From the NCBI RefSeq assembly GCF_001618955.1, contig NZ_LVYV01000023.1, forward strand, positions 1 through 64,000: a DNA stretch of 64,000 bases, written 5' to 3'. The notes under the pieces are model-generated. The model was not told the DNA's origin and searched no databases. It saw nothing but the letters and a program-made list of their open reading frames with translations. The position numbers and the translations under genes are program-made. Positions 1 through 64,000 of the stretch are shown piece by piece. Source of the stretch: Tardiphaga robiniae. GTDB lineage: Bacteria; Pseudomonadota; Alphaproteobacteria; Rhizobiales; Xanthobacteraceae. Each line of letters starts with the position of its first letter. The first letter of the stretch is position 1.

Positions 1-1
1 G

Positions 2-546
2 CTCACCGAGATGATCGCCATGGAGAAGACCCGGCTCAAGCAGACCGACGAGCCGCTGCTGCTCGCCAGCCATCGTGCCGCCATCGCGGGCCTCACCGAG
101 CAATGCCGGCAGATCGAGGCGGAGCTGCGCGCCGCATCGCCGACGATGCCCGGTTGGCAACGAATTTCGGAATCCTGACCTCGATCCCGGGGATCGGCGA
201 GCGCATTGCCACCATCCTGATGACCGATCTGTCCGAGATCGGCAGCATCGACCGCAGGGCCATTGCAAGCCTTGCAGGGCTGGCGCCGCATGTCAGCCAG
301 TCCGGCAATGCGCCACCGCGGGCGATGATTGCCGGCGGTCGGCCCTGCGTTCGCGCCGCGCTGTACATGGCAGCTCTCGTTGCCTGCCGCCATCATCCGC
401 AGATGAAACAGGCCTATCAGGCCCTGCGGTTGCAGGGAAAGCCTGCCAAGGTCGCACTCATCGCCGTTGCCCGAAAGCTCCTCATCACCGCCAACGCGCT
501 CGTCAAAGCCAACAAACACTATGACGGAGAGACCCAGCCTCATTGA
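2..546 (+). pseudogene. IS110-family transposase, 3' part, frameshifted
   Basis: This is the C-terminal half of an IS110-type (DEDD/Tnp_20) transposase that enters from outside the window. Bases 2-133 read in one frame as a typical IS110 coiled region (LTEMIAMEKTRLKQTDE, ending IEAELRA). From about base 136 the homologous reading moves to another frame (IADDARLATNF, then SIPGIGERIATILMTDL) and continues to the stop at 544-546. Going from codon 131-133 to codon 136-138 leaves only two bases, which equals a one-base deletion. The first frame otherwise stops at 176-178. The C-terminal part carries the helix-hairpin-helix-like SIPGIGE and the GLAPHVSQSG block; in this family the Ser of the SG motif is the candidate catalytic residue. 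It is probably an inactive remnant, unless the shift is a sequencing error or programmed. Confidence 0.8.
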
Positions 547-567
547 CACACAAGACAGTCGCCGGGT

Positions 568-614
568 TCGCGTGCGCGAAGATGCGCCCGCGCCCCGGAA
601 TGACGAGTTTGGGG
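568..614. repeat. Dispersed palindrome, copy 1 (truncated left arm)
   Basis: The stretch starts GCCGGGTTCGCG and ends GCGCCCCGGAATGACG. The same two ends recur at 10664-10714 (inverted), 10738-10795 and 33804-33875. The usual leading GGATT before CCGGGTT is missing here, and the stop of the IS110 remnant lies only about 20 bases upstream, so the left arm may have been cut by the insertion. It is probably a REP/BIME-like non-coding repeat. Confidence 0.65.
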
Positions 615-642
615 CAACGCAGCAGGACAGCGCCGCGCCGAG

Positions 643-1386
643 CTACACCGCCGCCGCGTCCTCATGCCCGAAATAAGCCCGCTCCAGTCGCTGCGGCAGG
701 TTCGCTTCCGACGTGGTCGCTTCCAGCACGATGCGCCCCTGCGACAGCGCATAGACGCGGTTGGCAGCAGCCAGCGCTTTCTCCACCAATTGCTCCACCA
801 GCAGCACCGCAGTGCCTTGCTTCTGCAGTTGCGCGATCACCGTCAGCACGCGATCGACCAGCACCGGCGAGAGGCCCGCAGAAGGCTCGTCCAGCATCAG
901 CAGCCGCGGGCGCCGCACGAGGCCCTGTGCCACCACCAGCATCTGTTGTTGTCCGCCCGAGAGTGACGCTCCGCGCTCATGGCGTTTCTGCGCGATCTCC
1001 GGAAAGAACGACAGCGCCTCGTCGACGCGCGCGTGGCGCTCGCCGCGCGGCAGGTCGTAGGCCGCGAGCAGCAGGTTTTCCGTCACGGTCTGCTGCGTGA
1101 ACACACGGTGGCCCTCGATCACATGGACGAGCCCGGCACGCGCCGCCTCGCGCGGCGTGCCGTTGCTGATGTCGCGGCCGTCGAAGCGAACGCTCGCGGC
1201 ATTGACCGGCAACAGGCCGGAGATCGCGCGCAGCAACGTGGATTTGCCGGCGCCGTTGGGGCCGAGCAAAGTGACCACTTCGCCGGCGGCGATATGCAGG
1301 TCGATGCCATGGAGCACGCGGATCTTGCCGTAGCCGGATTCCAGCGCGGTGACCCTGAGCAGCGGTTCAGCCTCCGAGGTAAGCAC
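643..1386 (-). CDS. livF: Branched-chain amino acid-type ABC transporter ATPase LivF
   Basis: A 247-residue ATPase subunit of a HAAT-type (branched-chain amino acid or amide) importer; it energises uptake from the cytoplasmic face of the inner membrane. Walker A GPNGAGKST is near residues 42-50, the signature LSGGQQQ near 142-148, and Walker B LLMLDEP near 162-168, followed by the switch-region His position as VEQ, typical of LivF. The longest frame begins with TTG at 1392, but the GTG at 1386 is preceded by AAGGAGG with six bases of spacing, so I start there. It overlaps the end of the upstream permease-ATPase gene by 20 bases, consistent with translational coupling, and is the last gene of the operon running leftward from 5244. 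Confidence 0.9.
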   Translation of the reverse strand: MLTSEAEPLLRVTALESGYGKIRVLHGIDLHIAAGEVVTLLGPNGAGKSTLLRAISGLLPVNAASVRFDGRDISNGTPREAARAGLVHVIEGHRVFTQQTVTENLLLAAYDLPRGERHARVDEALSFFPEIAQKRHERGASLSGGQQQMLVVAQGLVRRPRLLMLDEPSAGLSPVLVDRVLTVIAQLQKQGTAVLLVEQLVEKALAAANRVYALSQGRIVLEATTSEANLPQRLERAYFGHEDAAAV

Positions 1387-3166
1387 TGACAACCTCCTTG
1401 TGAACGCGGATTTCGGCCGGCGTGCCGGCGGCGAGGATCTTGCCGAGGTTCAACACAGTGACCTGATCGCAGATGTCGAAGATCAGGTCGGCGTGATGTT
1501 CCACCAGCAGCACGCCGGTGCCGCGGCGGCTGATCGCCTTGATCAGCGCGCCGAGCCGCGTGATCTCGTCGCTGGAGAGGCCTGCGGCAGGTTCGTCCAG
1601 CAGCAGGAAGTCCGGCTGCAACATTAGCGCGCGGGCGATCTCGATAAAACGCAATTCGCTGTGCTGCAGGCGATCGGCGCGGACATCCGCCAGCGCCTCC
1701 AGCCCGACGACGCCGAGCATGGCGCGCGCCTGTGCGGTGAGCTTGCGTTCGTCGCGATGATGCCGCGGCAGCGACAGCAGCGCCTCGGCAAATGTCGCTT
1801 CGCCCTCGATGGTGCCGCCGACCATCACATTCTCAAGCACCGAGGCTTCGCCGATCACGCGGGGCGTCTGGAAGGTGCGGGCGATGCCTTTGCCGGCGCG
1901 CAGTTCCGGCATGCCGGGCGGCAGCGCGTCATCGCCGAGCGTGATGGTGCCGCCCTTGGCGGCGTAATAGCCGGAGATCACATTCAGCGTCGTGGTCTTA
2001 CCGGATCCGTTGGGCCCGATCAGGCCGTGGATCTGGCCGGGTTTCACGTCGAGATCGAGGCCGTCGATGGCACGGACATTGCCGAAGGTGAGGACGACTT
2101 CGCGCAGGGTGAGCGTCTTGGTAGTTGCCGTCTTGCGCAACACCTCGGAGAGTCCCGCGATGCGCGGCACGATGGCGCGGTTGCTGGCGAGCGGGCGGCG
2201 GCTCTTGAAGTCCAGCAGCGCCGCGATGCCGCCGGGCATCACCAGCACGATCAGCAACAGCAGCACCGCATAGAGGAAGGTCGACCACGCGGCCAGAGGT
2301 GCCGCGATCTCCGGCAGGATGGTGAGAATGATGGTGCCGAGCATCGGGCCCAAGATCGAGCCGCGGCCGCCGATCAGGATGGCGATGAAGAACAACACTG
2401 AGAGATCGAAGGTGAAGGCGTCCGGCGTGATGTAGGTCTGCAGGCTGGCGAACAGCCCGCCGGCAAAGGCCGCCATGGCGCCGGCGAGCAGGAAGATCGA
2501 CACCAGCAGCTTCGGCTTGGAAATGCCGGTGGCTTCCGCGGCGACATCCGCGTCGCGGATCGCAATCAGCGCGCGGCCGAACCGGCTATAGGCGATATTG
2601 GCGCTGAGCCAGGTCGCCACCGCTGCAAAGCCGATGCACAGATAATAGAACCCCCATGGAGTATTGAACGGTGCCGAGAATTCCGGCCCGACGATGCCTA
2701 TGCCGCCGCCGGTGACGCTCTGCCAGGCCAGTGCGATCTGCGTCACGATGGTGGCGAAGCCGAGCGTGGTCATGGCGAAATAGAAGGTACGCAGCCGCAT
2801 CGCGGGCAGGCCGACAATGACGCCGAACACCGCGCCGACGCAGCTTGCTATGATCAGCGCGCCGTAGATCGGGACGGGCGGCAGCACATTGCCGGCTGCG
2901 AGCACGCTGGTCGTGTAGGCACCCAGCGTCAGCAGCGCCACATAGCCGATGGCGAGATGGCCGGCAAAGCCGACGACGAGATTGAGCCCGGCCACCAGCA
3001 CCCAGTAGATCGCGGCACGCGTGCCGATCAGTGCCCAGTAATCATTGCTGACGAAAGGCAGGATCATCGCCAGCACGAACACGCCGAGAAACGGCAGCAG
3101 TGCCGGCAATACGGAGTGTCTGGTCGTGGTCTCGCGCGATGTCGGGATATCGGCGATTGCGGTCAT
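1367..3166 (-). CDS. Fused LivM permease - LivG ATPase
   Basis: A 599-residue fusion. Residues about 20-315 form a LivM-like integral membrane permease with many hydrophobic segments and the conserved GLNLVVGFAGHLAIGY block. Residues about 350-599 form a LivG-like ATPase with Walker A GPNGSGKTT (about 384-392), Walker B FLLLDEPAAG and a VEHH switch. Such fusions are known in proteobacterial branched-chain importers. The ABC signature is unusual: the canonical LSxGQ is LQHSE here (frame RLQHSELRFIEIARAL), without the conserved Gly. The ATG at 3166 follows GGAGG and overlaps the livH stop by one base (TGATG); the extra GTG at 3169 is too close to the ribosome site. It works with LivH, LivF and the binding protein in the same operon. 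Confidence 0.88.
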   Translation of the reverse strand: MTAIADIPTSRETTTRHSVLPALLPFLGVFVLAMILPFVSNDYWALIGTRAAIYWVLVAGLNLVVGFAGHLAIGYVALLTLGAYTTSVLAAGNVLPPVPIYGALIIASCVGAVFGVIVGLPAMRLRTFYFAMTTLGFATIVTQIALAWQSVTGGGIGIVGPEFSAPFNTPWGFYYLCIGFAAVATWLSANIAYSRFGRALIAIRDADVAAEATGISKPKLLVSIFLLAGAMAAFAGGLFASLQTYITPDAFTFDLSVLFFIAILIGGRGSILGPMLGTIILTILPEIAAPLAAWSTFLYAVLLLLIVLVMPGGIAALLDFKSRRPLASNRAIVPRIAGLSEVLRKTATTKTLTLREVVLTFGNVRAIDGLDLDVKPGQIHGLIGPNGSGKTTTLNVISGYYAAKGGTITLGDDALPPGMPELRAGKGIARTFQTPRVIGEASVLENVMVGGTIEGEATFAEALLSLPRHHRDERKLTAQARAMLGVVGLEALADVRADRLQHSELRFIEIARALMLQPDFLLLDEPAAGLSSDEITRLGALIKAISRRGTGVLLVEHHADLIFDICDQVTVLNLGKILAAGTPAEIRVHKEVVSAYLGG

Positions 3167-4023
3167 CACACCCTCCGCGCCGTTGCAGAGCCGAACAGGC
3201 CCGAGGGCGCTGCCAGCAACACGATGATGAAGATCGCGAACACCGCGACCGACGAGAAGATGCCGCCGACCAGGAAATTCGCAGCCTGCTGGAACAGCCC
3301 GAGCGCCAGCCCGCCGATCAGCGCGCCGCGATTGTTGCCGAGGCCGCCAAGCGCCACCGGCACGAAGCCGTAGAAATTCAGCAGTGCGCCATTGGCGAAG
3401 AAGGCCAGCATCAGTTCGCCGCCGGCGAAGCCCGCCACGCCGCCGATCACGCCGGCGAGGGCATAGCTCGCCACGCGCAGGTTACGCTCGGGCAGGCCGA
3501 GCGCGCGCGCGGCGAAATTGTCCTCGGCAATCGCCATGAAGGCGTGGCCGACCAATGTGCGGCGATAGAGATATTCGAGGCCGAGTATGGTGAGGCCGCA
3601 GGCCACCACCGGCAGCCAGAATTTCTCGTCCCACACGCCGGTGCCGAGGCCGACGATACGCGGGAACGGCTGCGGCTCGGTACCCCATTTGATTGCGGTG
3701 ACCTGCTGGATCATCAGCGCCAGCGCGAGTGTCGACAGCACGTAAAGATGCTGCTCGAGGCTTTTGAGCACCGGCCGCACCGCGACGAATTCGGTGATGA
3801 CGCCGATGATGGCGCAGGCGATCAAAGTGAGGGCGAAGCCGACCAGCGTCGGCATCCCCATTTTGAGCATGAACAGCGAGCCGAACACCCCGCCGAGCAT
3901 CGCGAGCTGTCCGGCGGTGAAGCTCATCACCCGCGAGGTCGAGAACATCGTATTGTAGGTGATTCCGACGAGCGCATAGATCGCGCCCGCCGCGAGGCCT
4001 GAAGCTATGATCGAGCCGAGCAT
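3166..4023 (-). CDS. livH: Branched-chain amino acid-type ABC permease LivH
   Basis: A 285-residue inner-membrane permease of the LivH family, partner of the LivM half encoded immediately downstream. It is almost entirely hydrophobic, with about eight membrane segments, and carries the family-typical N-terminal stretch SGLAAGAIYALVGITYN and the later block FANGALLNFYGFVPVALGG. Length is normal for LivH (about 290). The start codon lies 21 bases after the stop of the solute-binding protein, and the stop overlaps the next ATG, so the four genes are one leftward operon. The substrate cannot be read from the sequence; amino acids, amides, urea or aromatic acids are all used by this transporter class. 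Confidence 0.9.
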   Translation of the reverse strand: MLGSIIASGLAAGAIYALVGITYNTMFSTSRVMSFTAGQLAMLGGVFGSLFMLKMGMPTLVGFALTLIACAIIGVITEFVAVRPVLKSLEQHLYVLSTLALALMIQQVTAIKWGTEPQPFPRIVGLGTGVWDEKFWLPVVACGLTILGLEYLYRRTLVGHAFMAIAEDNFAARALGLPERNLRVASYALAGVIGGVAGFAGGELMLAFFANGALLNFYGFVPVALGGLGNNRGALIGGLALGLFQQAANFLVGGIFSSVAVFAIFIIVLLAAPSGLFGSATARRV

Positions 4024-4044
4024 GTGTGTCGTCCTCGCGCCGGC

Positions 4045-5244
4045 TTATGAGTAGCCGGGGGCGAGGGCGAAGGTGCCGTTCTTGGCGGAACGCGCTTCCG
4101 ACATCACGATCTCGTCGGTCGGATAGCCGTTGTGCTGTGTGGGTGAAAACGAATAGTTGCCGAAATAGCCGGGATATTTGGTCAGCGAGTTCCAGTATTT
4201 GACGATGCCCTCGCTGTCGGTCGATCCGCTGGCCTCGACGGCCTTGGCGATCAGTTCGACCGCGTCGATACCGCCGGCGATCCACCACAGCAGCGTGTCG
4301 TTGAGCGGCACCTTGGCCTTGTTCAGGCGATCGACGAGATCCTGACTCTTCGGCGGCAGTTTTCCGGCTGAATCGTAACTGCAGCTCTTGTAGCCGATGG
4401 CGTAGACCTTCTCCCAGTTGGCGGGTTTCTCGACCAGGCCGGCGAGTTCGCCGGACGCCAGCGACGGATGGCCGACAAAGGGAACGTCCCAGTTCATCGA
4501 CGCGCGGGTGTTGAACATGCGCGCTTCCATGCCGGTGGAAACGCTCCATACCACGATGACCTGCGCAGCGGCATTCTTGGCGCGCAGCATGTCCGGCGTC
4601 ATGTCGGGCTGGGTCGCGTCGATATTGGCGCTGTAGACCACATCGGCGCCGTCTTTCTTGAAGGCCTCGACGGAGGCTTTCACGGCGGTGACGCCGTAGC
4701 CCGTGGTGTCGCCGATCACAGCGATCTTGCTGACTTTCAGTACTTTGAGACAATAGTTGCGCACCGCATCGTCCCACTGGCCGTTGGATGGCGCGATCCG
4801 AAACGCGGCGGGGAATTTCGCGGGGTCGATCAGCGTGTCGACGACGCAGGGATGCAGATCGGGCATCTTGGCGCGCGCCATCAGTGGCGTGGTGGCCAGT
4901 GCTTCGCCGGAATTCACCGGCCCCCAGATCGCATGGACCTTGGCCTGGCTGATCAGTTCCTGGGTGGCGTTGACAGCCTTGGTCGGATCGCCCTGCGTAT
5001 CCCGCGTGATGATCTCGATCTTGCGGCCTTTGACGCCGCCAGCGGCATTGATGGCTTCCGTGGCAAATGTGACGCCGCGGTTGAAGCCGACGGTCGGCGC
5101 CGAACTCGGTCCGGTCATGGCCGCGAGCCAGCCGATCTTGATCGGTTCGGACGATTGCGCAATGGCGGGACGTGCGAGTGGAAAACTTGCTGCGCCGAGT
5201 GCGCCGGCGCCGCCCAACAGAATACCACGACGAGAAATGCTCAT
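4045..5244 (-). CDS. Periplasmic solute-binding protein (Leu/Ile/Val or amide type)
   Basis: A 399-residue binding protein of the Peripla_BP_6 type, first gene of the liv-like operon. The mature part starts IKIGWLAAMTGPSS and has the bilobal family features (INAAGGVKGRKIEIITRDTQGDP). The N-terminus MSISRRGILLGGAGALGAASF contains SRR followed by a hydrophobic stretch and an Ala-rich cleavage region (ARPAIAQ), so export by the Tat route is likely. I use the ATG at 5244 rather than the longer frame from 5319: it follows GGGAGGAAGTCAAG with correct spacing and gives a proper signal peptide, whereas the longer version would place 25 charged residues in front of it. The ligand is unknown. Confidence 0.88.
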   Translation of the reverse strand: MSISRRGILLGGAGALGAASFPLARPAIAQSSEPIKIGWLAAMTGPSSAPTVGFNRGVTFATEAINAAGGVKGRKIEIITRDTQGDPTKAVNATQELISQAKVHAIWGPVNSGEALATTPLMARAKMPDLHPCVVDTLIDPAKFPAAFRIAPSNGQWDDAVRNYCLKVLKVSKIAVIGDTTGYGVTAVKASVEAFKKDGADVVYSANIDATQPDMTPDMLRAKNAAAQVIVVWSVSTGMEARMFNTRASMNWDVPFVGHPSLASGELAGLVEKPANWEKVYAIGYKSCSYDSAGKLPPKSQDLVDRLNKAKVPLNDTLLWWIAGGIDAVELIAKAVEASGSTDSEGIVKYWNSLTKYPGYFGNYSFSPTQHNGYPTDEIVMSEARSAKNGTFALAPGYS

Positions 5245-5583
5245 CTTGACTTCCTCCCTGTGTTTTCCCTTTGCGGTGCCTGTCATTGATGCAGGCATCC
5301 GTTTCGTCCGCCCGGTCACTGCCGGATTATGTATGTGTGTGATGTCGTTGGTTGGTCAGATACTCCGGATCGTCATGACATGCGTCGATGTCGCGCGGTG
5401 GCAGAGCGCGATGCGCAGATCCATCTCCATCGCCTCAGGCTGACCTGTCGCGGTGGCTTTGGCAATCGGCTTGTGATCTTTGACGATGGCAGGGGCGTTG
5501 CCAAGGGCCTGGCCGTTGCACGTCGCACGGTGCTGCTCTGCAGTCCTGCTTGTCTGTTGCAACGCAACGATATGTGGCCGTCG
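5245..5583. other. Intergenic region between liv operon and SDR gene
   Basis: About 340 bases without a supportable gene. It must hold the promoter of the leftward liv operon. A small inverted repeat, GCCTG with CAGGC around 5278-5296, lies near the operon start. Open frames here on both strands have arginine-rich, low-complexity products and no ribosome sites, so I treat them as chance. Confidence 0.5.
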
Positions 5584-6369
5584 TCAGGTTGCGCTGAAGC
5601 CGCCATCTGCTGATAGCACATGGCCGACGATGTAGCCGGCATCGTCGGATGCGAGCCACACCACGGCTTCGGCGACTTCGTGCGGTTGGCCCATACGCCG
5701 GATCGGCAGGCCTGCTGCGACGGCCGACATGTCGGCGATCCCCGAGGCCAGCATCATGTCGGTGACGACGCGGCCCGGTGCCACTGCGTTGATGCGGATG
5801 CCGCGCGGCCCGCATTCCATCGCCGCCGAGCGCATCAGTGAGATCACCGCCGCTTTCGATGCGGAATACAGCGCAAGGCCGGGATTGGGATTGCGGATGC
5901 CGCTCACCGAAGCATTGATGACGATGCGGCCGCCGCCATTCAGTTCCATGGCCTGGATCTGATGCTTCAGGCCGAGAAACACCGAGCGGACATTGGCATC
6001 GAACACGGTGTCATAGACCGCGCTGGTCTGCTGCTCGACCGGCGCGCGCCGTTCCTGATAACCGGCATTGTTGAAGGCCACATCGAGCCGCCCAAAACGG
6101 GACATCACAGCCTGCACCAGGCTGGCGACCTCGGCCTCCTCGGTCACATCGGTGCGCACGAACAGCGTCTTGGTGCCGAACCGGCCGCAGTCGTCGGCGG
6201 CAGCCTGTCCCTCGGCCTCGCGACGGCCTGCGATCACCACCGCAGCTGCGCCTTCCTGCGCCATCAGCAGCGCAGCCGCCCGCCCGATGCCGGTGCCGCC
6301 GCCGGTCACGAGGCAGATGTGTCCGGCCATGCGGTCGCGGGGGCGGAACTGGGCAGCGCTGGTTGTCAT
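5584..6369 (-). CDS. SDR-family NAD(P)-dependent oxidoreductase
   Basis: A 261-residue classical short-chain dehydrogenase. Cofactor motif TGGGTGIG is at residues 22-29, NNAG at 100-103, catalytic Ser near 154 in INASVSG, and YSASK at 168-172. It ends with the usual GHVLSADGGFSAT. The long frame starts at 6435, but AAGGA lies six bases before the ATG at 6369 and the region upstream is taken by the divergent regulator's operator, so I use 6369. It is divergently arranged with a MarR gene that is followed by a sugar-acid dehydratase and an RraA-like protein; a role as sugar or sugar-acid dehydrogenase is therefore plausible. The true substrate is not known. Confidence 0.87.
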   Translation of the reverse strand: MTTSAAQFRPRDRMAGHICLVTGGGTGIGRAAALLMAQEGAAAVVIAGRREAEGQAAADDCGRFGTKTLFVRTDVTEEAEVASLVQAVMSRFGRLDVAFNNAGYQERRAPVEQQTSAVYDTVFDANVRSVFLGLKHQIQAMELNGGGRIVINASVSGIRNPNPGLALYSASKAAVISLMRSAAMECGPRGIRINAVAPGRVVTDMMLASGIADMSAVAAGLPIRRMGQPHEVAEAVVWLASDDAGYIVGHVLSADGGFSAT

Positions 6370-6422
6370 AATCATTCCTTGCACGGATCGTGCTAACACG
6401 GTCGTTATTCGTCGCCAGCAAT

Positions 6423-6443
6423 ATAGTTGTATCATGCAACTAT
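6423..6443. promoter_or_regulatory. Inverted repeat, probable MarR operator
   Basis: ATAGTTG at 6423-6429 and CAACTAT at 6437-6443 are exact reverse complements separated by seven bases. Including the spacer, ten-base arms pair with one mismatch around base 6433. The size and symmetry fit a MarR-dimer operator. It lies between the divergent SDR and MarR genes, 18 bases before the proposed MarR start, which suggests autorepression and control of the SDR gene. Confidence 0.65.
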
Positions 6444-6460
6444 CGTCAAGGAGCCTGCGA

Positions 6461-6946
6461 TTGTCTGATATTGACGCCGATTTGATTGATCACATCCGCG
6501 CCGCGTCGCGTCTGATGGTGCGCGAGCTCGGTTTCATGCAGGCAACGGTTGCAGCGACCGACTATCCGCCATCGGCGGTGCATACGCTGCTGGAGATCGG
6601 CGCGCGCGAGGCGATGACCGCGGTCGAATTATCCGCGTTTCTTGGGCTGGAGAAATCCAGCGTCAGCCGGATGATCCGCAAGCTGATCGACGCCGGCGAG
6701 CTGAAGGAAGCCGCCAGTGCCGGCGACGGCCGCGTCAAGCGGCTGCTGCTCACGGCCAAGGGGCGTCGCACCCGCGAGGCGATCGAGGCCTATGGGCAAC
6801 GGCAGGTCACCAATGCCTTGCAGCGACTGGCTCCGGCCCAGCGTCAGAAGGTGGCCGAAGGTCTCGCACTTTATGCCGAGGCACTGGAAGCGCATCGGCT
6901 GGCAGATGCACAGACGCCGGACCGGACATTGGCCAGGCGGTCTTGA
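6461..6946 (+). CDS. MarR-family transcriptional regulator
   Basis: A 161-residue winged-helix regulator. After an N-terminal dimerisation helix it shows MTAVELSAFLGLEKSSVSRMIRKLIDAG, the recognition-helix region, then the wing (ASAGDGRVKRLLLTAKG), matching the MarR pattern. I use the TTG at 6461: AAGGAG at 6448-6453 sits seven bases ahead of it, whereas the in-frame ATG at 6434 lies inside the palindrome and has no ribosome site. It is transcribed away from the SDR gene and towards the dehydratase and RraA-like genes, so it probably controls both sides. MarR proteins are commonly released by small aromatic or acidic ligands; the ligand here is unknown. Confidence 0.85.
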   Translation: MSDIDADLIDHIRAASRLMVRELGFMQATVAATDYPPSAVHTLLEIGAREAMTAVELSAFLGLEKSSVSRMIRKLIDAGELKEAASAGDGRVKRLLLTAKGRRTREAIEAYGQRQVTNALQRLAPAQRQKVAEGLALYAEALEAHRLADAQTPDRTLARRS

Positions 6947-7043
6947 ACCGCTACAGTCGAATCCGGCACACTCGACCGGCTTGACTGGTTCGCATCGTGC
7001 AAAAGTAAGTTGTGCCAAAGCAAAAAGAAACAGGGATGGAATT

Positions 7044-8783
7044 ATGCCGGGCCACAAGAAGACCCCCGATCAACTCCGCAGCGCACGCTGGTTCGCGCCG
7101 GACGACCTGCGTGCCTTCGGCCATCGCTCGCGCGCGATGCAGCAGGGCTATGCGCCGGTGGAGTGGCAGGGGCGCCCGGTCATTGCGATCCTCAACACCT
7201 GGTCGGAAGCGCAGCCGTGCCACATGCATTTCAAGACCCGCGTCGATGACGTCAAACGCGGCATCCTGATGGCTGGCGGCTTCCCGATGGAGTTGCCGGC
7301 GCTTTCGCTGTCGGAGAGCTTTCTGAAGCCGACTACCATGCTCTATCGCAACATGCTGGCGATGGATGCCGAGGAATTGTTGCGCGGCCATCCCGTCGAT
7401 GGCGTGGTGCTGATGGGCGGCTGCGACAAGACCACACCGGGGCTTCTGCTCGGCGCCACCAGCGCGGGCTATCCCGCGATCTATCTGCCCGCAGGCCCAA
7501 TGCTGCGCGGTAACTGGAAGGGCAAGACGCTGGGCTCCGGCTCCGATGCCTGGAAATACTGGGACGAGCGCCGCGCCGGCAAAATCTCCGACAAGGAATG
7601 GGTCGAGGTCGAAGGCGGCATCGCCCGCAGCTACGGCACCTGCATGACCATGGGCACGGCGTCGACCATGACGGCGATCGCGGAATCCATCGGCATGACG
7701 CTGCCCGGTGCCTCGTCGATCCCCGCCGCGGACGCCGGCCACATCCGCATGGCCAGTGAATGCGGTCGCCGCATCGTGGAGATGGTGTGGGAAGATCTGA
7801 CGCCGCAGAAGATCCAGACGCGCAAGGCCTTCGAGAACGCCATCACCGTGGCGATGGCGATGGGCTGTTCGACCAATGCGATCATCCATCTGATCGCGCA
7901 GGCGCGCCGCGCCGGGCAGGATATCGGCCTCGACGATTTCGAGATCGCCAGCCGCAAGGTGCCCGTGATCGCGAATGTGCGCCCGTCCGGCGACACCTAT
8001 CTGATGGAGGACTTCTTCTATGCCGGCGGTCTGCCGGGACTGATGAGCCGCATCAAGGAACATCTGCATCTCGATGTGATGACGGTCACCGGCAAGACGC
8101 TCGGCGAGAACATCGCCGGCGCCGAAGTCTATAATGACGACGTCATCCGAACCGTCAAAGATCCCATCTACGCCGAGGGCGCGCTCGCGGTGCTGAAGGG
8201 CAACCTCGCGCCCGATGGCTGCGTCATCAAGCCGTCAGCCTGCGAGCCGCGCTTCCTCAAGCATACCGGCCCGGCGATGGTATTCGACGACTATCCCAGC
8301 ATGAAGAAGGCGATCGATGACGAGAGCCTCGATGTCACGGCCGATCACGTACTGATCCTGCGCAATGCGGGTCCGCAGGGCGGGCCGGGCATGCCGGAAT
8401 GGGGCATGCTGCCGATCCCGAAAAAGCTGGTGAAGCAGGGCGTACGCGACATGGTCCGCCTGTCGGATGCGCGCATGAGCGGCACCAGCTACGGCGCCTG
8501 CATCCTGCATGTTGCGCCGGAATCCTTCATCGGCGGTCCGCTGGCGCTGGTCGAGAATGGCGACATGATCACTCTCGATGTCGATGCGCGCACCATCAAT
8601 CTCGACATCTCCGATGCGGAGATGGAGAAGCGCCGCGCCGCCTGGAAAGCCCCGGAGCGCAATTACGAACGCGGCTATGGCTGGATGTTCACCAAACATA
8701 TCCAGCAGGCCAATGAAGGCTGCGACTTCGACTTCCTGCGCACCGACTTCGGCGCGCCGGTCAAAGAACCTGTGATTTATTGA
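7044..8783 (+). CDS. IlvD/Edd-family dehydratase, L-arabinonate dehydratase-like
   Basis: A 579-residue iron-sulfur dehydratase that converts an aldonic acid to its 2-keto-3-deoxy acid. Cys59 (AQPC), Cys127 (GGCDKTTP) and Cys200 (SYGTC) occur at the positions I recall for the [2Fe-2S] ligands of Rhizobium leguminosarum L-arabinonate dehydratase, which has the same length. The catalytic Ser region SDARMSGTSYG is near residue 475. It is much closer to this sugar-acid group than to the branched-chain enzyme IlvD. The ATG at 7044 is chosen because the product then aligns with the family N-terminus (RSARWFAPDDLRAF) and AGGGATGGA precedes it; the longer frame runs back through the MarR gene. The next gene starts 12 bases downstream. 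The actual sugar acid is uncertain. Confidence 0.87.
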   Translation: MPGHKKTPDQLRSARWFAPDDLRAFGHRSRAMQQGYAPVEWQGRPVIAILNTWSEAQPCHMHFKTRVDDVKRGILMAGGFPMELPALSLSESFLKPTTMLYRNMLAMDAEELLRGHPVDGVVLMGGCDKTTPGLLLGATSAGYPAIYLPAGPMLRGNWKGKTLGSGSDAWKYWDERRAGKISDKEWVEVEGGIARSYGTCMTMGTASTMTAIAESIGMTLPGASSIPAADAGHIRMASECGRRIVEMVWEDLTPQKIQTRKAFENAITVAMAMGCSTNAIIHLIAQARRAGQDIGLDDFEIASRKVPVIANVRPSGDTYLMEDFFYAGGLPGLMSRIKEHLHLDVMTVTGKTLGENIAGAEVYNDDVIRTVKDPIYAEGALAVLKGNLAPDGCVIKPSACEPRFLKHTGPAMVFDDYPSMKKAIDDESLDVTADHVLILRNAGPQGGPGMPEWGMLPIPKKLVKQGVRDMVRLSDARMSGTSYGACILHVAPESFIGGPLALVENGDMITLDVDARTINLDISDAEMEKRRAAWKAPERNYERGYGWMFTKHIQQANEGCDFDFLRTDFGAPVKEPVIY

Positions 8784-8795
8784 GTGAGTGATCCC

Positions 8796-9515
8796 ATGAC
8801 CAAGCTCAGCGACGCGACCCGCGCCAAACTCAAGACCATCTCGACCGCCACGGTGGCCACCGCGCTCTACAAGCGCGGCTTCCGCAATCAGTGCATCCAG
8901 GATGTCCATCCGCTCGGCCCGGACCAGCCGACACTGGTGGGCGAGGCCTTCACGCTGCGCTACATGCCGGCGCGCGAGGATCTCAACAAGCTCGATGTGT
9001 TCAGGGACCGTTCGCATCCCCAGCGCAAGGCGGTCGAGGATTGCCCGCCCGGTGCCGTGCTCGTGATGGACAGCCGCAAGGATGCGCGTGCGGCCTCCGC
9101 CGGCGCGATCCTGATCAACCGACTGGCGCAGCGCGGCGTTGCCGGTGTGATCACCGATGGCGGCTTCCGCGATTCTGCGGAGATCGCCAAACTCCGCTTC
9201 CCCGCCTATCACCATCGTCCGAGCGCCCCGACCAACCTGACGCTGCATCAGGCCATCGAGATCAACGGCCCGATCGGCTGCGGCGATGCGCCGGTGTTTC
9301 CAGGTGATGTGATCCTTGGCGACAGCGACGGCGTCATCGTCATCCCTGCGCATCTTGCCGACGAGATCGCCAATGAAGCCTTCGAGATGACGGCCTTCGA
9401 GGATTTTGTCACCGAGCAGGTCCAGAAGGGGAAGGGCATCTTCGGGCTCTATCCGGCGACCGATGAGCAGACGCTGGTGGATTTCGCAGCGTGGCGGAAA
9501 GAGAAGGGGCGGTAG
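8796..9515 (+). CDS. RraA-fold protein, probable class II pyruvate aldolase/decarboxylase
   Basis: A 239-residue member of the RraA/dimethylmenaquinone-methyltransferase-like fold. Many such proteins are metal-dependent 4-hydroxy-4-methyl-2-oxoglutarate aldolases or oxaloacetate decarboxylases rather than RNase E regulators. The active-site stretch reads GVITDGGFRDSAEIAK, which keeps the R-D-X2-E part of the motif linked with C-C lyase activity; the residue 21 positions before the Arg is Ala instead of the Gly or Asp described for tested enzymes. It directly follows the dehydratase, so cleavage of a 2-keto-3-deoxy sugar acid is an attractive guess. A GTG at 8784 would abut the dehydratase stop, but the ATG at 8796 gives the normal N-terminus (MTKLSDATRAKL). 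Neither has a strong ribosome site. Confidence 0.82.
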   Translation: MTKLSDATRAKLKTISTATVATALYKRGFRNQCIQDVHPLGPDQPTLVGEAFTLRYMPAREDLNKLDVFRDRSHPQRKAVEDCPPGAVLVMDSRKDARAASAGAILINRLAQRGVAGVITDGGFRDSAEIAKLRFPAYHHRPSAPTNLTLHQAIEINGPIGCGDAPVFPGDVILGDSDGVIVIPAHLADEIANEAFEMTAFEDFVTEQVQKGKGIFGLYPATDEQTLVDFAAWRKEKGR

Positions 9516-9627
9516 GGCGCGATCACGGCGTGCATCGCGTCAGGATGGAACCAGAGGCGGTTCTTGGCTTTGTCTTGGAGAGATGCGCCGGTGCGCATCA
9601 TCCATCACTCAGCCGGAAAGAGACGCT

Positions 9628-10638
9628 ATGCGCAGCCTCATCGTCGCGATCGGACTGTCGCTGCTGGCGCAGGGCGCAGCCCTCGCCAAGGATTCCGACA
9701 AGCCGTCCAGGGCTTTCAATGCCGAGACGATCAACGCCGCCAATTTCACCGGCAAGCTGCCGCCCGACGAGAAGCTCAGCCCGCTGGCGGTGAAGCTACA
9801 GGTGCTGCTCGACCGCGCGCATTTCTCGCCGGGCGAGATCGACGGGATGTTTGGCGACAATGTGGAGAAGGCACTGCTGGCTTTCGCGGAAGCCAACAGC
9901 CTGCCGTCCGGCAAGGCGCTGACGCCGGAGATCTGGGCGAAGCTGCAGGCGGGATCATCGGACCCGGTCATGACCGACTATGTGCTGACCGAGAAGGACG
10001 TGAAGGGCCCATTCCTCGACAAGCTTCCGGTCAAGATGGAAGAGATGAAATCGCTGAAGAAGCTGGACTACACCAGCGCCCGCGAAGCCCTCGCCGAACG
10101 CTTCCATATGAGCCAGGATCTGCTCGAGACGCTCAATCCCAAAGCGAAGTTCGACAAGGCTGGCGACACCATCACCATCGTCAAGCTCTCGGATCGCAAG
10201 CCCGACAGGGTCAGCCGCCTTGAGGTCGACAAGGTCCGGCAGACCGTGAAGGCCTTCGCCAAGGACGGCGCGTTGCTCGCCTTCTATCCTGCCAGCGTCG
10301 GCAGCGAGGAGAAGCCGACGCCATCGGGTGCACTGAAAGTGACGTCGGTTCACACCAACCCGGTCTATCGTTACGATCCGAAATACAAGTTCAAGGGCGT
10401 GGAATCGTCGAAGCCCTTCACCATCAATGGCGGCCCCAACAATCCCGTCGGTGCCATGTGGATCGGCCTGTCGGAGAAGAGTTATGGCATCCACGGCACG
10501 TCGGATCCCTCCCGCGTCAGCAAGAGCGATTCCCATGGCTGCGTGCGTCTCACCAACTGGGACGTGGAACGCCTCGGTGCGTCCGTGAAGAAGGGCGTGG
10601 AGGTCAGTTTCGTCGACGGCAAGCAGGCGGCGAAGTAG
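9628..10638 (+). CDS. L,D-transpeptidase (YkuD) with peptidoglycan-binding domain
   Basis: A 336-residue exported cell-wall enzyme that forms 3-3 cross-links or attaches proteins to peptidoglycan. A signal peptide covers residues 1-20 (MRSLIVAIGLSLLAQGAALA). A PG_binding_1-like segment at about 45-90 contains LLDRAHFSPGEIDGMFGDNV, and a LysM-like stretch near 150-180 contains MSQDLLETLNP. The YkuD domain (about 205-330) carries IHGTSDPS and the catalytic SHGCVRLTNWD, with the Cys as nucleophile. The ATG at 9628 gives the signal peptide; the longer frame from 9406 overlaps the previous gene. It appears to be a single-gene unit. Confidence 0.92.
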   Translation: MRSLIVAIGLSLLAQGAALAKDSDKPSRAFNAETINAANFTGKLPPDEKLSPLAVKLQVLLDRAHFSPGEIDGMFGDNVEKALLAFAEANSLPSGKALTPEIWAKLQAGSSDPVMTDYVLTEKDVKGPFLDKLPVKMEEMKSLKKLDYTSAREALAERFHMSQDLLETLNPKAKFDKAGDTITIVKLSDRKPDRVSRLEVDKVRQTVKAFAKDGALLAFYPASVGSEEKPTPSGALKVTSVHTNPVYRYDPKYKFKGVESSKPFTINGGPNNPVGAMWIGLSEKSYGIHGTSDPSRVSKSDSHGCVRLTNWDVERLGASVKKGVEVSFVDGKQAAK

Positions 10639-10663
10639 TGCGCGCGGTATTGCGCGTCCTCCT

Positions 10664-10714
10664 CGTCATTCCGGGGCGTGGGCGGCGCCAGCCGCGCGCG
10701 AACCCGGAATCCCG
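10664..10714. repeat. Dispersed palindrome, copy 2 (inverted)
   Basis: It reads CGTCATTCCGGGGCG to CGCGAACCCGGAATCCCGG and is the reverse complement of the element at 10738-10795. The ends are conserved and the middle (GGGCGGCGCCAGCCGC) differs. It lies just after the transpeptidase stop and forms, with copy 3, an inverted pair separated by about 23 bases, the arrangement of a BIME-like mosaic repeat. Confidence 0.75.
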
Positions 10715-10737
10715 GAGTGTTTTCCGCTGAACATGCT

Positions 10738-10795
10738 GGGATTCCGGGTTCGCGATACGCCGCCTTCGGCGTCTCCTGCGCCCCGGAATGACAGT
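10738..10795. repeat. Dispersed palindrome, copy 3
   Basis: It reads GGGATTCCGGGTTCGCG, then a variable centre with the small hairpin CGCCTTCGGCG, then GCGCCCCGGAATGAC. The ends match copies at 568-614, 10664-10714 (inverted) and 33804-33875. Confidence 0.75.
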
Positions 10796-10810
10796 GTGGG
10801 GGACCCGAAC

Positions 10811-11417
10811 ATTTTTTCCTATCTCCCGTTGACAACATCCCCGTCTGGTTTATATTCCCATTCGTCCTGCCCCACCGAGAGGGGCGATCGCGATCGTCAC
10901 GTTCGCGGGGTGGGATGCGGTGGACGCCGGAGATGCGGCGTTACGCGGTTTGGGGGTGACGTCTGTCTTCGGGCAGGACGGATCTGCGCCAGCACTGCCA
11001 CTGGCAAGGAGACGGCCGAGTTTGGGATGGAAAGACTCTCTGGACAGTGTGACGGACGACCAAGTCAAAACGTGTCCGGCCTATTCGCTTGAGGCTCCCT
11101 TCCCATCGCCTTGGGACTTTAATTCGCGATCGGAGCGTTCGTCGAGGCAAAGTGCAAGCAACCGAAAAAAACACCGCAGGCGGAACGCTGGGCAATCGCT
11201 CGTGCTTCCGAAAGTCCTGATGGATTATCCTTGCGGAAGACCGCATTCGCATCAGGCCCAAGGGTGCAACGGGCACCTGGCGTTCCGCACGCCCTCTCAC
11301 AGGGGGCGGGAATGCAACAGACGACGGCGCCCCCGCGCCGCAAACAATGGGGGTGATGACGCATGTCTGAAGAGCAGTGGCTGTTTGAAATTCACATCCG
11401 ACGATCTGTGCGTGCTG
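10811..11417. other. Long non-coding region with nested inverted repeats
   Basis: About 600 bases with no convincing protein gene. Three stems nest: 11180-11192 with 11276-11288 (GCGGAACGC against GCGTTCCGC, extended by wobble pairs), 11216-11222 with 11250-11256 (CCTGATG / CATCAGG), and 11232-11236 with 11241-11245 (TGCGG / CCGCA around AAGA). A further hairpin, GGTGC / GCACC, is at 11263-11277, and CGCCC pairs with GGGCG at about 11290-11308. From memory, the opening part (10880-10925, GGATGCGGTGGACGCCG) resembles the start of a long non-coding dispersed element common in Bradyrhizobium genomes; I could not check this. Open frames here give Arg/Ser-rich products without ribosome sites. Confidence 0.5.
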
Positions 11418-12464
11418 TTATCCGCGATACGCCCGCACCCGCTTCACCATCTGCTCCACATGGGCGATTGGCGTTTCCGGCTGGATGCCGTGGCCGAGAT
11501 TGAAGATGAAGCGTCCGCTGGCATAATTCGCCAGTACGTCATCGACTGCGCGATCGAGCGCAGCGCCGCCGGCGATCAGCACCAGCGGATCGAGATTGCC
11601 CTGCACGGCGACGTGGCTCTGCACTCGCTCGCGCACGAAGGACGGCTCGGCGGCCCAGTCGATACTCACGGCATCGACACCGGTGGCGCCGACATAACTT
11701 GGCAACAGGGCGCCCGCGCCGCGGGGGAAGCCGATGATCTTTACATTCGGAACCTTCGCGCGCACGCCAGCGATGATGCGCTTGGTCGGCTCCACCGACC
11801 AGCGCTGGAATTCCGCCGCAGGCAGTATGCCGGCCCAGGTATCGAAGATCTGCAGCACATCGGCGCCGGCCTTCAACTGATGGAGCAGATAGGTGATCGA
11901 GTTCTCGACGATGGTGTCGATGATTTTTGCGAAGGCCTCCGGATGCCGATAGGCCATCATCCGCGCCGGCGCCTGATCCGGCGTGCCCTTGCCGGCGACC
12001 ATGTAAGTCGCAACGGTCCATGGCGCGCCGCAGAAACCGATGAGCGTAATCTTCGGATCGAGCTGCGCGCGCACGCGGCGCAGCGCTTCGAACACCGGTT
12101 CGAGCTTGGTGAAGTCTGCCTCGGGCGAGAGTGTCTCGACCTTTTCCGGCGTGTCCAATGGATCGAGCCGCGGACCTTCGCCGACTTCGAAGCGGACCGA
12201 GCGGCGGAGCGCATAGGGGATCACCAGAATATCCGAGAAGATGATCGCGGCATCGAAGCCGAAACGCCGGATTGGCTGTAGCGTCACTTCGGTGGCGAAA
12301 TCCGGATTGAAGCACAGATCGAGGAAACCACCGGCCTGCGCGCGGACCTCGCGATATTCGGGCAGATAGCGTCCGGCCTGTCGCATCATCCAGAGCGGCG
12401 GCACCGCCTGGCGCTGGCCGGCGAGGACATCGAGGAACGGCTTGCGGGGCGCGGACTGGGTCAA
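11418..12464 (-). CDS. hemE: Uroporphyrinogen decarboxylase HemE
   Basis: A 348-residue cytoplasmic enzyme that decarboxylates the four acetate side chains of uroporphyrinogen III to give coproporphyrinogen III in heme synthesis. The signature [20 protein letters not shown] lies near residues 23-42, and the second signature [14 protein letters not shown] near 140. A TTG at 12464 ([18 protein letters not shown]) fits the family N-terminus and the usual length of about 345. No ATG occurs close by, and the longest frame would add over 110 unrelated residues antisense to hemF. The ribosome site is weak (GGAA). It is divergent from hemF, so the two heme genes share a control region at 12465-12639. 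Confidence 0.93.
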
Positions 12465-12639
12465 ATGCTTGGGTTCCGGAAACTGGTGCCGAAAGGCATG
12501 ATTTTGCCGCCTCTGATACACCGCCGCTGCGCTCTTGGCGAGGCGCGGCAATTTCGCAAAAGCGGGTGATCGCCTCACGCTTTTGACGCATCTCAAGGTG
12601 CCATCGCGCCGCAAGCGGCATATAGACTGTACGAACATC

Positions 12640-13548
12640 ATGAGCGAAAAGACCATGAACATCATGACCCCGATCGTCAGTCCAGAAATCGAACAGAACC
12701 GCACCTGCGCCAAGGTCTGGTTCGAATCCCTCCGTGACCGCATCTGCGCTGAGATCGAGGCGCTGGAGCGCGAGGCGCCGCAGGCGCTGTTTCCGGGCGT
12801 ACCGGCCACGTTCACCTACAAGCCCTGGACCCGCGCGACGGGCACCGGTGGCGGCGTCGGCGGCTTCCTCTCGGGCGGTCGCCTGTTCGAGAAGATCGGC
12901 ATCCACACCTCAAGCGCGAACGGCAAGCTGTCGCCGGAGATGGCGCGGCAACTGCCGGGCGGCGGATCGCAGCTCGATTACGTGTCCAGCAGCATCAGCC
13001 TGATCATGCATCCGCGCAGTCCGCGCGTGCCGACCGTGCATATGAACACGCGGTTCCTGTCGACGGCGGTGGGCTGGTTCGGCGGCGGCGCGGATCTGAC
13101 GCCGATGCTGCCCGAGCAGCGCAAGGTCGACGCGCCGGATACGATCACGTTTCACGACGCGATGCGCGGCGCCTGCGATGCGCATGACCCCGCTTATTAC
13201 AAGAAGTTCAAGGCCTGGGCCGACGACTACTTCTTTCTGCCGCATCGCGGCGTGGCGCGCGGCGTCGGCGGCATCTTCTACGATCAGCTCAACACGGGTG
13301 ATTTCGAGAAGGACTTTGCCTTCACACGTGATGTCGGCTCGGCCTTCCTCGATGTCTATCCGCGCATCGTGCGGGCGCGGATGCAGGAAGCCTGGACCGA
13401 GGAAGAGCGTGCGCAGCAGCTCGAAACGCGCGGCCTCTATGTCGAGTTCAATCTGCTCTACGACAAGGGCACAATGTTCGGCCTGCAGACCGGCGGCAAC
13501 GTCGAGAACATTCTGAGCTCGATGCCGCCGCTGGTCAGCTGGAAGTAA
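12640..13548 (+). CDS. hemF: Oxygen-dependent coproporphyrinogen III oxidase HemF
   Basis: A 302-residue enzyme converting coproporphyrinogen III to protoporphyrinogen IX with O2, the step after HemE. Conserved stretches include [16 protein letters not shown] near residue 72, the signature [11 protein letters not shown] near 145, and the C-terminal [22 protein letters not shown], all typical of HemF. The ATG at 12640 gives the family-like start [16 protein letters not shown]; the longer frame from 12535 lies in the shared promoter. Its stop is only six bases from the stop of the convergent heme oxygenase gene. Confidence 0.94.
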
Positions 13549-13554
13549 GGTCGA

Positions 13555-14232
13555 TCAGGCTGCGCTCGGCGCCTGTTCGATCGCACCCTGCACGGCCCAG
13601 GACAGATCGGTGTTGAGCTGGAAAGCTACCGAACCTTCGTCGATGATCGCCTGCGGATTCTTGGCGAGCTTGCCGGCCTCGTCGAGCGCGTTGCGATAGT
13701 CCGACTTGAGCACCGCCAGATCGGCATAGGCCGGGAAGTCGTAGAACGACAATTCCTCCGGCGCGAGGCCGGGCTTCTTGGCGAGCAGGCGCTTGAGAAT
13801 CTGGCCGCCGGAGAGATCGCCGAGATAGCGCGTATAGGCGTGGGCAATCAGCAATTCGCCGTCGCCCTTGGCGGCATCCGCGATCCGCTTGGCATAGGCT
13901 TCGCCGGCGGGCAGCATCGGCACAGCCGAGAAGTCGCCATCGCACAGCACATTGAGATCGGCTTGCATGGCCGATGCGCGATCGAGCCGATATCGGGCGA
14001 GTGCGGCGAGCACCGGCGTGTCGCGATGGCTCTCGAGCCCAGCTTCCAGCGCCTGATAGGCCGCCAGCAGATTTCGTTGCAGCAGGACATAGCCCTTGCG
14101 GCTGACGTCGCCGCGCAACATGTCCTTGATGATGCCGGAGCGCTCAGCTTCGGTGTGAAGCACCTTGGTGCCGAGATAAAGGGCGGTCACGACGCTGACG
14201 GGCGCAGTGCTATCTGCCGAGGCAGCAGGCAT
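13555..14232 (-). CDS. Biliverdin-producing heme oxygenase
   Basis: A 225-residue heme oxygenase that opens heme to biliverdin, CO and Fe2+. His26 in TKVLHTEAERS is the expected proximal heme ligand, and YTRYLGDLSGGQILKR at about 133-148 is the classical family signature covering the distal helix. The length is normal for the soluble HO-1/HmuO type. GGAG six bases before the ATG at 14232 supports the start. It faces hemF tail to tail. In this bacterial group the product may supply biliverdin for bacteriophytochromes or release iron; neither a phytochrome nor a heme-uptake gene is in the window, so the role stays open. Confidence 0.92.
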   Translation of the reverse strand: MPAASADSTAPVSVVTALYLGTKVLHTEAERSGIIKDMLRGDVSRKGYVLLQRNLLAAYQALEAGLESHRDTPVLAALARYRLDRASAMQADLNVLCDGDFSAVPMLPAGEAYAKRIADAAKGDGELLIAHAYTRYLGDLSGGQILKRLLAKKPGLAPEELSFYDFPAYADLAVLKSDYRNALDEAGKLAKNPQAIIDEGSVAFQLNTDLSWAVQGAIEQAPSAA

Positions 14233-14330
14233 TGAATTCTCCGATGACTGATAAAGGGATGTGTTGGCGCTCGGGCTGACGACATCATATCACCCTCAGT
14301 GGATGCCACAAGGTGAGGCCAGGCCTGTCG

Positions 14331-15302
14331 CTACAGCGCGCGGCTGCGGGACTTGCGGCGTACCGGCGCAGATTTTCCGGTTTCCGTCGCAGGCAGGAAC
14401 TGCGCGCCCTGTGCGGCGAGGAATGCGCGCATCGCCTGTGCCGGTGGCAGCAACACCTTGTCCTTGCGGTTGAGCACGAACCATTGCCGGATGATCGGCA
14501 GGCCGATCACATCCAGCATCACCAGTCGCCGCTGCTCCAGTTCGGTGGCCACCGTATGAGCGGAGATGAAGGCGATGCCGAGCCCGGCCATCACGGCCTG
14601 TTTGATGGTCTCATTGCTGTCCATCTCCATGCCGATCGTGGCACGCAAGCCTGCGCTCTCGAACAGTTGCTCCATCAATCCGCGCGTGCCCGAGCCGGGC
14701 TCGCGTGTCAAGAAAGTCTCGCTTGCGAGATCGCTCATGGAGAGGCGCGCCTTGCCCGCGAGGCGATGGTCGCTTCGCGCGATGATCACATGCGGATGAT
14801 CGCCGATCAGGTTCACATCCATGTCGATCCCGGCCGGCGGTCGACCCATGATCGCGATATCGAGATCGTAGCCGCGCAGACCTGCGATGGTCTCCTCGCG
14901 ATTGCCGACCGTCAGCAAGATCTCGATCTTGGGATGGAGCTTCGCGAAGGCCGAAATTGCGAAGGGCACGAAGTATTTCGCGGTACTGACGGCGCCGATG
15001 GAGATGCGCCCGCCGGTCTTGCCGGCCATCATGTCCAGCGATGTCGCACAGGCCGCCATCGCCGCTTCGATCCGTTCCGACAGCGCCAGCACCTCGCGGC
15101 CCGCATCGGTCAGAATCATCCCGTCGCCAGTGCGCTGGATCAGCGGCAGGCCGGCGAGGCCTTGCAGGTTGCGCAGTTGCAGGGTGACAGCCGGCTGTGT
15201 CAGGCGCAGCTTCAAAGCTGCCGCCGTAATGCTGCCGCTGGCGGCGACGGCGGCCAGTGCACGCAGCTGGCGGATCGAAATGTCGCGGAAGCGCTTCGTC
15301 AT
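14331..15302 (-). CDS. cbbR: LysR-family regulator, CbbR-like
   Basis: A 323-residue LysR activator with the helix-turn-helix at residues about 8-65 ([40 protein letters not shown]) and a two-lobed ligand domain after about residue 95. [13 protein letters not shown], with the later [21 protein letters not shown]-like block, resembles CbbR, the regulator of Calvin-cycle genes. It is divergent from a fructose-bisphosphatase gene and separated from it by a clear inverted repeat, the normal cbbR arrangement. The C-terminal tail is basic ([12 protein letters not shown]). No RuBisCO or phosphoribulokinase gene is in the window, so regulation of the neighbour is likely but a full Calvin role is unproven. 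Confidence 0.82.
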
Positions 15303-15310
15303 ATAAGGAA

Positions 15311-15340
15311 AACTTTCGCCGCCTAATTTTTACGAAAGTT
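15311..15340. promoter_or_regulatory. Inverted repeat, probable LysR/CbbR binding site
   Basis: AACTTTCG at 15311-15318 and CGAAAGTT at 15333-15340 are exact reverse complements with a 14-base AT-rich spacer. The symmetry continues outward, with one-base offsets, as AAGGAA on the left and CCTTT on the right. It starts nine bases from the regulator's start codon and about 120 bases ahead of the fructose-bisphosphatase gene, as expected for an autoregulating LysR activator. Confidence 0.6.
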
Positions 15341-15457
15341 CCTTTATTTGGCCTGGCCGGTCAATATCTGTGGGCAAAATGGGCTATTTCTGTCATTCCC
15401 GGGCCTTCCGGACGCGGCCATGTGCCAGAAGGAGCCCAGTATTTTGCGGAGAGTGCG

Positions 15458-16465
15458 ATGACCGACCACATGCCCCTGTCCCGATATACGGCTGACTATG
15501 CCGGACAGGATCCGCTGCGGCTGGCCGTGGCTGCTGCGGTCGATGCCTTCGCCAGGGCCTCCATCGAGATCTCCGACCTGATCGGCTGCGGCGCGCTGGC
15601 CGGAATTACCGGCGAGGCGCAGGGTGCGCAGAATGCCGACGGCGACGTGCAGAAGGATCTCGATGTCCGCGCCGACGAGATCGTTCGCGCCGCGTTGAAG
15701 TCCGTGTCCTGGGCCGCATTGGCCTCCGAGGAAGCCGAGACGGCAGATATCCGCGACGGGGGGCTGCTGGACATTGCCTATGACCCGCTCGACGGATCGT
15801 CCAATATCGAAACCAACATGACGGTGGGTACGATCTTCTCGATCATGCCATCAGCGAAGGGTGCGACGCCGTTCATGCAGAAGGGCAGCGCGCAGATCGC
15901 TGCCGGCTTCGTCGTCTATGGTCCGCAGACCTCGCTGGTTCTCACGCTCGGCGATGGTGTCGATATCTTCACGCTCGATCGCGCCGCGGGGAGCTACAAG
16001 CGAATTCGAACGCGTGTGCAGATCCCGGCCGAGTGTGCGGAATATGCGATCAACGCGTCCAACCATCGTCACTGGGAAGCGCCAGTGCGTGATTTTGTCG
16101 AAGAGTGCCTCGCCGGTGTCGATGGCCCGCGCGGCAAGAACTTCAACATGCGCTGGATCGCAGCCCTGGTCGCCGAGGCCTATCGCATCCTGATCCGGGG
16201 CGGCGTATTTCTCTATCCGTCCGATGCGCGCAAGGGCTATGCCGATGGCCGGCTGCGTCTCGTTTATGAAGCGCATCCCATGGCCTTCATCGTCGAGCAG
16301 GCCGGCGGCGGTGCGACCACGGGCCGTGCTCGCATTCTCGATCTCGTGCCGACGGCGATCCATCAGCGCGTGCCGCTGATTATGGGCTCGATCAGCAAGG
16401 TGAAGCGTATCGAGGCCATGCATCTTGATGCCAGCGCGGGACAAGCGCAGGCCGCGGCAGAATAA
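15458..16465 (+). CDS. cbbF: Class I fructose-1,6-bisphosphatase
   Basis: A 335-residue enzyme hydrolysing fructose-1,6-bisphosphate to fructose-6-phosphate in gluconeogenesis or the Calvin cycle. The metal- and phosphate-binding motif DPLDGSSN is at residues 109-116, with acidic metal ligands in ASEEAE at about 89-94, and the sugar-binding region [20 protein letters not shown] follows near 245-265. The length is usual for the bacterial class I enzyme. The start at 15458 has GGAGAG just upstream; the longer frame runs into the regulator's control region. Its divergent CbbR-like neighbour suggests induction with autotrophic or carbon-flux signals, hence the tentative symbol. Confidence 0.9.
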
Positions 16466-16627
16466 AGCAAAGCGCAGCCGAACAAAGAATGTGCCTACGA
16501 CACATCCTGTTTTGACTCATTCAAAACATGACAGGCTTGAGGCCTTCTAAGACCAGCCGGCCCGAAACGGGTTGAGCATGACGTGACCGCGGCCTAGACA
16601 ATCGCAGGGGTCGCAAAGGATACGCGC

Positions 16628-16951
16628 ATGCTTCCGCAGCAGGTCAAGGTCTCCGATATCACCGACGAGAATTCGGCGCAGACCTATCTCAACCAGGCCA
16701 TCATGACGACGTTCTGCCGCGTGCTCGATAGTTCGCGTCTGGCGCCCGATGTGGTGATGCGGCTTCTGGCAACGGCGATCGGCTCGACCTATCGCGAAGT
16801 TGCTGCTGCCCATCAGGACGGCCAGTGCCCCTGCGGATGGCGCCCGGTCCCGGATGCCGATATCGAGGCCCTGCGAGCGTCGCTCGAAGATGCGGCTGCG
16901 CCGAAGATGGCCGATGATCTGCACAGCATGGTGATCGCCGGACGGGCGTAA
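16628..16951 (+). CDS. Conserved-looking small protein of unknown function
   Basis: A 107-residue acidic, soluble protein that I do not recognise. It has no signal peptide or membrane segment. The N-terminal half looks helical (NQAIMTTFCRVLDSSRLAPDVVMRLLATAIG), followed by a compact GQCPCGWRPVPDADIEALRASL with a Cys-Pro-Cys pair. Codon third positions are strongly G/C, and AAAGGA lies about eight bases before the ATG, so it is probably a real gene. It stands alone between the fructose-bisphosphatase and thiamine-diphosphate genes, about 160 bases after the former. Confidence 0.65.
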   Translation: MLPQQVKVSDITDENSAQTYLNQAIMTTFCRVLDSSRLAPDVVMRLLATAIGSTYREVAAAHQDGQCPCGWRPVPDADIEALRASLEDAAAPKMADDLHSMVIAGRA

Positions 16952-17159
16952 CCGCCGGTCGATCTGCCCTGAAATAAGGCTCCATCTGCGCGAAATGGGC
17001 CACTGCGGATCACCGCAGATGGCAATTTTGCGTCTGTTCCGCTCTCCCGATCACGTGATTGGGCCAGCGCGATCGACATATGGCAATTCCTTTAGACCTA
17101 AACTACTTTGGCCCGATCCTTGAATGTCGAGGAGATCGCGATCGGTGCAAAGTGACCTC

Positions 17160-18857
17160 ATGACATCCTCATCCGCTGCAGTTCTCGACCACACCCCGGC
17201 CAGCTCGACCGTCTGGCGCGAAGTCGCACGCGCGATCGCCGATATCGGCGCCAAGCGCTGCTTCGGCCTGGTCGGCGGCGCAAATTTCAAGGTGACGCTC
17301 GGCCTCACCGAGTTCGGCGTCGAATTCGTTGCTGCGCGTCACGAAGGTGGCGCGGTGAGCATGGCCGATGTGGCTGCGCGTCTGACGCGCGACCTGACTA
17401 TTGTCAGCGTGACGGCGGGGCCAGGTCTCACCAATGCGATCACCGGCATCGGCGAGGCCGCCAAGAGCGACACGCCGCTGCTTGTGCTCGCGGGTGATGT
17501 GGTGCTCGGCGACAAGCAGTCGGCGTTTGCGTTTAATCAATCCGAACTCGTTCACGCGGTTGGCGGCGAATGGCGGCAGATCGCCGATGCGCAGAGCGCT
17601 TACGCCGACACCTGGAAGGCCGCGTCGTTGGCGCTGCGCGAGCGCAAGCCCGTCGTGCTCAGCCTGCCGATCAATGTGCAGGAAATGCCGGTGACGGCAA
17701 CGATGGGCAAGAAGCATTTGCCGATCATGCCGCGTATCACGGTCAATCCTGCGAAGCTGGAAGAACTTGTTGCAACGATCCGGACATCGAAACGTCCGCT
17801 GATCCTCGCGGGGCATGGTGCGGTCGTGGCCGATGCGCAGCCGTTACTGGTTCAACTGGCCGACAAACTCGGCGCGTTGCTGGCGACGTCGTTGCAGGCG
17901 CATGGGATGTTTTCCGGTCATCCATGGAATCTGGGTGTGGCCGGTGGCTTCTCGTCGAAGGCGACGGCCGAGCTGATCGCGCAGAGCGACATGATCCTCG
18001 CCTTCGGCATGTCGCTGAACATGTGGACCACGAAGAAGGGCAAGCTGATCTCGGACTATGCCCAGCTCGTGCAGATCGATGTCGAGAAGGGGCGCATCGG
18101 CATGCATCGCCCGGTCGATCTCGAACTCGAAGGCGATGCCTCCGCTGTGGCCACTGCCGTGTTGCAGGCGTTTGATAAGACGCCGCCCAGCGAGGCCGGC
18201 TGGCGTACGCCAGAGGTTGCCGCGGTGATGACTGCCAGGGGCAACCATAATCTGGCCTATGACGACACCAGCACTGCCGACCACATCGATCCGCGCACGC
18301 TGAGCAAGGCGATGGACGATATCCTGCCGAAGGATCGTACTGTCGTGGTCGACGGCGGACATTTCGTCGGTTGGGTGACGCGCTATATTTCCGCGCCCGA
18401 CCACAAAGGCTGGTGCATTCCCATCGCGTTCCAGTCCATCGGCCTTGGCCTTGCCGGTGCGATCGGTGCCGCAGTGACGCAGCCCGAGCGGCTGACTGTG
18501 CTGGCGGTCGGCGACGGCGGCTTCCTGATGTCGATCGCGGAACTTGAAACCGCCGTCCGGCTGAAGAAGCGTATCTGCATCTTCATCTATAACGACAGCG
18601 CCTATAGTGCCGAGGTGCATCACTTCGGGCCGGAAGGCTACGATGCCGGCATGGCGCAATTTCCGGTGACTGATTTTGCCGCCATCGCGCGCGGATATGG
18701 CGCCGATGGCGTTGTCGTGCGGACGCTCGCCGATCTCGATGCCGTGAAGAATTGGGTCGCTGATGGTGCGCAGGGCGTCTTCATCGTGGACGGCCGGATC
18801 AATCCAAAGCTGATCGCGGATTGGTATAGCGAGATGTTCAGCGGAGCGAACTTGTAG
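17160..18857 (+). CDS. Thiamine diphosphate-dependent enzyme, acetolactate synthase-like
   Basis: A 565-residue three-domain ThDP enzyme of the acetolactate synthase/benzoylformate decarboxylase superfamily. The N-terminal PYR domain has the catalytic Glu62 in AARHEGGAVSMAD. The central domain spans about 190-330. The C-terminal PP domain has the cofactor motif GDGGF at 451-455 with ND at 478-479, about the usual 28-residue span. Divergence from IlvB (no quinone/FAD-site similarity that I can see) makes true acetolactate synthesis unlikely; the substrate is unknown. The start is ambiguous: ATG at 17124, GTG at 17145 (AGGAG ten bases upstream) or ATG at 17160 (MTSSSAAV). I give the shortest. 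It appears to be a single-gene unit. Confidence 0.82.
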   Translation: MTSSSAAVLDHTPASSTVWREVARAIADIGAKRCFGLVGGANFKVTLGLTEFGVEFVAARHEGGAVSMADVAARLTRDLTIVSVTAGPGLTNAITGIGEAAKSDTPLLVLAGDVVLGDKQSAFAFNQSELVHAVGGEWRQIADAQSAYADTWKAASLALRERKPVVLSLPINVQEMPVTATMGKKHLPIMPRITVNPAKLEELVATIRTSKRPLILAGHGAVVADAQPLLVQLADKLGALLATSLQAHGMFSGHPWNLGVAGGFSSKATAELIAQSDMILAFGMSLNMWTTKKGKLISDYAQLVQIDVEKGRIGMHRPVDLELEGDASAVATAVLQAFDKTPPSEAGWRTPEVAAVMTARGNHNLAYDDTSTADHIDPRTLSKAMDDILPKDRTVVVDGGHFVGWVTRYISAPDHKGWCIPIAFQSIGLGLAGAIGAAVTQPERLTVLAVGDGGFLMSIAELETAVRLKKRICIFIYNDSAYSAEVHHFGPEGYDAGMAQFPVTDFAAIARGYGADGVVVRTLADLDAVKNWVADGAQGVFIVDGRINPKLIADWYSEMFSGANL

Positions 18858-18867
18858 TTGGCCTTCT

Positions 18868-18895
18868 AACCTCTCCCCGCAAGCGGGGAGAGGTT
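18868..18895. terminator. Hairpin between convergent genes
   Basis: AACCTCTCCCCGC at 18868-18880 pairs perfectly with GCGGGGAGAGGTT at 18883-18895 (13 base pairs, two-base loop). It sits between the stop of the ThDP enzyme gene and the stop of the convergent esterase, which it overlaps by two bases. There is no clear T-run, so it may be a repeat-derived, bidirectional termination or mRNA-protection hairpin. Confidence 0.6.
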
Positions 18896-19532
18896 ATGCT
18901 GCGGTTTGGTTCATTGCCTCAATATTCCCCAACCACTCTTTCGCAATGGTCAGGTCCGCCTGCGACAGCTGATGGCCAACCGGCAGCGTACGATGTTGTA
19001 CATCGCCGCCTGCCTTCGTCAGCATTACAGCCAGCCGCTGCGAATTGCTCGGCGGGATGATCGGATCAGACTGGCCCGACACGATCAGCACCGGCTTGCC
19101 GGCGAGATCTGCCACCGGCGCGTCACGCAGCGGCACCATCGCCCGCAACAATATGCCACCGGCCAGCGCTTCGGGACGCAACAGCATCATTGCCGCGGCG
19201 ATATTGGCGCCGTTGGAATAGCCGAGCGCGATCGGTGCTTTGAGCCCGTAGCGCTTGCGGGCTTCGGTGACGAAGTCCCCGAGCTCGTTGGCGCGACGCC
19301 GTACGTCGTCCTCATCGAACACGCCCTCGGCAAGCCGGCGAAAGAAGCGCGGCATGCCGTGTTCCAGCACCTGACCGCGCGGCGACAGCAGTGCCGCACC
19401 CGGCGCAATCGCCTCGCCGAGTGGCAGCAGATCGCTTTCATCGCCGCCGGTGCCATGCAGCAGCAGGAGCGGCGTTGCCTCGCGCCGGTTGCCCGGCACG
19501 AAGCGATGGATGTGGGACAGGTCGTTGCTCAT
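18894..19532 (-). CDS. Alpha/beta-hydrolase, MhqD-like carboxylesterase
   Basis: A 212-residue phospholipase/carboxylesterase-type hydrolase. The oxyanion-region LLLLHGTGGDESD is near residues 22-34, the nucleophile Ser in GYSNGAN near 105, the acid Asp in SGQSDPIIP near 155, and the His in VGHQLSQ near 188. It overlaps the upstream dioxygenase gene by four bases (ATGA), so the two are one transcription unit. The pair resembles MhqD and MhqO of Bacillus, which act on quinone-type compounds; by analogy this esterase may cleave the ring-fission product. The identity of the substrate is inference. Confidence 0.85.
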   Translation of the reverse strand: MSNDLSHIHRFVPGNRREATPLLLLHGTGGDESDLLPLGEAIAPGAALLSPRGQVLEHGMPRFFRRLAEGVFDEDDVRRRANELGDFVTEARKRYGLKAPIALGYSNGANIAAAMMLLRPEALAGGILLRAMVPLRDAPVADLAGKPVLIVSGQSDPIIPPSNSQRLAVMLTKAGGDVQHRTLPVGHQLSQADLTIAKEWLGNIEAMNQTAA

Positions 19533-20470
19533 GACGCCACCTTCTCCGTGTCGAGCGATGGCAGCACGCGCTCGATCTCGCCGCGATGCTTTTCGAGAAA
19601 CGCGGGCAGTTTCAGATGCTCGCCGAGGGATTCGACGGGCTCGTCCACGGCGAAGCCGGGGATGTCGGTGGCGATCTCGAACAGCACGCCGCCGGGTTCC
19701 CGGAAATAGACCGAACGGAAGTAGTTGCGGTCCTTCTGCTCTGTCGGCTGCTGGCCGTGAGTCTTCACCAGCTTGTTGGCCATCACCTGCTGATCGGCAT
19801 CATCGATGGCGCGGAAGGCGACGTGATGCACCGAACCGCGGCCCTGACGACCCGGCAGGAAACCACCGGCTTCGTAGATGTCGACGATGCCGCCTTCCAC
19901 GCTGTCGGCACTCAGACGAATGATCGAAGCTTCACGCGCCGTCTCCTTGAAGCCGAACACGTCGGTCAGGATCGCGCTGGTCTTCTCGGCCTTCTCCAGC
20001 AGAAGCGTCACGCCATGGAAACCGCGGATCGCGTGCTCTGCCGGAACGTCGCCATTGCTCCAGCCGGGCTCGTTCTCCGCGCCTTTGATACCGACCAGCG
20101 CGAGGCTCATGCCGTCCGGATCGGTGAACGGCAGCACCGCTTCGCCGAAGCGCTTTTCGAGCGCCTCATGCGCGATGCCCTTCTCGATGAAGCGATGCGT
20201 CCAGTAGCCGAGCGAACGGGCGGGGACCCGGAACGAGGTCTGCTGGGTCTGGCCCACGCCGCGGCGGCCGGGGGCCGCATGCTCCCACGGGAAGAAGGTC
20301 AGGATGGTGCCCGGCTTGCCGGTCTCGTCGCCGTAATAGAAGTGATAGGTGCCCGGATCGTCGAAATTGACGGTCTTCTTGACGAAGCGCATGCCCAGCG
20401 CGTGGGTGTAAAAGTCGAAGTTCCGCAAGGCGTTACCGGCGATTGCGGTCACATGGTGGATGCCTGACAT
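19529..20470 (-). CDS. VOC-family ring-cleaving dioxygenase, MhqO-like
   Basis: A 313-residue protein of two tandem glyoxalase/VOC units. Unit one begins IHHVTAIAGNALRNFDFY (His4 or His5 is the candidate metal ligand) and unit two begins IRGFHGVTLLLEKAEKT near residue 150. Later candidate ligands are HHVAFR near 220 and the Glu in GGVLFEIATD near 265. This is the pattern of MhqO/YkcA-type ring-cleaving dioxygenases that open hydroquinone- or catechol-like rings. I start at the ATG at 20470 (MSGIHHVTA), preceded by AGGAG seven bases upstream; the longer frame adds a basic tail. A LysR gene is divergent and may sense the quinone. Confidence 0.85.
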   Translation of the reverse strand: MSGIHHVTAIAGNALRNFDFYTHALGMRFVKKTVNFDDPGTYHFYYGDETGKPGTILTFFPWEHAAPGRRGVGQTQQTSFRVPARSLGYWTHRFIEKGIAHEALEKRFGEAVLPFTDPDGMSLALVGIKGAENEPGWSNGDVPAEHAIRGFHGVTLLLEKAEKTSAILTDVFGFKETAREASIIRLSADSVEGGIVDIYEAGGFLPGRQGRGSVHHVAFRAIDDADQQVMANKLVKTHGQQPTEQKDRNYFRSVYFREPGGVLFEIATDIPGFAVDEPVESLGEHLKLPAFLEKHRGEIERVLPSLDTEKVAS

Positions 20471-20596
20471 GGTCTGTCTCCTGGTTAGGAAGCGTCTCGT
20501 CTTCCGTTGCCGGGATAATTGGGTCATCCCCGTTCAAAGACAATCTGGCCATTTGTGACATAACTGTCTATGTTTTGGGGACAGTCAGGAATGCCC

Positions 20597-21508
20597 ATGG
20601 ACAAGCTCAACAGCCTGCGCGCCTTCGTCAAAGTCGTCGAACTCGGCAGCTTCTCCGAAGCAGGGCGGCAGCTGCGGCTGTCGCGCTCGGCAATCTCGAA
20701 ATATGTCGGCGAGCTCGAACAGGATCTCGGCGTTCAATTGCTCAATCGCACCACGCGTCATGCCAGCGCGACCGAGAATGGCCAGGCCTATTTCGAGCGC
20801 GCGCTGACCATCCTCGCCGATCTCGATGCCGCCGATCAGGCGGTGGCGCAGGCGCAATCGACACCGCGCGGATTGCTGCGCGTCAATGCGCCGATGTCGT
20901 TCGGCACGCTGCAGCTCGGGCCTGCCATTGCCGATTTCATGGCGCAGTGTCCGGAGCTGCAGATCCAGCTTGTGCTGTCGGACGATCAGGTCGATCCGAT
21001 GCAGGGCGGTTTCGACGTGACGCTTCGCATCGCCGATCTGGAGTCATCGAGCCTGATCGCGCGAAAGATCGTCGCCATCGATCGCGCGATTTGCGCATCG
21101 CCGGACTATCTCAAGCAACATGGCACACCTAAGCTGCCGGAGGATCTGCGCAGTCACGCGCTGCTCACCTACGGCTTCCTGCTCACGGGCAATCAGTGGA
21201 AGCTGACCGGCAAGGATGGTGACGATCACTGGATCCAGCCGAGCTGGACGCTTTGCGTCAATAATGCGGAAGTGCTGCGCGATGCCGCGATCAAGGGCAG
21301 GGGCGTCGCGCTGCTGCCGACCTTCATTGCCGGCGATGCGCTGCGTGCGGGATCGCTGCGCAGCGTGCTCAACGCCTACAAGGCGCCGCCGCTGACGCTC
21401 TATGCGATCTATCCGCCGACCCGGCATCTTGCCGTGAAGGTGCGGCTGTTCATCGACTTTCTGGTGGCGCGGTTTGCTGGCGTGCCGGAGTGGGACAGGA
21501 AGCTCTAG
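20597..21508 (+). CDS. LysR-family transcriptional regulator
   Basis: A 303-residue LysR protein with an N-terminal helix-turn-helix (MDKLNSLRAFVKVVELGSFSEAGRQLRLSRSAISKYVGELE) and a substrate-binding domain from about residue 88. It belongs to the large CrgA/DmlR-like group that starts with MDxLxSLRxFV. AGGA lies six bases before the ATG at 20597, favouring it over ATG at 20591 and the longer frame. The gene is divergent from the dioxygenase/esterase pair, with a 126-base shared region at 20471-20596 that probably holds its operator. The stop overlaps the end of the convergent helicase gene by four bases. Confidence 0.88.
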   Translation: MDKLNSLRAFVKVVELGSFSEAGRQLRLSRSAISKYVGELEQDLGVQLLNRTTRHASATENGQAYFERALTILADLDAADQAVAQAQSTPRGLLRVNAPMSFGTLQLGPAIADFMAQCPELQIQLVLSDDQVDPMQGGFDVTLRIADLESSSLIARKIVAIDRAICASPDYLKQHGTPKLPEDLRSHALLTYGFLLTGNQWKLTGKDGDDHWIQPSWTLCVNNAEVLRDAAIKGRGVALLPTFIAGDALRAGSLRSVLNAYKAPPLTLYAIYPPTRHLAVKVRLFIDFLVARFAGVPEWDRKL

Positions 21509-23613
21509 CGCCAGATCGCGCGCATCCGCGAATTGATGTCCATGCGGACGCCCTGCGCCGCTGTACGCGCTGGATCGGCGGCGGGTGCTTGCGGCCAGGT
21601 CGTGCGTTCGAACAGGCCGAGCAGCGCTTCGGGAATAAAGCGGGTGCGTGACGCATAGACATGGCGGTCGCCTTGCGCATGCTGGCCATGGGTGAAGAAG
21701 CGCTGCGGCACCATCAGATGCAGATCATCCTTGGCGCGCGTCATCGCCACATAGAGCAGCCGACGTTCTTCCTCGATCTCCGCGGATGTCCCGGTGCCCA
21801 GGTCCGACGGCATGCAGCCATCGACCACATTCAGCACATAGACCGATTTCCATTCCTGTCCCTTGGCGGAATGGATGGTCGAGAGGATCAGATAATCCTC
21901 GTCGAGCAGCGGCACACCGGACTGATCGCTGGTCGCGTCCGGCGGATCGAGCGTGAGTTCGGTGAGAAAACGCTCGCGCGACGGATAGCCAGACGCGATC
22001 GCCTCGAGCTGGATCAGATCGGCGCGGCGCGTCAGCGAATCCTCATGAATGCGATCGAGATGCGGCTCATACCAGCGTCGCGCCAGTTCCAGCTCGGCGG
22101 GCCAGCCGGCGTGGCTCGATTTGATTTGACTGATGACCTCGACAAAGCTCCGCCAGTCCGTAGCTGCGCGCGGTGGCGCCGGGGCATGGGTGAGGGCATC
22201 GATCGGGTCGGGCGCTGCGATCATGTGATCCAGCGCGCGCTGTGCGGACGCGGGGCCGACGCCAGGCAGCAATTGCATCAGCCGGAAACCGGCAACGCGG
22301 TCGCGCGGGTTCTCAACGAAACGCAGCAGCGCCAGCATGTCCTTGACATGCGCGGCATCGAGAAATTTCAGGCCGCCGAATTTGACGAATGGAATGTTCC
22401 GCCGCGTCAGCTCCACTTCGAGTGATCCGCTGTGCGACGACGTCCGGAACAGCACGGCCTGTTCCTTCAGCTTCATGCCGCCTTCGCGATTGTCGAGCAC
22501 GCGCGCGACGATGGCGCGGGCCTGATCGGTCTCGTCCCGGATGGTGACGAGCTGCGGCTTGGCGGAGGAGACGCGATCGGTCCAGAGATTCTTCGTAAAG
22601 CGTTCACGCGCGAGATCGATCACGCCATTGGCTGCTGCGAGGATCGGCTGCGTTGAGCGATAGTTGCGATCGAGCGTGATGATCTGTGCCGGCGGGCTGA
22701 ACTGCCTGGGAAAGTCGAGAATGTTGCGCACGGTGGCAGCGCGAAACGAATAGATCGACTGTGCGTCGTCGCCGACCACGGTAAGCCCATGGCCATGCGG
22801 CTTCAGAGCCGTCAGGATCGCCGATTGCAGCCGGTTGGTGTCCTGATATTCGTCGACCAGCACGTGATCGAAGCGACCGCCGATGTCATCGGCGAGCAGT
22901 GGCTCGCTCGCCATCTGCGCCCAGTACAGAAGCAGGTCGTCGTAGTCGAGCACGTTCTGCCTCTGCTTGGCCTCGACATAGCCGGCAAACAGGTCGCGCA
23001 GTTCCGCTGACCATGCCGCGCACCATGGATAAGAGGCGCCGAGCACCTGATCGAGTTCGGTCTCGGAATTGACGCATCGGGAATAGATCGCGTGGCATGT
23101 GCCCTTGGTCGGGAAACGTGTCTCGGTCCTGGAGAAGCCAAGCTCGTGCCGGACCAGGTTCATTAGGTCGGCGGAATCCTCACGATCGTGAATGGTGAAA
23201 GCGGGATCGAGTCCGATTTGTTCGGCATAGTCGCGCAGCAGCCGCGCGCCGATGCCGTGAAAGGTGCCGGCCCAAGCCAGTGCGTCGGTCATCACGCTGG
23301 CATTGTCACCCATCACCTTGCGGGCGATCCGCTCGACACGACGGCTCATCTCGCTGGCAGCACGCCGCGAGAAGGTCATCAGCAGGATGCGGCGCGGATC
23401 GGCGCCATTGACGATCAGATGTGCGACGCGATGGGCAAGGGTGTTGGTCTTGCCGGAACCGGCGCCGGCGATGACCAGTAGCGGAGCGGATGTGGTGCTG
23501 TTCCCAAGCGGGAACACGCCGTGCTCCACGGCGCGGCGCTGTTCCGGATTCAAGGCGTCGAGATAGGAGGCTTGGGCGAGCACGGGATGTGTGTATCCGA
23601 GGTGAGGAATCAC
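21505..23613 (-). CDS. UvrD/Rep-like superfamily 1 ATP-dependent helicase
   Basis: A 702-residue 3'-5' DNA helicase-like protein. Motif Q/I appears as LDALNPEQRRAVEHG, then AGAGSGKTNT (Walker A), VDEYQDTN (motif II), VVGDDAQSIYSFRAA (motif III), LDRNYRS (motif IV), STIHSAKGQEW (motif V) and LLYVAMTRAKDDL (motif VI), in the correct order for a UvrD-type enzyme with 1A/1B/2A/2B domains. It likely acts in repair or replication restart; it is shorter than chromosomal UvrD (about 720-850) and may be a second copy. The GTG at 23613 (MIPHLGYTHPVLAQ) is a compromise: the longer frame overlaps the chemoreceptor's 3' end. The ribosome site is weak. Confidence 0.88.
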   Translation of the reverse strand: MIPHLGYTHPVLAQASYLDALNPEQRRAVEHGVFPLGNSTTSAPLLVIAGAGSGKTNTLAHRVAHLIVNGADPRRILLMTFSRRAASEMSRRVERIARKVMGDNASVMTDALAWAGTFHGIGARLLRDYAEQIGLDPAFTIHDREDSADLMNLVRHELGFSRTETRFPTKGTCHAIYSRCVNSETELDQVLGASYPWCAAWSAELRDLFAGYVEAKQRQNVLDYDDLLLYWAQMASEPLLADDIGGRFDHVLVDEYQDTNRLQSAILTALKPHGHGLTVVGDDAQSIYSFRAATVRNILDFPRQFSPPAQIITLDRNYRSTQPILAAANGVIDLARERFTKNLWTDRVSSAKPQLVTIRDETDQARAIVARVLDNREGGMKLKEQAVLFRTSSHSGSLEVELTRRNIPFVKFGGLKFLDAAHVKDMLALLRFVENPRDRVAGFRLMQLLPGVGPASAQRALDHMIAAPDPIDALTHAPAPPRAATDWRSFVEVISQIKSSHAGWPAELELARRWYEPHLDRIHEDSLTRRADLIQLEAIASGYPSRERFLTELTLDPPDATSDQSGVPLLDEDYLILSTIHSAKGQEWKSVYVLNVVDGCMPSDLGTGTSAEIEEERRLLYVAMTRAKDDLHLMVPQRFFTHGQHAQGDRHVYASRTRFIPEALLGLFERTTWPQAPAADPARTAAQGVRMDINSRMRAIWR

Positions 23614-23677
23614 GCTCGCTGATTCCCGCTTTGTTCGCAATGGAAGAGCGGCGCGCCGAAGCGCGCCGCTGGAAGAA

Positions 23678-25639
23678 TTACGCCGCCCGCACTTCGCGCA
23701 GGAACACATCGACCTGCGTGCGCAGGTCTTCGCCGTTGCGCGACAGGTCGCCGGCCGATTCCACTACGCGCGATGCGGCCAGGCCGGTCTCGCGGGCGGC
23801 ATCGTTGACGCCAGCAATGTTCTGCGAGACCTCACCGGTGCCGCGGGCGGCTTCGGCGACGTTGCGGGCGATTTCGAGCGTGGCTGCGCCCTGTTCCTCG
23901 ACCGCGGCGGCGATGGCGCTTGCGATCTCGCTGACGCGGCCGATGGTCGAGGTGATGTTCTGGATCGAATCCACCGAGAGCTTGGTGGCGCCCTGGATCG
24001 CGCTGACCTGGGCCGAGATTTCGTCTGTTGCCTTCGACGTCTGGGTGGCCAGCGCCTTCACTTCAGAGGCGACCACCGCGAAGCCGCGGCCGGCTTCACC
24101 CGCGCGGGCTGCTTCGATGGTGGCATTGAGCGCGAGCAGATTGGTTTGTGCCGCGATCTCGCTGATCAGCTTGACGACGTCGCCGATCTTCTGCGCGGCC
24201 TCCGCAAGGCTCTGCACTTCATTGTTGGTGACGTTGGCCTGTGACACCGCATCGCCGGCGACGCGCGCAGATTCGTTGACCTGCTGAGCGATCTCGCTGA
24301 TCGAGGCATTGAGCTCTTCGATGGCGGCAGCAACAGCCTGTGCGCTCTGCGTGGCTTCTTCGGAGGCTGCCGCGACAGCTGCGGTCTGCCGGGTGGATTC
24401 TTCGGCGGTGGCGGCCATCGATTGCGCGGTGTTGCGCAATTCGCCGGCAGCCGAGCCGACGGCGGTGACCACGGTACCGACGCCGCTCTCGAAACGCGAG
24501 GCGAGCGCGTTCATGGTGTCGCGGCGATCGTGTTGGGCGCGCTCGCGCTGCTCTTCCTGAGTGGCGCGCAGCTGTTCGGTTTCAATCAGGCCGGTCTTGA
24601 AGATCTCGACAGCGCCGGCCATCGAGCCGATCTCGTCCTTGCGGCCTGCACCCGGCACGGCAATCGTGTGGTTGCCGCCGGCGATCGTGCGCATGGCGGT
24701 CTCGAGCGAACGGATGGGCTTTGCCATGGAGCGGCCCATCCAGGTGGCGATGGTGCCCGCGAGCAGCAGTACGCAGGCCGAAATGATGCCGAGCCAGTTG
24801 AGCGACGAGCGCATCAGGCTTTGATATCCGCTGGTGTCGCGGGTGATCTCGAACACGGCGATGTTATCGCCGGAAAAGCTCTTGATCGCGCCGAAGGTGG
24901 TGGCGACAGGCTTGTTGTCGAGCTCGCCATACTGGGTCACGATCTCGCCGGCCAGCGCGCGACGCAGCGTCTCGACGCTTGGCGCAGTGGCTTTCAACGT
25001 GGAAGCCAGCGTTTTACCGGCCTGGCCGTCGATCTGGTGGATGCCGACATCGACACCGAAGCGCGACTTCATGGTTTCGACGAAGGTTTTGCCGAACGGT
25101 GCGCCGACATCCACGGTGCCGAGAATGGTGTCACCGTCCATCGCTGGAGCCACGCCGAAGACGTTGAGTGCATCACGGCCGGGCTCGATGCCGCCGACCG
25201 CCTTCTTGCTGGTCATCGCTTGCACCACCATCTTGCGGCGCTCGGAGACGTTGTCTCCGAAGGTGCCGGGATTATGAATACGAGCGAAGCTGATGGCTGG
25301 CGGTGTTTGAATCGTAATCAGTTCGAGGCCGCGCGGCTTGATGCGCTGATGAACTTCCTTCAGATGCGCGAGCGCATTGGCGCGATCCTGCGTCTTGATG
25401 GCGTCCTTGATGGGCTGCGATGAAGCGATCGACTCGGCAACCGCAAGGAGCGTGCGCGTTTCGGCATTCAGCGCTGCCGTCAGATTGGCGTAGTCGTCAC
25501 GGGCTTCGCGTGTAAGGGCGGTGTCGATGATCGCCTGTTGCTGCCACATGCTGAACGCCGCGAGCGCGCCACACGATCCGGCAGCAACGAGCGTGATGGC
25601 GACAATCATACGTGCTGAAATAGAATTGAGTGCTTGCAT
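23678..25639 (-). CDS. Methyl-accepting chemotaxis protein
   Basis: A 653-residue transmembrane chemoreceptor. Transmembrane segment 1 is at about 10-30 and segment 2 at about 283-303 ([19 protein letters not shown]), enclosing a periplasmic sensor of about 250 residues that looks like a dCache_3 or similar double-Cache fold. HAMP follows ([18 protein letters not shown]), then a long signalling coiled coil with the hairpin tip [21 protein letters not shown]. No CheR-binding pentapeptide is visible at the C-terminus (FLREVRAA). It would pass ligand signals to CheA/CheW at the cell pole. No other chemotaxis genes lie next to it; a single-domain response regulator is the next gene upstream. Confidence 0.92.
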
Positions 25640-25830
25640 CGATATGCCCCTTGGACCGCGGCAAGCAATTTTGCTGCGGCACTGAAATTCCGCGTAAAAA
25701 TAGGGAATCCGAGTGAAGGAGCTCTTAATTACCTCTGATATGTAGGTATCCCGGTATCATGATCCCATTATGCCGCAGCAGATTTGGCTTTAGGCGATGC
25801 CCGCATCGGTCGATCGAATGTGCAACGATA

Positions 25831-26235
25831 CTAGTGGAGCCGAGACGAGCCATTCCCCGGCGCAAGGCACCGGTCCACGTGCGAGAGAAGAACCGCTGAT
25901 TTGAGGGGCTTTTGGAGGCGGCAGACGGCGCCGAGCTTGGTGGACATCGCGAGAAGATCGGGCGCAGACACGCCTGCCGGTGAGGCCGCGTGACCTGACA
26001 TGACGATGATCGGGATCTCCGGGCGGCACTGATGCGCCAGCTTCATCGTCTCCAGCCCGTCCATCCCCGGCATGAGGATATCGATGATGAGTAGATCAAA
26101 ATCCGTATTGCAGAAGACGTGGCGCGCGCGCGGGCCGTCACTCGCGCAGGTGACGCGGTGGCCTTCGCGCTCAAGCATCAATTTGGTGAAGATCTGAACG
26201 ACCTTGTCATCGTCGACGATCAGGATGCTTGCCAT
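25831..26235 (-). CDS. Single-domain response regulator
   Basis: A 134-residue CheY-like receiver without an output domain. The acidic pocket is in ILIVDDDKV (Asp8-Asp10), the phosphoacceptor is Asp52 in LLIIDILMPGMDGLE, the switch Ser is in IIVMSGHAA near 83, and the conserved Lys in RLQKPLKSA near 113. The ATG at 26235 has GGGGGA upstream; the longer frame overlaps the Crp/Fnr gene. No kinase gene is adjacent. It sits between the chemoreceptor and a Crp/Fnr regulator, all leftward, and the partner kinase is unknown. Confidence 0.87.
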   Translation of the reverse strand: MASILIVDDDKVVQIFTKLMLEREGHRVTCASDGPRARHVFCNTDFDLLIIDILMPGMDGLETMKLAHQCRPEIPIIVMSGHAASPAGVSAPDLLAMSTKLGAVCRLQKPLKSAVLLSHVDRCLAPGNGSSRLH

Positions 26236-26299
26236 CTGCCGGTCCCCCGGATGCCGTCGCGCCAGTGCGGAGCATGGTTGTCTGGTTACGCACGCATCG

Positions 26300-26998
26300 C
26301 TACATGCCACGTTGCAAATGTGGCTTCTCGTTCAACGCTGCATCGAGCAGCGACCTGTGGACCTGAATATGTCCGTCATAGCTGACGAAGCCGAGCTTGC
26401 GAAACTTGTTCATGAAGAAGCTGACGCGCGACCGCGTGGTGCCGATCATCTCCGCCAGCATTTCCTGACTGATGTCGATATCGATGGGATGGCTGACACC
26501 TCCCTCGCCATAGTGAGCGAGGATCAGCAACAGGCGCGCGAGGCGCTTCTCGCTTGAATTGAACAATTGATCGATCAGATCTTCTTCGATCCGGTTGTTG
26601 CGCGACAGAAGATAGGCGACGAAGAACCCTGCGAAAGCCGGCTCGTCGCGCAGATGGGTGAGCATCACCGACTTGTTGATGGTAACGATCGTGCAGTCTT
26701 CCATCGCTGTCGTTGTGACGGTGCGCAGTGGATGACCATTCAGGCAACCCTCACCGAGGAATTGTCCGGGTTCGAGCAGGCCAACGACGGCTTCCTTGCC
26801 TTGTTCGGACAGGACCGTGAGCTTGATACGTCCGTTCAGGATGTAGCAAACAGAATCTGCCGTCTCACCCTGACAGAAAATGTTCTGGTTCTTCTTGTAG
26901 TCGGTCGTAACCTTTCCGATGCCGGGACAGGTCAGAAAATACGGTGCATCGAACTCGGCTGGAGCAGGGACCTTCAAGGCAGCTCGCCGTGTCATCAC
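26300..26998 (-). CDS. Crp/Fnr-family transcriptional regulator
   Basis: A 232-residue regulator with an N-terminal cyclic-nucleotide-binding-type beta barrel (about 20-140, including ILNGRIKLTVLSEQGKEAVVGLLEPGQFLGEG) and a C-terminal winged helix (ISQEMLAEMIGTTRSRVSFFMNKFRKLGFV). The Cys set used by FNR to bind a 4Fe-4S cluster is not present, so it is not an FNR-type oxygen sensor. This subtype is numerous in Bradyrhizobium-like genomes. GGAG seven bases before the ATG at 26998 supports the start. It is divergent from an ABC exporter operon across 261 bases, and may regulate it. The effector is unknown. Confidence 0.88.
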   Translation of the reverse strand: MMTRRAALKVPAPAEFDAPYFLTCPGIGKVTTDYKKNQNIFCQGETADSVCYILNGRIKLTVLSEQGKEAVVGLLEPGQFLGEGCLNGHPLRTVTTTAMEDCTIVTINKSVMLTHLRDEPAFAGFFVAYLLSRNNRIEEDLIDQLFNSSEKRLARLLLILAHYGEGGVSHPIDIDISQEMLAEMIGTTRSRVSFFMNKFRKLGFVSYDGHIQVHRSLLDAALNEKPHLQRGM

Positions 26999-27259
26999 GA
27001 ATCTCCGGACATCGATCTTTGTCAGATTAGTGTAAATCTATTCAGGGTTGTATTGTTCCCGTCCCGTCTGGCTAAATTGCTGACTTATGAGATCAGAAGC
27101 GCACATGCGCGCGTGCAGGGATCGATGGGGCCATCAATCGCAATGCACACATGGATACCACCAAGCGCGTGAGGCGGCGTAGTTACGTCGTCGGATTCAC
27201 CGCCCTGAAACAACTTCCATCCATGTTGCTACGCAACTTAACACGCAGATCGTCTGGTC
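26999..27259. other. Divergent intergenic region, Crp/Fnr - ABC exporter
   Basis: A 261-base spacer with promoters for both directions presumed. An inverted repeat with GATCGATGG at 27120-27128 and CCATCAATC at 27131-27139 (one mismatch) is a candidate operator. No supportable gene was found. Confidence 0.4.
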
Positions 27260-28012
27260 ATGATCACCACACACGCTGCTCTCGAATTGCGAGGGTTAAC
27301 GAAACGTTTCGATCGGCCTGCCGTCGATGGACTCGATCTCACGGTGCGTGCTGGCGAGTTCTATGCGCTGCTGGGTGCCAACGGGGCCGGCAAGACGACG
27401 ACATTGCGCATGGTCGCGGGATTGCTGCGTCCCGATGCAGGATCGGTGTCCATACTTGGTATCGACGCGCTCGCCGATCCCGTTGCGGCAAAGCAGATCA
27501 TGGCCTGGGTCTCCGACGAGCCGATGATCTATGACAAGCTGACGCCGCTCGAATATCTCGAATTCGTTGCCGGTCTATGGGGCTGCGATGCTGAAACGGC
27601 AGAGCGCACGTCGCATGGGCTGTTGGCATCGCTAGGTCTTGGTCCACATCTGCATGAGCGATGCGAAGGCTTCTCCAAGGGTATGCGCCAGAAGGTGGCG
27701 CTGGCAGGCGCGCTGGTGCATGAGCCCCGGCTGATCATTCTCGACGAACCTTTGACCGGGCTCGATGCCGTATCGGCGCGTCACGTCAAGGGCCTGCTGC
27801 AGGATCGGGTGCGCTCCGGCTGCACGGTGATCATGACCACGCATATTCTCGAAGTTGCCGAGCGCATGGCCGACCGGATCGGCGTGATCGCCGCAGGCAG
27901 GCTGATCGCCGAAGGTACGCTTGCCGAATTGCGCCAGCAGAACGGACAGGGCGACACCAGCCTCGAAGACATGTTCGTGGCACTGGTGGACGGCGCACCG
28001 GTCGCCGCATGA
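27260..28012 (+). CDS. ABC-2-type exporter, ATP-binding protein
   Basis: A 250-residue ATPase of the drug/lipid/polysaccharide exporter (ABC-2) class. Walker A GANGAGKTTT is near residues 39-48, the signature is FSKGMRQKVALAGAL near 137-151 (the variant usual in this class), and Walker B LIILDEPLTGLD follows near 161. The C-terminus contains the family's typical TSLEDMFVALV stretch. It overlaps the next gene by four bases (ATGA), which encodes the membrane partner. The start at 27260 has only a weak ribosome site. The substrate cannot be predicted. Confidence 0.88.
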   Translation: MITTHAALELRGLTKRFDRPAVDGLDLTVRAGEFYALLGANGAGKTTTLRMVAGLLRPDAGSVSILGIDALADPVAAKQIMAWVSDEPMIYDKLTPLEYLEFVAGLWGCDAETAERTSHGLLASLGLGPHLHERCEGFSKGMRQKVALAGALVHEPRLIILDEPLTGLDAVSARHVKGLLQDRVRSGCTVIMTTHILEVAERMADRIGVIAAGRLIAEGTLAELRQQNGQGDTSLEDMFVALVDGAPVAA

Positions 28013-29532
28013 CGCCATCCGCCAGCGTGATGTGGTTTGCCGGCCATGAAGTCAGGCTAGCATGGCGAGAGATGCTGGGCATGCTCACGGCGGGCCGTCG
28101 CTGGCGTCCGCGCAGCGTTTCGCTTCTGCTGATTGTCTTCGTGATCTTCCTGCATTTGCCGGCCTATGCGGTGGTGGGCCGTTTCGCAGATGTGCAGACG
28201 CCGCTCGATCAATCGACGGCGATTGTCATCACTGCAAGTATCTTCCTCGCCTGGGCGCTCGTTCTGTCGCAGGCGATCGAGTCCGTCACCCGCGTGTTCT
28301 ACGCGCGCGCCGATCTCGATCTCATCATGTCGTCGCCGGCGCCGCCCACCAACCTGTTCTCCGTCCGCATCGCGGCTATCGCATTGACGGTGACCCTGAT
28401 GGCGATGCTGCTGGCGACGCCTTTCGTCAATGTGCTGGTGATCGGCGGCGGTGCGCGCTGGTTCTCTGCCTATGCCGTCGTCATCGCGATCGGCCTTTCC
28501 GCATCGGCGTGCGCCATCGCCATCACCGTCGGACTGTTTCAGCTCTGCGGTCCTGCGAAGACACGACTGGTCGCGCAGATTATTTCAGCTGTGACGGGCG
28601 CAGGCTTTGTCATCGCATTGCAGGTCGCGGCGATTCTCTCTTACGGCACGCTGTCGCGTTTCGCCGTGCTGACCTCCGATGCCGCAGCCGCCTTCGCGCC
28701 GGCAGCGGATAGCGTGGTGTGGTGGCCCGCGCGCGCGATGCTCGGCGATGTCGCGGCACTGGTGTCACTGCTGGCAGCCGGGTTGATTCTGCTGGGAAGC
28801 GCCATGGCGATCTTCTCGCCGCGATTCAGCAACTACGTGGCCAGTGCCGCACCATTGGCGCAAGTTCGACGCAAGAAAGTCGCAAGACCGTTCCGACCGG
28901 GATCTCGACGTAAGGCCTTACGGCGCAAGGAGTTTATCCTGTTGTGGCGCGATCCGTGGCTGGTCTCGCAAACCCTGATGCAGCTGCTGTATCTGTTACC
29001 GCCAGCCCTGATGCTGTGGCGCAGTTTCGGCGAGGGGGCAGGCGCGTTCATCGTGCTGGCGCCGGTCATTGTGATGGCCGCCGGTCAGCTCGCCGGCGGC
29101 CTGGCCTGGCTGACGATCTCCGGCGAGGACGCCGCGGATCTGGTCACGACCGCGCCGCTGCCCGCAAATGCGATCATCACGGCCAAGGTCGAAGTCGTGC
29201 TGGTGATCATCGCTGCCGTGTTCACGCCGATGATCGCGGGTCTTGCGCTCGTCTCGCTGCGGCTGGCTGCGGTGACCGCATTGGCAACAGTCGTGGCGGC
29301 AGTATCAGCAACAGCCATCCAGCTCTGGTTCCGGGTGCAGGCACGGCGCAGTCAGTTCCGGCGACGTCAGACGTCATCGCGCATCGCGACCTTCGCCGAA
29401 GCCTTCTCGTCGATCGGCTGGGCTGCGACCGCGGCACTGGCACTGGTGTTGCCAATTGCCTCTGTAATCTCGGGCGCCTTGACGGCAGGCTTGATGGCGC
29501 TGACGTGGAAGATCAGTCCGGTCAGGACCTGA
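28009..29532 (+). CDS. ABC-2-type exporter, membrane protein
   Basis: A 507-residue integral membrane protein with about ten to twelve hydrophobic segments, for example SLLLIVFVIFLHLPAYAVV, VSLLAAGLILLGSAMAIF and IAALALVLPIASVISGALT-like stretches. A central cytoplasmic basic loop (QVRRKKVARPFRPGSRRKALRRKE, about 280-303) separates two halves, suggesting a duplicated ABC-2 permease. It is translationally coupled to the ATPase upstream and likely forms the exporter with it. The cargo is unknown; the whole unit may be under the divergent Crp/Fnr regulator. Confidence 0.82.
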   Translation: MTPSASVMWFAGHEVRLAWREMLGMLTAGRRWRPRSVSLLLIVFVIFLHLPAYAVVGRFADVQTPLDQSTAIVITASIFLAWALVLSQAIESVTRVFYARADLDLIMSSPAPPTNLFSVRIAAIALTVTLMAMLLATPFVNVLVIGGGARWFSAYAVVIAIGLSASACAIAITVGLFQLCGPAKTRLVAQIISAVTGAGFVIALQVAAILSYGTLSRFAVLTSDAAAAFAPAADSVVWWPARAMLGDVAALVSLLAAGLILLGSAMAIFSPRFSNYVASAAPLAQVRRKKVARPFRPGSRRKALRRKEFILLWRDPWLVSQTLMQLLYLLPPALMLWRSFGEGAGAFIVLAPVIVMAAGQLAGGLAWLTISGEDAADLVTTAPLPANAIITAKVEVVLVIIAAVFTPMIAGLALVSLRLAAVTALATVVAAVSATAIQLWFRVQARRSQFRRRQTSSRIATFAEAFSSIGWAATAALALVLPIASVISGALTAGLMALTWKISPVRT

Positions 29533-29594
29533 AACGACAAAGCCACCCTCGGACACGGCTGGCTTCGCAACTACCAACTGTCTCGAAACGACGA

Positions 29595-30443
29595 TCAGGC
29601 CACCATCGACATCGGTGCGACGGCCGGGGTGGCTTCGCTAAAAACCTCGTCGGTGACCACCGTAAAACGCACCAGCGGCGTCGGGCCGAAATTGGTGGAG
29701 ATCGCGACATCCGCGGCATCGCGGCCGCGGGCCATCACGATGCGCCCGATGCGCGGATGATTGTGACGCGCATCGAATGTGTACCACTTGTTTCCGAGAT
29801 AGACTTCGAACCAGGCGCTGAAATCCATCGGTGCGGGATCGGTGGGCACGCCGATATCACCGAGATAGCCGGTGCAATAGCGTGCCGGAATGTTCATGCA
29901 GCGGCACAGCGTGACGGCGAGATGCGCGAAGTCGCGGCAGACGCCGATACGCTCTTCATGGCCTTCGAAGGCCGTGCGATCGTTGCGGGCATGGTGATAG
30001 CCGAACTCGATGCGCTGATGCGCGTAATCGACAATGGCCTGGACGCGTGCCGCGCCGTCTTCGATATGGCCGAACAGCGACCAGGCCAGATCGGACAGTT
30101 TCTGGGTGTCGCAATAGCGGCTGCCCAAGAGGAAGGTCATTACATCATCGGGGAGTTCGCTCACCGGCTGCAATAGCCCGGACGGGGGAGCCGCATCCGG
30201 CAGCCCGCTATCTGAAATCAGAAAGTCATTCTTGATCTCGATCAATCCCGGCGGCGCGACGATCCGCGTGCAGGTATTGCCGAACATGTCGAGATAGTCG
30301 TGCGCCTGCACGTCGTGGGAAAACTGGATGCGGTGCGGGCTCTGCAAATCCTTCGCGCGCGAAGGATGGATGCTGAGCATCAGGATCATGGGTGTTTCCT
30401 GCAAACACTGAAAAGCGATGTCATAGCCCGCGCGAATCTGCAC
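29595..30443 (-). CDS. Transglutaminase-like protein
   Basis: A 282-residue cytoplasmic protein of the transglutaminase/protease-like superfamily. The N-terminal domain (residues 1-80) starts VQIRAGYDIAFQCLQETP, typical of the bacterial group with an N-terminal beta region. The catalytic Cys is in GVCRDFAHLAVTLCRCMNIPAR near 175, the His in DFSAWFEVYL..WYTFDARHNHPR; the Asp is in the same block. I use the GTG at 30443 with GGAG eight bases upstream instead of the longer frame at 30494. Members act as proteases, amide ligases or cross-linkers; often they lie with circularly permuted ATP-grasp genes, but none is here. Confidence 0.84.
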   Translation of the reverse strand: MQIRAGYDIAFQCLQETPMILMLSIHPSRAKDLQSPHRIQFSHDVQAHDYLDMFGNTCTRIVAPPGLIEIKNDFLISDSGLPDAAPPSGLLQPVSELPDDVMTFLLGSRYCDTQKLSDLAWSLFGHIEDGAARVQAIVDYAHQRIEFGYHHARNDRTAFEGHEERIGVCRDFAHLAVTLCRCMNIPARYCTGYLGDIGVPTDPAPMDFSAWFEVYLGNKWYTFDARHNHPRIGRIVMARGRDAADVAISTNFGPTPLVRFTVVTDEVFSEATPAVAPMSMVA

Positions 30444-30586
30444 TTTTAGGTCTCCACTAGCTCGGCAATTCAGGAATTTATCGTTGCCAGACAAGTGTAG
30501 TCACCGGACATCGTTCCGAGGTTCAGTGACAGGAATATGCAGAAAATGTGGGCAGCGAGGCCGCACCAGCCCCGCTGCGCCATAAG

Positions 30587-32692
30587 CTATTTCTTCAGGG
30601 ACAACAGCAGCAGCGAGCGGGCAGTCACCTGATACATATGGCCGAACGGGAAATCCTCGCCACCCTTCGTATCGGGAATGTTGGTATCCACCAGAAGTTC
30701 CCAGGCCTGTCCGCCAAACGCCTCGGGCATCGTGAAATCGACCAGTCCTTCGAAGCCGTTCAGGATCATCAGCATGGTCTGATCCTCCGCCGGCTTGTGA
30801 ATGCCGGTCTTCTGCGCACGGCCGTCCAGCAGCATGCCGAAGCATTTCATGTTGCCGTCTTTCCAATGTGCGTCTTCCATCGGGCCGCCATTGGCGTTGA
30901 TCCATGTCACGTCGCGAACATCGAGGTCGGGGTCGTGCTCGCCGGTCAGGAAGCGGCTGCGACGCAGGACCGAGCAGCCGCCGAGCAGTTTGATGAGCCG
31001 CTTGGTGAAAGCGAGCAGGTCCTTGCCCTCGGTCGTCAGGCTCCAGTCGAACCAGGAAATCTCGCTGTCCTGGCAATAGGCGTTGTTGTTGCCGTTCTGC
31101 GTGCGGCCGAATTCGTCGCCGCCGAGCAGCATCGGCGTGCCCTGCGAGAACAGCAGCGTCGCCAGCATATTGCGCTTCTGCCGCTCGCGCAGGGCGACGA
31201 TGGCCTTGTCGTCAGTAGGGCCCTCGATGCCGCAATTCCATGCGGCGTTGTTGGAGGAGCCGTCTTTGTTGTTCTCGCCGTTGGCCTCATTGTGTTTCTC
31301 GTTGTAGCTCGCCCAGTCGTTTAGCGTGAAGCCATCGTGGGCGGTGACGAAATTGATGCTGGCCCAGGCGCGGCGGCCCTGATGGTTGAACATGTCGCCG
31401 GATGCGACGAGCCGCGGCGCCAAGGCCGAGACCGGGGCTTTGCCGCGCCAGAAGTTACGCGCGGTATCGCGGAACTTGTCGTTCCATTCCGCCCAGCCGG
31501 GCGGAAAGCCGCCGACCTGATAGCCGCCGGGGCCGATGTCCCAGGGTTCGGCGATCAGCTTCACTGTCGTCAGCAGCGGATCCTGATCGACGGCTTTCAG
31601 GAAACCGCTCTGTTCGGTGAAGCCGTAGATCTCGCGTGCGAGAATGGTGCCGAGATCGAAACGGAAGCCGTCGATATGCATCTCCCGCACCCAGTAGCGC
31701 AGACTGTCCGCCACCATCTGGATGACGCGGGCATTGGACAGGTTGACTGTGTTTCCGGTGCCGGTGTCGTTGATGTAATAGCGCGGCTTGTCCGGCATCA
31801 GCCGGTAATAGCTGGCATTGTCGATGCCCTTGAAGGACAGGGTCGGGCCGAGTTCGTTGCCTTCGGCCGTGTGGTTATAGACCACGTCGAGGATCACCTC
31901 GAGCCCGCCGGCATGGAGCCGCGCCACCATCTCCTTGAACTCGCGCAGCGAGTTCGGCACGTCCGATGCGTAGCGCGGATCGGGTGCGAAAAAGCCGATG
32001 GAATTGTAGCCCCAGTAATTCACCAGCTTCTTGTTCAGCAGATAGTCGTCATTGATGAAAGTATGGATCGGAAGCAGCTCGACCGAGGTGATGCCGAGCC
32101 CGCAGAGATAATCCACCACCGGCTTGCTGCCGAAACCGGCATAGGTGCCGCGCAGTTTTTCCGGCACGTCGGGATGCAGCTTGGTGAAGCCCTTGACGTG
32201 GGTCTCGTAGATGATGGTCTGGTCCCACGGCACGGGCTGCCGACCGGCTTCACCGGCCCAGTCGAAATCGGGATCGACGATCACGCATTTCGGCATGAAG
32301 GGCGCCGAGTCGCGTTCGTCGAAGGTGGTGTCGTCGCCGGTTTCCATCTTGTAGCCGAACACGGCCGGATTCCACTCGAGCTGACCGGCATGGGCGCGGG
32401 CATAGGGATCGAGCAGCAGCTTGTTCGGGTTGAAGCGATGTCCCTTCTCGGGCTCATACGGGCCGTGGACGCGGTAGCCATAGAAAGTGCCGGGGCCGAC
32501 GTCGGGGAGATAGCCGTGAAACACCTCGTCGGTATATTCCGGCAGCTCGATTCGTGTTTCCTTGTCACCGTCGAACAGGCAGACCTCAACCTTGGTGGCA
32601 TTGGCCGAGAACAAAGCGAAGTTGGTGCCCTTTCCGTCCCAATGCGCGCCAAAGGGATAGGGAAGACCTTCTTCGACCACTCTGTTCGTCAC
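30587..32692 (-). CDS. glgX: Glycogen debranching enzyme GlgX
   Basis: A 701-residue GH13 enzyme that hydrolyses alpha-1,6 branches of phosphorylase-limited glycogen. An N-terminal CBM48 domain (residues about 10-110, [21 protein letters not shown]) precedes the catalytic barrel, which shows [21 protein letters not shown] (nucleophile Asp), LIAEPWD (acid Glu) and [12 protein letters not shown]. The GTG at 32692 starts near the family N-terminus after GGGGC; an ATG at 32755 would add 21 residues and is possible. It is divergent from arginase and first of three GH13 genes in the region, supporting a glycogen/trehalose role. Confidence 0.92.
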
Positions 32693-32819
32693 GATTGCCC
32701 CACTGTCTGGTGATGAAATGCGCGGTATAACTGCGCCGCCGCATTTCCGTTGCAATGCAATCAGGTGGTTTCGGAATATATCTTGGCCTGCGAAGGTCGC
32801 CAGCCCGGAGTTCTGCCGA

Positions 32820-33794
32820 ATGACTGACGTCTCCCATCACAAACGCATTGCATTGCTGGGCGCACCAGTCGAAGTCGGGGCCTCGCAGCGCGGGACCTTG
32901 ATGGGGCCGGCAGCGATGCGGACGGCTGGCCTCGGGCCACTCTTGGAAGATCTTGGCTTTGTGGTGGAAGACCACGGCGATCTCACGCCGCCGGCTGTGC
33001 CTCTATCGACCGATACGCCGCCGGAGAATGCCAGGCATTACCGCGTGATCCAGAACTGGATTCAGGCGCTGAGTGCGCGGGCCTATACGCTGGCACAATC
33101 AGGGGCACTGCCGATCTTCATGGGCGGCGACCACAGCCTGTCCATGGGATCGGTCAACGGTGTCGCGCGCCACTGGCATGAACAGGGGCGCGAATTGTTC
33201 GTGCTGTGGCTCGATGCGCATGCCGATTACAACACGCCGCATACGACCATCACCGGCAACATGCATGGCATGTCCGCGGCCTTTCTGTGCGGCGAGTCTG
33301 GTCTCGACGGCCTGCTCGGTGCGGAGCCTCGGGCCTCGATCAAGCCTGACAATCTCGATCTGTTCGGCATCCGCTCCATCGACAAGCTCGAGAAAGAGCT
33401 GGTGCACGCGCGCAAGGTGGCCATTGCAGACATGCGGCAGATCGACGAGTTCGGTGTCGGCGTTCTGATCCGCCGTGTCATCGAGCGGGTCAAGGCGCGC
33501 AATGGCGTGTTGCATGTGTCCTTCGATGTGGACTTCCTCGATCCTGCGGCAGCGCCCGGCGTTGGCACCATGGTGCCCGGCGGCGCGACTTATCGCGAGG
33601 CGCATCTGATCATGGAGCTGCTGCACGATTCCGGCCTGATGTGCTCGCTGGATGTGGTCGAGCTCAATCCTTTTCTGGATGAGCGTGGACGGACGGCGCG
33701 GGTGATGGTCGAACTGGTCGGCAGCCTGTTCGGGCAGCAGATCACCGATCGGCCGACGCCCAGTAACGCAATTATACCGCCGGCCGGTGCATAA
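32820..33794 (+). CDS. rocF: Arginase
   Basis: A 324-residue manganese enzyme splitting arginine to ornithine and urea. Metal-binding motifs GGDHS (102-106), DAHADYN (132-138) and DVDFLDP (about 244-250) are intact, and ALLGAPVEVGASQRGTLMGP at the start and the SLDVVELNPFLDERG stretch near 290 are arginase-like rather than agmatinase-like. GGAG eight bases before the ATG at 32820 supports the start. It stands alone between glgX and a small secreted protein. It could feed nitrogen or polyamine metabolism; the symbol is by analogy. Confidence 0.9.
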   Translation: MTDVSHHKRIALLGAPVEVGASQRGTLMGPAAMRTAGLGPLLEDLGFVVEDHGDLTPPAVPLSTDTPPENARHYRVIQNWIQALSARAYTLAQSGALPIFMGGDHSLSMGSVNGVARHWHEQGRELFVLWLDAHADYNTPHTTITGNMHGMSAAFLCGESGLDGLLGAEPRASIKPDNLDLFGIRSIDKLEKELVHARKVAIADMRQIDEFGVGVLIRRVIERVKARNGVLHVSFDVDFLDPAAAPGVGTMVPGGATYREAHLIMELLHDSGLMCSLDVVELNPFLDERGRTARVMVELVGSLFGQQITDRPTPSNAIIPPAGA

Positions 33795-33803
33795 GAGCGG
33801 CGA

Positions 33804-33875
33804 CCCACCCTCGGGATTCCGGGTTCGGCCCCGTCGCCCGCGGCAACGGTCCCGCCCCGGAATGACGAGGGTGGG
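33804..33875. repeat. Dispersed palindrome, copy 4
   Basis: Arm 33804-33823 starts CCCACCCTCGGGATTCCGGG and pairs, with two mismatches, with arm 33856-33875, which starts CCCGGAATGACG. The GGATTCCGGGTTCG and CGCCCCGGAATGACG ends match the copies near 568, 10664 and 10738. It lies just after the arginase gene and could also serve as a transcript end. Confidence 0.72.
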
Positions 33876-33999
33876 GGACGTCCACGCTCGATTGGTTCCC
33901 CAAATTTAGCCTATTCCTCATAATCGCTTCGTCATATATCCGGAACTAACCCTGCAGCGCGGGATTGCTACCTCATGGTTCACACACGAGGAGCACGTC

Positions 34000-34272
34000 A
34001 TGATTAAGCATCTTGCCATCATCGCCGTTGCTGCGGCGGGCATCAGCAGCGCAATTCCAGCCAAGGCCCAGGAGATCGGCGTGGGCGTCGGTCCGGGCGG
34101 CGTGACAGTCGGCACCGTCGGCCGCGATCGCTATCGGGATGACTACGACCGTGGGTATTACCGTGACCGTCGCGACCGCAACGAGACTGTGATCATCAAG
34201 CGCAGCCGCGATCGTGATCGTGGCTATTACGATGGCGGTGTCGAACGTCGAACTGTCATCGAACGCTACTAA
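34000..34272 (+). CDS. Small secreted protein, Asp/Arg/Tyr-rich
   Basis: A 90-residue exported protein. Residues 1-23 are a signal peptide (MIKHLAIIAVAAAGISSAIPAKA). The mature part has GVGVGPGGVTVG followed by a low-complexity tail rich in Arg, Asp and Tyr (RDRYRDDYDRGYYRDRRDR). Similar short proteins are common in rhizobial genomes without known function. AGGAG lies ahead of the ATG, and a rho-independent terminator follows at 34291-34319, so it is a short monocistronic gene. The charged tail suggests binding to polymers or metal, but this is speculation. Confidence 0.8.
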   Translation: MIKHLAIIAVAAAGISSAIPAKAQEIGVGVGPGGVTVGTVGRDRYRDDYDRGYYRDRRDRNETVIIKRSRDRDRGYYDGGVERRTVIERY

Positions 34273-34290
34273 CATCGCGTCGAACGAGAG

Positions 34291-34319
34291 GCGGTCCTTC
34301 CTCGGAAGGGCCGCTTTTT
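34291..34319 (+). terminator. Rho-independent terminator
   Basis: GCGGTCCTTCC at 34291-34301 pairs with GGAAGGGCCGC at 34304-34314 (one G-U wobble), followed by TTTTT at 34315-34319. It ends the transcript of the small secreted protein. Confidence 0.85.
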
Positions 34320-34325
34320 CGTGCG

Positions 34326-34393
34326 TGATGGAAGCCCAAGTACCTTGATAGAAAGAAGTACCTTGATGGAAGACGAGCACCTTGAGTGATAGG
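34326..34393 (+). repeat. Degenerate 18-20-base tandem repeat in leader
   Basis: Three and a half copies of TGATRGAAG...AAGYACCT start at 34326, 34346, 34364 and 34383, immediately in front of the alpha-glucosidase start. Copy lengths are 20, 18 and 19 bases. Each contains a GAAG or GAAAG element that resembles a weak ribosome site. Confidence 0.6.
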
Positions 34394-34396
34394 ACC

Positions 34397-35989
34397 ATGA
34401 CTACTGCAGCAACGGTTTGGTGGCAGGCCGGCACCATCTATCAGATCTATCCGCGGTCGTTTCAGGACTCCAATGGGGACGGCATCGGCGATCTCGCGGG
34501 GATCGTCGGCCGGCTTCCTTATCTGCGGCAACTCGGCGTCGACGCGATCTGGCTGTCGCCGATCTTCCCGTCCCCGATGGCCGACTTCGGCTATGACATT
34601 TCCGATTATATCGGGATCGACCCAATCTTTGGCACGTCGGCGGATTTCGACGCCCTGGTGGCGGCCGCCCACGGTCATGGCCTGAAGATCATCCTCGATC
34701 TGGTGCCGAACCATACGTCGGACCAGCATCCGTGGTTTATCGAGAGCCGGTCATCATCGGACAATCCGAAACGCGACTGGTATATCTGGCGCGATCCGAA
34801 GCCGGACGGCAGCGCGCCGACCAACTGGATGTCGGAATTCGGCGGCAGCGCCTGGCAGTATGACGAGGCCACAGGGCAATATTACTATCACGCCTTTCTC
34901 GATAAGCAGCCTGACCTGAACTGGCGCAATCCTGCCGTCCGTGATGCGATCCATGAGGTGATGCGATTCTGGATGCGGCGCGGCGTCGATGGCTTTCGTG
35001 TCGATGTGATCTGGCATCTCATCAAGGACGAGGAGTTTCGCGACAACCCGACAAACCCGAATTTCACAGCCGGGCGCCCGCCGCACGAGGCCTTCCTGGC
35101 GCTCTATTCGACCGATCGTCCGGAGACACTGGACGTTGTCTCCGAAATGCGCCGCGTCGTCGATGAATTCGACGATCGCGTGCTGATCGGTGAGGTCTAT
35201 CTCCCGGTCGACCGGCTGGTCGCCTATTACGGCAAGGACCTGTCGGGCGCGCATCTGCCGTTCAATTTTGCGCTGCTCTCGGCGCCGTGGAATGCCTTTT
35301 CTATCCGCGAATTGATCGCGCGCTACGAGGCGGCGCTGCCGCTCGGCGCCTGGCCGAACTGGGTGCTCGGCAATCACGACCGGCCGCGCGTCGCCAGCCG
35401 GGTCGGGACAGCGCAGGCGCGCGTCGCCGCGATGTTGCTGCTGACGCTGCGCGGTACGCCGACGCTGTACTATGGCGACGAGATCGGCATGAAGCAGGTG
35501 CCGATTGCGCCGGATCAGGTGCAGGACCCGCTCGAGAAGAACGTCCCCGGCATCGGCGTCGGCCGCGACGGATGCCGCACGCCGATGCAGTGGGGCGGCA
35601 CCGAACATGCGGGCTTCACCACGGGCGAACCATGGCTGCCGCTGGACACGGACTATCTGCATCAGAATGCGGCTGCTCTCGCCACCGATCCGCATTCGAT
35701 CCTCAGCCTCTATGTGAAGCTGATCGATTTGCGCAAGCGGATGCCTGAACTAGTGTTCGGCGGCTATGAGCCTGTGGACGCCGCGGGCGATGTGCTGGCC
35801 TATCGGCGCGTTTATGACGGGCAGATGGTGCTGATCGCCCTCAACCTCAGCGGTGAACCTGCGTCATTGCATGTGGAGGCCGGTGAAATCCTGCTGGCGA
35901 CCGGGCTGGATCGTTATGGCGAGAACGTTTCCGGTCAGTTGGACTTACGCGGCAATGAGGGCGTGCTTGTTAAGCTGCGCCCGCAATGA
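34397..35989 (+). CDS. GH13 alpha-glucosidase
   Basis: A 530-residue GH13 enzyme of the alpha-glucosidase/oligo-1,6-glucosidase group. It opens WWQAGTIYQIYPRSFQDSNGDGIGDLAGI, has region I DLVPNHTSDQH, region II GFRVDVIWHL (nucleophile Asp), region III VLIGEVYL (acid Glu) and region IV GNHDRPR, plus CRTPMQW. No signal peptide is seen, so it acts in the cytoplasm on maltose, isomaltose or similar. The ATG at 34397 follows AGGA too closely; a TTG at 34382 is an alternative start. It lies among GlgX and TreS-like genes. The preceding tandem repeats may affect its translation. Confidence 0.88.
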   Translation: MTTAATVWWQAGTIYQIYPRSFQDSNGDGIGDLAGIVGRLPYLRQLGVDAIWLSPIFPSPMADFGYDISDYIGIDPIFGTSADFDALVAAAHGHGLKIILDLVPNHTSDQHPWFIESRSSSDNPKRDWYIWRDPKPDGSAPTNWMSEFGGSAWQYDEATGQYYYHAFLDKQPDLNWRNPAVRDAIHEVMRFWMRRGVDGFRVDVIWHLIKDEEFRDNPTNPNFTAGRPPHEAFLALYSTDRPETLDVVSEMRRVVDEFDDRVLIGEVYLPVDRLVAYYGKDLSGAHLPFNFALLSAPWNAFSIRELIARYEAALPLGAWPNWVLGNHDRPRVASRVGTAQARVAAMLLLTLRGTPTLYYGDEIGMKQVPIAPDQVQDPLEKNVPGIGVGRDGCRTPMQWGGTEHAGFTTGEPWLPLDTDYLHQNAAALATDPHSILSLYVKLIDLRKRMPELVFGGYEPVDAAGDVLAYRRVYDGQMVLIALNLSGEPASLHVEAGEILLATGLDRYGENVSGQLDLRGNEGVLVKLRPQ

Positions 35990-36010
35990 CGTGACGAGGT
36001 TGGGCCGCTG

Positions 36011-37702
36011 TCAGGCGGGGTGAGCGTCGGTATCATCGTCGATATCGCTTCGCCGCAGCAGATAATCCAGTCCGCCGACGCGGTACCAGCGATAGGCATA
36101 GGCTTCCAGCATTAAATGATGCTTGCCCTTGGCGTCGGCGTGGCTGTGGTCTTCCGCCAAAAGGTTGATTAGGTGCTCACCTTGCTGGCTGTCGATTCCA
36201 ACTGCGAATGTCACTTCGCATGGCTTCTCGTCGAGATTATGCACGAACAGCACCGAGTTGTTGCGCCAGTCATAGCGGATCGCCAGTACCGCGGGATTGC
36301 GCGTGGCGATGATGGCAAAGTCGCCCCAGCCGATCTCCGGTACTTCCTTGCGCATCCGGATCATGCGCTCGGTCCAGTTCAGCATCGAATTGGGATCGCG
36401 GCGCTGCTTGGCGACATTGACGTGATCGTATCCGTAGGGGCCCTTGTCGATCACCGGGTTCTTTGACGTGTCGCTCTTGGTGAAACCGGCATGCGGTTCG
36501 GTCGACCATTGCATTGGCGTTCGCGCGCAATTGCGTTCCGGCAACGACAGATCATCACCCATGGCGATCTCGTCGCCATAGCGCAGCACAGGCGTGCCCG
36601 GCAGCGTGTACATCAAGCTGTAAGCAAGCTCGATCCGGCGGCGATCGCCGCCGAGCATCGGCGCCAGCCGACGCCGGATGCCGCGATCATAGAGCTGCAT
36701 GTCCTTGTCCGGGCCGAACTTGGCAAACACGATCTTGCGTTGCTCTTCGGTCAGACGTCCGAGATCGAGTTCGTCGTGATTGCGGAGAAACAGGCCCCAT
36801 TGTGCCGTTGCCGGCCGCGGCTTGGTCACCTTCATGGCGGCCGCCAATGGGCGTACATCGCCGGAGGCCAGCGCATAGAACAGATTCTGGTTGACGTGAA
36901 AATTGAACATCATCTGCATGCGGTCGCCATCGTCGCCGAAATATTCCATGTCGGTTTCCGGCAGCACATTGGCTTCGGCGAGAATGATCGCGTCACCCTT
37001 GCGCCATTGCAGGAATTCGCGGAAGGCGCGCAGCATGTCGTACTGTTCGGTCGGCTTGTTGACCTTCGGTCCCTTGGTGGCGATCACGAACGGCACCGCG
37101 TCCATCCGAAAGCCCGAGACGCCGAGCTGCAGCCAGAAGCCCATGATCTTGAGGATCTCGGCCTGCACATAGGGATTGGACGTGTTGAGGTCGGGTTGGA
37201 AATCATAGAAGCGGTGGAAGAACCAGGACTTTGAAATCTTGTCGTGGGTCCAGGTCGATTTCTGCACGCCGGGAAACACCATGCCCTTGTTGGCGTTGGC
37301 CGGCTTCTTGTCCGACCACACATACCAGTCGCGATAGTGCGAGTCCTTGGCGCTGCGCGCATCCTTGAACCAGGCATGCTGGTCCGAGGTGTGATTGACG
37401 ACGAGATCGATGATCACGCGGATGCCGCGCTGGTGGCAGCCATGGGTGAATTCGACGAAGTCACCGAGCGTGCCGTAGCGCCGATCGACGCCGTAATAAT
37501 CCGAGATATCGTATCCATCGTCCTTACCGGGCGATGGCTGGAACGGCATCAGCCAGATCGCGGTAATGCCAAGGCCATGAATGTAGTCGAGCCGCCGCGT
37601 GAGGCCCTTGAAGTCCCCGCAGCCATCGCCGTCGGCGTCCATGAAACTGCCCACGGACAGGCAATAGAAGACGGCGTTCTTGTACCAGAGGTCGTCGATC
37701 AT
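36011..37702 (-). CDS. GH13 trehalose synthase-like protein
   Basis: A 563-residue GH13 protein close to trehalose synthase (maltose to trehalose isomerase). It has WYKNAVFYCLSVGSFMDADGDG, region I DLVVNHTSDQH, region II GFRMDAVPF, region III LAEANVLPE, region IV LRNHDELDL and the TreS-like GIRRRLAPMLGGDRRRIEL. Length matches stand-alone TreS (about 560-600); no maltokinase domain follows. I use ATG 37702; GTG 37711 is possible. It is convergent with the alpha-glucosidase gene, with 21 bases between the two stops. Alternative: a dedicated alpha-amylase or sucrose-type isomerase. Confidence 0.8.
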   Translation of the reverse strand: MIDDLWYKNAVFYCLSVGSFMDADGDGCGDFKGLTRRLDYIHGLGITAIWLMPFQPSPGKDDGYDISDYYGVDRRYGTLGDFVEFTHGCHQRGIRVIIDLVVNHTSDQHAWFKDARSAKDSHYRDWYVWSDKKPANANKGMVFPGVQKSTWTHDKISKSWFFHRFYDFQPDLNTSNPYVQAEILKIMGFWLQLGVSGFRMDAVPFVIATKGPKVNKPTEQYDMLRAFREFLQWRKGDAIILAEANVLPETDMEYFGDDGDRMQMMFNFHVNQNLFYALASGDVRPLAAAMKVTKPRPATAQWGLFLRNHDELDLGRLTEEQRKIVFAKFGPDKDMQLYDRGIRRRLAPMLGGDRRRIELAYSLMYTLPGTPVLRYGDEIAMGDDLSLPERNCARTPMQWSTEPHAGFTKSDTSKNPVIDKGPYGYDHVNVAKQRRDPNSMLNWTERMIRMRKEVPEIGWGDFAIIATRNPAVLAIRYDWRNNSVLFVHNLDEKPCEVTFAVGIDSQQGEHLINLLAEDHSHADAKGKHHLMLEAYAYRWYRVGGLDYLLRRSDIDDDTDAHPA

Positions 37703-37765
37703 GATGGGCACCGGTATGCGGGACGGTGCGGTTCAAGTCGCGGCGTAAGCGAGGGTTCCCGTTCC

Positions 37766-37818
37766 TTTCTTTCCCTCTCCCGTTGTGGGAGCGGTCGAGA
37801 CGGGAGAGGGGAAGAAAG
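37766..37818. repeat. Long imperfect inverted repeat
   Basis: CTTTCTTTCCCTCTCCCGT at 37766-37784 pairs with ACGGGAGAGGGGAAGAAAG at 37800-37818 with one wobble. It is between two leftward genes and next to a strong terminator, so it likely helps block read-through or is a mobile-repeat relic. Confidence 0.6.
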
Positions 37819-37855
37819 AAAAAGGCGCCGCCGATTGCTCGGCGGCGCCTTTTAA
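37819..37855 (-). terminator. Rho-independent terminator, also usable rightward
   Basis: AAAAGGCGCCGCCGA (ending at 37834) and TCGGCGGCGCCTTTT (37839-37853) form a perfect stem of about 15 base pairs with loop TTGC. On the minus strand it ends in a T-rich run, as expected for the gene 37885-39483 transcribed leftward; the right side also has a T-run. Confidence 0.88.
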
Positions 37856-37884
37856 TGATTGTCGTCGGTTAGACGCGAGCGCGC

Positions 37885-39483
37885 TTAATCCATGCCGATC
37901 GTGGTCAGGTCCTGGAACCAGTGCTGGGCCTGCACGAACTTCTTCACCTTCGGCGACAACGCATGCGGGTTGGTGTCGTGAACGACCCAGACCAGCACCG
38001 CATCGTCGACGATCTGCGCATGGGCTTCGGCGAGCAACTCGTCCTGCTTCTTGGGGTCGAAGGTGTTCTTGGCTTCGTCGATCAGCGCGTCGACCTTCGG
38101 GTTCTTGTAGCCGCCCCAGTTCACGCCGACCGGAGCGATCTGGCCGGAGTGGAAGAAGCGGACGATGGCGTAAAGAGGATCCGAGGTGACGTAAGCGATG
38201 TTGTTGGACGTGATGCCCTTCATGCTGTCGTCGGCCGCGCCCTTGCGCCATGCGGTGTAGAGAACTTCGAGCTCGACGACCTTGAACTCGACCTCGACGC
38301 CGATTTCCTTGAAGCTCTGCTGCAGGAATTCGTTGATCGGCAGCGACAGCATCTGGCCGGTGCCGCCATTGGCGATGATGAAGGTCGCCTTCAGCGGCTT
38401 GTCCGGGCCGTAGCCCGCTTCCTTCACTAGCTTCTTGGCTTCGGCAAGATCATACTTGATCTTGAAAGTCGGCTTGCCGAACCATGGGCTCGACGGATCG
38501 ACCTGGCCAATGGCGGGCTTGGCGAGGCCGTTCATCAGGGCGACGACAGCATCGCGATCAATGGCGAGGTTGAGTGCCTTGCGCAGGCGGACGTCGGTCC
38601 AGGGCGAACCCGGCAGCACGCTGAGATGATAATTCCAGACATGCGGCGTGACGTTGTCGACGATCTTCATGCCGGCGCCCTTGAGCTGCGGCACAGCATC
38701 GGGGGCGGGGGTCTCGATCAGATCGACCTGTCCGGCGAGCAATGCATTGGTGCGAGTGAGGGCTTCCGGCATCGGGACGAGCACGAGCTTGTCGGCTTTG
38801 GGAATGCGCTTCTTGTCCCAGTAATCCGGATTCTTGCTGAGTTCGGCGAGTTCGCGCGGCACCAGCTTGGTCAGCTTGAACGGGCCGGTGCCCGATGGCT
38901 GTGACGCGAACTTGTCCCAGTCCTTGCCGACCTTCTCATACTGCGCCGGGCTGGAGACCAGGAACCAGAGCATCTGATAAGGGAAGAAGGAGTCGACGTT
39001 CTTGGTGGTGATCTCGACGGTGCCGTCGTCGATCTTGGCGTAGCTCGCGACCGAGGGCAGGCGGGTCTTGACCTGCGCGCTCTGGCGCTTGTCGAATTGC
39101 GGCGCCTTCTCGTTCAGCACCTTGTCGAGATTCCAGATCACCGCATCGGCGTTGAAGTCGCTGCCATCATGAAATTTCACGCCCTTGCGCAAGGTGAAGC
39201 GCCACTTGGTCTTGTCGGTGTCGTCGACTTTCCATTCGGTGGCGAGGCCGGGAATGAGTTTGCCCGGACGATCGGCGACATCCATTTCCCAGGCGACGAG
39301 CGGATCGTAGATCGTGTAGCCGGTGAACTGGTAGCCGCCGGCGCCGCGATCGGGCTGACCCGTGGTCAGCGGCACGTCCGCCATCGAGATGCCATAGCGC
39401 ACGACCGTTTCGGCTTGCGCCGGCGCGGCTGCGCTTATGACGGCGGCGATGGCCGCAACAAATAACGAGCTTCGAACGCGCAT
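37885..39483 (-). CDS. Dipeptide/amide-type ABC solute-binding protein (paralog 1)
   Basis: A 532-residue periplasmic SBP_bac_5 protein. A signal peptide (MRVRSSLFVAAIAAVISAAAPAQA) precedes a large bilobal domain with the family's FTLRKGVKFHDGSDFNADAVIWN and RLRKALNLAIDRDAVV. It is clearly paralogous to the divergent gene at 39718: both have the GMTAADIP/GISMADVP start, the TGY/GNTMYD.L..W region, ETPAPDAV or EAPAPDAV, NEFLQQ and HALSPKVKKFVQ. It ends in a strong terminator and has no transporter genes of its own downstream, so it probably shares the rightward permease. Confidence 0.92.
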   Translation of the reverse strand: MRVRSSLFVAAIAAVISAAAPAQAETVVRYGISMADVPLTTGQPDRGAGGYQFTGYTIYDPLVAWEMDVADRPGKLIPGLATEWKVDDTDKTKWRFTLRKGVKFHDGSDFNADAVIWNLDKVLNEKAPQFDKRQSAQVKTRLPSVASYAKIDDGTVEITTKNVDSFFPYQMLWFLVSSPAQYEKVGKDWDKFASQPSGTGPFKLTKLVPRELAELSKNPDYWDKKRIPKADKLVLVPMPEALTRTNALLAGQVDLIETPAPDAVPQLKGAGMKIVDNVTPHVWNYHLSVLPGSPWTDVRLRKALNLAIDRDAVVALMNGLAKPAIGQVDPSSPWFGKPTFKIKYDLAEAKKLVKEAGYGPDKPLKATFIIANGGTGQMLSLPINEFLQQSFKEIGVEVEFKVVELEVLYTAWRKGAADDSMKGITSNNIAYVTSDPLYAIVRFFHSGQIAPVGVNWGGYKNPKVDALIDEAKNTFDPKKQDELLAEAHAQIVDDAVLVWVVHDTNPHALSPKVKKFVQAQHWFQDLTTIGMD

Positions 39484-39623
39484 AAACCAGACTCCGTATG
39501 GTGGGATATTGTCCGCCAGATACCTGCAATCCTGATGCCAGATTGGGCATATCGAACGGTTGGTGTGTGCTGGTGTGCTGCAGTGCCGCAGTTTGAGTCA
39601 TTGCGGTGCAAGGTTGCAGGCCT

Positions 39624-39639
39624 TGGCACAAGCGTTGCA
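39624..39639 (+). promoter_or_regulatory. Sigma-54 (RpoN) promoter
   Basis: TGGCACAAGCGTTGCA at 39624-39639 matches the consensus TGGCAC-N5-TTGCW. The GG (39625-39626) and GC (39637-39638) are exactly ten bases apart. It points to the solute-binding protein start at 39718 (78 bases downstream). A partial inverted repeat with TGCCGCA and TGCGGTGCA (about 39582-39610) lies upstream and could bind an enhancer protein such as NtrC. Confidence 0.8.
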
Positions 39640-39717
39640 TAAGAATTAGCCAGTTTAGAACAAGCCAACACTGGCGGAAGCCAACGTGTCATCCAAAGCC
39701 AAGAGGGACTGATTACG

Positions 39718-41385
39718 ATGCGTATCGAAAAGCCGACAAAGAGCCGTCTCGCGACAGCAATCACCTTGCTGACGCTCGCCACGGCCCTGACCTTGCCACA
39801 GGTGGCGCGCGCCGAAACGGTGCTGCGCATCGGCATGACCGCTGCCGATATTCCGCGCACGCTCGGCCAGCCCGATCAGGGCTTCGAAGGCAATCGTTTC
39901 ACTGGCAACACGATGTATGACGGCCTGACCGGCTGGGATCTGTCGTCGGCGACCAAAGCGAGCGTTGTCATTCCCGCGCTCGCCACCGAGTGGGCAGTGG
40001 ACGACGCTGACAAGAAGAAATGGACCTTCAAACTGCGTCCCGGCGTCACTTTCCACGACGGTTCGGCCTTCAATGCGGATGCCGTGGTCTGGAATGTGGA
40101 CAAGGTGCTCAAACAAGATGCAGTCCAGTTCGATGCCAGCCAGGTCGGTGTGACCGCCTCGCGCATGCCGACCCTGGTGTCGGCGAAGAAGATCGACGAC
40201 ATGACCGTCGAACTGACCACGAAGGAGCCGGACTCCTTCCTGCCGATCAATCTCACCAACCTCTTTATGGCGAGCCCCACCAAGTGGCAGGCGCTGTTCG
40301 ACAAGGCCGAAGGCGCCGATGCCAAGGCCAAGTCGCAGGCTGCATGGGCGGCCTTCGCGCGCGAAGCCTCCGGCACCGGCCCGTGGAAGATGTCGAAGTT
40401 CACGCCGCGCGAGCGTCTCGAACTGGTGAAGAACGACGCCTACTGGAACAAGGACCGCGTTCCGAAGACCGACAAGATGGTGTTGCTGCCAATGCCGGAA
40501 GCCAATGCCCGTACTGCGGCACTGCTGTCCGGTCAGGTCGACTGGGTCGAGGCACCGGCGCCTGACGCCGTCAAGGAAATCACCGCACGCGGCTTCAAGA
40601 TCGAGAAGAACGAGCAGCCTCATGTCTGGCCGTGGCAGTTCTCGCGCGTCGAAGGCTCGCCGTGGAACGATATCCGCGTCCGCAAGGCTGCCAATCTCTG
40701 CATCGATCGCGAAGGTCTGAAGGACGGTCTGCTCGCCGGCCTGATGGTGCCGGCGACCGGCACCTTCGAGCCCGGCCACCCCTGGCGCGGCAAGCCGACT
40801 TTCGAGATCAAGTATGATCTGAAGGCCGCGCAAGCGTTGATGAAGGAAGCCGGTTACGGTCCCACCAAGAAGCTCGAAGTGAAGACGCAGACCTCGGCGT
40901 CCGGCTCCGGTCAGATGCTGCCGCTGCCGATGAACGAATATCTGCAGCAGGCGCTGGCGGAGTGCTACTTCGACGTCAAGCTCGACGTCATCGAATGGAA
41001 TACGCTGTTCACCAACTGGCGCCGCGGCGTCAAGGATCCCTCGGCGAATGGCTCCAACTCCACCAACGTCACCTATGCGGCGATGGATCCGTTCTTCGCG
41101 CTGGTGCGCTTCCTGCAGTCGTCGATGGCGCCGCCGGTCTCGAACAACTGGGGCTTCATCAACAATCCGAAGTTCGATGAACTCGTGACCAAGGCACGCA
41201 CCACCTTCGATGCGACGGCACGTGATGCGGCTCTGGCCGAGCTTCACGCGGCTTCGGTCGACGACGCAGCCTTCCTCTACGTGGCCCATGACGTCGGCCC
41301 GCGTGCGCTGAGCCCGAAGATCAAGGGCTTCGTGCAGCCGAAGAGCTGGTTCGTCGACTTCTCGCCGGTGTCGATCACGCCGTAA
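39718..41385 (+). CDS. Dipeptide/amide-type ABC solute-binding protein (paralog 2)
   Basis: A 555-residue periplasmic SBP_bac_5 protein with a signal peptide of about 32 residues (RLATAITLLTLATALTLPQVARA). It has KWTFKLRPGVTFHDGSAFNADAVVWN, ASGTGPW and RKAANLCIDREGL, as in the paralog at 37885. It is the first gene of the rightward operon under the sigma-54 promoter and is followed by a hairpin at 41393-41429, then permease and ATPase genes. It likely binds a small nitrogenous ligand delivered to the permease at 41561-43421. The ligand is unknown. Confidence 0.92.
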   Translation: MRIEKPTKSRLATAITLLTLATALTLPQVARAETVLRIGMTAADIPRTLGQPDQGFEGNRFTGNTMYDGLTGWDLSSATKASVVIPALATEWAVDDADKKKWTFKLRPGVTFHDGSAFNADAVVWNVDKVLKQDAVQFDASQVGVTASRMPTLVSAKKIDDMTVELTTKEPDSFLPINLTNLFMASPTKWQALFDKAEGADAKAKSQAAWAAFAREASGTGPWKMSKFTPRERLELVKNDAYWNKDRVPKTDKMVLLPMPEANARTAALLSGQVDWVEAPAPDAVKEITARGFKIEKNEQPHVWPWQFSRVEGSPWNDIRVRKAANLCIDREGLKDGLLAGLMVPATGTFEPGHPWRGKPTFEIKYDLKAAQALMKEAGYGPTKKLEVKTQTSASGSGQMLPLPMNEYLQQALAECYFDVKLDVIEWNTLFTNWRRGVKDPSANGSNSTNVTYAAMDPFFALVRFLQSSMAPPVSNNWGFINNPKFDELVTKARTTFDATARDAALAELHAASVDDAAFLYVAHDVGPRALSPKIKGFVQPKSWFVDFSPVSITP

Positions 41386-41392
41386 GCAACAA

Positions 41393-41429
41393 GTGAATAT
41401 CGGCCGCACATTGTGCAGCCGATATTCAC
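41393..41429 (+). promoter_or_regulatory. Operon-internal stem-loop
   Basis: GTGAATATCGGC (41393-41404) and GCCGATATTCAC (41418-41429) are perfect reverse complements of 12 bases, and GCAC/GTGC continue the stem inside. No T-run follows. A stem between a binding-protein gene and its permeases typically protects the 3' end of the first message, so more binding protein than permease is made. Confidence 0.7.
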
Positions 41430-41442
41430 ACGAACCTCTCCA

Positions 41443-41524
41443 CGTCATGGCCGGGCTTGACCCGGCCATCCACGCCTTCTTCGCTGCAAAGACGTGGATG
41501 CCCGGGTCAAGCCCGGGCATGACG
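41443..41524. repeat. Large imperfect inverted repeat (REP-like)
   Basis: Arms 41443-41474 and 41493-41524, each 32 bases, are reverse complements at 30 positions. The arms read CGTCATGGCCGGGCTTGACC... and ...GGTCAAGCCCGGGCATGACG. It is a second dispersed palindrome type, different from the GGATTCCGGG type, situated between the binding protein and the permease. Confidence 0.75.
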
Positions 41525-41560
41525 AACGAGGGGGCAGAGTTTCTGAACCGAAGGTGATCA

Positions 41561-42514
41561 GTGTTCGTCTACATCGCGCGACGCGTCGTCTATGTGATTC
41601 CTATCGTCCTAAGCGTGGCGCTGGTGTGTTTCCTGCTGGTGCACATCACGCCCGGCGATCCTCTCGTTGCCATTCTTCCCGCTGACGCATCGCAGGAGCT
41701 GGCGCAGCAACTGCGCGTCGCTTACGGCTTCGATCGTCCGCTGCCGGTGCAGTTCGGCCTGTGGCTGTGGCGCGCGCTACACGGCGATCTCGGCGCGTCG
41801 ATCGCCACCGGACGTCCCGTTCTGGCTGAAGTGTTGAAGGCGGTCGGTAACACCGTGACGCTGGCCATCGCGGCGGCCGCCATCGGTTTCACGCTCGGTT
41901 TGTTCTTCGGCCTGATCGCCGGCTACTTCCGTGATACCTGGGTCGACAAGGTTGCGACCTCGATCGCCATCGCCGGCGTCTCCGTGCCGCATTACTGGCT
42001 CGGCATGGTGCTGGTCATCATTTTCTCGGTACAGCTCAACTGGCTGCCTGCGGTCGGCGCTGGGCCGGGCGGTTCTGGCTCGTGGGCCTGGGACTGGGAA
42101 CACATCAAATATCTCGTGCTGCCGGCGATTACGACCTCGGTCATTCCGATGGGCATCGTGACCCGCACGGTACGTGCGCTCACCGGCGATATCCTGTCGC
42201 AGGATTTCGTCGAAGCGCTGCGCGCCAAAGGCCTGCAGGAAACCAAGGTGTTTCGTCACGTCATCAAGAATGCGGCGCCGACGGCGCTGGCGGTGATGGG
42301 CCTGCAGCTCGGCTATATGCTCGGCGGTTCGATCCTGATCGAAACCGTGTTCTCGTGGCCCGGCTCGGGGCTTCTTTTGAACTCCGCGATCTTCCAGCGC
42401 GACCTGCCGCTGCTGCAGGGCACGATCCTGGTGCTGGCGCTGTTCTTCGTGTTCCTCAATCTTCTGGTCGATATCGCGCAGGCGTCGATCGATCCGCGCA
42501 TCAAGCGGAGCTGA
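41561..42514 (+). CDS. Dipeptide-type ABC permease, DppB-like
   Basis: A 317-residue inner-membrane permease with about six membrane segments. It begins FVYIARRVVYVIPIVLSVALVCFLLVHITPGDP, the DppB/OppB N-terminus, and contains the cytoplasmic EAA loop EALRAKGLQETKVFRHVIKNA that contacts the ATPases. The start is GTG at 41561, after GAAGGTGA. It lies after the hairpin and repeat following the binding protein and before the DppC-like gene. The substrate is that of the binding protein, unknown. Confidence 0.92.
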   Translation: MFVYIARRVVYVIPIVLSVALVCFLLVHITPGDPLVAILPADASQELAQQLRVAYGFDRPLPVQFGLWLWRALHGDLGASIATGRPVLAEVLKAVGNTVTLAIAAAAIGFTLGLFFGLIAGYFRDTWVDKVATSIAIAGVSVPHYWLGMVLVIIFSVQLNWLPAVGAGPGGSGSWAWDWEHIKYLVLPAITTSVIPMGIVTRTVRALTGDILSQDFVEALRAKGLQETKVFRHVIKNAAPTALAVMGLQLGYMLGGSILIETVFSWPGSGLLLNSAIFQRDLPLLQGTILVLALFFVFLNLLVDIAQASIDPRIKRS

Positions 42515-42516
42515 CC

Positions 42517-42537
42517 ATGCTGGATATCCTCTCATGA
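42517..42537 (+). other. Six-codon open frame overlapping the next start
   Basis: ATG CTG GAT ATC CTC TCA TGA lies between the stop of the DppB-like gene and the start of the DppC-like gene. Its TGA overlaps the next ATG (ATGA at 42534-42537). It may be chance, or it could couple translation to the permease start. No ribosome site is clear. Confidence 0.3.
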
Positions 42538-43421
42538 CCACGATGACCGACACCGCATTGCAGGCGGCGCCTGCCACCAAGGCCCGCGGCTATTGGGCCA
42601 CGGTCGGCCGCCGCATCGTGCGCGACAAGGTCAGCATGGCCTGCGCGTTCATTCTGCTGCTGATCTTCCTGGCGGCGATCTTTGCGCCCTATCTGCATCT
42701 CGCAGATCCCTATCAGGGCTCGATGATCCGCCGTTTGCGTTTCATCGGCACACCCAATTATCCGCTCGGCACCGACGAACTCGGCCGCGATATGCTGGCG
42801 CGCCTGATCTATGGCGGGCGACTGTCGCTGCTGATCGGCATCCTGCCGGTGATCCTTGCCTTCTTCATCGGGACGGGGCTTGGCGTTGTGGCCGGCTATG
42901 TCGGCGGGAAGCTCAATACCGCAATCATGCGTACCGTCGACGTGTTCTACGCGTTCCCGTCGGTATTGCTGGCCATTGCGATTTCCGGCGCGCTGGGTGC
43001 AGGCATTCTGAACTCGATTGTGTCGTTGACGATCGTCTTCGTGCCGCAGATCACGCGCGTCGCCGAGAGCGTCACGACCGGCGTGCGCAACATGGACTAT
43101 GTGGAAGCCGCGCGTGCCTCCGGCGCGAACGCCTTCACCATCATGCGGGTGCACATGCTCGGCAACGTGCTGGGCTCCATCTTCGTCTACGCGACAGGGC
43201 TGATCTCGGTGTCGATGATCCTCGCCGCCGGTCTGTCGTTTCTCGGCCTCGGCACCAAGCCGCCGGAGCCGGAATGGGGCCTGATGCTGAACACGCTGCG
43301 TACCGCGATCTATGTCAATCCGTGGGTGGCAGCACTCCCTGGTGCGATGATCTTCGCGGTGTCGATCTGTTTCAATCTGCTGAGCGACGGCATGCGCAGT
43401 GCCATGGATATCCGGAACTGA
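42534..43421 (+). CDS. Dipeptide-type ABC permease, DppC-like
   Basis: A 295-residue permease partner. The N-terminal segment holds the RIVRDKVSMACAFILLLIFLAAIFAPYL membrane helix and the LGTDELGRDMLARLIYGGR motif typical of DppC/OppC, then the EAA loop VEAARASGANAFTIMRVHMLGN. It forms a heterodimer with the DppB-like protein. The start ATG at 42534 is just 19 bases after the DppB stop. The next gene starts five bases after its stop. Confidence 0.92.
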   Translation: MTTMTDTALQAAPATKARGYWATVGRRIVRDKVSMACAFILLLIFLAAIFAPYLHLADPYQGSMIRRLRFIGTPNYPLGTDELGRDMLARLIYGGRLSLLIGILPVILAFFIGTGLGVVAGYVGGKLNTAIMRTVDVFYAFPSVLLAIAISGALGAGILNSIVSLTIVFVPQITRVAESVTTGVRNMDYVEAARASGANAFTIMRVHMLGNVLGSIFVYATGLISVSMILAAGLSFLGLGTKPPEPEWGLMLNTLRTAIYVNPWVAALPGAMIFAVSICFNLLSDGMRSAMDIRN

Positions 43422-43425
43422 TGGC

Positions 43426-44487
43426 ATGAGTGATATTGTAGAAGAAATCGACAAGTTGGAGCCGCTGGAAGACATCGGCGGTGTTGCACAGCCGCTGTTG
43501 CAGGTGATCAGCCTGACCAAGCACTTCCCGGTGCGCGGCGGATTGTTCGCGCCGAGCAAGACCGTACGCGCCGTGGACGATGTGTCCTTCGCCATCGCCA
43601 AGGGCGAAACCGTCGGCATCGTTGGCGAGTCCGGCTGCGGCAAGTCGACGACGGCGCGGCTGCTGATGCATCTGATGCCGCGCAACTCGGGCGACATCAT
43701 CTATGATGGCCGCACTGTCGGGCGCGAACTCTCGTTGCGCGAGCTGCGCCGCGGCATGCAGATGGTGTTTCAGGACAGCTATGCCTCGCTCAATCCGCGC
43801 CTGACCATCGAGGAATCGATCGCCTTTGGGCCGAAGGTCCACGGCATGGCAGACAAAGCCGCACGGCTGCTGGCACGTGAGCTGCTCGGCAAGGTCGGCT
43901 TGCGGCCTGAAACCTTTGCCAATCGCTATCCGCATGAAGTCTCCGGCGGCCAGCGTCAGCGCGTCAACATCGCGCGTGCGCTGGCGCTATCGCCGCGTCT
44001 CGTCATTCTCGACGAGGCGGTCTCGGCGCTCGACAAGTCGGTCGAGGCGCAGGTGCTCAACCTGCTGGTCGATCTCAAGCGCGAATTCGGCCTGACCTAT
44101 CTGTTCATCAGCCACGATCTCAACGTGGTGCGTTACATCTCCGACCGCGTGCTGGTGATGTATCTCGGCGAGGTCGTTGAACTCGGCCCGGTGGACGAGG
44201 TCTGGGACGGGCCGGCGCATCCCTATACGCGCGCATTGCTCGCCGCGATGCCGTCATCCGATCCCGACAAGCGCACGGAAACGCCGCCGATCACCGGTGA
44301 TCCGCCGAATCCGATCGATCCACCGTCCGGTTGTCGCTTCCACACACGCTGCCCGTTCGCGGAAGCGATGTGCGGCGAGGCGACGCCGAAACTGACTGAA
44401 ATCACGGTGACTGGCCATCAGGCTGCCTGTTACATGGCGATCCCGGGTTCGGGACACAGCAAAGCACCTGCCGCAGGAGTGCACTGA
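43426..44487 (+). CDS. Dipeptide-type ABC transporter ATPase (DppF-like)
   Basis: A 353-residue ATPase. Walker A GESGCGKST near residues 65-73, the Q-loop FQDSYASLNPR, signature VSGGQRQR, Walker B LVILDEAVSALD, and the family's C-terminal oligopeptide extension with the Cys-containing GCRFHTRCPFAEAMCG near 300-315, a probable metal-cluster region. The DEA in place of DEP in Walker B is seen in other members. ATG 43426 is used; the longer frame overlaps the permease. It follows DppC and is separated from the second ATPase by the AtzG-like and amidase genes. Confidence 0.9.
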   Translation: MSDIVEEIDKLEPLEDIGGVAQPLLQVISLTKHFPVRGGLFAPSKTVRAVDDVSFAIAKGETVGIVGESGCGKSTTARLLMHLMPRNSGDIIYDGRTVGRELSLRELRRGMQMVFQDSYASLNPRLTIEESIAFGPKVHGMADKAARLLARELLGKVGLRPETFANRYPHEVSGGQRQRVNIARALALSPRLVILDEAVSALDKSVEAQVLNLLVDLKREFGLTYLFISHDLNVVRYISDRVLVMYLGEVVELGPVDEVWDGPAHPYTRALLAAMPSSDPDKRTETPPITGDPPNPIDPPSGCRFHTRCPFAEAMCGEATPKLTEITVTGHQAACYMAIPGSGHSKAPAAGVH

Positions 44488-44488
44488 C

Positions 44489-44686
44489 ATGACCAAACCG
44501 ACTGCCAGGCAGATCAAGGCGCTGACCGAAGTCAGCGGCCTTCCCGCATCCGACGAGGTTGCCGAGCGCATCGCCAATTCGATTGGTCCTGCTTTTGAAG
44601 GCTTCGCTGCCGTAGCGGGCACCTTGCCGTTCGATCTCGAGCCCGCAACCTTCCTCGCTGTTCAGAATACGAAGGTTGCCAAATGA
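44489..44686 (+). CDS. GatC/AtzG-like small subunit (DUF4089-type)
   Basis: A 65-residue protein resembling DUF4089, the family of AtzG, the small partner of 1-carboxybiuret hydrolase AtzE. It has the helical first half ARQIKALTEVSGLPASDEVAERIANSIGPAFEGF and the conserved-looking PFDLEPATFLA stretch. AGGAG is eight bases before its ATG, and its stop overlaps the amidase start by four bases (ATGA). In AtzE/AtzG and GatA/GatC complexes, the small protein wraps around the amidase and stabilises it, so a hetero-complex is predicted. The DUF assignment is from memory of the family, not a search. Confidence 0.75.
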   Translation: MTKPTARQIKALTEVSGLPASDEVAERIANSIGPAFEGFAAVAGTLPFDLEPATFLAVQNTKVAK

Positions 44687-46098
44687 GCGTCACCGAACCC
44701 GCATTGCTGTCGCTGACGGAAGTCGCCGACGCTATCGCCACGAAGAAGATTTCGTCGCGCGACGCCACGCAGTCGTGCCTCGATCGCGCCGTGAAATCGC
44801 AGCCGAGTCTCAACGCCTATATGTCGATCGAGGCCGATGCAGCGCTGACGGCGGCGGACGCGGCCGATGCCGCGCTCGCCAAGGGGCAGAGCCGTGGCGT
44901 GCTGCATGGCGTACCGCTGGCGCACAAGGACATGTATTACGACGAAGGGCACGTCGTGACCTGCGGCTCGCATATTCGCCGCAACTGGGTTGCGACTACC
45001 ACGGCGACATCGCTGCAGCGCCTGAAAGACGCTGGTACCGTGCGGCTCGGTTCGCTGCAGATGGTCGAATTCGCCTACGGTCCGCTCGGTCATAACGTGC
45101 ATTACGGCGCCGTGCATAACCCGTGGCATGTCGATCACGTCACCGGCGGGTCATCGTCGGGTTCTGGCTCCGCTGTGGCGGCGCGTCTCACATTTGCGGC
45201 GCTGGGCTCCGACACCGGCGGATCGATCCGGCTGCCGGCGCATTTCTGCGGCGTCTCCGGTTTGAAAACGACCGTCGGTCTGGTCAGTCGCGCCGGCGCG
45301 ATGCCGTTGTCGCAATCGCTTGATACGGTCGGCCCGCTGGCGCGTACCGTGGAAGATTGCGCGCTCGTGACCGGCCTGATGGCCGGCGCCGATCCGCTCG
45401 ATCCGACCACAAGCATGCGCCCTGTGCCGGACTACATGGCGGCGACGCGTGCGTCTGCCAAAGGCATGACCGTCGGCATTCCCAAGGCGTTCTATGTCGA
45501 CGATCTCGACGCCGACACGGCTGCCATTCTGCAGAATACCATTGCGACGCTAAAGGATGAAGGCATCAAGATCGTTGAAGTCGATCTGCCCAATCAGGGC
45601 CAGCTCACGGCGGCGTGCCAGTTCGTACTCGCGACGGAAGCCGCGGCGATGCACAAGCGCTGGATGATCGAGCGCCCGCAGGATTACGGTGCGCAGGTGC
45701 TGATGCGGCTGCAAAACGGCCTCGCCATCACCGGCGTGTCCTATATCGAGGCGCTGCGCTGGCGTGGTCCGGCGCTGGCGGCCTATCTCGCCGCCGTGAC
45801 CGGCACTGATGCCGTGCTCGCTCCGGTCTCGCCCGGGGCAGCTCCGACCATTGCCGAGACCGATGTCGGCAACAGCTCGGGCGCCGAAGCGATGATCCAG
45901 CGGCTGACGCGCTTTACGCGTCCGATCAACTATCTCGGTCTGCCCGGTCTCTCGATCCCGGCCGGCTTCACCAAGGCGAAGCTCCCGGTGGGCATGCAAC
46001 TGATCGGTCGGCCGTTCGATGAATCGACGCTGCTGACCGTCGGTGCCGCATTCCAGCGCGCCACGGACTTCCACAAGCAGTGTCCGGAGTTGGCATGA
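44683..46098 (+). CDS. Amidase (amidase-signature family, AtzE/GatA-like)
   Basis: A 471-residue amidase with the Ser-cis-Ser-Lys triad. Lys82 is in GVPLAHKDM, the cis-Ser is in the TGGSSSGSGSAVAA stretch (residues 154-167; Ser157 by spacing) and nucleophile Ser181 ends SDTGGS. It hydrolyses a C-N amide bond. Its position between two ATPase genes, with an AtzG-like protein translationally coupled upstream and an overlap of four bases with the next ATPase, indicates that it acts on the transported compound. The exact substrate is unknown; aryl amides, ureides or biuret-like compounds are possible. Confidence 0.93.
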   Translation: MSVTEPALLSLTEVADAIATKKISSRDATQSCLDRAVKSQPSLNAYMSIEADAALTAADAADAALAKGQSRGVLHGVPLAHKDMYYDEGHVVTCGSHIRRNWVATTTATSLQRLKDAGTVRLGSLQMVEFAYGPLGHNVHYGAVHNPWHVDHVTGGSSSGSGSAVAARLTFAALGSDTGGSIRLPAHFCGVSGLKTTVGLVSRAGAMPLSQSLDTVGPLARTVEDCALVTGLMAGADPLDPTTSMRPVPDYMAATRASAKGMTVGIPKAFYVDDLDADTAAILQNTIATLKDEGIKIVEVDLPNQGQLTAACQFVLATEAAAMHKRWMIERPQDYGAQVLMRLQNGLAITGVSYIEALRWRGPALAAYLAAVTGTDAVLAPVSPGAAPTIAETDVGNSSGAEAMIQRLTRFTRPINYLGLPGLSIPAGFTKAKLPVGMQLIGRPFDESTLLTVGAAFQRATDFHKQCPELA

Positions 46099-47072
46099 GT
46101 AATCTCGTCGAGGTTCGCAATCTCAACGTCCGGTTCGGCGGCGAACGCACCGTCTATGCGGTGAACGATCTCAATCTCACGCTCGGCGAGGGCGAAGTGC
46201 TCGGTCTCCTCGGCGAGTCCGGGTCGGGCAAGAGCGTCACCTTGCGTGCACTGATGCGATTGCTGCCGAAGAAGCGCACGCAGATCAACGGCACGGTGAA
46301 CGTGCTCGGCAAGGATGTGTTGGTGCTCGACGATGACGAACTCTCGGCATTTCGCGGCCAGACAGTGTCGATGATCTTCCAGGAGCCGGCGCTGGCGCTG
46401 GACCCCGTCTATACGATCGGCCAGCAGATTGCCGAAAGCGTGATGCGTCACGAGGGCAAGAGTCAGGCCGAGGGCGTGAAGCGCGCGCTCGAAATGCTCG
46501 AGGTCGTACGCATTCCCTCCGCCAAGCGTCGCCTCGATGCCTATCCGCACGAGATGTCCGGTGGCATGCGGCAGCGCGCGATGATCGCGCTGGCCTTGGC
46601 GTGCAAGCCGAAGATCCTGCTCGCGGACGAGCCGACCACCGCGCTCGATGCCACCGTGCAGATCCAGATCCTGTTGCTGCTGCGCGAGCTGCAGCGCGAG
46701 TTCGGCATGTCGATCATCTTCGTCACGCACGATATTGGCGTTGCCATCGAGATCTGCGATCGCGTCGCCGTGATGTATGCCGGCCAGATCGTCGAACAGG
46801 GCACGCTGAGCCAGATCGTCCGCTCGGCCGTGCATCCCTATCCGCAGGGGCTGTTGGCTTCCACCGTGCACGGCGCCAAGCGCGGGGCACGGCTGGAGAC
46901 CATTCCCGGTACGCCGCCGTCGCTCGACAAGCCGCCGGTGAATTGCTCCTTCGCGCCGCGCTGCAAATTCGCCCAGCCGCGTTGCGTCGAGGCGCCGCCG
47001 CCGAATGTCGAACTCGCCGACAATCGTGTGGTGCGGTGTATTTTGGCGGAGCAGGCGGCAGTGCCGGCCTGA
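46095..47072 (+). CDS. Dipeptide-type ABC transporter ATPase (DppD-like)
   Basis: A 325-residue ATPase, second of the pair. Walker A GESGSGKSVT near residues 40-49, signature MSGGMRQRAMIALALA, Walker B ILLADEPTTALD, and the C-terminal region with CSFAPRCKFAQPRCVEA. I start at the ATG at 46095, which overlaps the amidase stop (ATGA); the longer frame adds five residues. It pairs with the DppF-like protein to drive the permease. It is the last gene in the rightward operon; the convergent gene ends seven bases downstream. Confidence 0.92.
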   Translation: MSNLVEVRNLNVRFGGERTVYAVNDLNLTLGEGEVLGLLGESGSGKSVTLRALMRLLPKKRTQINGTVNVLGKDVLVLDDDELSAFRGQTVSMIFQEPALALDPVYTIGQQIAESVMRHEGKSQAEGVKRALEMLEVVRIPSAKRRLDAYPHEMSGGMRQRAMIALALACKPKILLADEPTTALDATVQIQILLLLRELQREFGMSIIFVTHDIGVAIEICDRVAVMYAGQIVEQGTLSQIVRSAVHPYPQGLLASTVHGAKRGARLETIPGTPPSLDKPPVNCSFAPRCKFAQPRCVEAPPPNVELADNRVVRCILAEQAAVPA

Positions 47073-47079
47073 CGCCGTC

Positions 47080-47568
47080 CTACCCCGCCAAATTCTTCAG
47101 CAGGAACGTCAGCGCCGTCTGCGCGAAACTGTGCATGTTGCCCGACCGGTCGTTGCTGCCGGTCTCCAGCGTCATGACTTCGTTTCGCGGGCCGGCGACT
47201 GCCATGCAGCTATGGCCGGCGGCATCGCCATAGCGATTGCCGGAGGGGCCGGTTGCGCCAGTTTCCGACAAGCCCCAGTCACAGCCGAGGCGGGTGCGGA
47301 TCTGAGTCGCCAGCAGTTGTGCGTAGGGCTCTGAAGATGAGCGCATGCCCGGTATCCTAAACGCGTCATCGGAAATATCCATCAATACGCGCCTAGCATC
47401 GCGCGTATAGATCACGCCGCCGCCGATGAAATAGGCGGAGGCGCCGGGCACTGCGAGCAGCGCGGCGGAGATCAAGCCGCCGGTCGAGGATTCAGCTATG
47501 CCGATGGTTTGCTTGCGTGCGATCAGCTCAATGGCGATCTTCTCGGCGAGGGGGATGAGATCTCTCAT
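47080..47568 (-). CDS. pncC: PncC/CinA C-terminal-like amidohydrolase
   Basis: A 162-residue stand-alone CinA C-terminal domain. PncC enzymes deamidate nicotinamide mononucleotide to nicotinate mononucleotide, recycling pyridine nucleotides. Motifs are GIAESSTGGLISAALLAVPGAS near residues 22-43, GGGVIYT, and SETGATGPSGNRYGDAAGHS near 95. The usual Cys in ESCTGG is Ser here, and the region after TGATGPSG differs slightly from the canonical form. The ATG at 47568 overlaps the stop of the upstream metallo-hydrolase by four bases. Function as NMN amidase is probable, not certain. Confidence 0.82.
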   Translation of the reverse strand: MRDLIPLAEKIAIELIARKQTIGIAESSTGGLISAALLAVPGASAYFIGGGVIYTRDARRVLMDISDDAFRIPGMRSSSEPYAQLLATQIRTRLGCDWGLSETGATGPSGNRYGDAAGHSCMAVAGPRNEVMTLETGSNDRSGNMHSFAQTALTFLLKNLAG

Positions 47569-48536
47569 GACTTCTTCCCCCAAGGTTTTGACCAAGGCCT
47601 GATCCACGGCTTCTTCGCCAGTGATCCATAGACAGCGCGAATAAAATTCTTGCTGGCCGTTTCGTTCGGGGCCCATTTGGCGTCGAGATCGGCAAATGGC
47701 TTGGCCGCCAGGACCTCATCCTCGGTCTTGCCGTCCTTGATCAGTTTGGCCATGCGATCGCGCGCCGTCACCAGCATGGTGCGATAGTCGACCAGCGCAG
47801 CCTTGTTCGCGAGCGGCCCGTGGCCGGGAACGATCTTGGTGTTGTCGTTCGTCAGTTTCAGATAGGCGTCGGTCGCTGCGATCATCCCCTTGATATTGCC
47901 GCCGTTGAGGACGTCGATGTTGGGATAGCGGCCATTGGTTAATGTATCACCGGTCGCAATGACATTGGCGCTCTTGAAGTAGACATAGGTGTCGCCATCG
48001 GTATGCGCGTTGTCGGGATGGCGCAGTTCGGCGATGCGGCCGCGCAGGCTGAGCTTGAGCTGATGTGTGTAAGTGTTAGTCGGCAGCGCCGCCTTCGGCG
48101 CAGGTGGATTCTGTGCGCCGGTCAGGAAATTCGTGGTGCCTTTTTTCAGGCGGGTTCTGACCTTGACGTTGGCGACGATGGTCGCGCCTTCGTTGGCAAA
48201 GGCCTCGTTGCCGCCAGTATGGTCGCCGTGGAAATGCGTGTTGACGAGATACTTGACCGGCTGCGGCGTCACCGCGGCGATGGCCGCCTTGATCTTGTCG
48301 TGCAGCGGCGCGAATTGGCTGTCGACGAGGATGGCGCCCGATTTGGCCGTGGCCAGCGTCATGTTGCCGCCCTGGCCTTCGAGCATGTAGACGCCGTCAC
48401 CGAGGTCGGTGGTCTTGATCTCGACCTTTGAGAAGTCGGGCGGTGGCGGTGCTGCCGGCGGTGTGGACGCCTGCTGTGCGAGCGCAGGCGCCAGCGCCAG
48501 AAGGGTGAAAACCGCGGCCAGTGTCGTCCGATTCAT
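47565..48536 (-). CDS. Secreted metallo-beta-lactamase-fold hydrolase
   Basis: A 323-residue exported hydrolase. Residues 1-20 form a signal peptide (MNRTTLAAVFTLLALAPALA), followed by a Pro/Ala linker and an MBL domain with zinc-binding NTHFHGDHTGG near 100-110, HPDNAHTDGD near 180, and PGHG near 235. It resembles class B3-like or quinoprotein-associated MBL proteins of unknown substrate. The ATG at 48536 follows GGAG with six bases; the longer frame starts inside the ribosome site. It is coupled to the PncC-like gene downstream. Confidence 0.88.
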   Translation of the reverse strand: MNRTTLAAVFTLLALAPALAQQASTPPAAPPPPDFSKVEIKTTDLGDGVYMLEGQGGNMTLATAKSGAILVDSQFAPLHDKIKAAIAAVTPQPVKYLVNTHFHGDHTGGNEAFANEGATIVANVKVRTRLKKGTTNFLTGAQNPPAPKAALPTNTYTHQLKLSLRGRIAELRHPDNAHTDGDTYVYFKSANVIATGDTLTNGRYPNIDVLNGGNIKGMIAATDAYLKLTNDNTKIVPGHGPLANKAALVDYRTMLVTARDRMAKLIKDGKTEDEVLAAKPFADLDAKWAPNETASKNFIRAVYGSLAKKPWIRPWSKPWGKKS

Positions 48537-48622
48537 CGCAAGCTCCATTCCGAAACAGGCCAGACTTCTAGCATGTTTCGGATCGCGATCTGCTCGCGAA
48601 CACGTGATGTCGACAATGCCGA

Positions 48623-49537
48623 TCAGCGGCCAGAACGGTCACGTTCCGGCGGGACCTGGGAGAGCAGCCAGTCGCGAAAGGCCTTCAGTTTCCGCGAATC
48701 CGACGACGCTTCGGGAGACACCAGATAGAACCCGGCATCGGCGGGCATGCGCATGTCGAAGGGCACCACCAGCCGGCCCTTGGCGAGATCGCCCTCCACA
48801 TAGGTGGTGCGGCCGATCGCGACGCCGAGGCCGTCGATCGCTGCCTGCAGGGTCATGAAGATCATGTCGAAGGTCAGGCCGGGCTGTTTCGAAATATCGG
48901 CCGGCAATCCGGCGGCGGTGAGCCAGAGCCGCCAATCATCGTCATAGCCGCCGCTCGAATGCAGCAGCGTATAGTCCGCGAGATCCTGCGGCTTCAGCAG
49001 CGCCTTCTTTCCGGTGCGGAGCGCCGGGCTGCACACCGGAAACAGATCATCCGCCGTCAGCCAGTCGGCGCGGAGGCCAGGCCATTGGCCGCGGCCGTAG
49101 CGGATCGCCGCATCGACATCGCCGCCCTTGAAATCGACCATGCTGGTCGACGTCGTGATACGCACATCGATATCGGGATGGGCTTTTTGGAACATCGAGA
49201 TGCGCGGCAGGAGCCATTTCGACGCCATCGATGCCAGAGTGCTCACGGTCAGTACGTGGTCGTTGTCTCGTCGCTTGAGCCGGTCTGTGGCAAGACGCAG
49301 ATCGTTGAAAGCCGCGCGCACGCCCGGCAGATAGTCGTGTCCTTGCGGGGTGAGCGCGAGCGCGCGGTTCTGCCGAATAAACAGTTTGAGACCAAGCTCT
49401 TCTTCCAGCCGCTTGATCTGATGGCTGATCGCCGTCTGCGTGACGTTCAACTCGCTCGCCGCATTGGTGAAGCTCAGATGGCGTGCGGCGGCTTCGAAGG
49501 CGCGCAGCCCGTTGAGTGACGGCAACCGGGTGCTCAT
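48623..49537 (-). CDS. LysR-family regulator, GcvA-like
   Basis: A 304-residue LysR regulator with the GcvA/AmpR-type N-terminus RLPSLNGLRAFEAAARHLSFTNAASELNVTQTAISHQIKRLEEELG, and a ligand domain with CSPALRTGK and LHSSGGYDDDWRLWL. ATG 49537 is used, with GGGAG upstream; the longer frame has no supporting features. It is divergent from a DUF1127 gene and an acetyltransferase and may regulate them. This is a common arrangement for this LysR type, but the effector is unknown. Confidence 0.87.
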   Translation of the reverse strand: MSTRLPSLNGLRAFEAAARHLSFTNAASELNVTQTAISHQIKRLEEELGLKLFIRQNRALALTPQGHDYLPGVRAAFNDLRLATDRLKRRDNDHVLTVSTLASMASKWLLPRISMFQKAHPDIDVRITTSTSMVDFKGGDVDAAIRYGRGQWPGLRADWLTADDLFPVCSPALRTGKKALLKPQDLADYTLLHSSGGYDDDWRLWLTAAGLPADISKQPGLTFDMIFMTLQAAIDGLGVAIGRTTYVEGDLAKGRLVVPFDMRMPADAGFYLVSPEASSDSRKLKAFRDWLLSQVPPERDRSGR

Positions 49538-49672
49538 CCACGCTCTCCCTGGCGATTCAACCCCACTTCCTATCCATGAGTTTGTCTCATGTGACGCGGT
49601 GCACAATGTCGTTTGTGCAATGTGAGAATGAAGCCGATATTTCCTCCATAAACTTAGCTTCAGGAGAGCAAA

Positions 49673-49876
49673 ATGTCTACTTGCACCCGTGAATCGATGA
49701 CAAATCATCATGCTCCGCTCAGCTTGGCGGCCATCGCCGAGACGTTCGACGTCTGGCGCGAGCGCGCCCATCAACGCCGCGAACTGGTGCATTGGAGCGA
49801 GCGTGACATCCACGATGCCGGCCTTTCGGTGGGGGACGTGATGGCTGAAGCCAGCAAGCCGTTCTGGCGTGCATAG
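49673..49876 (+). CDS. DUF1127 small protein
   Basis: A 67-residue small basic-acidic protein of the DUF1127 type (YjiS-like). After a short N-terminal stretch, FDVWRERAHQRRELVHWSERDIHDAGLSVGDVMAEASKPFW shows the typical W..R...R.L..L..RDL.DIG pattern; the last turn, often followed by W, is kept. GGAG lies about six bases before the start. DUF1127 proteins in alphaproteobacteria affect phosphate, stress or RNA-related regulation. Its GNAT neighbour starts 29 bases downstream, so they may be co-transcribed. Confidence 0.82.
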   Translation: MSTCTRESMTNHHAPLSLAAIAETFDVWRERAHQRRELVHWSERDIHDAGLSVGDVMAEASKPFWRA

Positions 49877-49905
49877 GACGATCCGATCGTTCGGGAGCAA
49901 CTGTC

Positions 49906-50517
49906 ATGCAACATCTCAACCTCGATGACCTCGGTCAGTATTCCGATGTGGTGTTGTCACGCAGCGGCGCTGCGGTGACGGTTCGATTCGTTGAACTTGC
50001 CGATGCGGACGCACTCCAGGCCTATTTCCGTGGCCTGTCGGTCCGGTCGCGCTACAATCGCCTGATGGGCGCCGCCAGCGAATTGCCGGCGGCGCAGCTC
50101 GACAAGTTCATTCATGTCGGCGAGGCCGACAGCTTCTCTGTCGTCGCGACGGTCTCGCGCGATGGCTCAGAGACCATTGTCGGCGAAGCCCGCTACGCAT
50201 TCGATGAAGCGACGTCCCGTTTCGAACTGGGCCTGTCCGTGGCCGATTCCATGCAAGGGCAGGGCATCGGCGTGGCACTCATGTCCAATTTGGAATGCCG
50301 TGCTGCGGCGCTCGGAGCCGACCAGCTCTTCGGAGATACATTGCGCTCAAACGAGGCAATGCTCGCACTGGCCCGCAAGGCCGGCTTCACATTCGCGCCG
50401 ACGCCAGGCGATTGGAAGCAGGTGCGCTTCGTAAAGCAGATCGATACGGTGCCAACCGCAAACCCATGTGCGGTCTGGCGCCTCGCAGCGCAATCCCTGC
50501 AGCCGATACTTGCCTAA
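49906..50517 (+). CDS. GNAT-family N-acetyltransferase
   Basis: A 203-residue acetyltransferase of the GNAT fold. The acetyl-CoA pyrophosphate loop is QGQGIGVAL near residues 117-125, preceded by the SRFELGLSVADSM strand and followed by the long helix and RKAGFTF. The FRGLSVRSRYNRLMG segment resembles the acetyltransferases in the YfiQ-like or bacterial Pat-associated group. GGAG is upstream of the ATG. Possible protein or small-molecule acetylation; no clear substrate. Next to DUF1127, divergent from a LysR gene. Confidence 0.85.
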   Translation: MQHLNLDDLGQYSDVVLSRSGAAVTVRFVELADADALQAYFRGLSVRSRYNRLMGAASELPAAQLDKFIHVGEADSFSVVATVSRDGSETIVGEARYAFDEATSRFELGLSVADSMQGQGIGVALMSNLECRAAALGADQLFGDTLRSNEAMLALARKAGFTFAPTPGDWKQVRFVKQIDTVPTANPCAVWRLAAQSLQPILA

Positions 50518-50551
50518 GCGCGGCAACACTCGCCACGTTCAGGCAAGGTAT

Positions 50552-50604
50552 GATGCGACGAAGCAATTCAATCCCTCTCTAGCTCAGGATTGCTTCGTCG
50601 CATC
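50552..50604. repeat. Perfect 16-base inverted repeat
   Basis: GATGCGACGAAGCAAT (50552-50567) and ATTGCTTCGTCGCATC (50589-50604) are exact reverse complements with 21 bases between. The ATTGCTTCGTCGC core resembles, from memory, a palindromic repeat common in Bradyrhizobium-like genomes. It separates the acetyltransferase gene and the convergent SDR, so it can also work as a terminator-like hairpin. Confidence 0.75.
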
Positions 50605-50625
50605 TGCGTGTCCTGAAGACGGCGC

Positions 50626-51465
50626 CTATGCCGTCCCTTTCGCGAAGTCTGTCGATGTGGCCACGTCGCGCCACGCAGCCAGTTCCTTTTCGACAAAAGC
50701 ATGCTTGCTCTCAATCCGCGCAACCGTGTCGCTGCCGAGCGGCAGACGGACCGGAGGAGTCTTGGCAGCCGCAAGCTGCATGAAGGCCTTCGCCAGCTTG
50801 CTGGGATCGCCGGGCTGCGCATGATTGACGTCGGCGGCGTGACCGCGGGTCTTGCCCACCGTGGCGTGATAGTCGCCGATCTCCAACGCGGTACGCACCA
50901 GCGAGTTGTCATCCAGGAAATCCGTGCGGAAGAAGCCGGGTTCGACCACGGTCACATGGATGCCGAGTGGCGCGACTTCGGCGGCCAGTGCTTCACTGAT
51001 GCCTTCGACCGCGAACTTGGTCGAGCCATAGACGCCCCAGCCCGGAAAGCCTGCATATCCGCCGACGGATGACACGTTCATGATGTGACCCGAGCCCTGC
51101 CGGCGCATATGCGGCAGTACCGCGCGGGTGACGCCGAGCAGGCCGAACACGTTGGTGGCATAGAGGCGTTCGACTTCCTTGGCGCTGGCTTCCTCGATCG
51201 CGCCGAGCAGGCCATAACCGGCATTGTTGACCAGCACATCGATGCGGCCGAATTTCTTTACAGCCTGACCTGCGGCCTCATGGGCCTCGGTCTCGCTGGT
51301 GACATCGAGCCGCGTCGCCAGCAGGCGCTCATGGGTGCCGAGACGTGCGGTGACAGCATTGGGATCGCGGGCCGTTGCAACGACGGCATCGCCCTGGGCC
51401 AAAGCTTCCGCCGCAATGAGGGCGCCGAAACCGCGGGACGCTCCTGTGATGAACCAGACACGCAT
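50626..51465 (-). CDS. SDR-family NAD(P)-dependent oxidoreductase
   Basis: A 279-residue classical SDR. TGASRGFG (7-14) is the cofactor motif, NNAG (80-83) follows, catalytic Ser is in NVSSVGG (about 130-136), and YGSTK (146-150) holds Tyr146 and Lys150. It is of the class often annotated as oxidoreductase with retinol-dehydrogenase-like similarity. GGAGA six bases before the ATG at 51465 supports the start. A LysR gene is divergent, 120 bases away, and probably controls this SDR. Substrate unknown. Confidence 0.9.
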   Translation of the reverse strand: MRVWFITGASRGFGALIAAEALAQGDAVVATARDPNAVTARLGTHERLLATRLDVTSETEAHEAAGQAVKKFGRIDVLVNNAGYGLLGAIEEASAKEVERLYATNVFGLLGVTRAVLPHMRRQGSGHIMNVSSVGGYAGFPGWGVYGSTKFAVEGISEALAAEVAPLGIHVTVVEPGFFRTDFLDDNSLVRTALEIGDYHATVGKTRGHAADVNHAQPGDPSKLAKAFMQLAAAKTPPVRLPLGSDTVARIESKHAFVEKELAAWRDVATSTDFAKGTA

Positions 51466-51585
51466 GATGGTCTCCCTTTCGTAATGGCCCCGCGTCAGTG
51501 CCGGGCTGATGGGAGGAAACTAGCGGCTCGCCAGAACTGAAATAATCCTCTATTTGTTCCATGTGTTCATGAGCTGGATTCAACA

Positions 51586-52494
51586 ATGAGCCTGATCGGC
51601 CCGGCCGACTTCGTGACCTTTCTGGCGATTGCCCGGCATCGCAGCTTTCGCAATGCCGCCGTCGAACTTGGCGTATCTGCTTCGGCATTGAGCCATGCCT
51701 TGCGTGGCATCGAGGAGCGGCTGGATATCCGGCTGGTCAATCGCACCACCCGCAGTGTCGCGCTGACGGAAGCGGGAGAGCGGCTGTTCGCACGGGTCAG
51801 TCCGGCGTTTCAGGACATCAATGATGCGCTGGAGGACCTCAATCATTTTCGCGGCAAGCCGGCGGGGACGTTGCGCTTCAACGCCGCCCGGCAATCGGCA
51901 CAGCTCGTGCTGCTGCCGATCGTCACGCGATTCCTGAAAGCCTATCCGGAGATCAATGTCGAGATTGCCGTGAATGACGGTCTTGTCGACATGGTCTCTG
52001 CCGGCTTCGACGCTGGCATTCGCTTCGGCGAAACCGTCGCAGCGGACATGATCGCGGTGCCGATCGGCCCGCGGCAGCGATCGGCCGTCGTTGCGTCACC
52101 CGGCTTCCTCAAGCAGCACAAGCCACCGCAGACGCCGCACGAGCTGAAAGACCTGCCATGTATCCGCTATCGATTCTGGGGCGGTGCGCTCTATCGTTGG
52201 GAATTCGAGCGCGGCGGCATTGAGGTCGAGATCGACGTCGCGGGTGTGCTCACCTTGAACGATCAGGACCTGATGGTGGACGCCGCGCTGGACGGAGCCG
52301 GACTGGCTTACGTGTTCGAAGGGCAGGTCGAGGAGTTGATCGCCAAGCGAAAGCTTGTTCGAGTCCTCGCCGACTGGTGTCCGGCCTATCCCGGCTTCTT
52401 CATGTATTATCCCAGCCGCCGACAACTGCCGGCGGCATTGCGGGCCTTCGTCGATTTTGCCAGGACGCCGGCTTTGGCGAAGCTGAAGGCCTGA
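51586..52494 (+). CDS. LysR-family transcriptional regulator
   Basis: A 302-residue LysR protein with N-terminal helix-turn-helix (DFVTFLAIARHRSFRNAAVELGVSASALSHALRGIEERL) and substrate-binding domain from about 90 (GTLRFNAARQSAQLVLLPIVTRF). It belongs to the DmlR/CrgA-type group that often controls a divergently encoded oxidoreductase, here the SDR at 50626-51465. The start at 51586 is the only ATG of this frame in the divergent region. Its stop is six bases from that of the convergent enoyl-CoA hydratase gene. Confidence 0.88.
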   Translation: MSLIGPADFVTFLAIARHRSFRNAAVELGVSASALSHALRGIEERLDIRLVNRTTRSVALTEAGERLFARVSPAFQDINDALEDLNHFRGKPAGTLRFNAARQSAQLVLLPIVTRFLKAYPEINVEIAVNDGLVDMVSAGFDAGIRFGETVAADMIAVPIGPRQRSAVVASPGFLKQHKPPQTPHELKDLPCIRYRFWGGALYRWEFERGGIEVEIDVAGVLTLNDQDLMVDAALDGAGLAYVFEGQVEELIAKRKLVRVLADWCPAYPGFFMYYPSRRQLPAALRAFVDFARTPALAKLKA

Positions 52495-52500
52495 TGCGCT

Positions 52501-53334
52501 TCAGTTGCCCGTGAAGTTTGGCTTGCGCTTCTCGATGAAGGCTTGCACCGCCTCGCGATGATCCGCCGTCATGGTGGTGCGGATCAACCGCTCGGCCTCA
52601 TGATCCCGCGCCGTCGCAAAATCGAAGGCGAGTGCTTCGTCGAGATTGTCCTTCATGTAGCGCAGCGCCAGCGTCGGCCCCTGCGCCAAGCCGCGCGCCA
52701 GTGCGAAAGCCTCGTCCTGCAGCCTGTCGTCGGGCACCACGCGGTTGAACAATCCGATGGCTTCGGCGCGGCTTGCCTCGACTTTTTCGGCAGTGAACAT
52801 CAGCTCGCGTGCGCGGGCTGTGCCGACAAGACGCGTTAACAGCCAGGCGATGCCGTAATCGCCGCTGAGACCGACGCGCAGATAACCTGTCGAGACGAAA
52901 GCCGATTGCGCGGCGATGCGGATATCGCAGGCCATGGCAATGGCGAGGCCCGCACCCGCAGCGGGGCCGGGCAGGGCGGCAATGGTCGGCTTGCGCACGG
53001 CAACGAGGGCACCGGTCAGCAGGCGCTGACGCTCCTGCAGATCGGCGACACGCTCGTCGAACGACATCTCCAGCACCGCCTGCTTGCGATGCGCACCCAT
53101 GCCCTTCACATCTCCGCCGGAGCAGAAGGCCGTGCCGGCGCCGGTAATCAGGAGCGCGCCGACATCGGGATTTTCGCCGCAGGTGCGGATCATTGTGCGC
53201 AATGCGGGCGTGAGATGGTCCGACAGCGAGTTGCGCGCTTCCGGCCGGTTCAGGGTGATGACGGCAACGCGCTCGCGGATCTCGCACAGCAGCTCACTGG
53301 TGCCGGTGTCGATGACCTTTACGGCTTCGCTCAT
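52501..53334 (-). CDS. Enoyl-CoA hydratase/isomerase-family protein
   Basis: A 277-residue crotonase-fold protein. The oxyanion-hole loops are TGAGTAFCSGGDVKGMG near 65-81 and ALPGPAAGAGLAIAMACDIRIA near 123-144; the first catalytic Glu position of enoyl-CoA hydratase (A-x-F-x-x-P-E) is not present, and the later residue is in YLRVGLSGDYG, with Asp. It may be a hydratase, isomerase or hydrolase. ATG 53334 is used. The SDR upstream (53355-54056) is 20 bases away; with the divergent acyl-CoA dehydrogenase it suggests an acyl-CoA catabolism cluster. Confidence 0.86.
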   Translation of the reverse strand: MSEAVKVIDTGTSELLCEIRERVAVITLNRPEARNSLSDHLTPALRTMIRTCGENPDVGALLITGAGTAFCSGGDVKGMGAHRKQAVLEMSFDERVADLQERQRLLTGALVAVRKPTIAALPGPAAGAGLAIAMACDIRIAAQSAFVSTGYLRVGLSGDYGIAWLLTRLVGTARARELMFTAEKVEASRAEAIGLFNRVVPDDRLQDEAFALARGLAQGPTLALRYMKDNLDEALAFDFATARDHEAERLIRTTMTADHREAVQAFIEKRKPNFTGN

Positions 53335-53354
53335 GTGTCTCGCCCTGTTTCGCG

Positions 53355-54056
53355 TCAGAATTTCTCGACCCATGGACGGATTTCAAGCTCCGAACTCCAT
53401 GCGCTGCGGGGCTGCTGTAGCACGTTCCAGTAATTCATGGCGATGGCATCGGGGTCGAGCATCGAGTCCGGCCTGTCCGCTGGCTCAACGCGGACTGAAC
53501 TGCGAATACCGCCATCGATGACAAAGTGGGCGATGTGAATGCCCTGTGGCGCAAACTCGCGGGCCAGCGACTGTGCCATGCCGCGCAGCGCGAACTTCCC
53601 CATTGCGAAGGGTGCAGACTGCGCGAATCCCTTGATGCTCGCCGAGGCACCAGTGAACAGGATGGCACCGTGCTTGTTGGGCAACATGCGCTGCAATGCC
53701 TGTTGCGCGACCAGAAATCCGCCGAAGGCGCTAACAGCGATGGATTGTGCAACATCGGGAGGTGCGAGCTCGATGAAAGGCCCGCGGGCGCGCTGGCTGG
53801 CGTTGTAGACGACGATATCGGGTGCGCCGATCTGGCGTTCGACATCTGCAAACAGTTTGGCGACATCTCCGGCCTGGGTCGCGTCGCAGGCAAAAGCCTT
53901 GGCGCCGGTCTCCTGGCACAGCGCATCCAGCTTGCCGGGATTGCGGGCGGCGAGTGCGACGCGGATGCCCTGTTTGGACAGCAGCCTCGCCAGCGATGCG
54001 CTGATGCCCTCACCGACGCCGACGATCAAAGCGGTTTCGTAATGCGGAATTTCCAT
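53355..54056 (-). CDS. Atypical SDR-like protein lacking the catalytic Tyr
   Basis: A 233-residue Rossmann protein. The cofactor loop reads VGVGEGIS (12-19) instead of TGxxxGIG, YNAS (84-87) replaces NNAG, and the active-site block is FTGAS then APFAMGKFALRG, so the usual Tyr of YxxxK is Phe150; Lys154 is kept. Ser138 is present. It is shorter than most SDRs and ends WSSELEIRPWVEKF. It probably has altered or lost redox chemistry, or uses another residue. It is transcribed just ahead of the enoyl-CoA hydratase gene and divergent from the acyl-CoA dehydrogenase. Confidence 0.84.
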   Translation of the reverse strand: MEIPHYETALIVGVGEGISASLARLLSKQGIRVALAARNPGKLDALCQETGAKAFACDATQAGDVAKLFADVERQIGAPDIVVYNASQRARGPFIELAPPDVAQSIAVSAFGGFLVAQQALQRMLPNKHGAILFTGASASIKGFAQSAPFAMGKFALRGMAQSLAREFAPQGIHIAHFVIDGGIRSSVRVEPADRPDSMLDPDAIAMNYWNVLQQPRSAWSSELEIRPWVEKF

Positions 54057-54147
54057 GGATCAAATCTCCGGCTGGGGCACTTTATTCGCTGGCGCGGCAG
54101 GCGCATGATGAAGATGGAAACGCAACTGCCAAACACAAGAGGCCGTC

Positions 54148-55905
54148 ATGAACGCCCACGCCCAGATTGCCGCCAATCTGATCGCACCCGATACGTCCGG
54201 CATGAATTTCTACCGGGCCGATCCGGCGCTGACCGATCTGCTGCGTATTCATCTGCCGGAGGATTTGTTCAACCATATCGAACCGCATCTCGATCGGCTG
54301 GGCGGTCTTGTCGGTGGCCCGCTCGATGAAGCCGGGCGGATGGCCGACAAGCATGGACCAGTGCTGCATCAGCGCGACAAGTTCGGCCAGGACGTGCAGT
54401 GGGTGGAATATCACCCGGCCTATCGCGAGCTTGAGAACGCAGCTTTCGGCGAGTTTGGCATTCACGCGCTGTCGCACCGCAAGGGGATCATGGGCTGGCC
54501 CTCGACCTATCCGGTGACAGCCAAGCACGCCTTTACATTCCTGTTCAATCAGGCCGAGTTCGGCATGGGGTGTCCAATCAATGTCACCGATGGCGCTGCG
54601 AAACTGCTGTCGAATTACGGTGACGATGCGCTCAAGGCGAAATATCTCGACGGGCTGACGCAGACCGACATGAGCAAGCTGACCCAGGGTGGTCAGTTCA
54701 TGACCGAGAAGGAAGGCGGCTCCGACGTCGGCAAGCTGACGACATCGGCCGTGCAGGAGGGCGATCACTGGCGGCTGCATGGCGAGAAGTGGTTCTGCTC
54801 CAATGCCGATGCGAAAGTCGTGATGCTGCTGGCGCGGCCGGAAGGCGCGGTCGGCGGCACCAAGGGTGTCGGCCTGTTCCTGATGCCGCGGACGCTCGAC
54901 GACGGTACGCCCAATCACTACCGGATCGTACGCTTGAAGGACAAGCTCGGCACCCGGTCGATGGCATCAGGTGAGATCAAGCTTGAGGGCGCCATTGCAT
55001 ATGCCGTTGGCAAGCTCGATCGCGGCTTCGTGCAGATGGCCGAGATGGTGAATTCGTCGCGCCTGTCGAATGGCGTGAAGTCGACCTCGCTGATGCGCCG
55101 CGCCTGTCACGATGCGATGGCAGTCGCGCGCGGCCGTGTCGTGTTCGGCCAGCGCATCATCGACATGCCGCTGGCGCGGCGGCAATTGATGAAGATCATG
55201 GTGGCGACCGAGCAGGCGTTGTCGATGAGCTTCCTCACGGCGGATGCGCTGGACCGTGCCGAAGCTGGCAGTCAGGATGCTGCAGCGCTGCTGCGGATCC
55301 TGACGCCGACGCTGAAATTCCGTGCCACCCGTGACGCGCGCAAGGTCTGCGGCGATGCGATGGAGATGCGCGGCGGTGTCGGTTACATCGAGGAATTCGC
55401 CACCGCGCGGCTGCTGCGCGATGCCCATCTCGGCTCGATCTGGGAGGGCACCGGCAATATCGTTGCGCTCGATGCGCTGACGCGTGCGGTGGGCCGGCAC
55501 GGTGCCGAGGCTGCGCTTGCTGCCGACTTGCATGCGCGGCTGGACGATTCTCCGAGCGTACCGCAGGCATGGCGCAATCGGCTGCGCGGCCTCGCCGACC
55601 GTGCCATCGGCTTCGCGCGTGAGGTCGCCGCGCGGTCGGATAACGAAGGTGATGCCCGTCGTGCAACCAGCTCGCTGTATCATGTGGCCAGCGCCATCGC
55701 GATGACATGGGAAGCGCACCGTATCCACGCACGACGCGGCGATGCGCGGCGCCTGCTTTTGTCGCGCCTCGTCATCGATCATCGCCTGATGGCGCCAGAT
55801 CCGTTTGCGCTGGTGGAAAGCGAAACCCAGAAGCAGATCGTCGCGCATCTACTGGGCGAGCACGATGTCGGCATGGCGGAGGCCGGCCGGCTGGTTCTGG
55901 CATGA
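54148..55905 (+). CDS. Acyl-CoA dehydrogenase, AidB-like
   Basis: A 585-residue flavoprotein of the acyl-CoA dehydrogenase superfamily, long N-terminal type as in AidB. The N-terminus (MNFYRADPALTDLLRIHL) precedes the FAD-binding core with GQFMTEKEGGSDVG (about 190) and EKWFCSNADA, and the helical C-terminal domain with YIEEFATARLLRDAHLGSIWEGTGNI. Similar enzymes either dehydrogenate acyl-CoA or take part in alkylation defence. It is divergent from the SDR/hydratase pair, with 91 bases between. AGAGG before the ATG supports the start. Confidence 0.9.
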   Translation: MNAHAQIAANLIAPDTSGMNFYRADPALTDLLRIHLPEDLFNHIEPHLDRLGGLVGGPLDEAGRMADKHGPVLHQRDKFGQDVQWVEYHPAYRELENAAFGEFGIHALSHRKGIMGWPSTYPVTAKHAFTFLFNQAEFGMGCPINVTDGAAKLLSNYGDDALKAKYLDGLTQTDMSKLTQGGQFMTEKEGGSDVGKLTTSAVQEGDHWRLHGEKWFCSNADAKVVMLLARPEGAVGGTKGVGLFLMPRTLDDGTPNHYRIVRLKDKLGTRSMASGEIKLEGAIAYAVGKLDRGFVQMAEMVNSSRLSNGVKSTSLMRRACHDAMAVARGRVVFGQRIIDMPLARRQLMKIMVATEQALSMSFLTADALDRAEAGSQDAAALLRILTPTLKFRATRDARKVCGDAMEMRGGVGYIEEFATARLLRDAHLGSIWEGTGNIVALDALTRAVGRHGAEAALAADLHARLDDSPSVPQAWRNRLRGLADRAIGFAREVAARSDNEGDARRATSSLYHVASAIAMTWEAHRIHARRGDARRLLLSRLVIDHRLMAPDPFALVESETQKQIVAHLLGEHDVGMAEAGRLVLA

Positions 55906-55948
55906 ACGAGGTTGGCTTCGGCGGCGCGTGCCGCCGAAGCCATTTTAC

Positions 55949-56749
55949 CTAGTCGGCAAGTGCCAGTCTGATCGCTTGCTCGACCGGCGAATACGCTTTG
56001 TCATCGCGGTCAAGCACGAGATCGCCGCGTGGCAACAGCGGTGGTTGTGCCATGAAGCGCGGCTCCGCTCCGCGATGCGGCTGTGCCGCATGGACCAGAA
56101 ATGGGTGGCACAGATAGACTGTGCCAGCCTCTCCCAAAGCTAGTACTTCCGGCCGATGCGCGCTATCGGCAAAGCCGTCGGCGGCAAGTTCACCGAGCGA
56201 CAGGCCGGCGTTACCGTGCGGAGCAAGTTGCCGTGCGATATCCAGATGCGATCCTGCACGAATTCGCGTCGGCGCATCGTCGGCGCCGACATCCGAGAAC
56301 AGGAACAGCATCAGCAGCGCGCGTCCCTTCGAGACGATGTTGGCGCGCCACGACATGAAGTCCGGGTTCTCGTGACCGAATGACACATCGATGTGCCAGC
56401 CGGCATCGCCGGGATCCTCAGGCGAAGGGAACCGCACCGGGAAGGTGCCGAGACTTCCACGTGGCAGCCAGCGGCCCGTTCCGACCAGTTCATCGAAGGC
56501 GCGATGCAGCATCGGCGTATTTGCTGCCGCTGCGAAGGGCGGCTGCGAATAATCGTCGAGCCGGATCACCGGTTTCGTCCATGTGTTGCTGTCACTCGGA
56601 TCGCAACCGGTGTCACGCCACAGGAGGGGGCGGCCGGCCTCTGCGAGGTCGCGCGAGAACGCGTGATCGATCCTGACGAAACCGTCATGGACGAATTGCG
56701 TCAGCTGCGCGTCGCTGAGGGCGCGCGTAGAGATATTGTTGTCAGGCAT
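55949..56749 (-). CDS. Phytanoyl-CoA dioxygenase-family protein
   Basis: A 266-residue non-heme iron(II)/2-oxoglutarate oxygenase of the PhyH type. The iron-binding HxD is in GWHIDVSFGHE near 118-128, and the distal His in HPFLVHAAQPHRG near 215, with an Arg ten residues downstream that is the likely 2-oxoglutarate anchor (PRFMAQ). The N-terminal SDAQLTQFVHDGFVRIDHAF is typical of the family. It is convergent with the acyl-CoA dehydrogenase and the next gene to its left runs rightward. The substrate is unknown; no natural-product genes are close. Confidence 0.87.
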   Translation of the reverse strand: MPDNNISTRALSDAQLTQFVHDGFVRIDHAFSRDLAEAGRPLLWRDTGCDPSDSNTWTKPVIRLDDYSQPPFAAAANTPMLHRAFDELVGTGRWLPRGSLGTFPVRFPSPEDPGDAGWHIDVSFGHENPDFMSWRANIVSKGRALLMLFLFSDVGADDAPTRIRAGSHLDIARQLAPHGNAGLSLGELAADGFADSAHRPEVLALGEAGTVYLCHPFLVHAAQPHRGAEPRFMAQPPLLPRGDLVLDRDDKAYSPVEQAIRLALAD

Positions 56750-56944
56750 GTCAGAAGACTTTCAATGATCAGGCAAACCGGATGCGCTCCCTGCCAAGCA
56801 GGCACGCATCATGGAATTCGGTTTGAGCGCATGGCGTTCAAATCCGCGGGGCCACGGGCCCGGCTCAGATTTGGAAGAACGCCGTAATGATCGTCATCTT
56901 CATACCTGGAAATTTAATACTGCCATCCCCGTCGGTCAACCCGA

Positions 56945-58108
56945 TTAGGCATTTGCAGTTTTCAGGAACGCGAGCAGCAAACGGCTGACCTCTTCCGGCT
57001 GCTCCTGCTGCACCCAATGGCCAGCGCCGTCGATCAGATGGACCGCGCGCATATCCGTGCAGGCGGTCTTCTGCATCGCCTCGATAGCGCGCGGCCGCTG
57101 ATAGATGCCCCAGTCTTGCTTGCCCGAGATGAAGCATGAGGGCACATCGATGGTGCGCCCGGCAAAGGTCTCGTAGTCGGCGTTGAACGCGCCTGTCGTG
57201 TTGCAGCGGTACCACTGCAATCCGCCCTGGAAACCCGTGCGGGCATACTCGCCGGCATAGAAGGCCAGTTCGTTGTCTGGCAGCCATTCGCATGACGCGA
57301 TCTGTTCCGGCGTCGGCATCTCTGCGGCGACGGTCTCGGCCATGGTCTGGTCGCGGTCCATCACATAATAGGTTGGCAGTTTCGCAAGTTCGTTCGCCGT
57401 CCATCCCTGCAGGGGATACGGCGTATTGCCTGGCCAGTCCGCGCTCTTGTGATGATAATAGGCGCGCAGGAAATCATGCACGCCCTGCGGCGCATGTTGC
57501 ATATGAGCGTTGGCATCGCGTGTGGCGTAGTACCACTGATAGTGGATGCGCGGCCGCGGCAGTGCGGCGAGGTCCTGATGGACGAGGTCGCGATGCACGG
57601 GATCTTCCGTCTTTGGCGGAGCCGGCTGATCGGCGGTACCGAATGGCAGCGGCGGAGGCCCGGCGAAGGGCGCGCTCATCAGCACGATGGATTTGAAGAC
57701 ATCCGGCCGCACCAGCGCGCACCAGGCCGCAACCGAGCTGCCGTAGTCATGTCCGACCACCGCATCGACATGGCGATAGCCGAAGGCTGCGACCAGCCCG
57801 ACCGCATCACGCACGAGGTTGAGCAGATTGAAGGGACGCAGATCGCCATCATAATCGGCGCTCCATCCGGTAGTGCGGCCATAGCCGCGCTGATCGGGCG
57901 CAATGACGTGATAGCCGGCCGCGGCCAGCTGCGGCATCACCTTGCGCCAGCTAAAGGCCAGTTCGGGGAAGCCGTGCACGAGGAGGACGCAGGGCCGGCC
58001 CTTGGTTTCGAAGCCGGCCTCCAGCACATGAACGCGCAAACCGTTGACGTCCTCGACAAAGCGCGAGCGAATTCCAGCCGGCAGAATGTTGGGGTCGATG
58101 GGTGTCAC
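56945..58108 (-). CDS. Alpha/beta-hydrolase, epoxide hydrolase-like
   Basis: A 387-residue hydrolase of the epoxide hydrolase type. The oxyanion motif HGFPELAFSW is near residue 45, the nucleophile Asp in VVGHDYGSSVAAW near 120, and the catalytic His in DGAGHWVQQEQPEEV near 360. Cap-domain tyrosines and QWYYAT are present in the middle. The GTG at 58108 follows GGAGG with four bases; the longer frame runs back into the rlmD-like gene's end. It is transcribed leftward and separate from the upstream gene by 67 bases. The 195 bases between it and the PhyH gene have no other gene. Confidence 0.86.
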   Translation of the reverse strand: MTPIDPNILPAGIRSRFVEDVNGLRVHVLEAGFETKGRPCVLLVHGFPELAFSWRKVMPQLAAAGYHVIAPDQRGYGRTTGWSADYDGDLRPFNLLNLVRDAVGLVAAFGYRHVDAVVGHDYGSSVAAWCALVRPDVFKSIVLMSAPFAGPPPLPFGTADQPAPPKTEDPVHRDLVHQDLAALPRPRIHYQWYYATRDANAHMQHAPQGVHDFLRAYYHHKSADWPGNTPYPLQGWTANELAKLPTYYVMDRDQTMAETVAAEMPTPEQIASCEWLPDNELAFYAGEYARTGFQGGLQWYRCNTTGAFNADYETFAGRTIDVPSCFISGKQDWGIYQRPRAIEAMQKTACTDMRAVHLIDGAGHWVQQEQPEEVSRLLLAFLKTANA

Positions 58109-58175
58109 GTCGCCTCCATGCTGCACTTGTGCGGCAGCGTGAGTGCACTCCAGCGCAAGCACCGTGAAAAGACAA

Positions 58176-59414
58176 CTAGCGTTTGAAGCGGGCCACCAAT
58201 TCGATATGGGGCGTATGCCGGAATTGGTCCACGGGTGTGACGCTGTCGAGCTTGTAGCCGCCATCGATCAGGATTTTTGCATCGCGTGCGAAGGTCTGGA
58301 CGTTGCACGACACGGCGACGACGACGGGAATCTTGCTTGCCGCGAGCCGTTCGACTTGTGCCTGCGCGCCCTGGCGCGGCGGATCGAACACGACAGCGTC
58401 GAAGTCGCGCAATTCCTGCGGCACCAGTGGACGGCGAAACAGGTCGCGCATCTCCGCCTTGATTGGTTTCAGGCCCTTGGTGTCCTTGATGGCCTGCTGC
58501 AGCGATGTGATCGCGCCACTGTCGCTGTCGAGCGCGGTGACCTTGGATTTGGTTGCAAGCCGGAGCGCGAAGGGGCCGATGCCGCAGAAAAGATCAGCGA
58601 TGTTTTTCGCGCCTTTGCAGAGCTGGAGCACAAGCGCCGCCAATGTCTCTTCACCGGCCGCGGTGGCCTGCAGGAATGAGCCTGGCGGTAACGTGACCTG
58701 TGCGCTGCCCATCGTCACGACCGGCGGCACGCGCATCAGCACGAGTTCGCCATGGCGTGTCAGCCGCGCGAGTTTGTGCGCTTCAGCGATGCGCGACAGC
58801 GCCGTGATGATCGCGGTCGGCAATGGCCCGGTGCCGCGGACGTCGATATCTAGTCCGTTACTGGCCGCTGTCACCTGAATGTCCAGCGGCTTGCTGACCG
58901 GCTTCAACACCTCGGCCAGCGCGCGCGCTGCATCGAGCGCGCCATCCAGTGCAGGATCCAGGATCGGGCACGCGTCGATGGCGATGATCGCGTGGCTCGC
59001 CGATGCCGCGAAGCCGACACGCAGTCCGCCATCGCTGCCACGCCGGGCATGCAGCGTCACGCGGCGGCGGCCGGCACCATGAGCATCGACGATCGGATCG
59101 ACCGGGCAGGTGATCTTCGCCTGCGCCAGCGTGTCGATCACGATCTGGCGCTTCCAGGTCTGATAGGGATCGGGCTGCCAGTGCTGGATGGCGCAGCCGC
59201 CACAGCGCGTGAAGTAGGTGCAGAACGGATCAATTCGTTCCGGGCTGCCGGTGTCGATCTGCAGCAGTCGTCGACGCTCCGGATGCTCGTCGTCGCGTTC
59301 CGTGTCGACGACCTCATGCGCCAGCGTGTAGGGCACGAACAGCGACGCGCCGTCTGCAAAGCTGACGCCGTCGCCGCGTTGGCCGACATGATCGATGGTC
59401 AGGCGTTCAGCCAC
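58176..59414 (-). CDS. rlmD: RlmD/RumA-like 23S rRNA uracil-5-methyltransferase
   Basis: A 412-residue SAM-dependent RNA methyltransferase of the TrmA/RumA family. An N-terminal TRAM-like part (GQRGDGVSF) precedes a 4Fe-4S cluster region with [15 protein letters not shown], the SAM-binding motif [15 protein letters not shown] near 285, DPPRQGA near 340, and the catalytic Cys in [12 protein letters not shown] near 365. It probably makes m5U in 23S rRNA. The start is GTG 59414 ([11 protein letters not shown]), overlapping the tlyA stop by eight bases; GTG 59423 is possible. It is the last gene of the dxs-tlyA run. Confidence 0.9.
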
Positions 59415-60162
59415 GCCGGGCACCCATGAAGAATTCGATATTGCCGTCACCGCCGGTAATCGACGACGGGAAGACCTCGATATCGGTGCAGCCGAGCGTC
59501 CTGGCAAAATCCGTGATGTCGTCGCAGATGGCCTGATGCACGGCGGCGTTCTTGATGATGCCGCGCTTGGATTGCTTCCGGTCGGCTTCGAATTGCGGCT
59601 TGATCAGCGCCAGCAGACTCATCGGCGCCGCAGCGAGTGACAGGGCGACAGGCAGCACGGCCTTCAGCGAAATGAAGCTGACATCGATCACGACCACATC
59701 CGGGCGGGCCGGCAGACGCTTGTTCTCATAGCTGCGGATATCCGTCTCTTCCATGGAGATGATTTTCGGATGGCCATGCAGTGATGGATGGAGCTGGCTG
59801 TGCCCGACATCGATGGAGAAGACCATGCTGGCGCCGTTGGCGAGCAGCACTTCTGTAAAACCGCCGGTGGAAGCGCCGACGTCGAGGCAGACGTGGTCCT
59901 CGATCTCGATCGGATATAGCTCGAGCGCACCTGCGAGCTTGACGCCGCCGCGTGAGACCCAGGGATGCGCCGGTTCAGCCTCGATCGCGGCGTCGAGAGG
60001 CAACGGCTCGGACACTTTGGCGACCGCTTTGCCGTTGGCCTTCACAAGCCCTGCTTCGATGGCGGCTTGCGCACGTGCGCGGCTTTCGAAAATGCCGCGT
60101 TCGACGAGAAGCGTATCGGCGCGTTTGCGCGGCGCAGTTGCAATGTTCTGAGTTTTTGTCAT
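59407..60162 (-). CDS. tlyA: TlyA-like rRNA 2'-O-methyltransferase
   Basis: A 251-residue protein with an N-terminal S4 RNA-binding domain ([32 protein letters not shown]) and a C-terminal FtsJ-like methyltransferase domain with [24 protein letters not shown], and [10 protein letters not shown]. TlyA methylates ribose of cytidines in 16S/23S rRNA; it is also annotated as hemolysin A. The order dxs-tlyA-methyltransferase is common in alphaproteobacteria, and all four genes run leftward with little spacing. Overlap with the next gene is eight bases. Confidence 0.93.
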
Positions 60163-60164
60163 GG

Positions 60165-60707
60165 TCAGTACGATGCAGCAAGTTTCAAACAGGCTTCGAA
60201 GCTCGTCAGATCCTGCCAGAGATCTTGGGGTGCTTCGCGGGGGAAGATCATGGGCGCGCCATAGAGATCGAGCGCGTGGATCATCATCAGATTGTCGGCG
60301 AGGCCGAAATTCTCAACGGTGAGCCCATCCGCATCCACCAGATGTCCGTCCCGATCGGTGACCTCGGTCATGCGGCGGACGCGGTCGAGATAAAGCGCAG
60401 GGTCGTTGCAATAGCCGAAGCAGAGCTTGCCGTGGCCCGCCATATAGCCGAGCTCGAACACCGTACCAGCGTCGGCGCTGGGACCGCGGAACGGCGTGAG
60501 ATTAGCGATGATGATGTCGCAATGATTCATCATCGCTTCGTTGCCGTGGAAAATCTGGCGCGAGGCGTCGCCGGCATTGATGTCGATGGCGTTATCGAGC
60601 GGGAAGAAACCGCGGGCGCCGTGGCGCTTGCAGAGCGCGACCTTCTGCCGGCCGATCTCGGTGGCATTGGGCAGGAACACGTCGGGGCCTGCGAGATAGA
60701 TATTCAT
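60165..60707 (-). CDS. Nucleoside 2-deoxyribosyltransferase-like protein
   Basis: A 180-residue protein of the nucleoside 2-deoxyribosyltransferase fold (PF05014-like). It begins MNIYLAGPDVFLPNA and has DCDIIIANLTPFRGPSADAGTVFELGYMAGHGK, in which the Glu after TVF is the candidate nucleophile. These enzymes exchange or hydrolyse bases of nucleosides or nucleotides. The ATG at 60707 follows GGGGA. Its stop is two bases from tlyA's start, so it is in the same transcript as tlyA and rlmD-like; it lies between dxs and tlyA, which is not the most common order. Confidence 0.88.
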   Translation of the reverse strand: MNIYLAGPDVFLPNATEIGRQKVALCKRHGARGFFPLDNAIDINAGDASRQIFHGNEAMMNHCDIIIANLTPFRGPSADAGTVFELGYMAGHGKLCFGYCNDPALYLDRVRRMTEVTDRDGHLVDADGLTVENFGLADNLMMIHALDLYGAPMIFPREAPQDLWQDLTSFEACLKLAASY

Positions 60708-60764
60708 GAAGTCCCCGTCGTCATGGTGAGCTGCGCCGACATTGACGAGCCAATTCAGACGAGA

Positions 60765-60801
60765 ACGAGGCAATCCGGCTGTTCCCGCCGAATTGCCTCG
60801 T
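60765..60801. repeat. Inverted repeat between dxs and the next gene
   Basis: ACGAGGCAAT (60765-60774) and ATTGCCTCGT (60792-60801) are perfect reverse complements with 17 bases between. A hairpin of this type could end or process the dxs message before the deoxyribosyltransferase gene. No T-run follows on either strand. Confidence 0.55.
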
Positions 60802-60848
60802 CGTATTCTCTTCGCAATTGCAAACGCGATGTCGCGTTCAACGACAGA

Positions 60849-62774
60849 TCAAGCGAGCTTGACCGTCTCGGCCTTGAAATCTTTGCCGAGGGTCTCGAAC
60901 ACCTTCTTGACGATGCCCTTGGAGTCCAGACCCGCCTGGGCATACATCGCCGCCGGCGTGTCGTGGTCCTGGAACATGTCGGGCAGCACCAGCGAGCGCA
61001 TGCGCAGACCGCCGTCGAGCATGCCGTTGTCGGAGAGCAGCTGCATCACATGCGAGCCGAATCCGCCAATCGAACCTTCTTCGACGGTCAGAAGGATCTC
61101 GTGATCGCGGGCGAGCTTCATGATCATGTCGGTGTCGAGCGGCTTCATGAAGCGCGCGTCGGCAATCGTGGTCGACAGGCCGTGGGCGGCGAGTTCGTCG
61201 GCGGCCTTCTCACACTCGGCAAGGCGCGTGCCGAACGACAGAAGAGCAACCTTGCTGCCTTCGCGGACGATACGGCCCTTGCCGATTTCCAGGGGAATGC
61301 CGACTTCCGGCATCTCGACGCCGCGGCCTTCGCCGCGGGGATAACGCAGGGCGCTCGGTGAATCGTTGATGGCGACCTGGGTTGCGACCATGTGCACCAG
61401 TTCGGCCTCGTCGGAGGCGGCCATGATGACCATGTTCGGCAGACAGCCGAGATAGGCATTGTCGAATGAGCCCGCATGGGTCGCACCATCCGCACCGACC
61501 AGTCCGGCGCGATCGATGGCGAAACGCACGGGCAGGTTCTGGATCGCCACGTCGTGGACGATCTGGTCGTAGCCGCGCTGCAGGAAGGTCGAGTAGATCG
61601 CGCAGAACGGCTTGTAGCCTTCGGTCGCAAGACCGGCGGCAAAGGTCACTGCGTGCTGCTCCGCGATGCCGACGTCGAAGGTGCGGTTCGGGAACGCCTT
61701 GTTGAAGATGTCGACGCCTGTACCCGACGGCATGGCCGCGGTGATGGCGACGATCTTGTCGTCCTTCTCGGCTTCCTTGACGAGGCTCTGGCCGAACACG
61801 TTCTGATAGGCTGGGGCGTTGGGCTTGGACTTCGACTGGGTGCCGGTGGCGACGTCGAATTTGACGACCGCATGATATTTGTCAGCGGCGGCTTCGGCCG
61901 GACCGTAGCCCTTGCCCTTCTGGGTCACGACGTGAAGCAGGATCGGGCCGGTCTCCATGTCGCGGACGTTCTGCAGCACGGGCAGCAGGTGATCGAGGTT
62001 ATGACCGTCGATCGGGCCGACATAATAGAAGCCGAGTTCTTCGAACAGCGTGCCGCCGTTGACCATGAAGCCGCGCGAATATTCTTCGACGCGCTCGGCA
62101 CGGTCGGCGATCAGCTTCGGCAGATGCTTGCCGAGCTGCTTGGCGGCATCGCGCAGCGAGCGGTAGGTCTTGCCCGAATACATGCGCGACAGATAGGCCG
62201 ACATGGCGCCGACCGGCGGCGCGATCGACATGTCATTGTCGTTGAGGATGACGATGAGGCGGGAATTCATCGCGCCGGCGTTGTTCATGGCTTCATAAGC
62301 CATGCCGGCCGACATCGAACCGTCACCGATCACGGCGATAACGTTGTTCTTGCCGCCGGAGAGGTCGCGGGCAACCGCCATGCCGAGGCCGGCGGAGATC
62401 GAGGTCGAGGAATGTGCGGCGCCGAACGGATCGTATTCGCTCTCGCTGCGCTTGGTGAAGCCGGACAGGCCACCGGCGGTGCGGAGCGTACGGATGCGGT
62501 CGCGGCGACCGGTGAGGATCTTGTGCGGATAGGCCTGATGGCCGACGTCCCAGATGATGCGGTCGCGCGGCGTATCGAAGACGTAGTGGAGGGCGGTGGT
62601 CAGTTCGACAACGCCGAGACCGGCGCCGAAGTGGCCGCCGGTGACGGACACCGCATCGATGGTCTCCTGACGAAGCTCGTCGGCAACCTGACGAACCCGC
62701 TCGATCTTCAGCTTCCGGAGATCTGCCGGAGTCTTGATGGTATCGAGCAGCGGTGTCTTACTAAAATCGGTCAC
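60849..62774 (-). CDS. dxs: 1-deoxy-D-xylulose-5-phosphate synthase Dxs
   Basis: A 641-residue ThDP enzyme that condenses pyruvate and glyceraldehyde-3-phosphate, first step of the MEP isoprenoid pathway. Motifs include [15 protein letters not shown] near 76-90, [19 protein letters not shown] near 149-167 (ThDP-binding GDG), the transketolase-like [29 protein letters not shown], and [15 protein letters not shown] near 427. Length matches alpha-proteobacterial Dxs. The start is GTG 62774 with GGAA seven bases upstream. The usual upstream gene xseB is not recognisable in the 340 bases before it. Confidence 0.96.
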
Positions 62775-63117
62775 GGCACTATTCCAATTTTACATGTCCG
62801 GGACTGCGTCTGGCATCGGAGCCGTCGCGTTTCCGCGCGCCCACCGGACAACCGCAGCCTCCAGAACCGGGAAGCCTGTTTCGAGGCCTTATAATGGGCT
62901 TCGATTTTTCAGTGTGATATCTAACATGCTTGGCGGCGACTTCATCTGATCATTTTTGCCAGATGAATGAAGCGCTTATCTACGTTAACGGCCGGCGTTT
63001 CAGCCTGCTCGTCAGCGCATAGTCCTAGTCCCTTTACACCAAAGCGATGGCCAAAGCCAACCGCCGTGCCTGCGGGGGTGGCAGCACAATGGCGCTATGG
63101 ACATTCGCGCGGTGTGC
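62775..63117. other. Intergenic region upstream of dxs
   Basis: About 340 bases without a supportable gene; it should hold the dxs promoter. TTCATCTG (62941-62948) and CAGATGAA (62960-62967) are a perfect inverted repeat of eight bases with an AT-rich 11-base loop, either an operator or the end signal for the leftward hydrolase gene. Short open frames here have no family features. Confidence 0.45.
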
Positions 63118-64000
63118 CTAGCCGATGCGCCGGGCGACCGGTTCCGTCTCATGGGAACCCGTGTGGGTGGGGCTCTTGGCGCCCAAATCGAGCTTTTTCC
63201 ATGCGTTTTCGCGGGTGGTGGGGGGGCCATCGACCAACGCCAAAGTTGTAGCCGGCTGACTGACACGCCCCCTGAGAGGCACAGGTCCGCAAACGATCAT
63301 GAAGAAATCGTAGGCATGCGGCCGCTCATTGGCCATGACGAACTGGAAGTGCACCCGGAAGAACTTCCAGCGGAACCGGTTGTAATGTTCCGGGCGGATG
63401 ATTTCGCGGAACCGGACGGGGACGATGGTTGGATTCCGCCGGGCCGGGCCAGCGTCGATCCCGTGACCGGCGATTGGATCGAACGGGAAGAAGTTCATGA
63501 CGTCCTTGCGGGATTGGCAGTCGATCCAGTCGATGGAAGGCTCCACGGCCAGCAGCCGCAAATTGTCGCGAAAGCCTTGCGCGACTCTATGGAAGCCGAC
63601 GATCGGCATATTGCCGCCGAGCGTCAGCAGCACGACACGAGGGCCGTGGCTGCCGAGTTCCGGATCGAGCTTCAGCGCACGGGCGAGGATTTCGGAGCCA
63701 AGGAACGACCCGGAGCTGTGACCGACCAGCACGATTTCCTGCGCTTTGGTAGACTTGGCGACCTGGACCAGATGCTGCGCGAAGCGGTCGATCCGGGCGT
63801 CCCAGTCCGGCCGGTTGCCGTGGGAAAACTGCCAGGTGAAGATCGTGTCGGCCATCAGATAGAGCAGATAGGTGTGCTTTTCGGTGTATTTCAGCAACGT
63901 GCCGAGCACGGCCACAAACACCGCCACAGCGCCGCAGCCCACCAGAAATCCGTGTATTCCAAGCGCCTGCAGCCCTAACACGAACAGCCAGGCGATGCCC
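63118..64000 (-). CDS. Alpha/beta-hydrolase-like membrane-anchored protein, 5' end outside the window
   Basis: At least 294 residues, frame open to the window edge with no stop, so the true start is likely beyond 64000; a GTG at 63981 is only the longest in-window choice. The visible N-terminal portion is a membrane segment (IHGFLVGCGAVAVFVAVLGTLL) followed by a soluble domain with EIVLVGHSSGSFLGSEI, a lipase-like nucleophile elbow (Ser in GHSSGS). No clear His motif was identified; the candidate is in the NFFPFDPIAGHGIDAGP block. Function unknown; predicted lipid or ester hydrolase. Confidence 0.72.
   Translation of the reverse strand, partial: GIAWLFVLGLQALGIHGFLVGCGAVAVFVAVLGTLLKYTEKHTYLLYLMADTIFTWQFSHGNRPDWDARIDRFAQHLVQVAKSTKAQEIVLVGHSSGSFLGSEILARALKLDPELGSHGPRVVLLTLGGNMPIVGFHRVAQGFRDNLRLLAVEPSIDWIDCQSRKDVMNFFPFDPIAGHGIDAGPARRNPTIVPVRFREIIRPEHYNRFRWKFFRVHFQFVMANERPHAYDFFMIVCGPVPLRGRVSQPATTLALVDGPPTTRENAWKKLDLGAKSPTHTGSHETEPVARRIG

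Follow-up and report, generated by a model that had tools for sequence, protein, structure and literature searches.

The 64,000 nt of Tardiphaga robiniae DNA analyzed here (the window) contain a seven-gene set that encodes an Opp-type ABC importer, an amidase, and a 65-residue GatC-like protein. We assign a probability of roughly 55% to the reading that this is a sigma-54-controlled operon whose products take up and hydrolyze a nitrogen source of the ureide type. The importer, served by either of two binding proteins expressed from divergent sigma-54 promoters, would take up the compound, which seems to be nitrogen-rich and of the allantoin kind. The amidase, held by the GatC-like subunit, would act inside the cell on a carboxylated substrate or intermediate (e.g., ureidoglycolate, oxalurate, or a similar ureido acid) and free ammonia from its amide or ureido group. 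Preceding or following steps could be catalyzed by a racemase, an M20 allantoate amidohydrolase or carbamoylase, and a ureidoglycolate lyase, which several other genera encode adjacent to the operon. Nitrogen scavenging by import and hydrolysis, as put forward in the original prediction, is also our best reading, and ureide-enzyme neighbors and the co-occurrence of an M20 gene suggest a ureide-type compound.

According to the ORF list, the seven genes lie on one strand at 39718-47072 (Table 1). ATGA overlaps join the gene of the 65-residue protein to the amidase gene (44683-44686) and the latter to the gene of ATPase 2 (46095-46098). This gene order and both overlaps, which had been noted before, were confirmed by ORF coordinates and letters, and the order supports the earlier claim of co-expression. 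The same order was conserved in loci of relatives. Genes in the relatives were called with a simple third-position GC score, which misplaced some of them (a lyase in locus L176, large antisense ORFs); therefore, the operon genes were located there by tblastn. The divergent gene of a second binding protein, with its own sigma-54 site, had gone unnoticed.

Table 1. Features of the operon and its divergent neighbor (window positions)
Feature	Position	Strand	Basis
Second solute-binding protein, SBP_bac_5	37885..39483	-	PF00496, 264.8 bits; 50% identity to first binding protein
Divergent sigma-54-like promoter of second binding protein, CTGGCATCAGGATTGCA	39525..39541	-	11/12 consensus letters
Sigma-54 (-24/-12) promoter of operon, TTGGCACAAGCGTTGCA	39623..39639	+	12/12 consensus letters; conserved in 32/36 relatives' loci
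Solute-binding protein, family 5	39718..41385	+	PF00496, 243.8 bits
Intergenic gap, binding protein/permease 1, two strong hairpins	41386..41560	+	fold -102.6 kcal/mol, z -9.94; repeat 41446-41474 / 41493-41521
Opp/Dpp-type permease 1	41561..42514	+	PF00528, PF19300
Opp/Dpp-type permease 2	42534..43421	+	PF00528, PF12911
ABC ATPase 1; alternative start possible, ATG at 43426	43399..44487	+	PF00005, PF08352
65-residue GatC/AtzG-like partner protein, outside PF13318	44489..44686	+	profile similarity, predicted fold, place before amidase
Amidase-signature enzyme	44683..46098	+	PF01425, 355.7 bits
ABC ATPase 2	46095..47072	+	PF00005, PF08352 (scan started at 46098)

The predicted sigma-54 promoter with exact GG-N10-GC spacing was recovered upstream of the operon. 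The window contains no other exact TGGCAC-N5-TTGCW and 6 sites with at most one mismatch (2.41 expected), and the 12-letter sigma-54 pattern occurs 13 times in the whole genome, versus 4 times when read backwards. Of 36 loci from relatives (omitting L176, a second copy of L048, and L038, where the contig ends inside the gene), 32 have a site with at least 11 of 12 letters within the 200 nt upstream of the binding-protein gene. This exceeds chance: such a site was present in only 78 of 7200 windows drawn at random from these loci and in 9 of 7200 promoters after shuffling. The four loci lacking it (L045, L047, L048, and L050) form a divergent branch, with amidases 57-59% identical to that of the window. 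Both sigma-54 sites were found in all 25 relatives' loci carrying the divergent gene, with the minus-strand site counted at 10 or more of 12 letters. Footprinting between the two promoters revealed, besides these two sites, no further block conserved throughout.

Both 15-mers appear in the RpoN sites of Table 1 of PMC13207237 (partial text), where they are assigned to adjacent binding-protein genes of Bradyrhizobium sp. DOA9 (BRADOA9_v1_30300/30301), and the identical pair is present in 6 relatives' loci, 83-84 nt apart. The DOA9 genes, matched by these sites, are likely orthologues; in the available part of that paper no function is assigned to them and no amidase pair is described. At the sequence level, the identity of published RpoN sites with those at Bradyrhizobium-type loci supports a putative rpoN control of the operon and the divergent gene. 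The gene set is probably under nitrogen control. While the sigma-54-type promoter itself stood, its description as typical of nitrogen control was too strong: of six genes beside other exact sites in the same genome, one is nitrite-reductase-like and three have no evident link to nitrogen.

Some gene neighborhoods suggest ureides. Among the 16 genomes that lack an intact second binding protein, 12 encode ureide-type enzymes beside the operon, although 8 of these 12 were the source of query proteins and only L039, L041, L046, and L141 are independent. The neighbors are allantoate-amidohydrolase-like M20 proteins (10 genomes), hydantoin/allantoin racemases (8), ureidoglycolate lyases (5), and a PuuE allantoinase. 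The M20 gene directly follows that of ATPase 2 in 6 genomes, and in 4 of those the lyase gene comes next. The remaining 4 genomes are Tardiphaga/Bradyrhizobium-like. In the window's own group, no ureide enzyme adjoined the operon, either in the 25 loci that carry the second binding protein or in 4 further Tardiphaga/Bradyrhizobium-like loci, which counts against the ureide reading. The survey covered 42 operon loci (L048 and L176 represent one genome), with Pfam scans of selected neighboring proteins. Among 85 other loci, ureide-type linkage was observed in 5; two of these fall within the operon's amidase clade, and two had been fetched for those genes.

The M20 proteins of L138, L140, L141, L047, L050, and the T. 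robiniae genome itself passed NF006769, "allantoate amidohydrolase" (613-660 bits, cut-off 452), and L137 encodes the PuuE allantoinase (514, cut-off 425) together with a second M20 protein (NF006775, 568, cut-off 479). The ureidoglycolate lyases scored far under the NCBIfam cut-offs, and the racemases matched no NCBIfam model at 1e-15. The Tardiphaga M20 gene is located elsewhere in the genome, away from the operon. Across 61 genomes, the small protein and the M20 protein co-occurred in 22, with the small protein alone in 2, M20 alone in 1, and neither in 36; outside the genus, the respective numbers were 5, 1, 1, and 36 (Fisher p 3.7e-5), based on an M20 cut of 66% identity or more that was set after seeing the gap to 57%.

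A possible, if doubtful, alternative is a hydantoin or N-carbamoyl-amino-acid system, in which a hydantoin racemase and an M20 L-carbamoylase cooperate, the amidase opens a related amide, and the importer carries hydantoins, N-carbamoyl amino acids, or their amides. The racemase family is indeed that of Asp/Glu/hydantoin racemases, and the nearest solved M20 structures are hydantoinase/carbamoylase, N-carbamoyl-L-amino-acid hydrolase, and N-carbamoyl-beta-alanine amidohydrolase; for the T. robiniae M20 protein, carbamoylases ranked first and the E. coli allantoate amidohydrolase much lower. However, L137, where a PuuE allantoinase and an allantoate amidohydrolase adjoin the operon, and the lyase in 5 of the 12 genomes point to allantoin. 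In addition, the L045 racemase also matches the allantoin racemase 5lfd (5e-47).

It is rather unlikely that the operon imports a peptide or amidated peptide from which the amidase strips a terminal amide, with coincidental ureide flanks. The importer and its binding proteins resemble dipeptide and nickel systems, and the window's genus has no ureide enzyme at the operon locus; moreover, the usual ligands of family 5 binding proteins are peptides, nickel, or opines, which counts against the ureide reading. Yet a coincidence does not agree well with the linkage in 12 genomes versus 5 of 85 other loci, nor with an M20 co-occurrence that holds outside the genus. Like Opp/Dpp/Nik-type importers, the operon encodes a family 5 binding protein, two permeases, and two ATPases with oligo_HPY tails, but it differs from them in that the genes of the amidase and its partner sit between those of the two ATPases, and in its two binding proteins under divergent sigma-54 sites.

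The 65-residue protein and the amidase are a GatC-like/amidase pair separate from AtzG/AtzE, and the small-protein family is missed by Pfam and NCBIfam. The original AtzG/GatC-like label was half right: the protein has a broad likeness to both in profile and, more tentatively, in predicted fold, but the PF13318 (DUF4089/AtzG) profile gave no match at E up to 1 with the window protein or any of 31 homologues, which were picked from 42 inspected loci and share an invariant E51-P52. Profile comparison with hhalign yielded E 2.6e-4 versus AtzG and 1.1e-3 versus GatC. As its own probabilities were only 42% and 20%, respectively, column-permuted decoys were compared, and 0 of 300 scored as high in each case; for AtzG versus GatC directly (E 0.21), 78 of 300 did. 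The best PDB sequence match was GatC (2df4_C, E 0.011), and the predicted fold had GatC and an amidase as top rows. The AtzG structure 6c62_C, which the AtzG profile itself recovers at 5.9e-7, was absent from both lists. In loci not used for the profile, all 40 matches with E < 0.01 lay close to the start of an amidase gene (-24 to +33 nt), and the first match away from an amidase had E 0.016. The small gene precedes most amidases of the operon's clade; distant members (L064, L066, L067, L068, L186, and L190) yielded no profile match at E up to 1. Sequence profile and, more tentatively, predicted fold place the protein broadly with GatC and AtzG, and it may form a stable complex with the amidase.

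In the amidase, alignment with GatA assigns the Lys/Ser/Ser triad to K82/S157/S181, which lie in conserved blocks. The best solved relative is a GatA (4wj3, 6.4e-89), and the Ser-Ser-Lys amidase with its GatC-like partner, whose predicted fold seems nearest to GatC, recalls the transamidosome GatC-GatA. In contrast to that system, the operon has no adjacent GatB gene, the amidase is under the gatA cut-off (309 versus 481 bits), and the partner has 65 residues instead of about 95. Arg342 is retained, also in 40 of 41 clade rows, whereas the GatA Asp column holds Thr409 and is Thr/Ser or another residue in 41 of 41, as Asp is likewise kept in 0 of 18 AtzE rows; the GatA residues at these two columns presumably bind glutamine.

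A canonical AtzE/AtzG (1-carboxybiuret-type) complex, as originally proposed, is very improbable. As in AtzG-AtzE, the 1-carboxybiuret hydrolase complex, and in HpxX-HpxY, the gene of a small GatC-like protein here immediately precedes that of an amidase-signature enzyme, and the AtzE models are the best-scoring NCBIfam models. According to the accessible part of PMC6219798, such genes, including AtzG-E-H clusters, often have ABC transporter genes as neighbors, joined in enterobacteria by a gene for allantoate amidohydrolase. However, both AtzE cut-offs were missed (TIGR02715, 322.4 versus 425.75 bits; NF006631, 323.6 versus 461). In the tree, 18 AtzE rows fell on one side of a branch with support 100, and 14 operon-clade rows formed another group (99). 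This tree was built by a quick method and thinned from 148 to 109 rows, with proteins next to PF13318 genes as AtzE references; proteins of less than 400 or more than 560 residues, ORFs with stops, duplicates, most of L002-L025, L135, L139, and L198-L200 were omitted. No AtzH was found among the seven scanned operon proteins, and the flanking gene set is different. A canonical AtzG-AtzE-AtzH operon exists elsewhere in the same genome (L135), and the genome's single PF13318 gene also lies outside the operon. Together with the missing PF13318 matches, the scores and the separate clade led us to reject membership.

A literature search with partial coverage retrieved no description of this pair, nor one under DUF4089. 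AtzE and AtzG are reportedly a vestige of the transamidosome. We consider it fairly likely that, in addition to AtzGE/HpxXY, the operon represents another case in which a GatC-GatA-type pair was recruited for a role other than tRNA amidation, with an unrecognized GatC-like family, its own amidase clade, a dual-binding-protein importer, divergent sigma-54 promoters, and ureide nitrogen. If so, the existence of a second amidase clade, paired with unlisted GatC-like subunits of its own, would mean that nitrogen scavenging has drawn on such pairs at least twice, and the overlooked small-protein family could be annotated. It would also provide a testable ureide uptake route in Tardiphaga and Bradyrhizobium, which is of interest given that allantoin and allantoate are the forms in which legume nodules move nitrogen (PMC9464200, part of the text). 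In the accessible part of PMC12625717, HpxY is termed both oxalurate amidohydrolase and oxamate carbamoyltransferase.

More distant loci are less uniform. No close homologue of the operon's transporter was found in L177-L181, L185, and L190, and the transporter genes near the pair in L182-L184, L187, and L189 are only 22-64% identical; the flanks of L182-L190 revealed no clear pathway. In L136 (G022), the small-protein/amidase pair is present and the transporter absent. Counting against the ureide reading, distant clade amidases lie near polyamine genes: the betaproteobacterial L057 pair comes after arginine decarboxylase, saccharopine-dehydrogenase-type, Orn/DAP/Arg-decarboxylase-type, and arginase-family genes. 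Hydrolysis of an N-carbamoyl-polyamine, e.g., N-carbamoylputrescine, with a dedicated importer has a precedent in the amidase-type N-carbamoylputrescine hydrolase AguY (PMC12283126, available portion), but it is highly improbable here, as none of the scanned neighbors of the alphaproteobacterial operon is a polyamine gene and the AguY descendant Tse8 matches the amidase far worse than GatA or AtzE.

The operon comprises seven plus-strand genes, encoding, in order, a family-5 binding protein, two permeases, an ATPase, a 65-residue protein, an amidase, and a further ATPase, and the last three genes are linked by ATGA overlaps. Both the order and the overlaps are as originally described. Conservation elsewhere had been named as a check, and the gene order is preserved in Tardiphaga, Bradyrhizobium, and other genera. 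The operon is real and conserved, of the sigma-54 type, and of an import-and-hydrolyse kind, and its GatC-like protein/amidase pair is distinct from AtzGE. The amidase was found at E values up to 1e-120 in 35 of 397 genomes of the order. The importer is absent beside the pair at one locus (L136), and the pair but not the importer is retained in relatives further removed. At three loci (L170, L171, and L172, the second on a short contig), the operon seems eroded, with only pieces of transporter genes around the small protein and the amidase. Five other loci (L182, L183, L184, L187, and L189) contain clusters of several different amidase genes, most with Opp-type transporters 22-64% identical to those of the window. 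The gap between the binding-protein gene and the first permease gene (41386-41560) contains two strong hairpins (z -9.94), one of which is an inverted repeat pair; relatives carry different palindromic repeats there, which would suit a hot spot for insertions or an element that tunes expression.

Features of the operon and its divergent neighbor (site match in consensus letters of the -24/-12 element)
Feature	Position	Strand	Remark
Second family-5 binding protein	37885-39483	-	divergent; 50% identity to the operon's binding protein
Sigma-54 site, divergent gene	39541-39525	-	11/12
Sigma-54 site, operon	39623-39639	+	12/12
65-residue protein	44489-44686	+	
Amidase	44683-46098	+	

A site of at least 11/12 was present upstream of the binding-protein gene at 32 of 36 relatives' loci, compared with 78 of 7200 windows drawn at random and 9 of 7200 shuffled promoters; the four loci lacking it form a divergent branch (L045, L047, L048, and L050). 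Both sites occurred in all 25 loci carrying the divergent gene. Table 1 of an RpoN study of Bradyrhizobium sp. DOA9 (PMC13207237) gives the sites TGGCATCAAGATTGC and TGGCATAGCCATTGC for two neighboring genes, BRADOA9_v1_30300, named 'Heme-binding protein A', and 30301, named 'ABC transporter substrate-binding protein'. Six relatives' loci of a genus taken as Bradyrhizobium contain these 15-mers in divergent orientation at a distance of 83-84 nt. The same study includes an atzE, which may or may not correspond to the window's amidase, among the genes lowered in rpoN mutants. The promoter had been proposed to be typical of nitrogen control. The site favors sigma-54, but nitrogen control less strictly: of six genes inspected beside other exact sites in the same genome, one encodes a nitrite-reductase-like protein, one an amidohydrolase, and one a binding protein, but three were not evidently linked to nitrogen metabolism. 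In L034, L035, L040, L159, L160, L163, and other Bradyrhizobium-type loci, an inverted repeat like CACAA-N4-TTGTG, a candidate activator site, lies between the two sigma-54 sites; in the same comparison of intergenic regions, it was not evident in the window.

The amidase is a member of the amidase signature family, with a score of 355.7 bits, and it exceeded none of the 25 NCBIfam cut-offs among the matches listed. The original placement with AtzE was not supported, as the best model, AtzE, scored 323.6 against a cut-off of 461, and a quick-method tree with 109 rows separated the operon clade (14 rows, support 99) from the AtzE proteins encoded beside PF13318 genes (18 rows, support 100) and from GatA (8 rows, support 100). 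Lys82, Ser157, and Ser181 are consistent with a catalytic triad. Arg342 is retained in all but one of the 41 clade rows (40) and in every AtzE (18/18) and GatA (8/8) sequence. Another column, Asp in 8/8 GatA sequences, lacks Asp altogether in the clade, where it is Thr in 26 rows, Ser in 10, and other residues in 5, and in AtzE, where it is Gly in all 18. Read against what is known of GatA, the retained Arg and the missing Asp suggest that the substrate may carry a carboxylate and lack the alpha-amino group of glutamine.

The window's operon would work like AtzG-E-H operons but represents a different branch. An AtzG-E-H operon lies in the same genome (L135, G000:C1:658000-676000): this second importer operon encodes importer homologues, a canonical AtzG (PF13318), an amidase, and AtzH, and its binding-protein gene is preceded at about 49 nt by a sigma-54 site of 11/12. 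Esquirol and colleagues (PMC6219798) describe ABC transporters next to AtzG-E-H clusters, joined in enterobacteria by an allantoate amidohydrolase. In PMC12625717, HpxY is grouped with the amidohydrolases of purine catabolism, and a further uncharacterised GatA-like amidohydrolase is reported.

Flanking ureide-type enzymes were surveyed at 42 operon loci, two of which (L048 and L176) belong to one genome. None was encoded in the stretch at the 25 loci with the divergent gene. At least one was present in 12 of the 16 other genomes (an M20 protein in 10, a racemase in 8, and ureidoglycolate lyase in 5); because 8 of these 12 had supplied query proteins, only four are independent. The four loci without such an enzyme (L029, L033, L036, and L038) are Tardiphaga/Bradyrhizobium-like, three of them on short contigs. 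The M20 gene directly follows the last ATPase gene in six genomes, with the lyase gene next in four, and one locus (L137) encodes a PuuE allantoinase as well as an allantoate amidohydrolase, each scoring above its cut-off. Matches were found in 5 of 85 other loci: two in the same amidase clade, two chosen on account of these genes, and one weakly PuuE-like.

In Tardiphaga, the M20 orthologue lies away from the operon; in the window's genome it is on contig C12 (69% identity), beside LysR and 2-hydroxyacid dehydrogenase genes. Among 61 genomes, 22 contained both the small protein and M20, two only the former, one only the latter, and 36 neither; outside the genus, the counts were 5, 1, 1, and 36. 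The M20 cut of at least 66% identity was chosen after a gap down to 57% had been seen. A ureide is the best-supported substrate class. A firm allantoin reading is weakened because this genome's M20 protein resembles carbamoylases of known structure more than it does the allantoate amidohydrolase of E. coli, and the lyases scored far under the NCBIfam cut-offs, yet over those of Pfam. Elsewhere in this genome, ureidoglycolate lyase and PuuE-like genes adjoin genes for a family-3 binding protein and a permease (L200, G000:C1:250500-270499, about 9946-13002), possibly a second ureide importer. In a betaproteobacterium (L057, 2508-9410), the pair is preceded by genes for arginine decarboxylase, a saccharopine-dehydrogenase-type protein, an Orn/DAP/Arg-decarboxylase-type protein, and an arginase-family protein.
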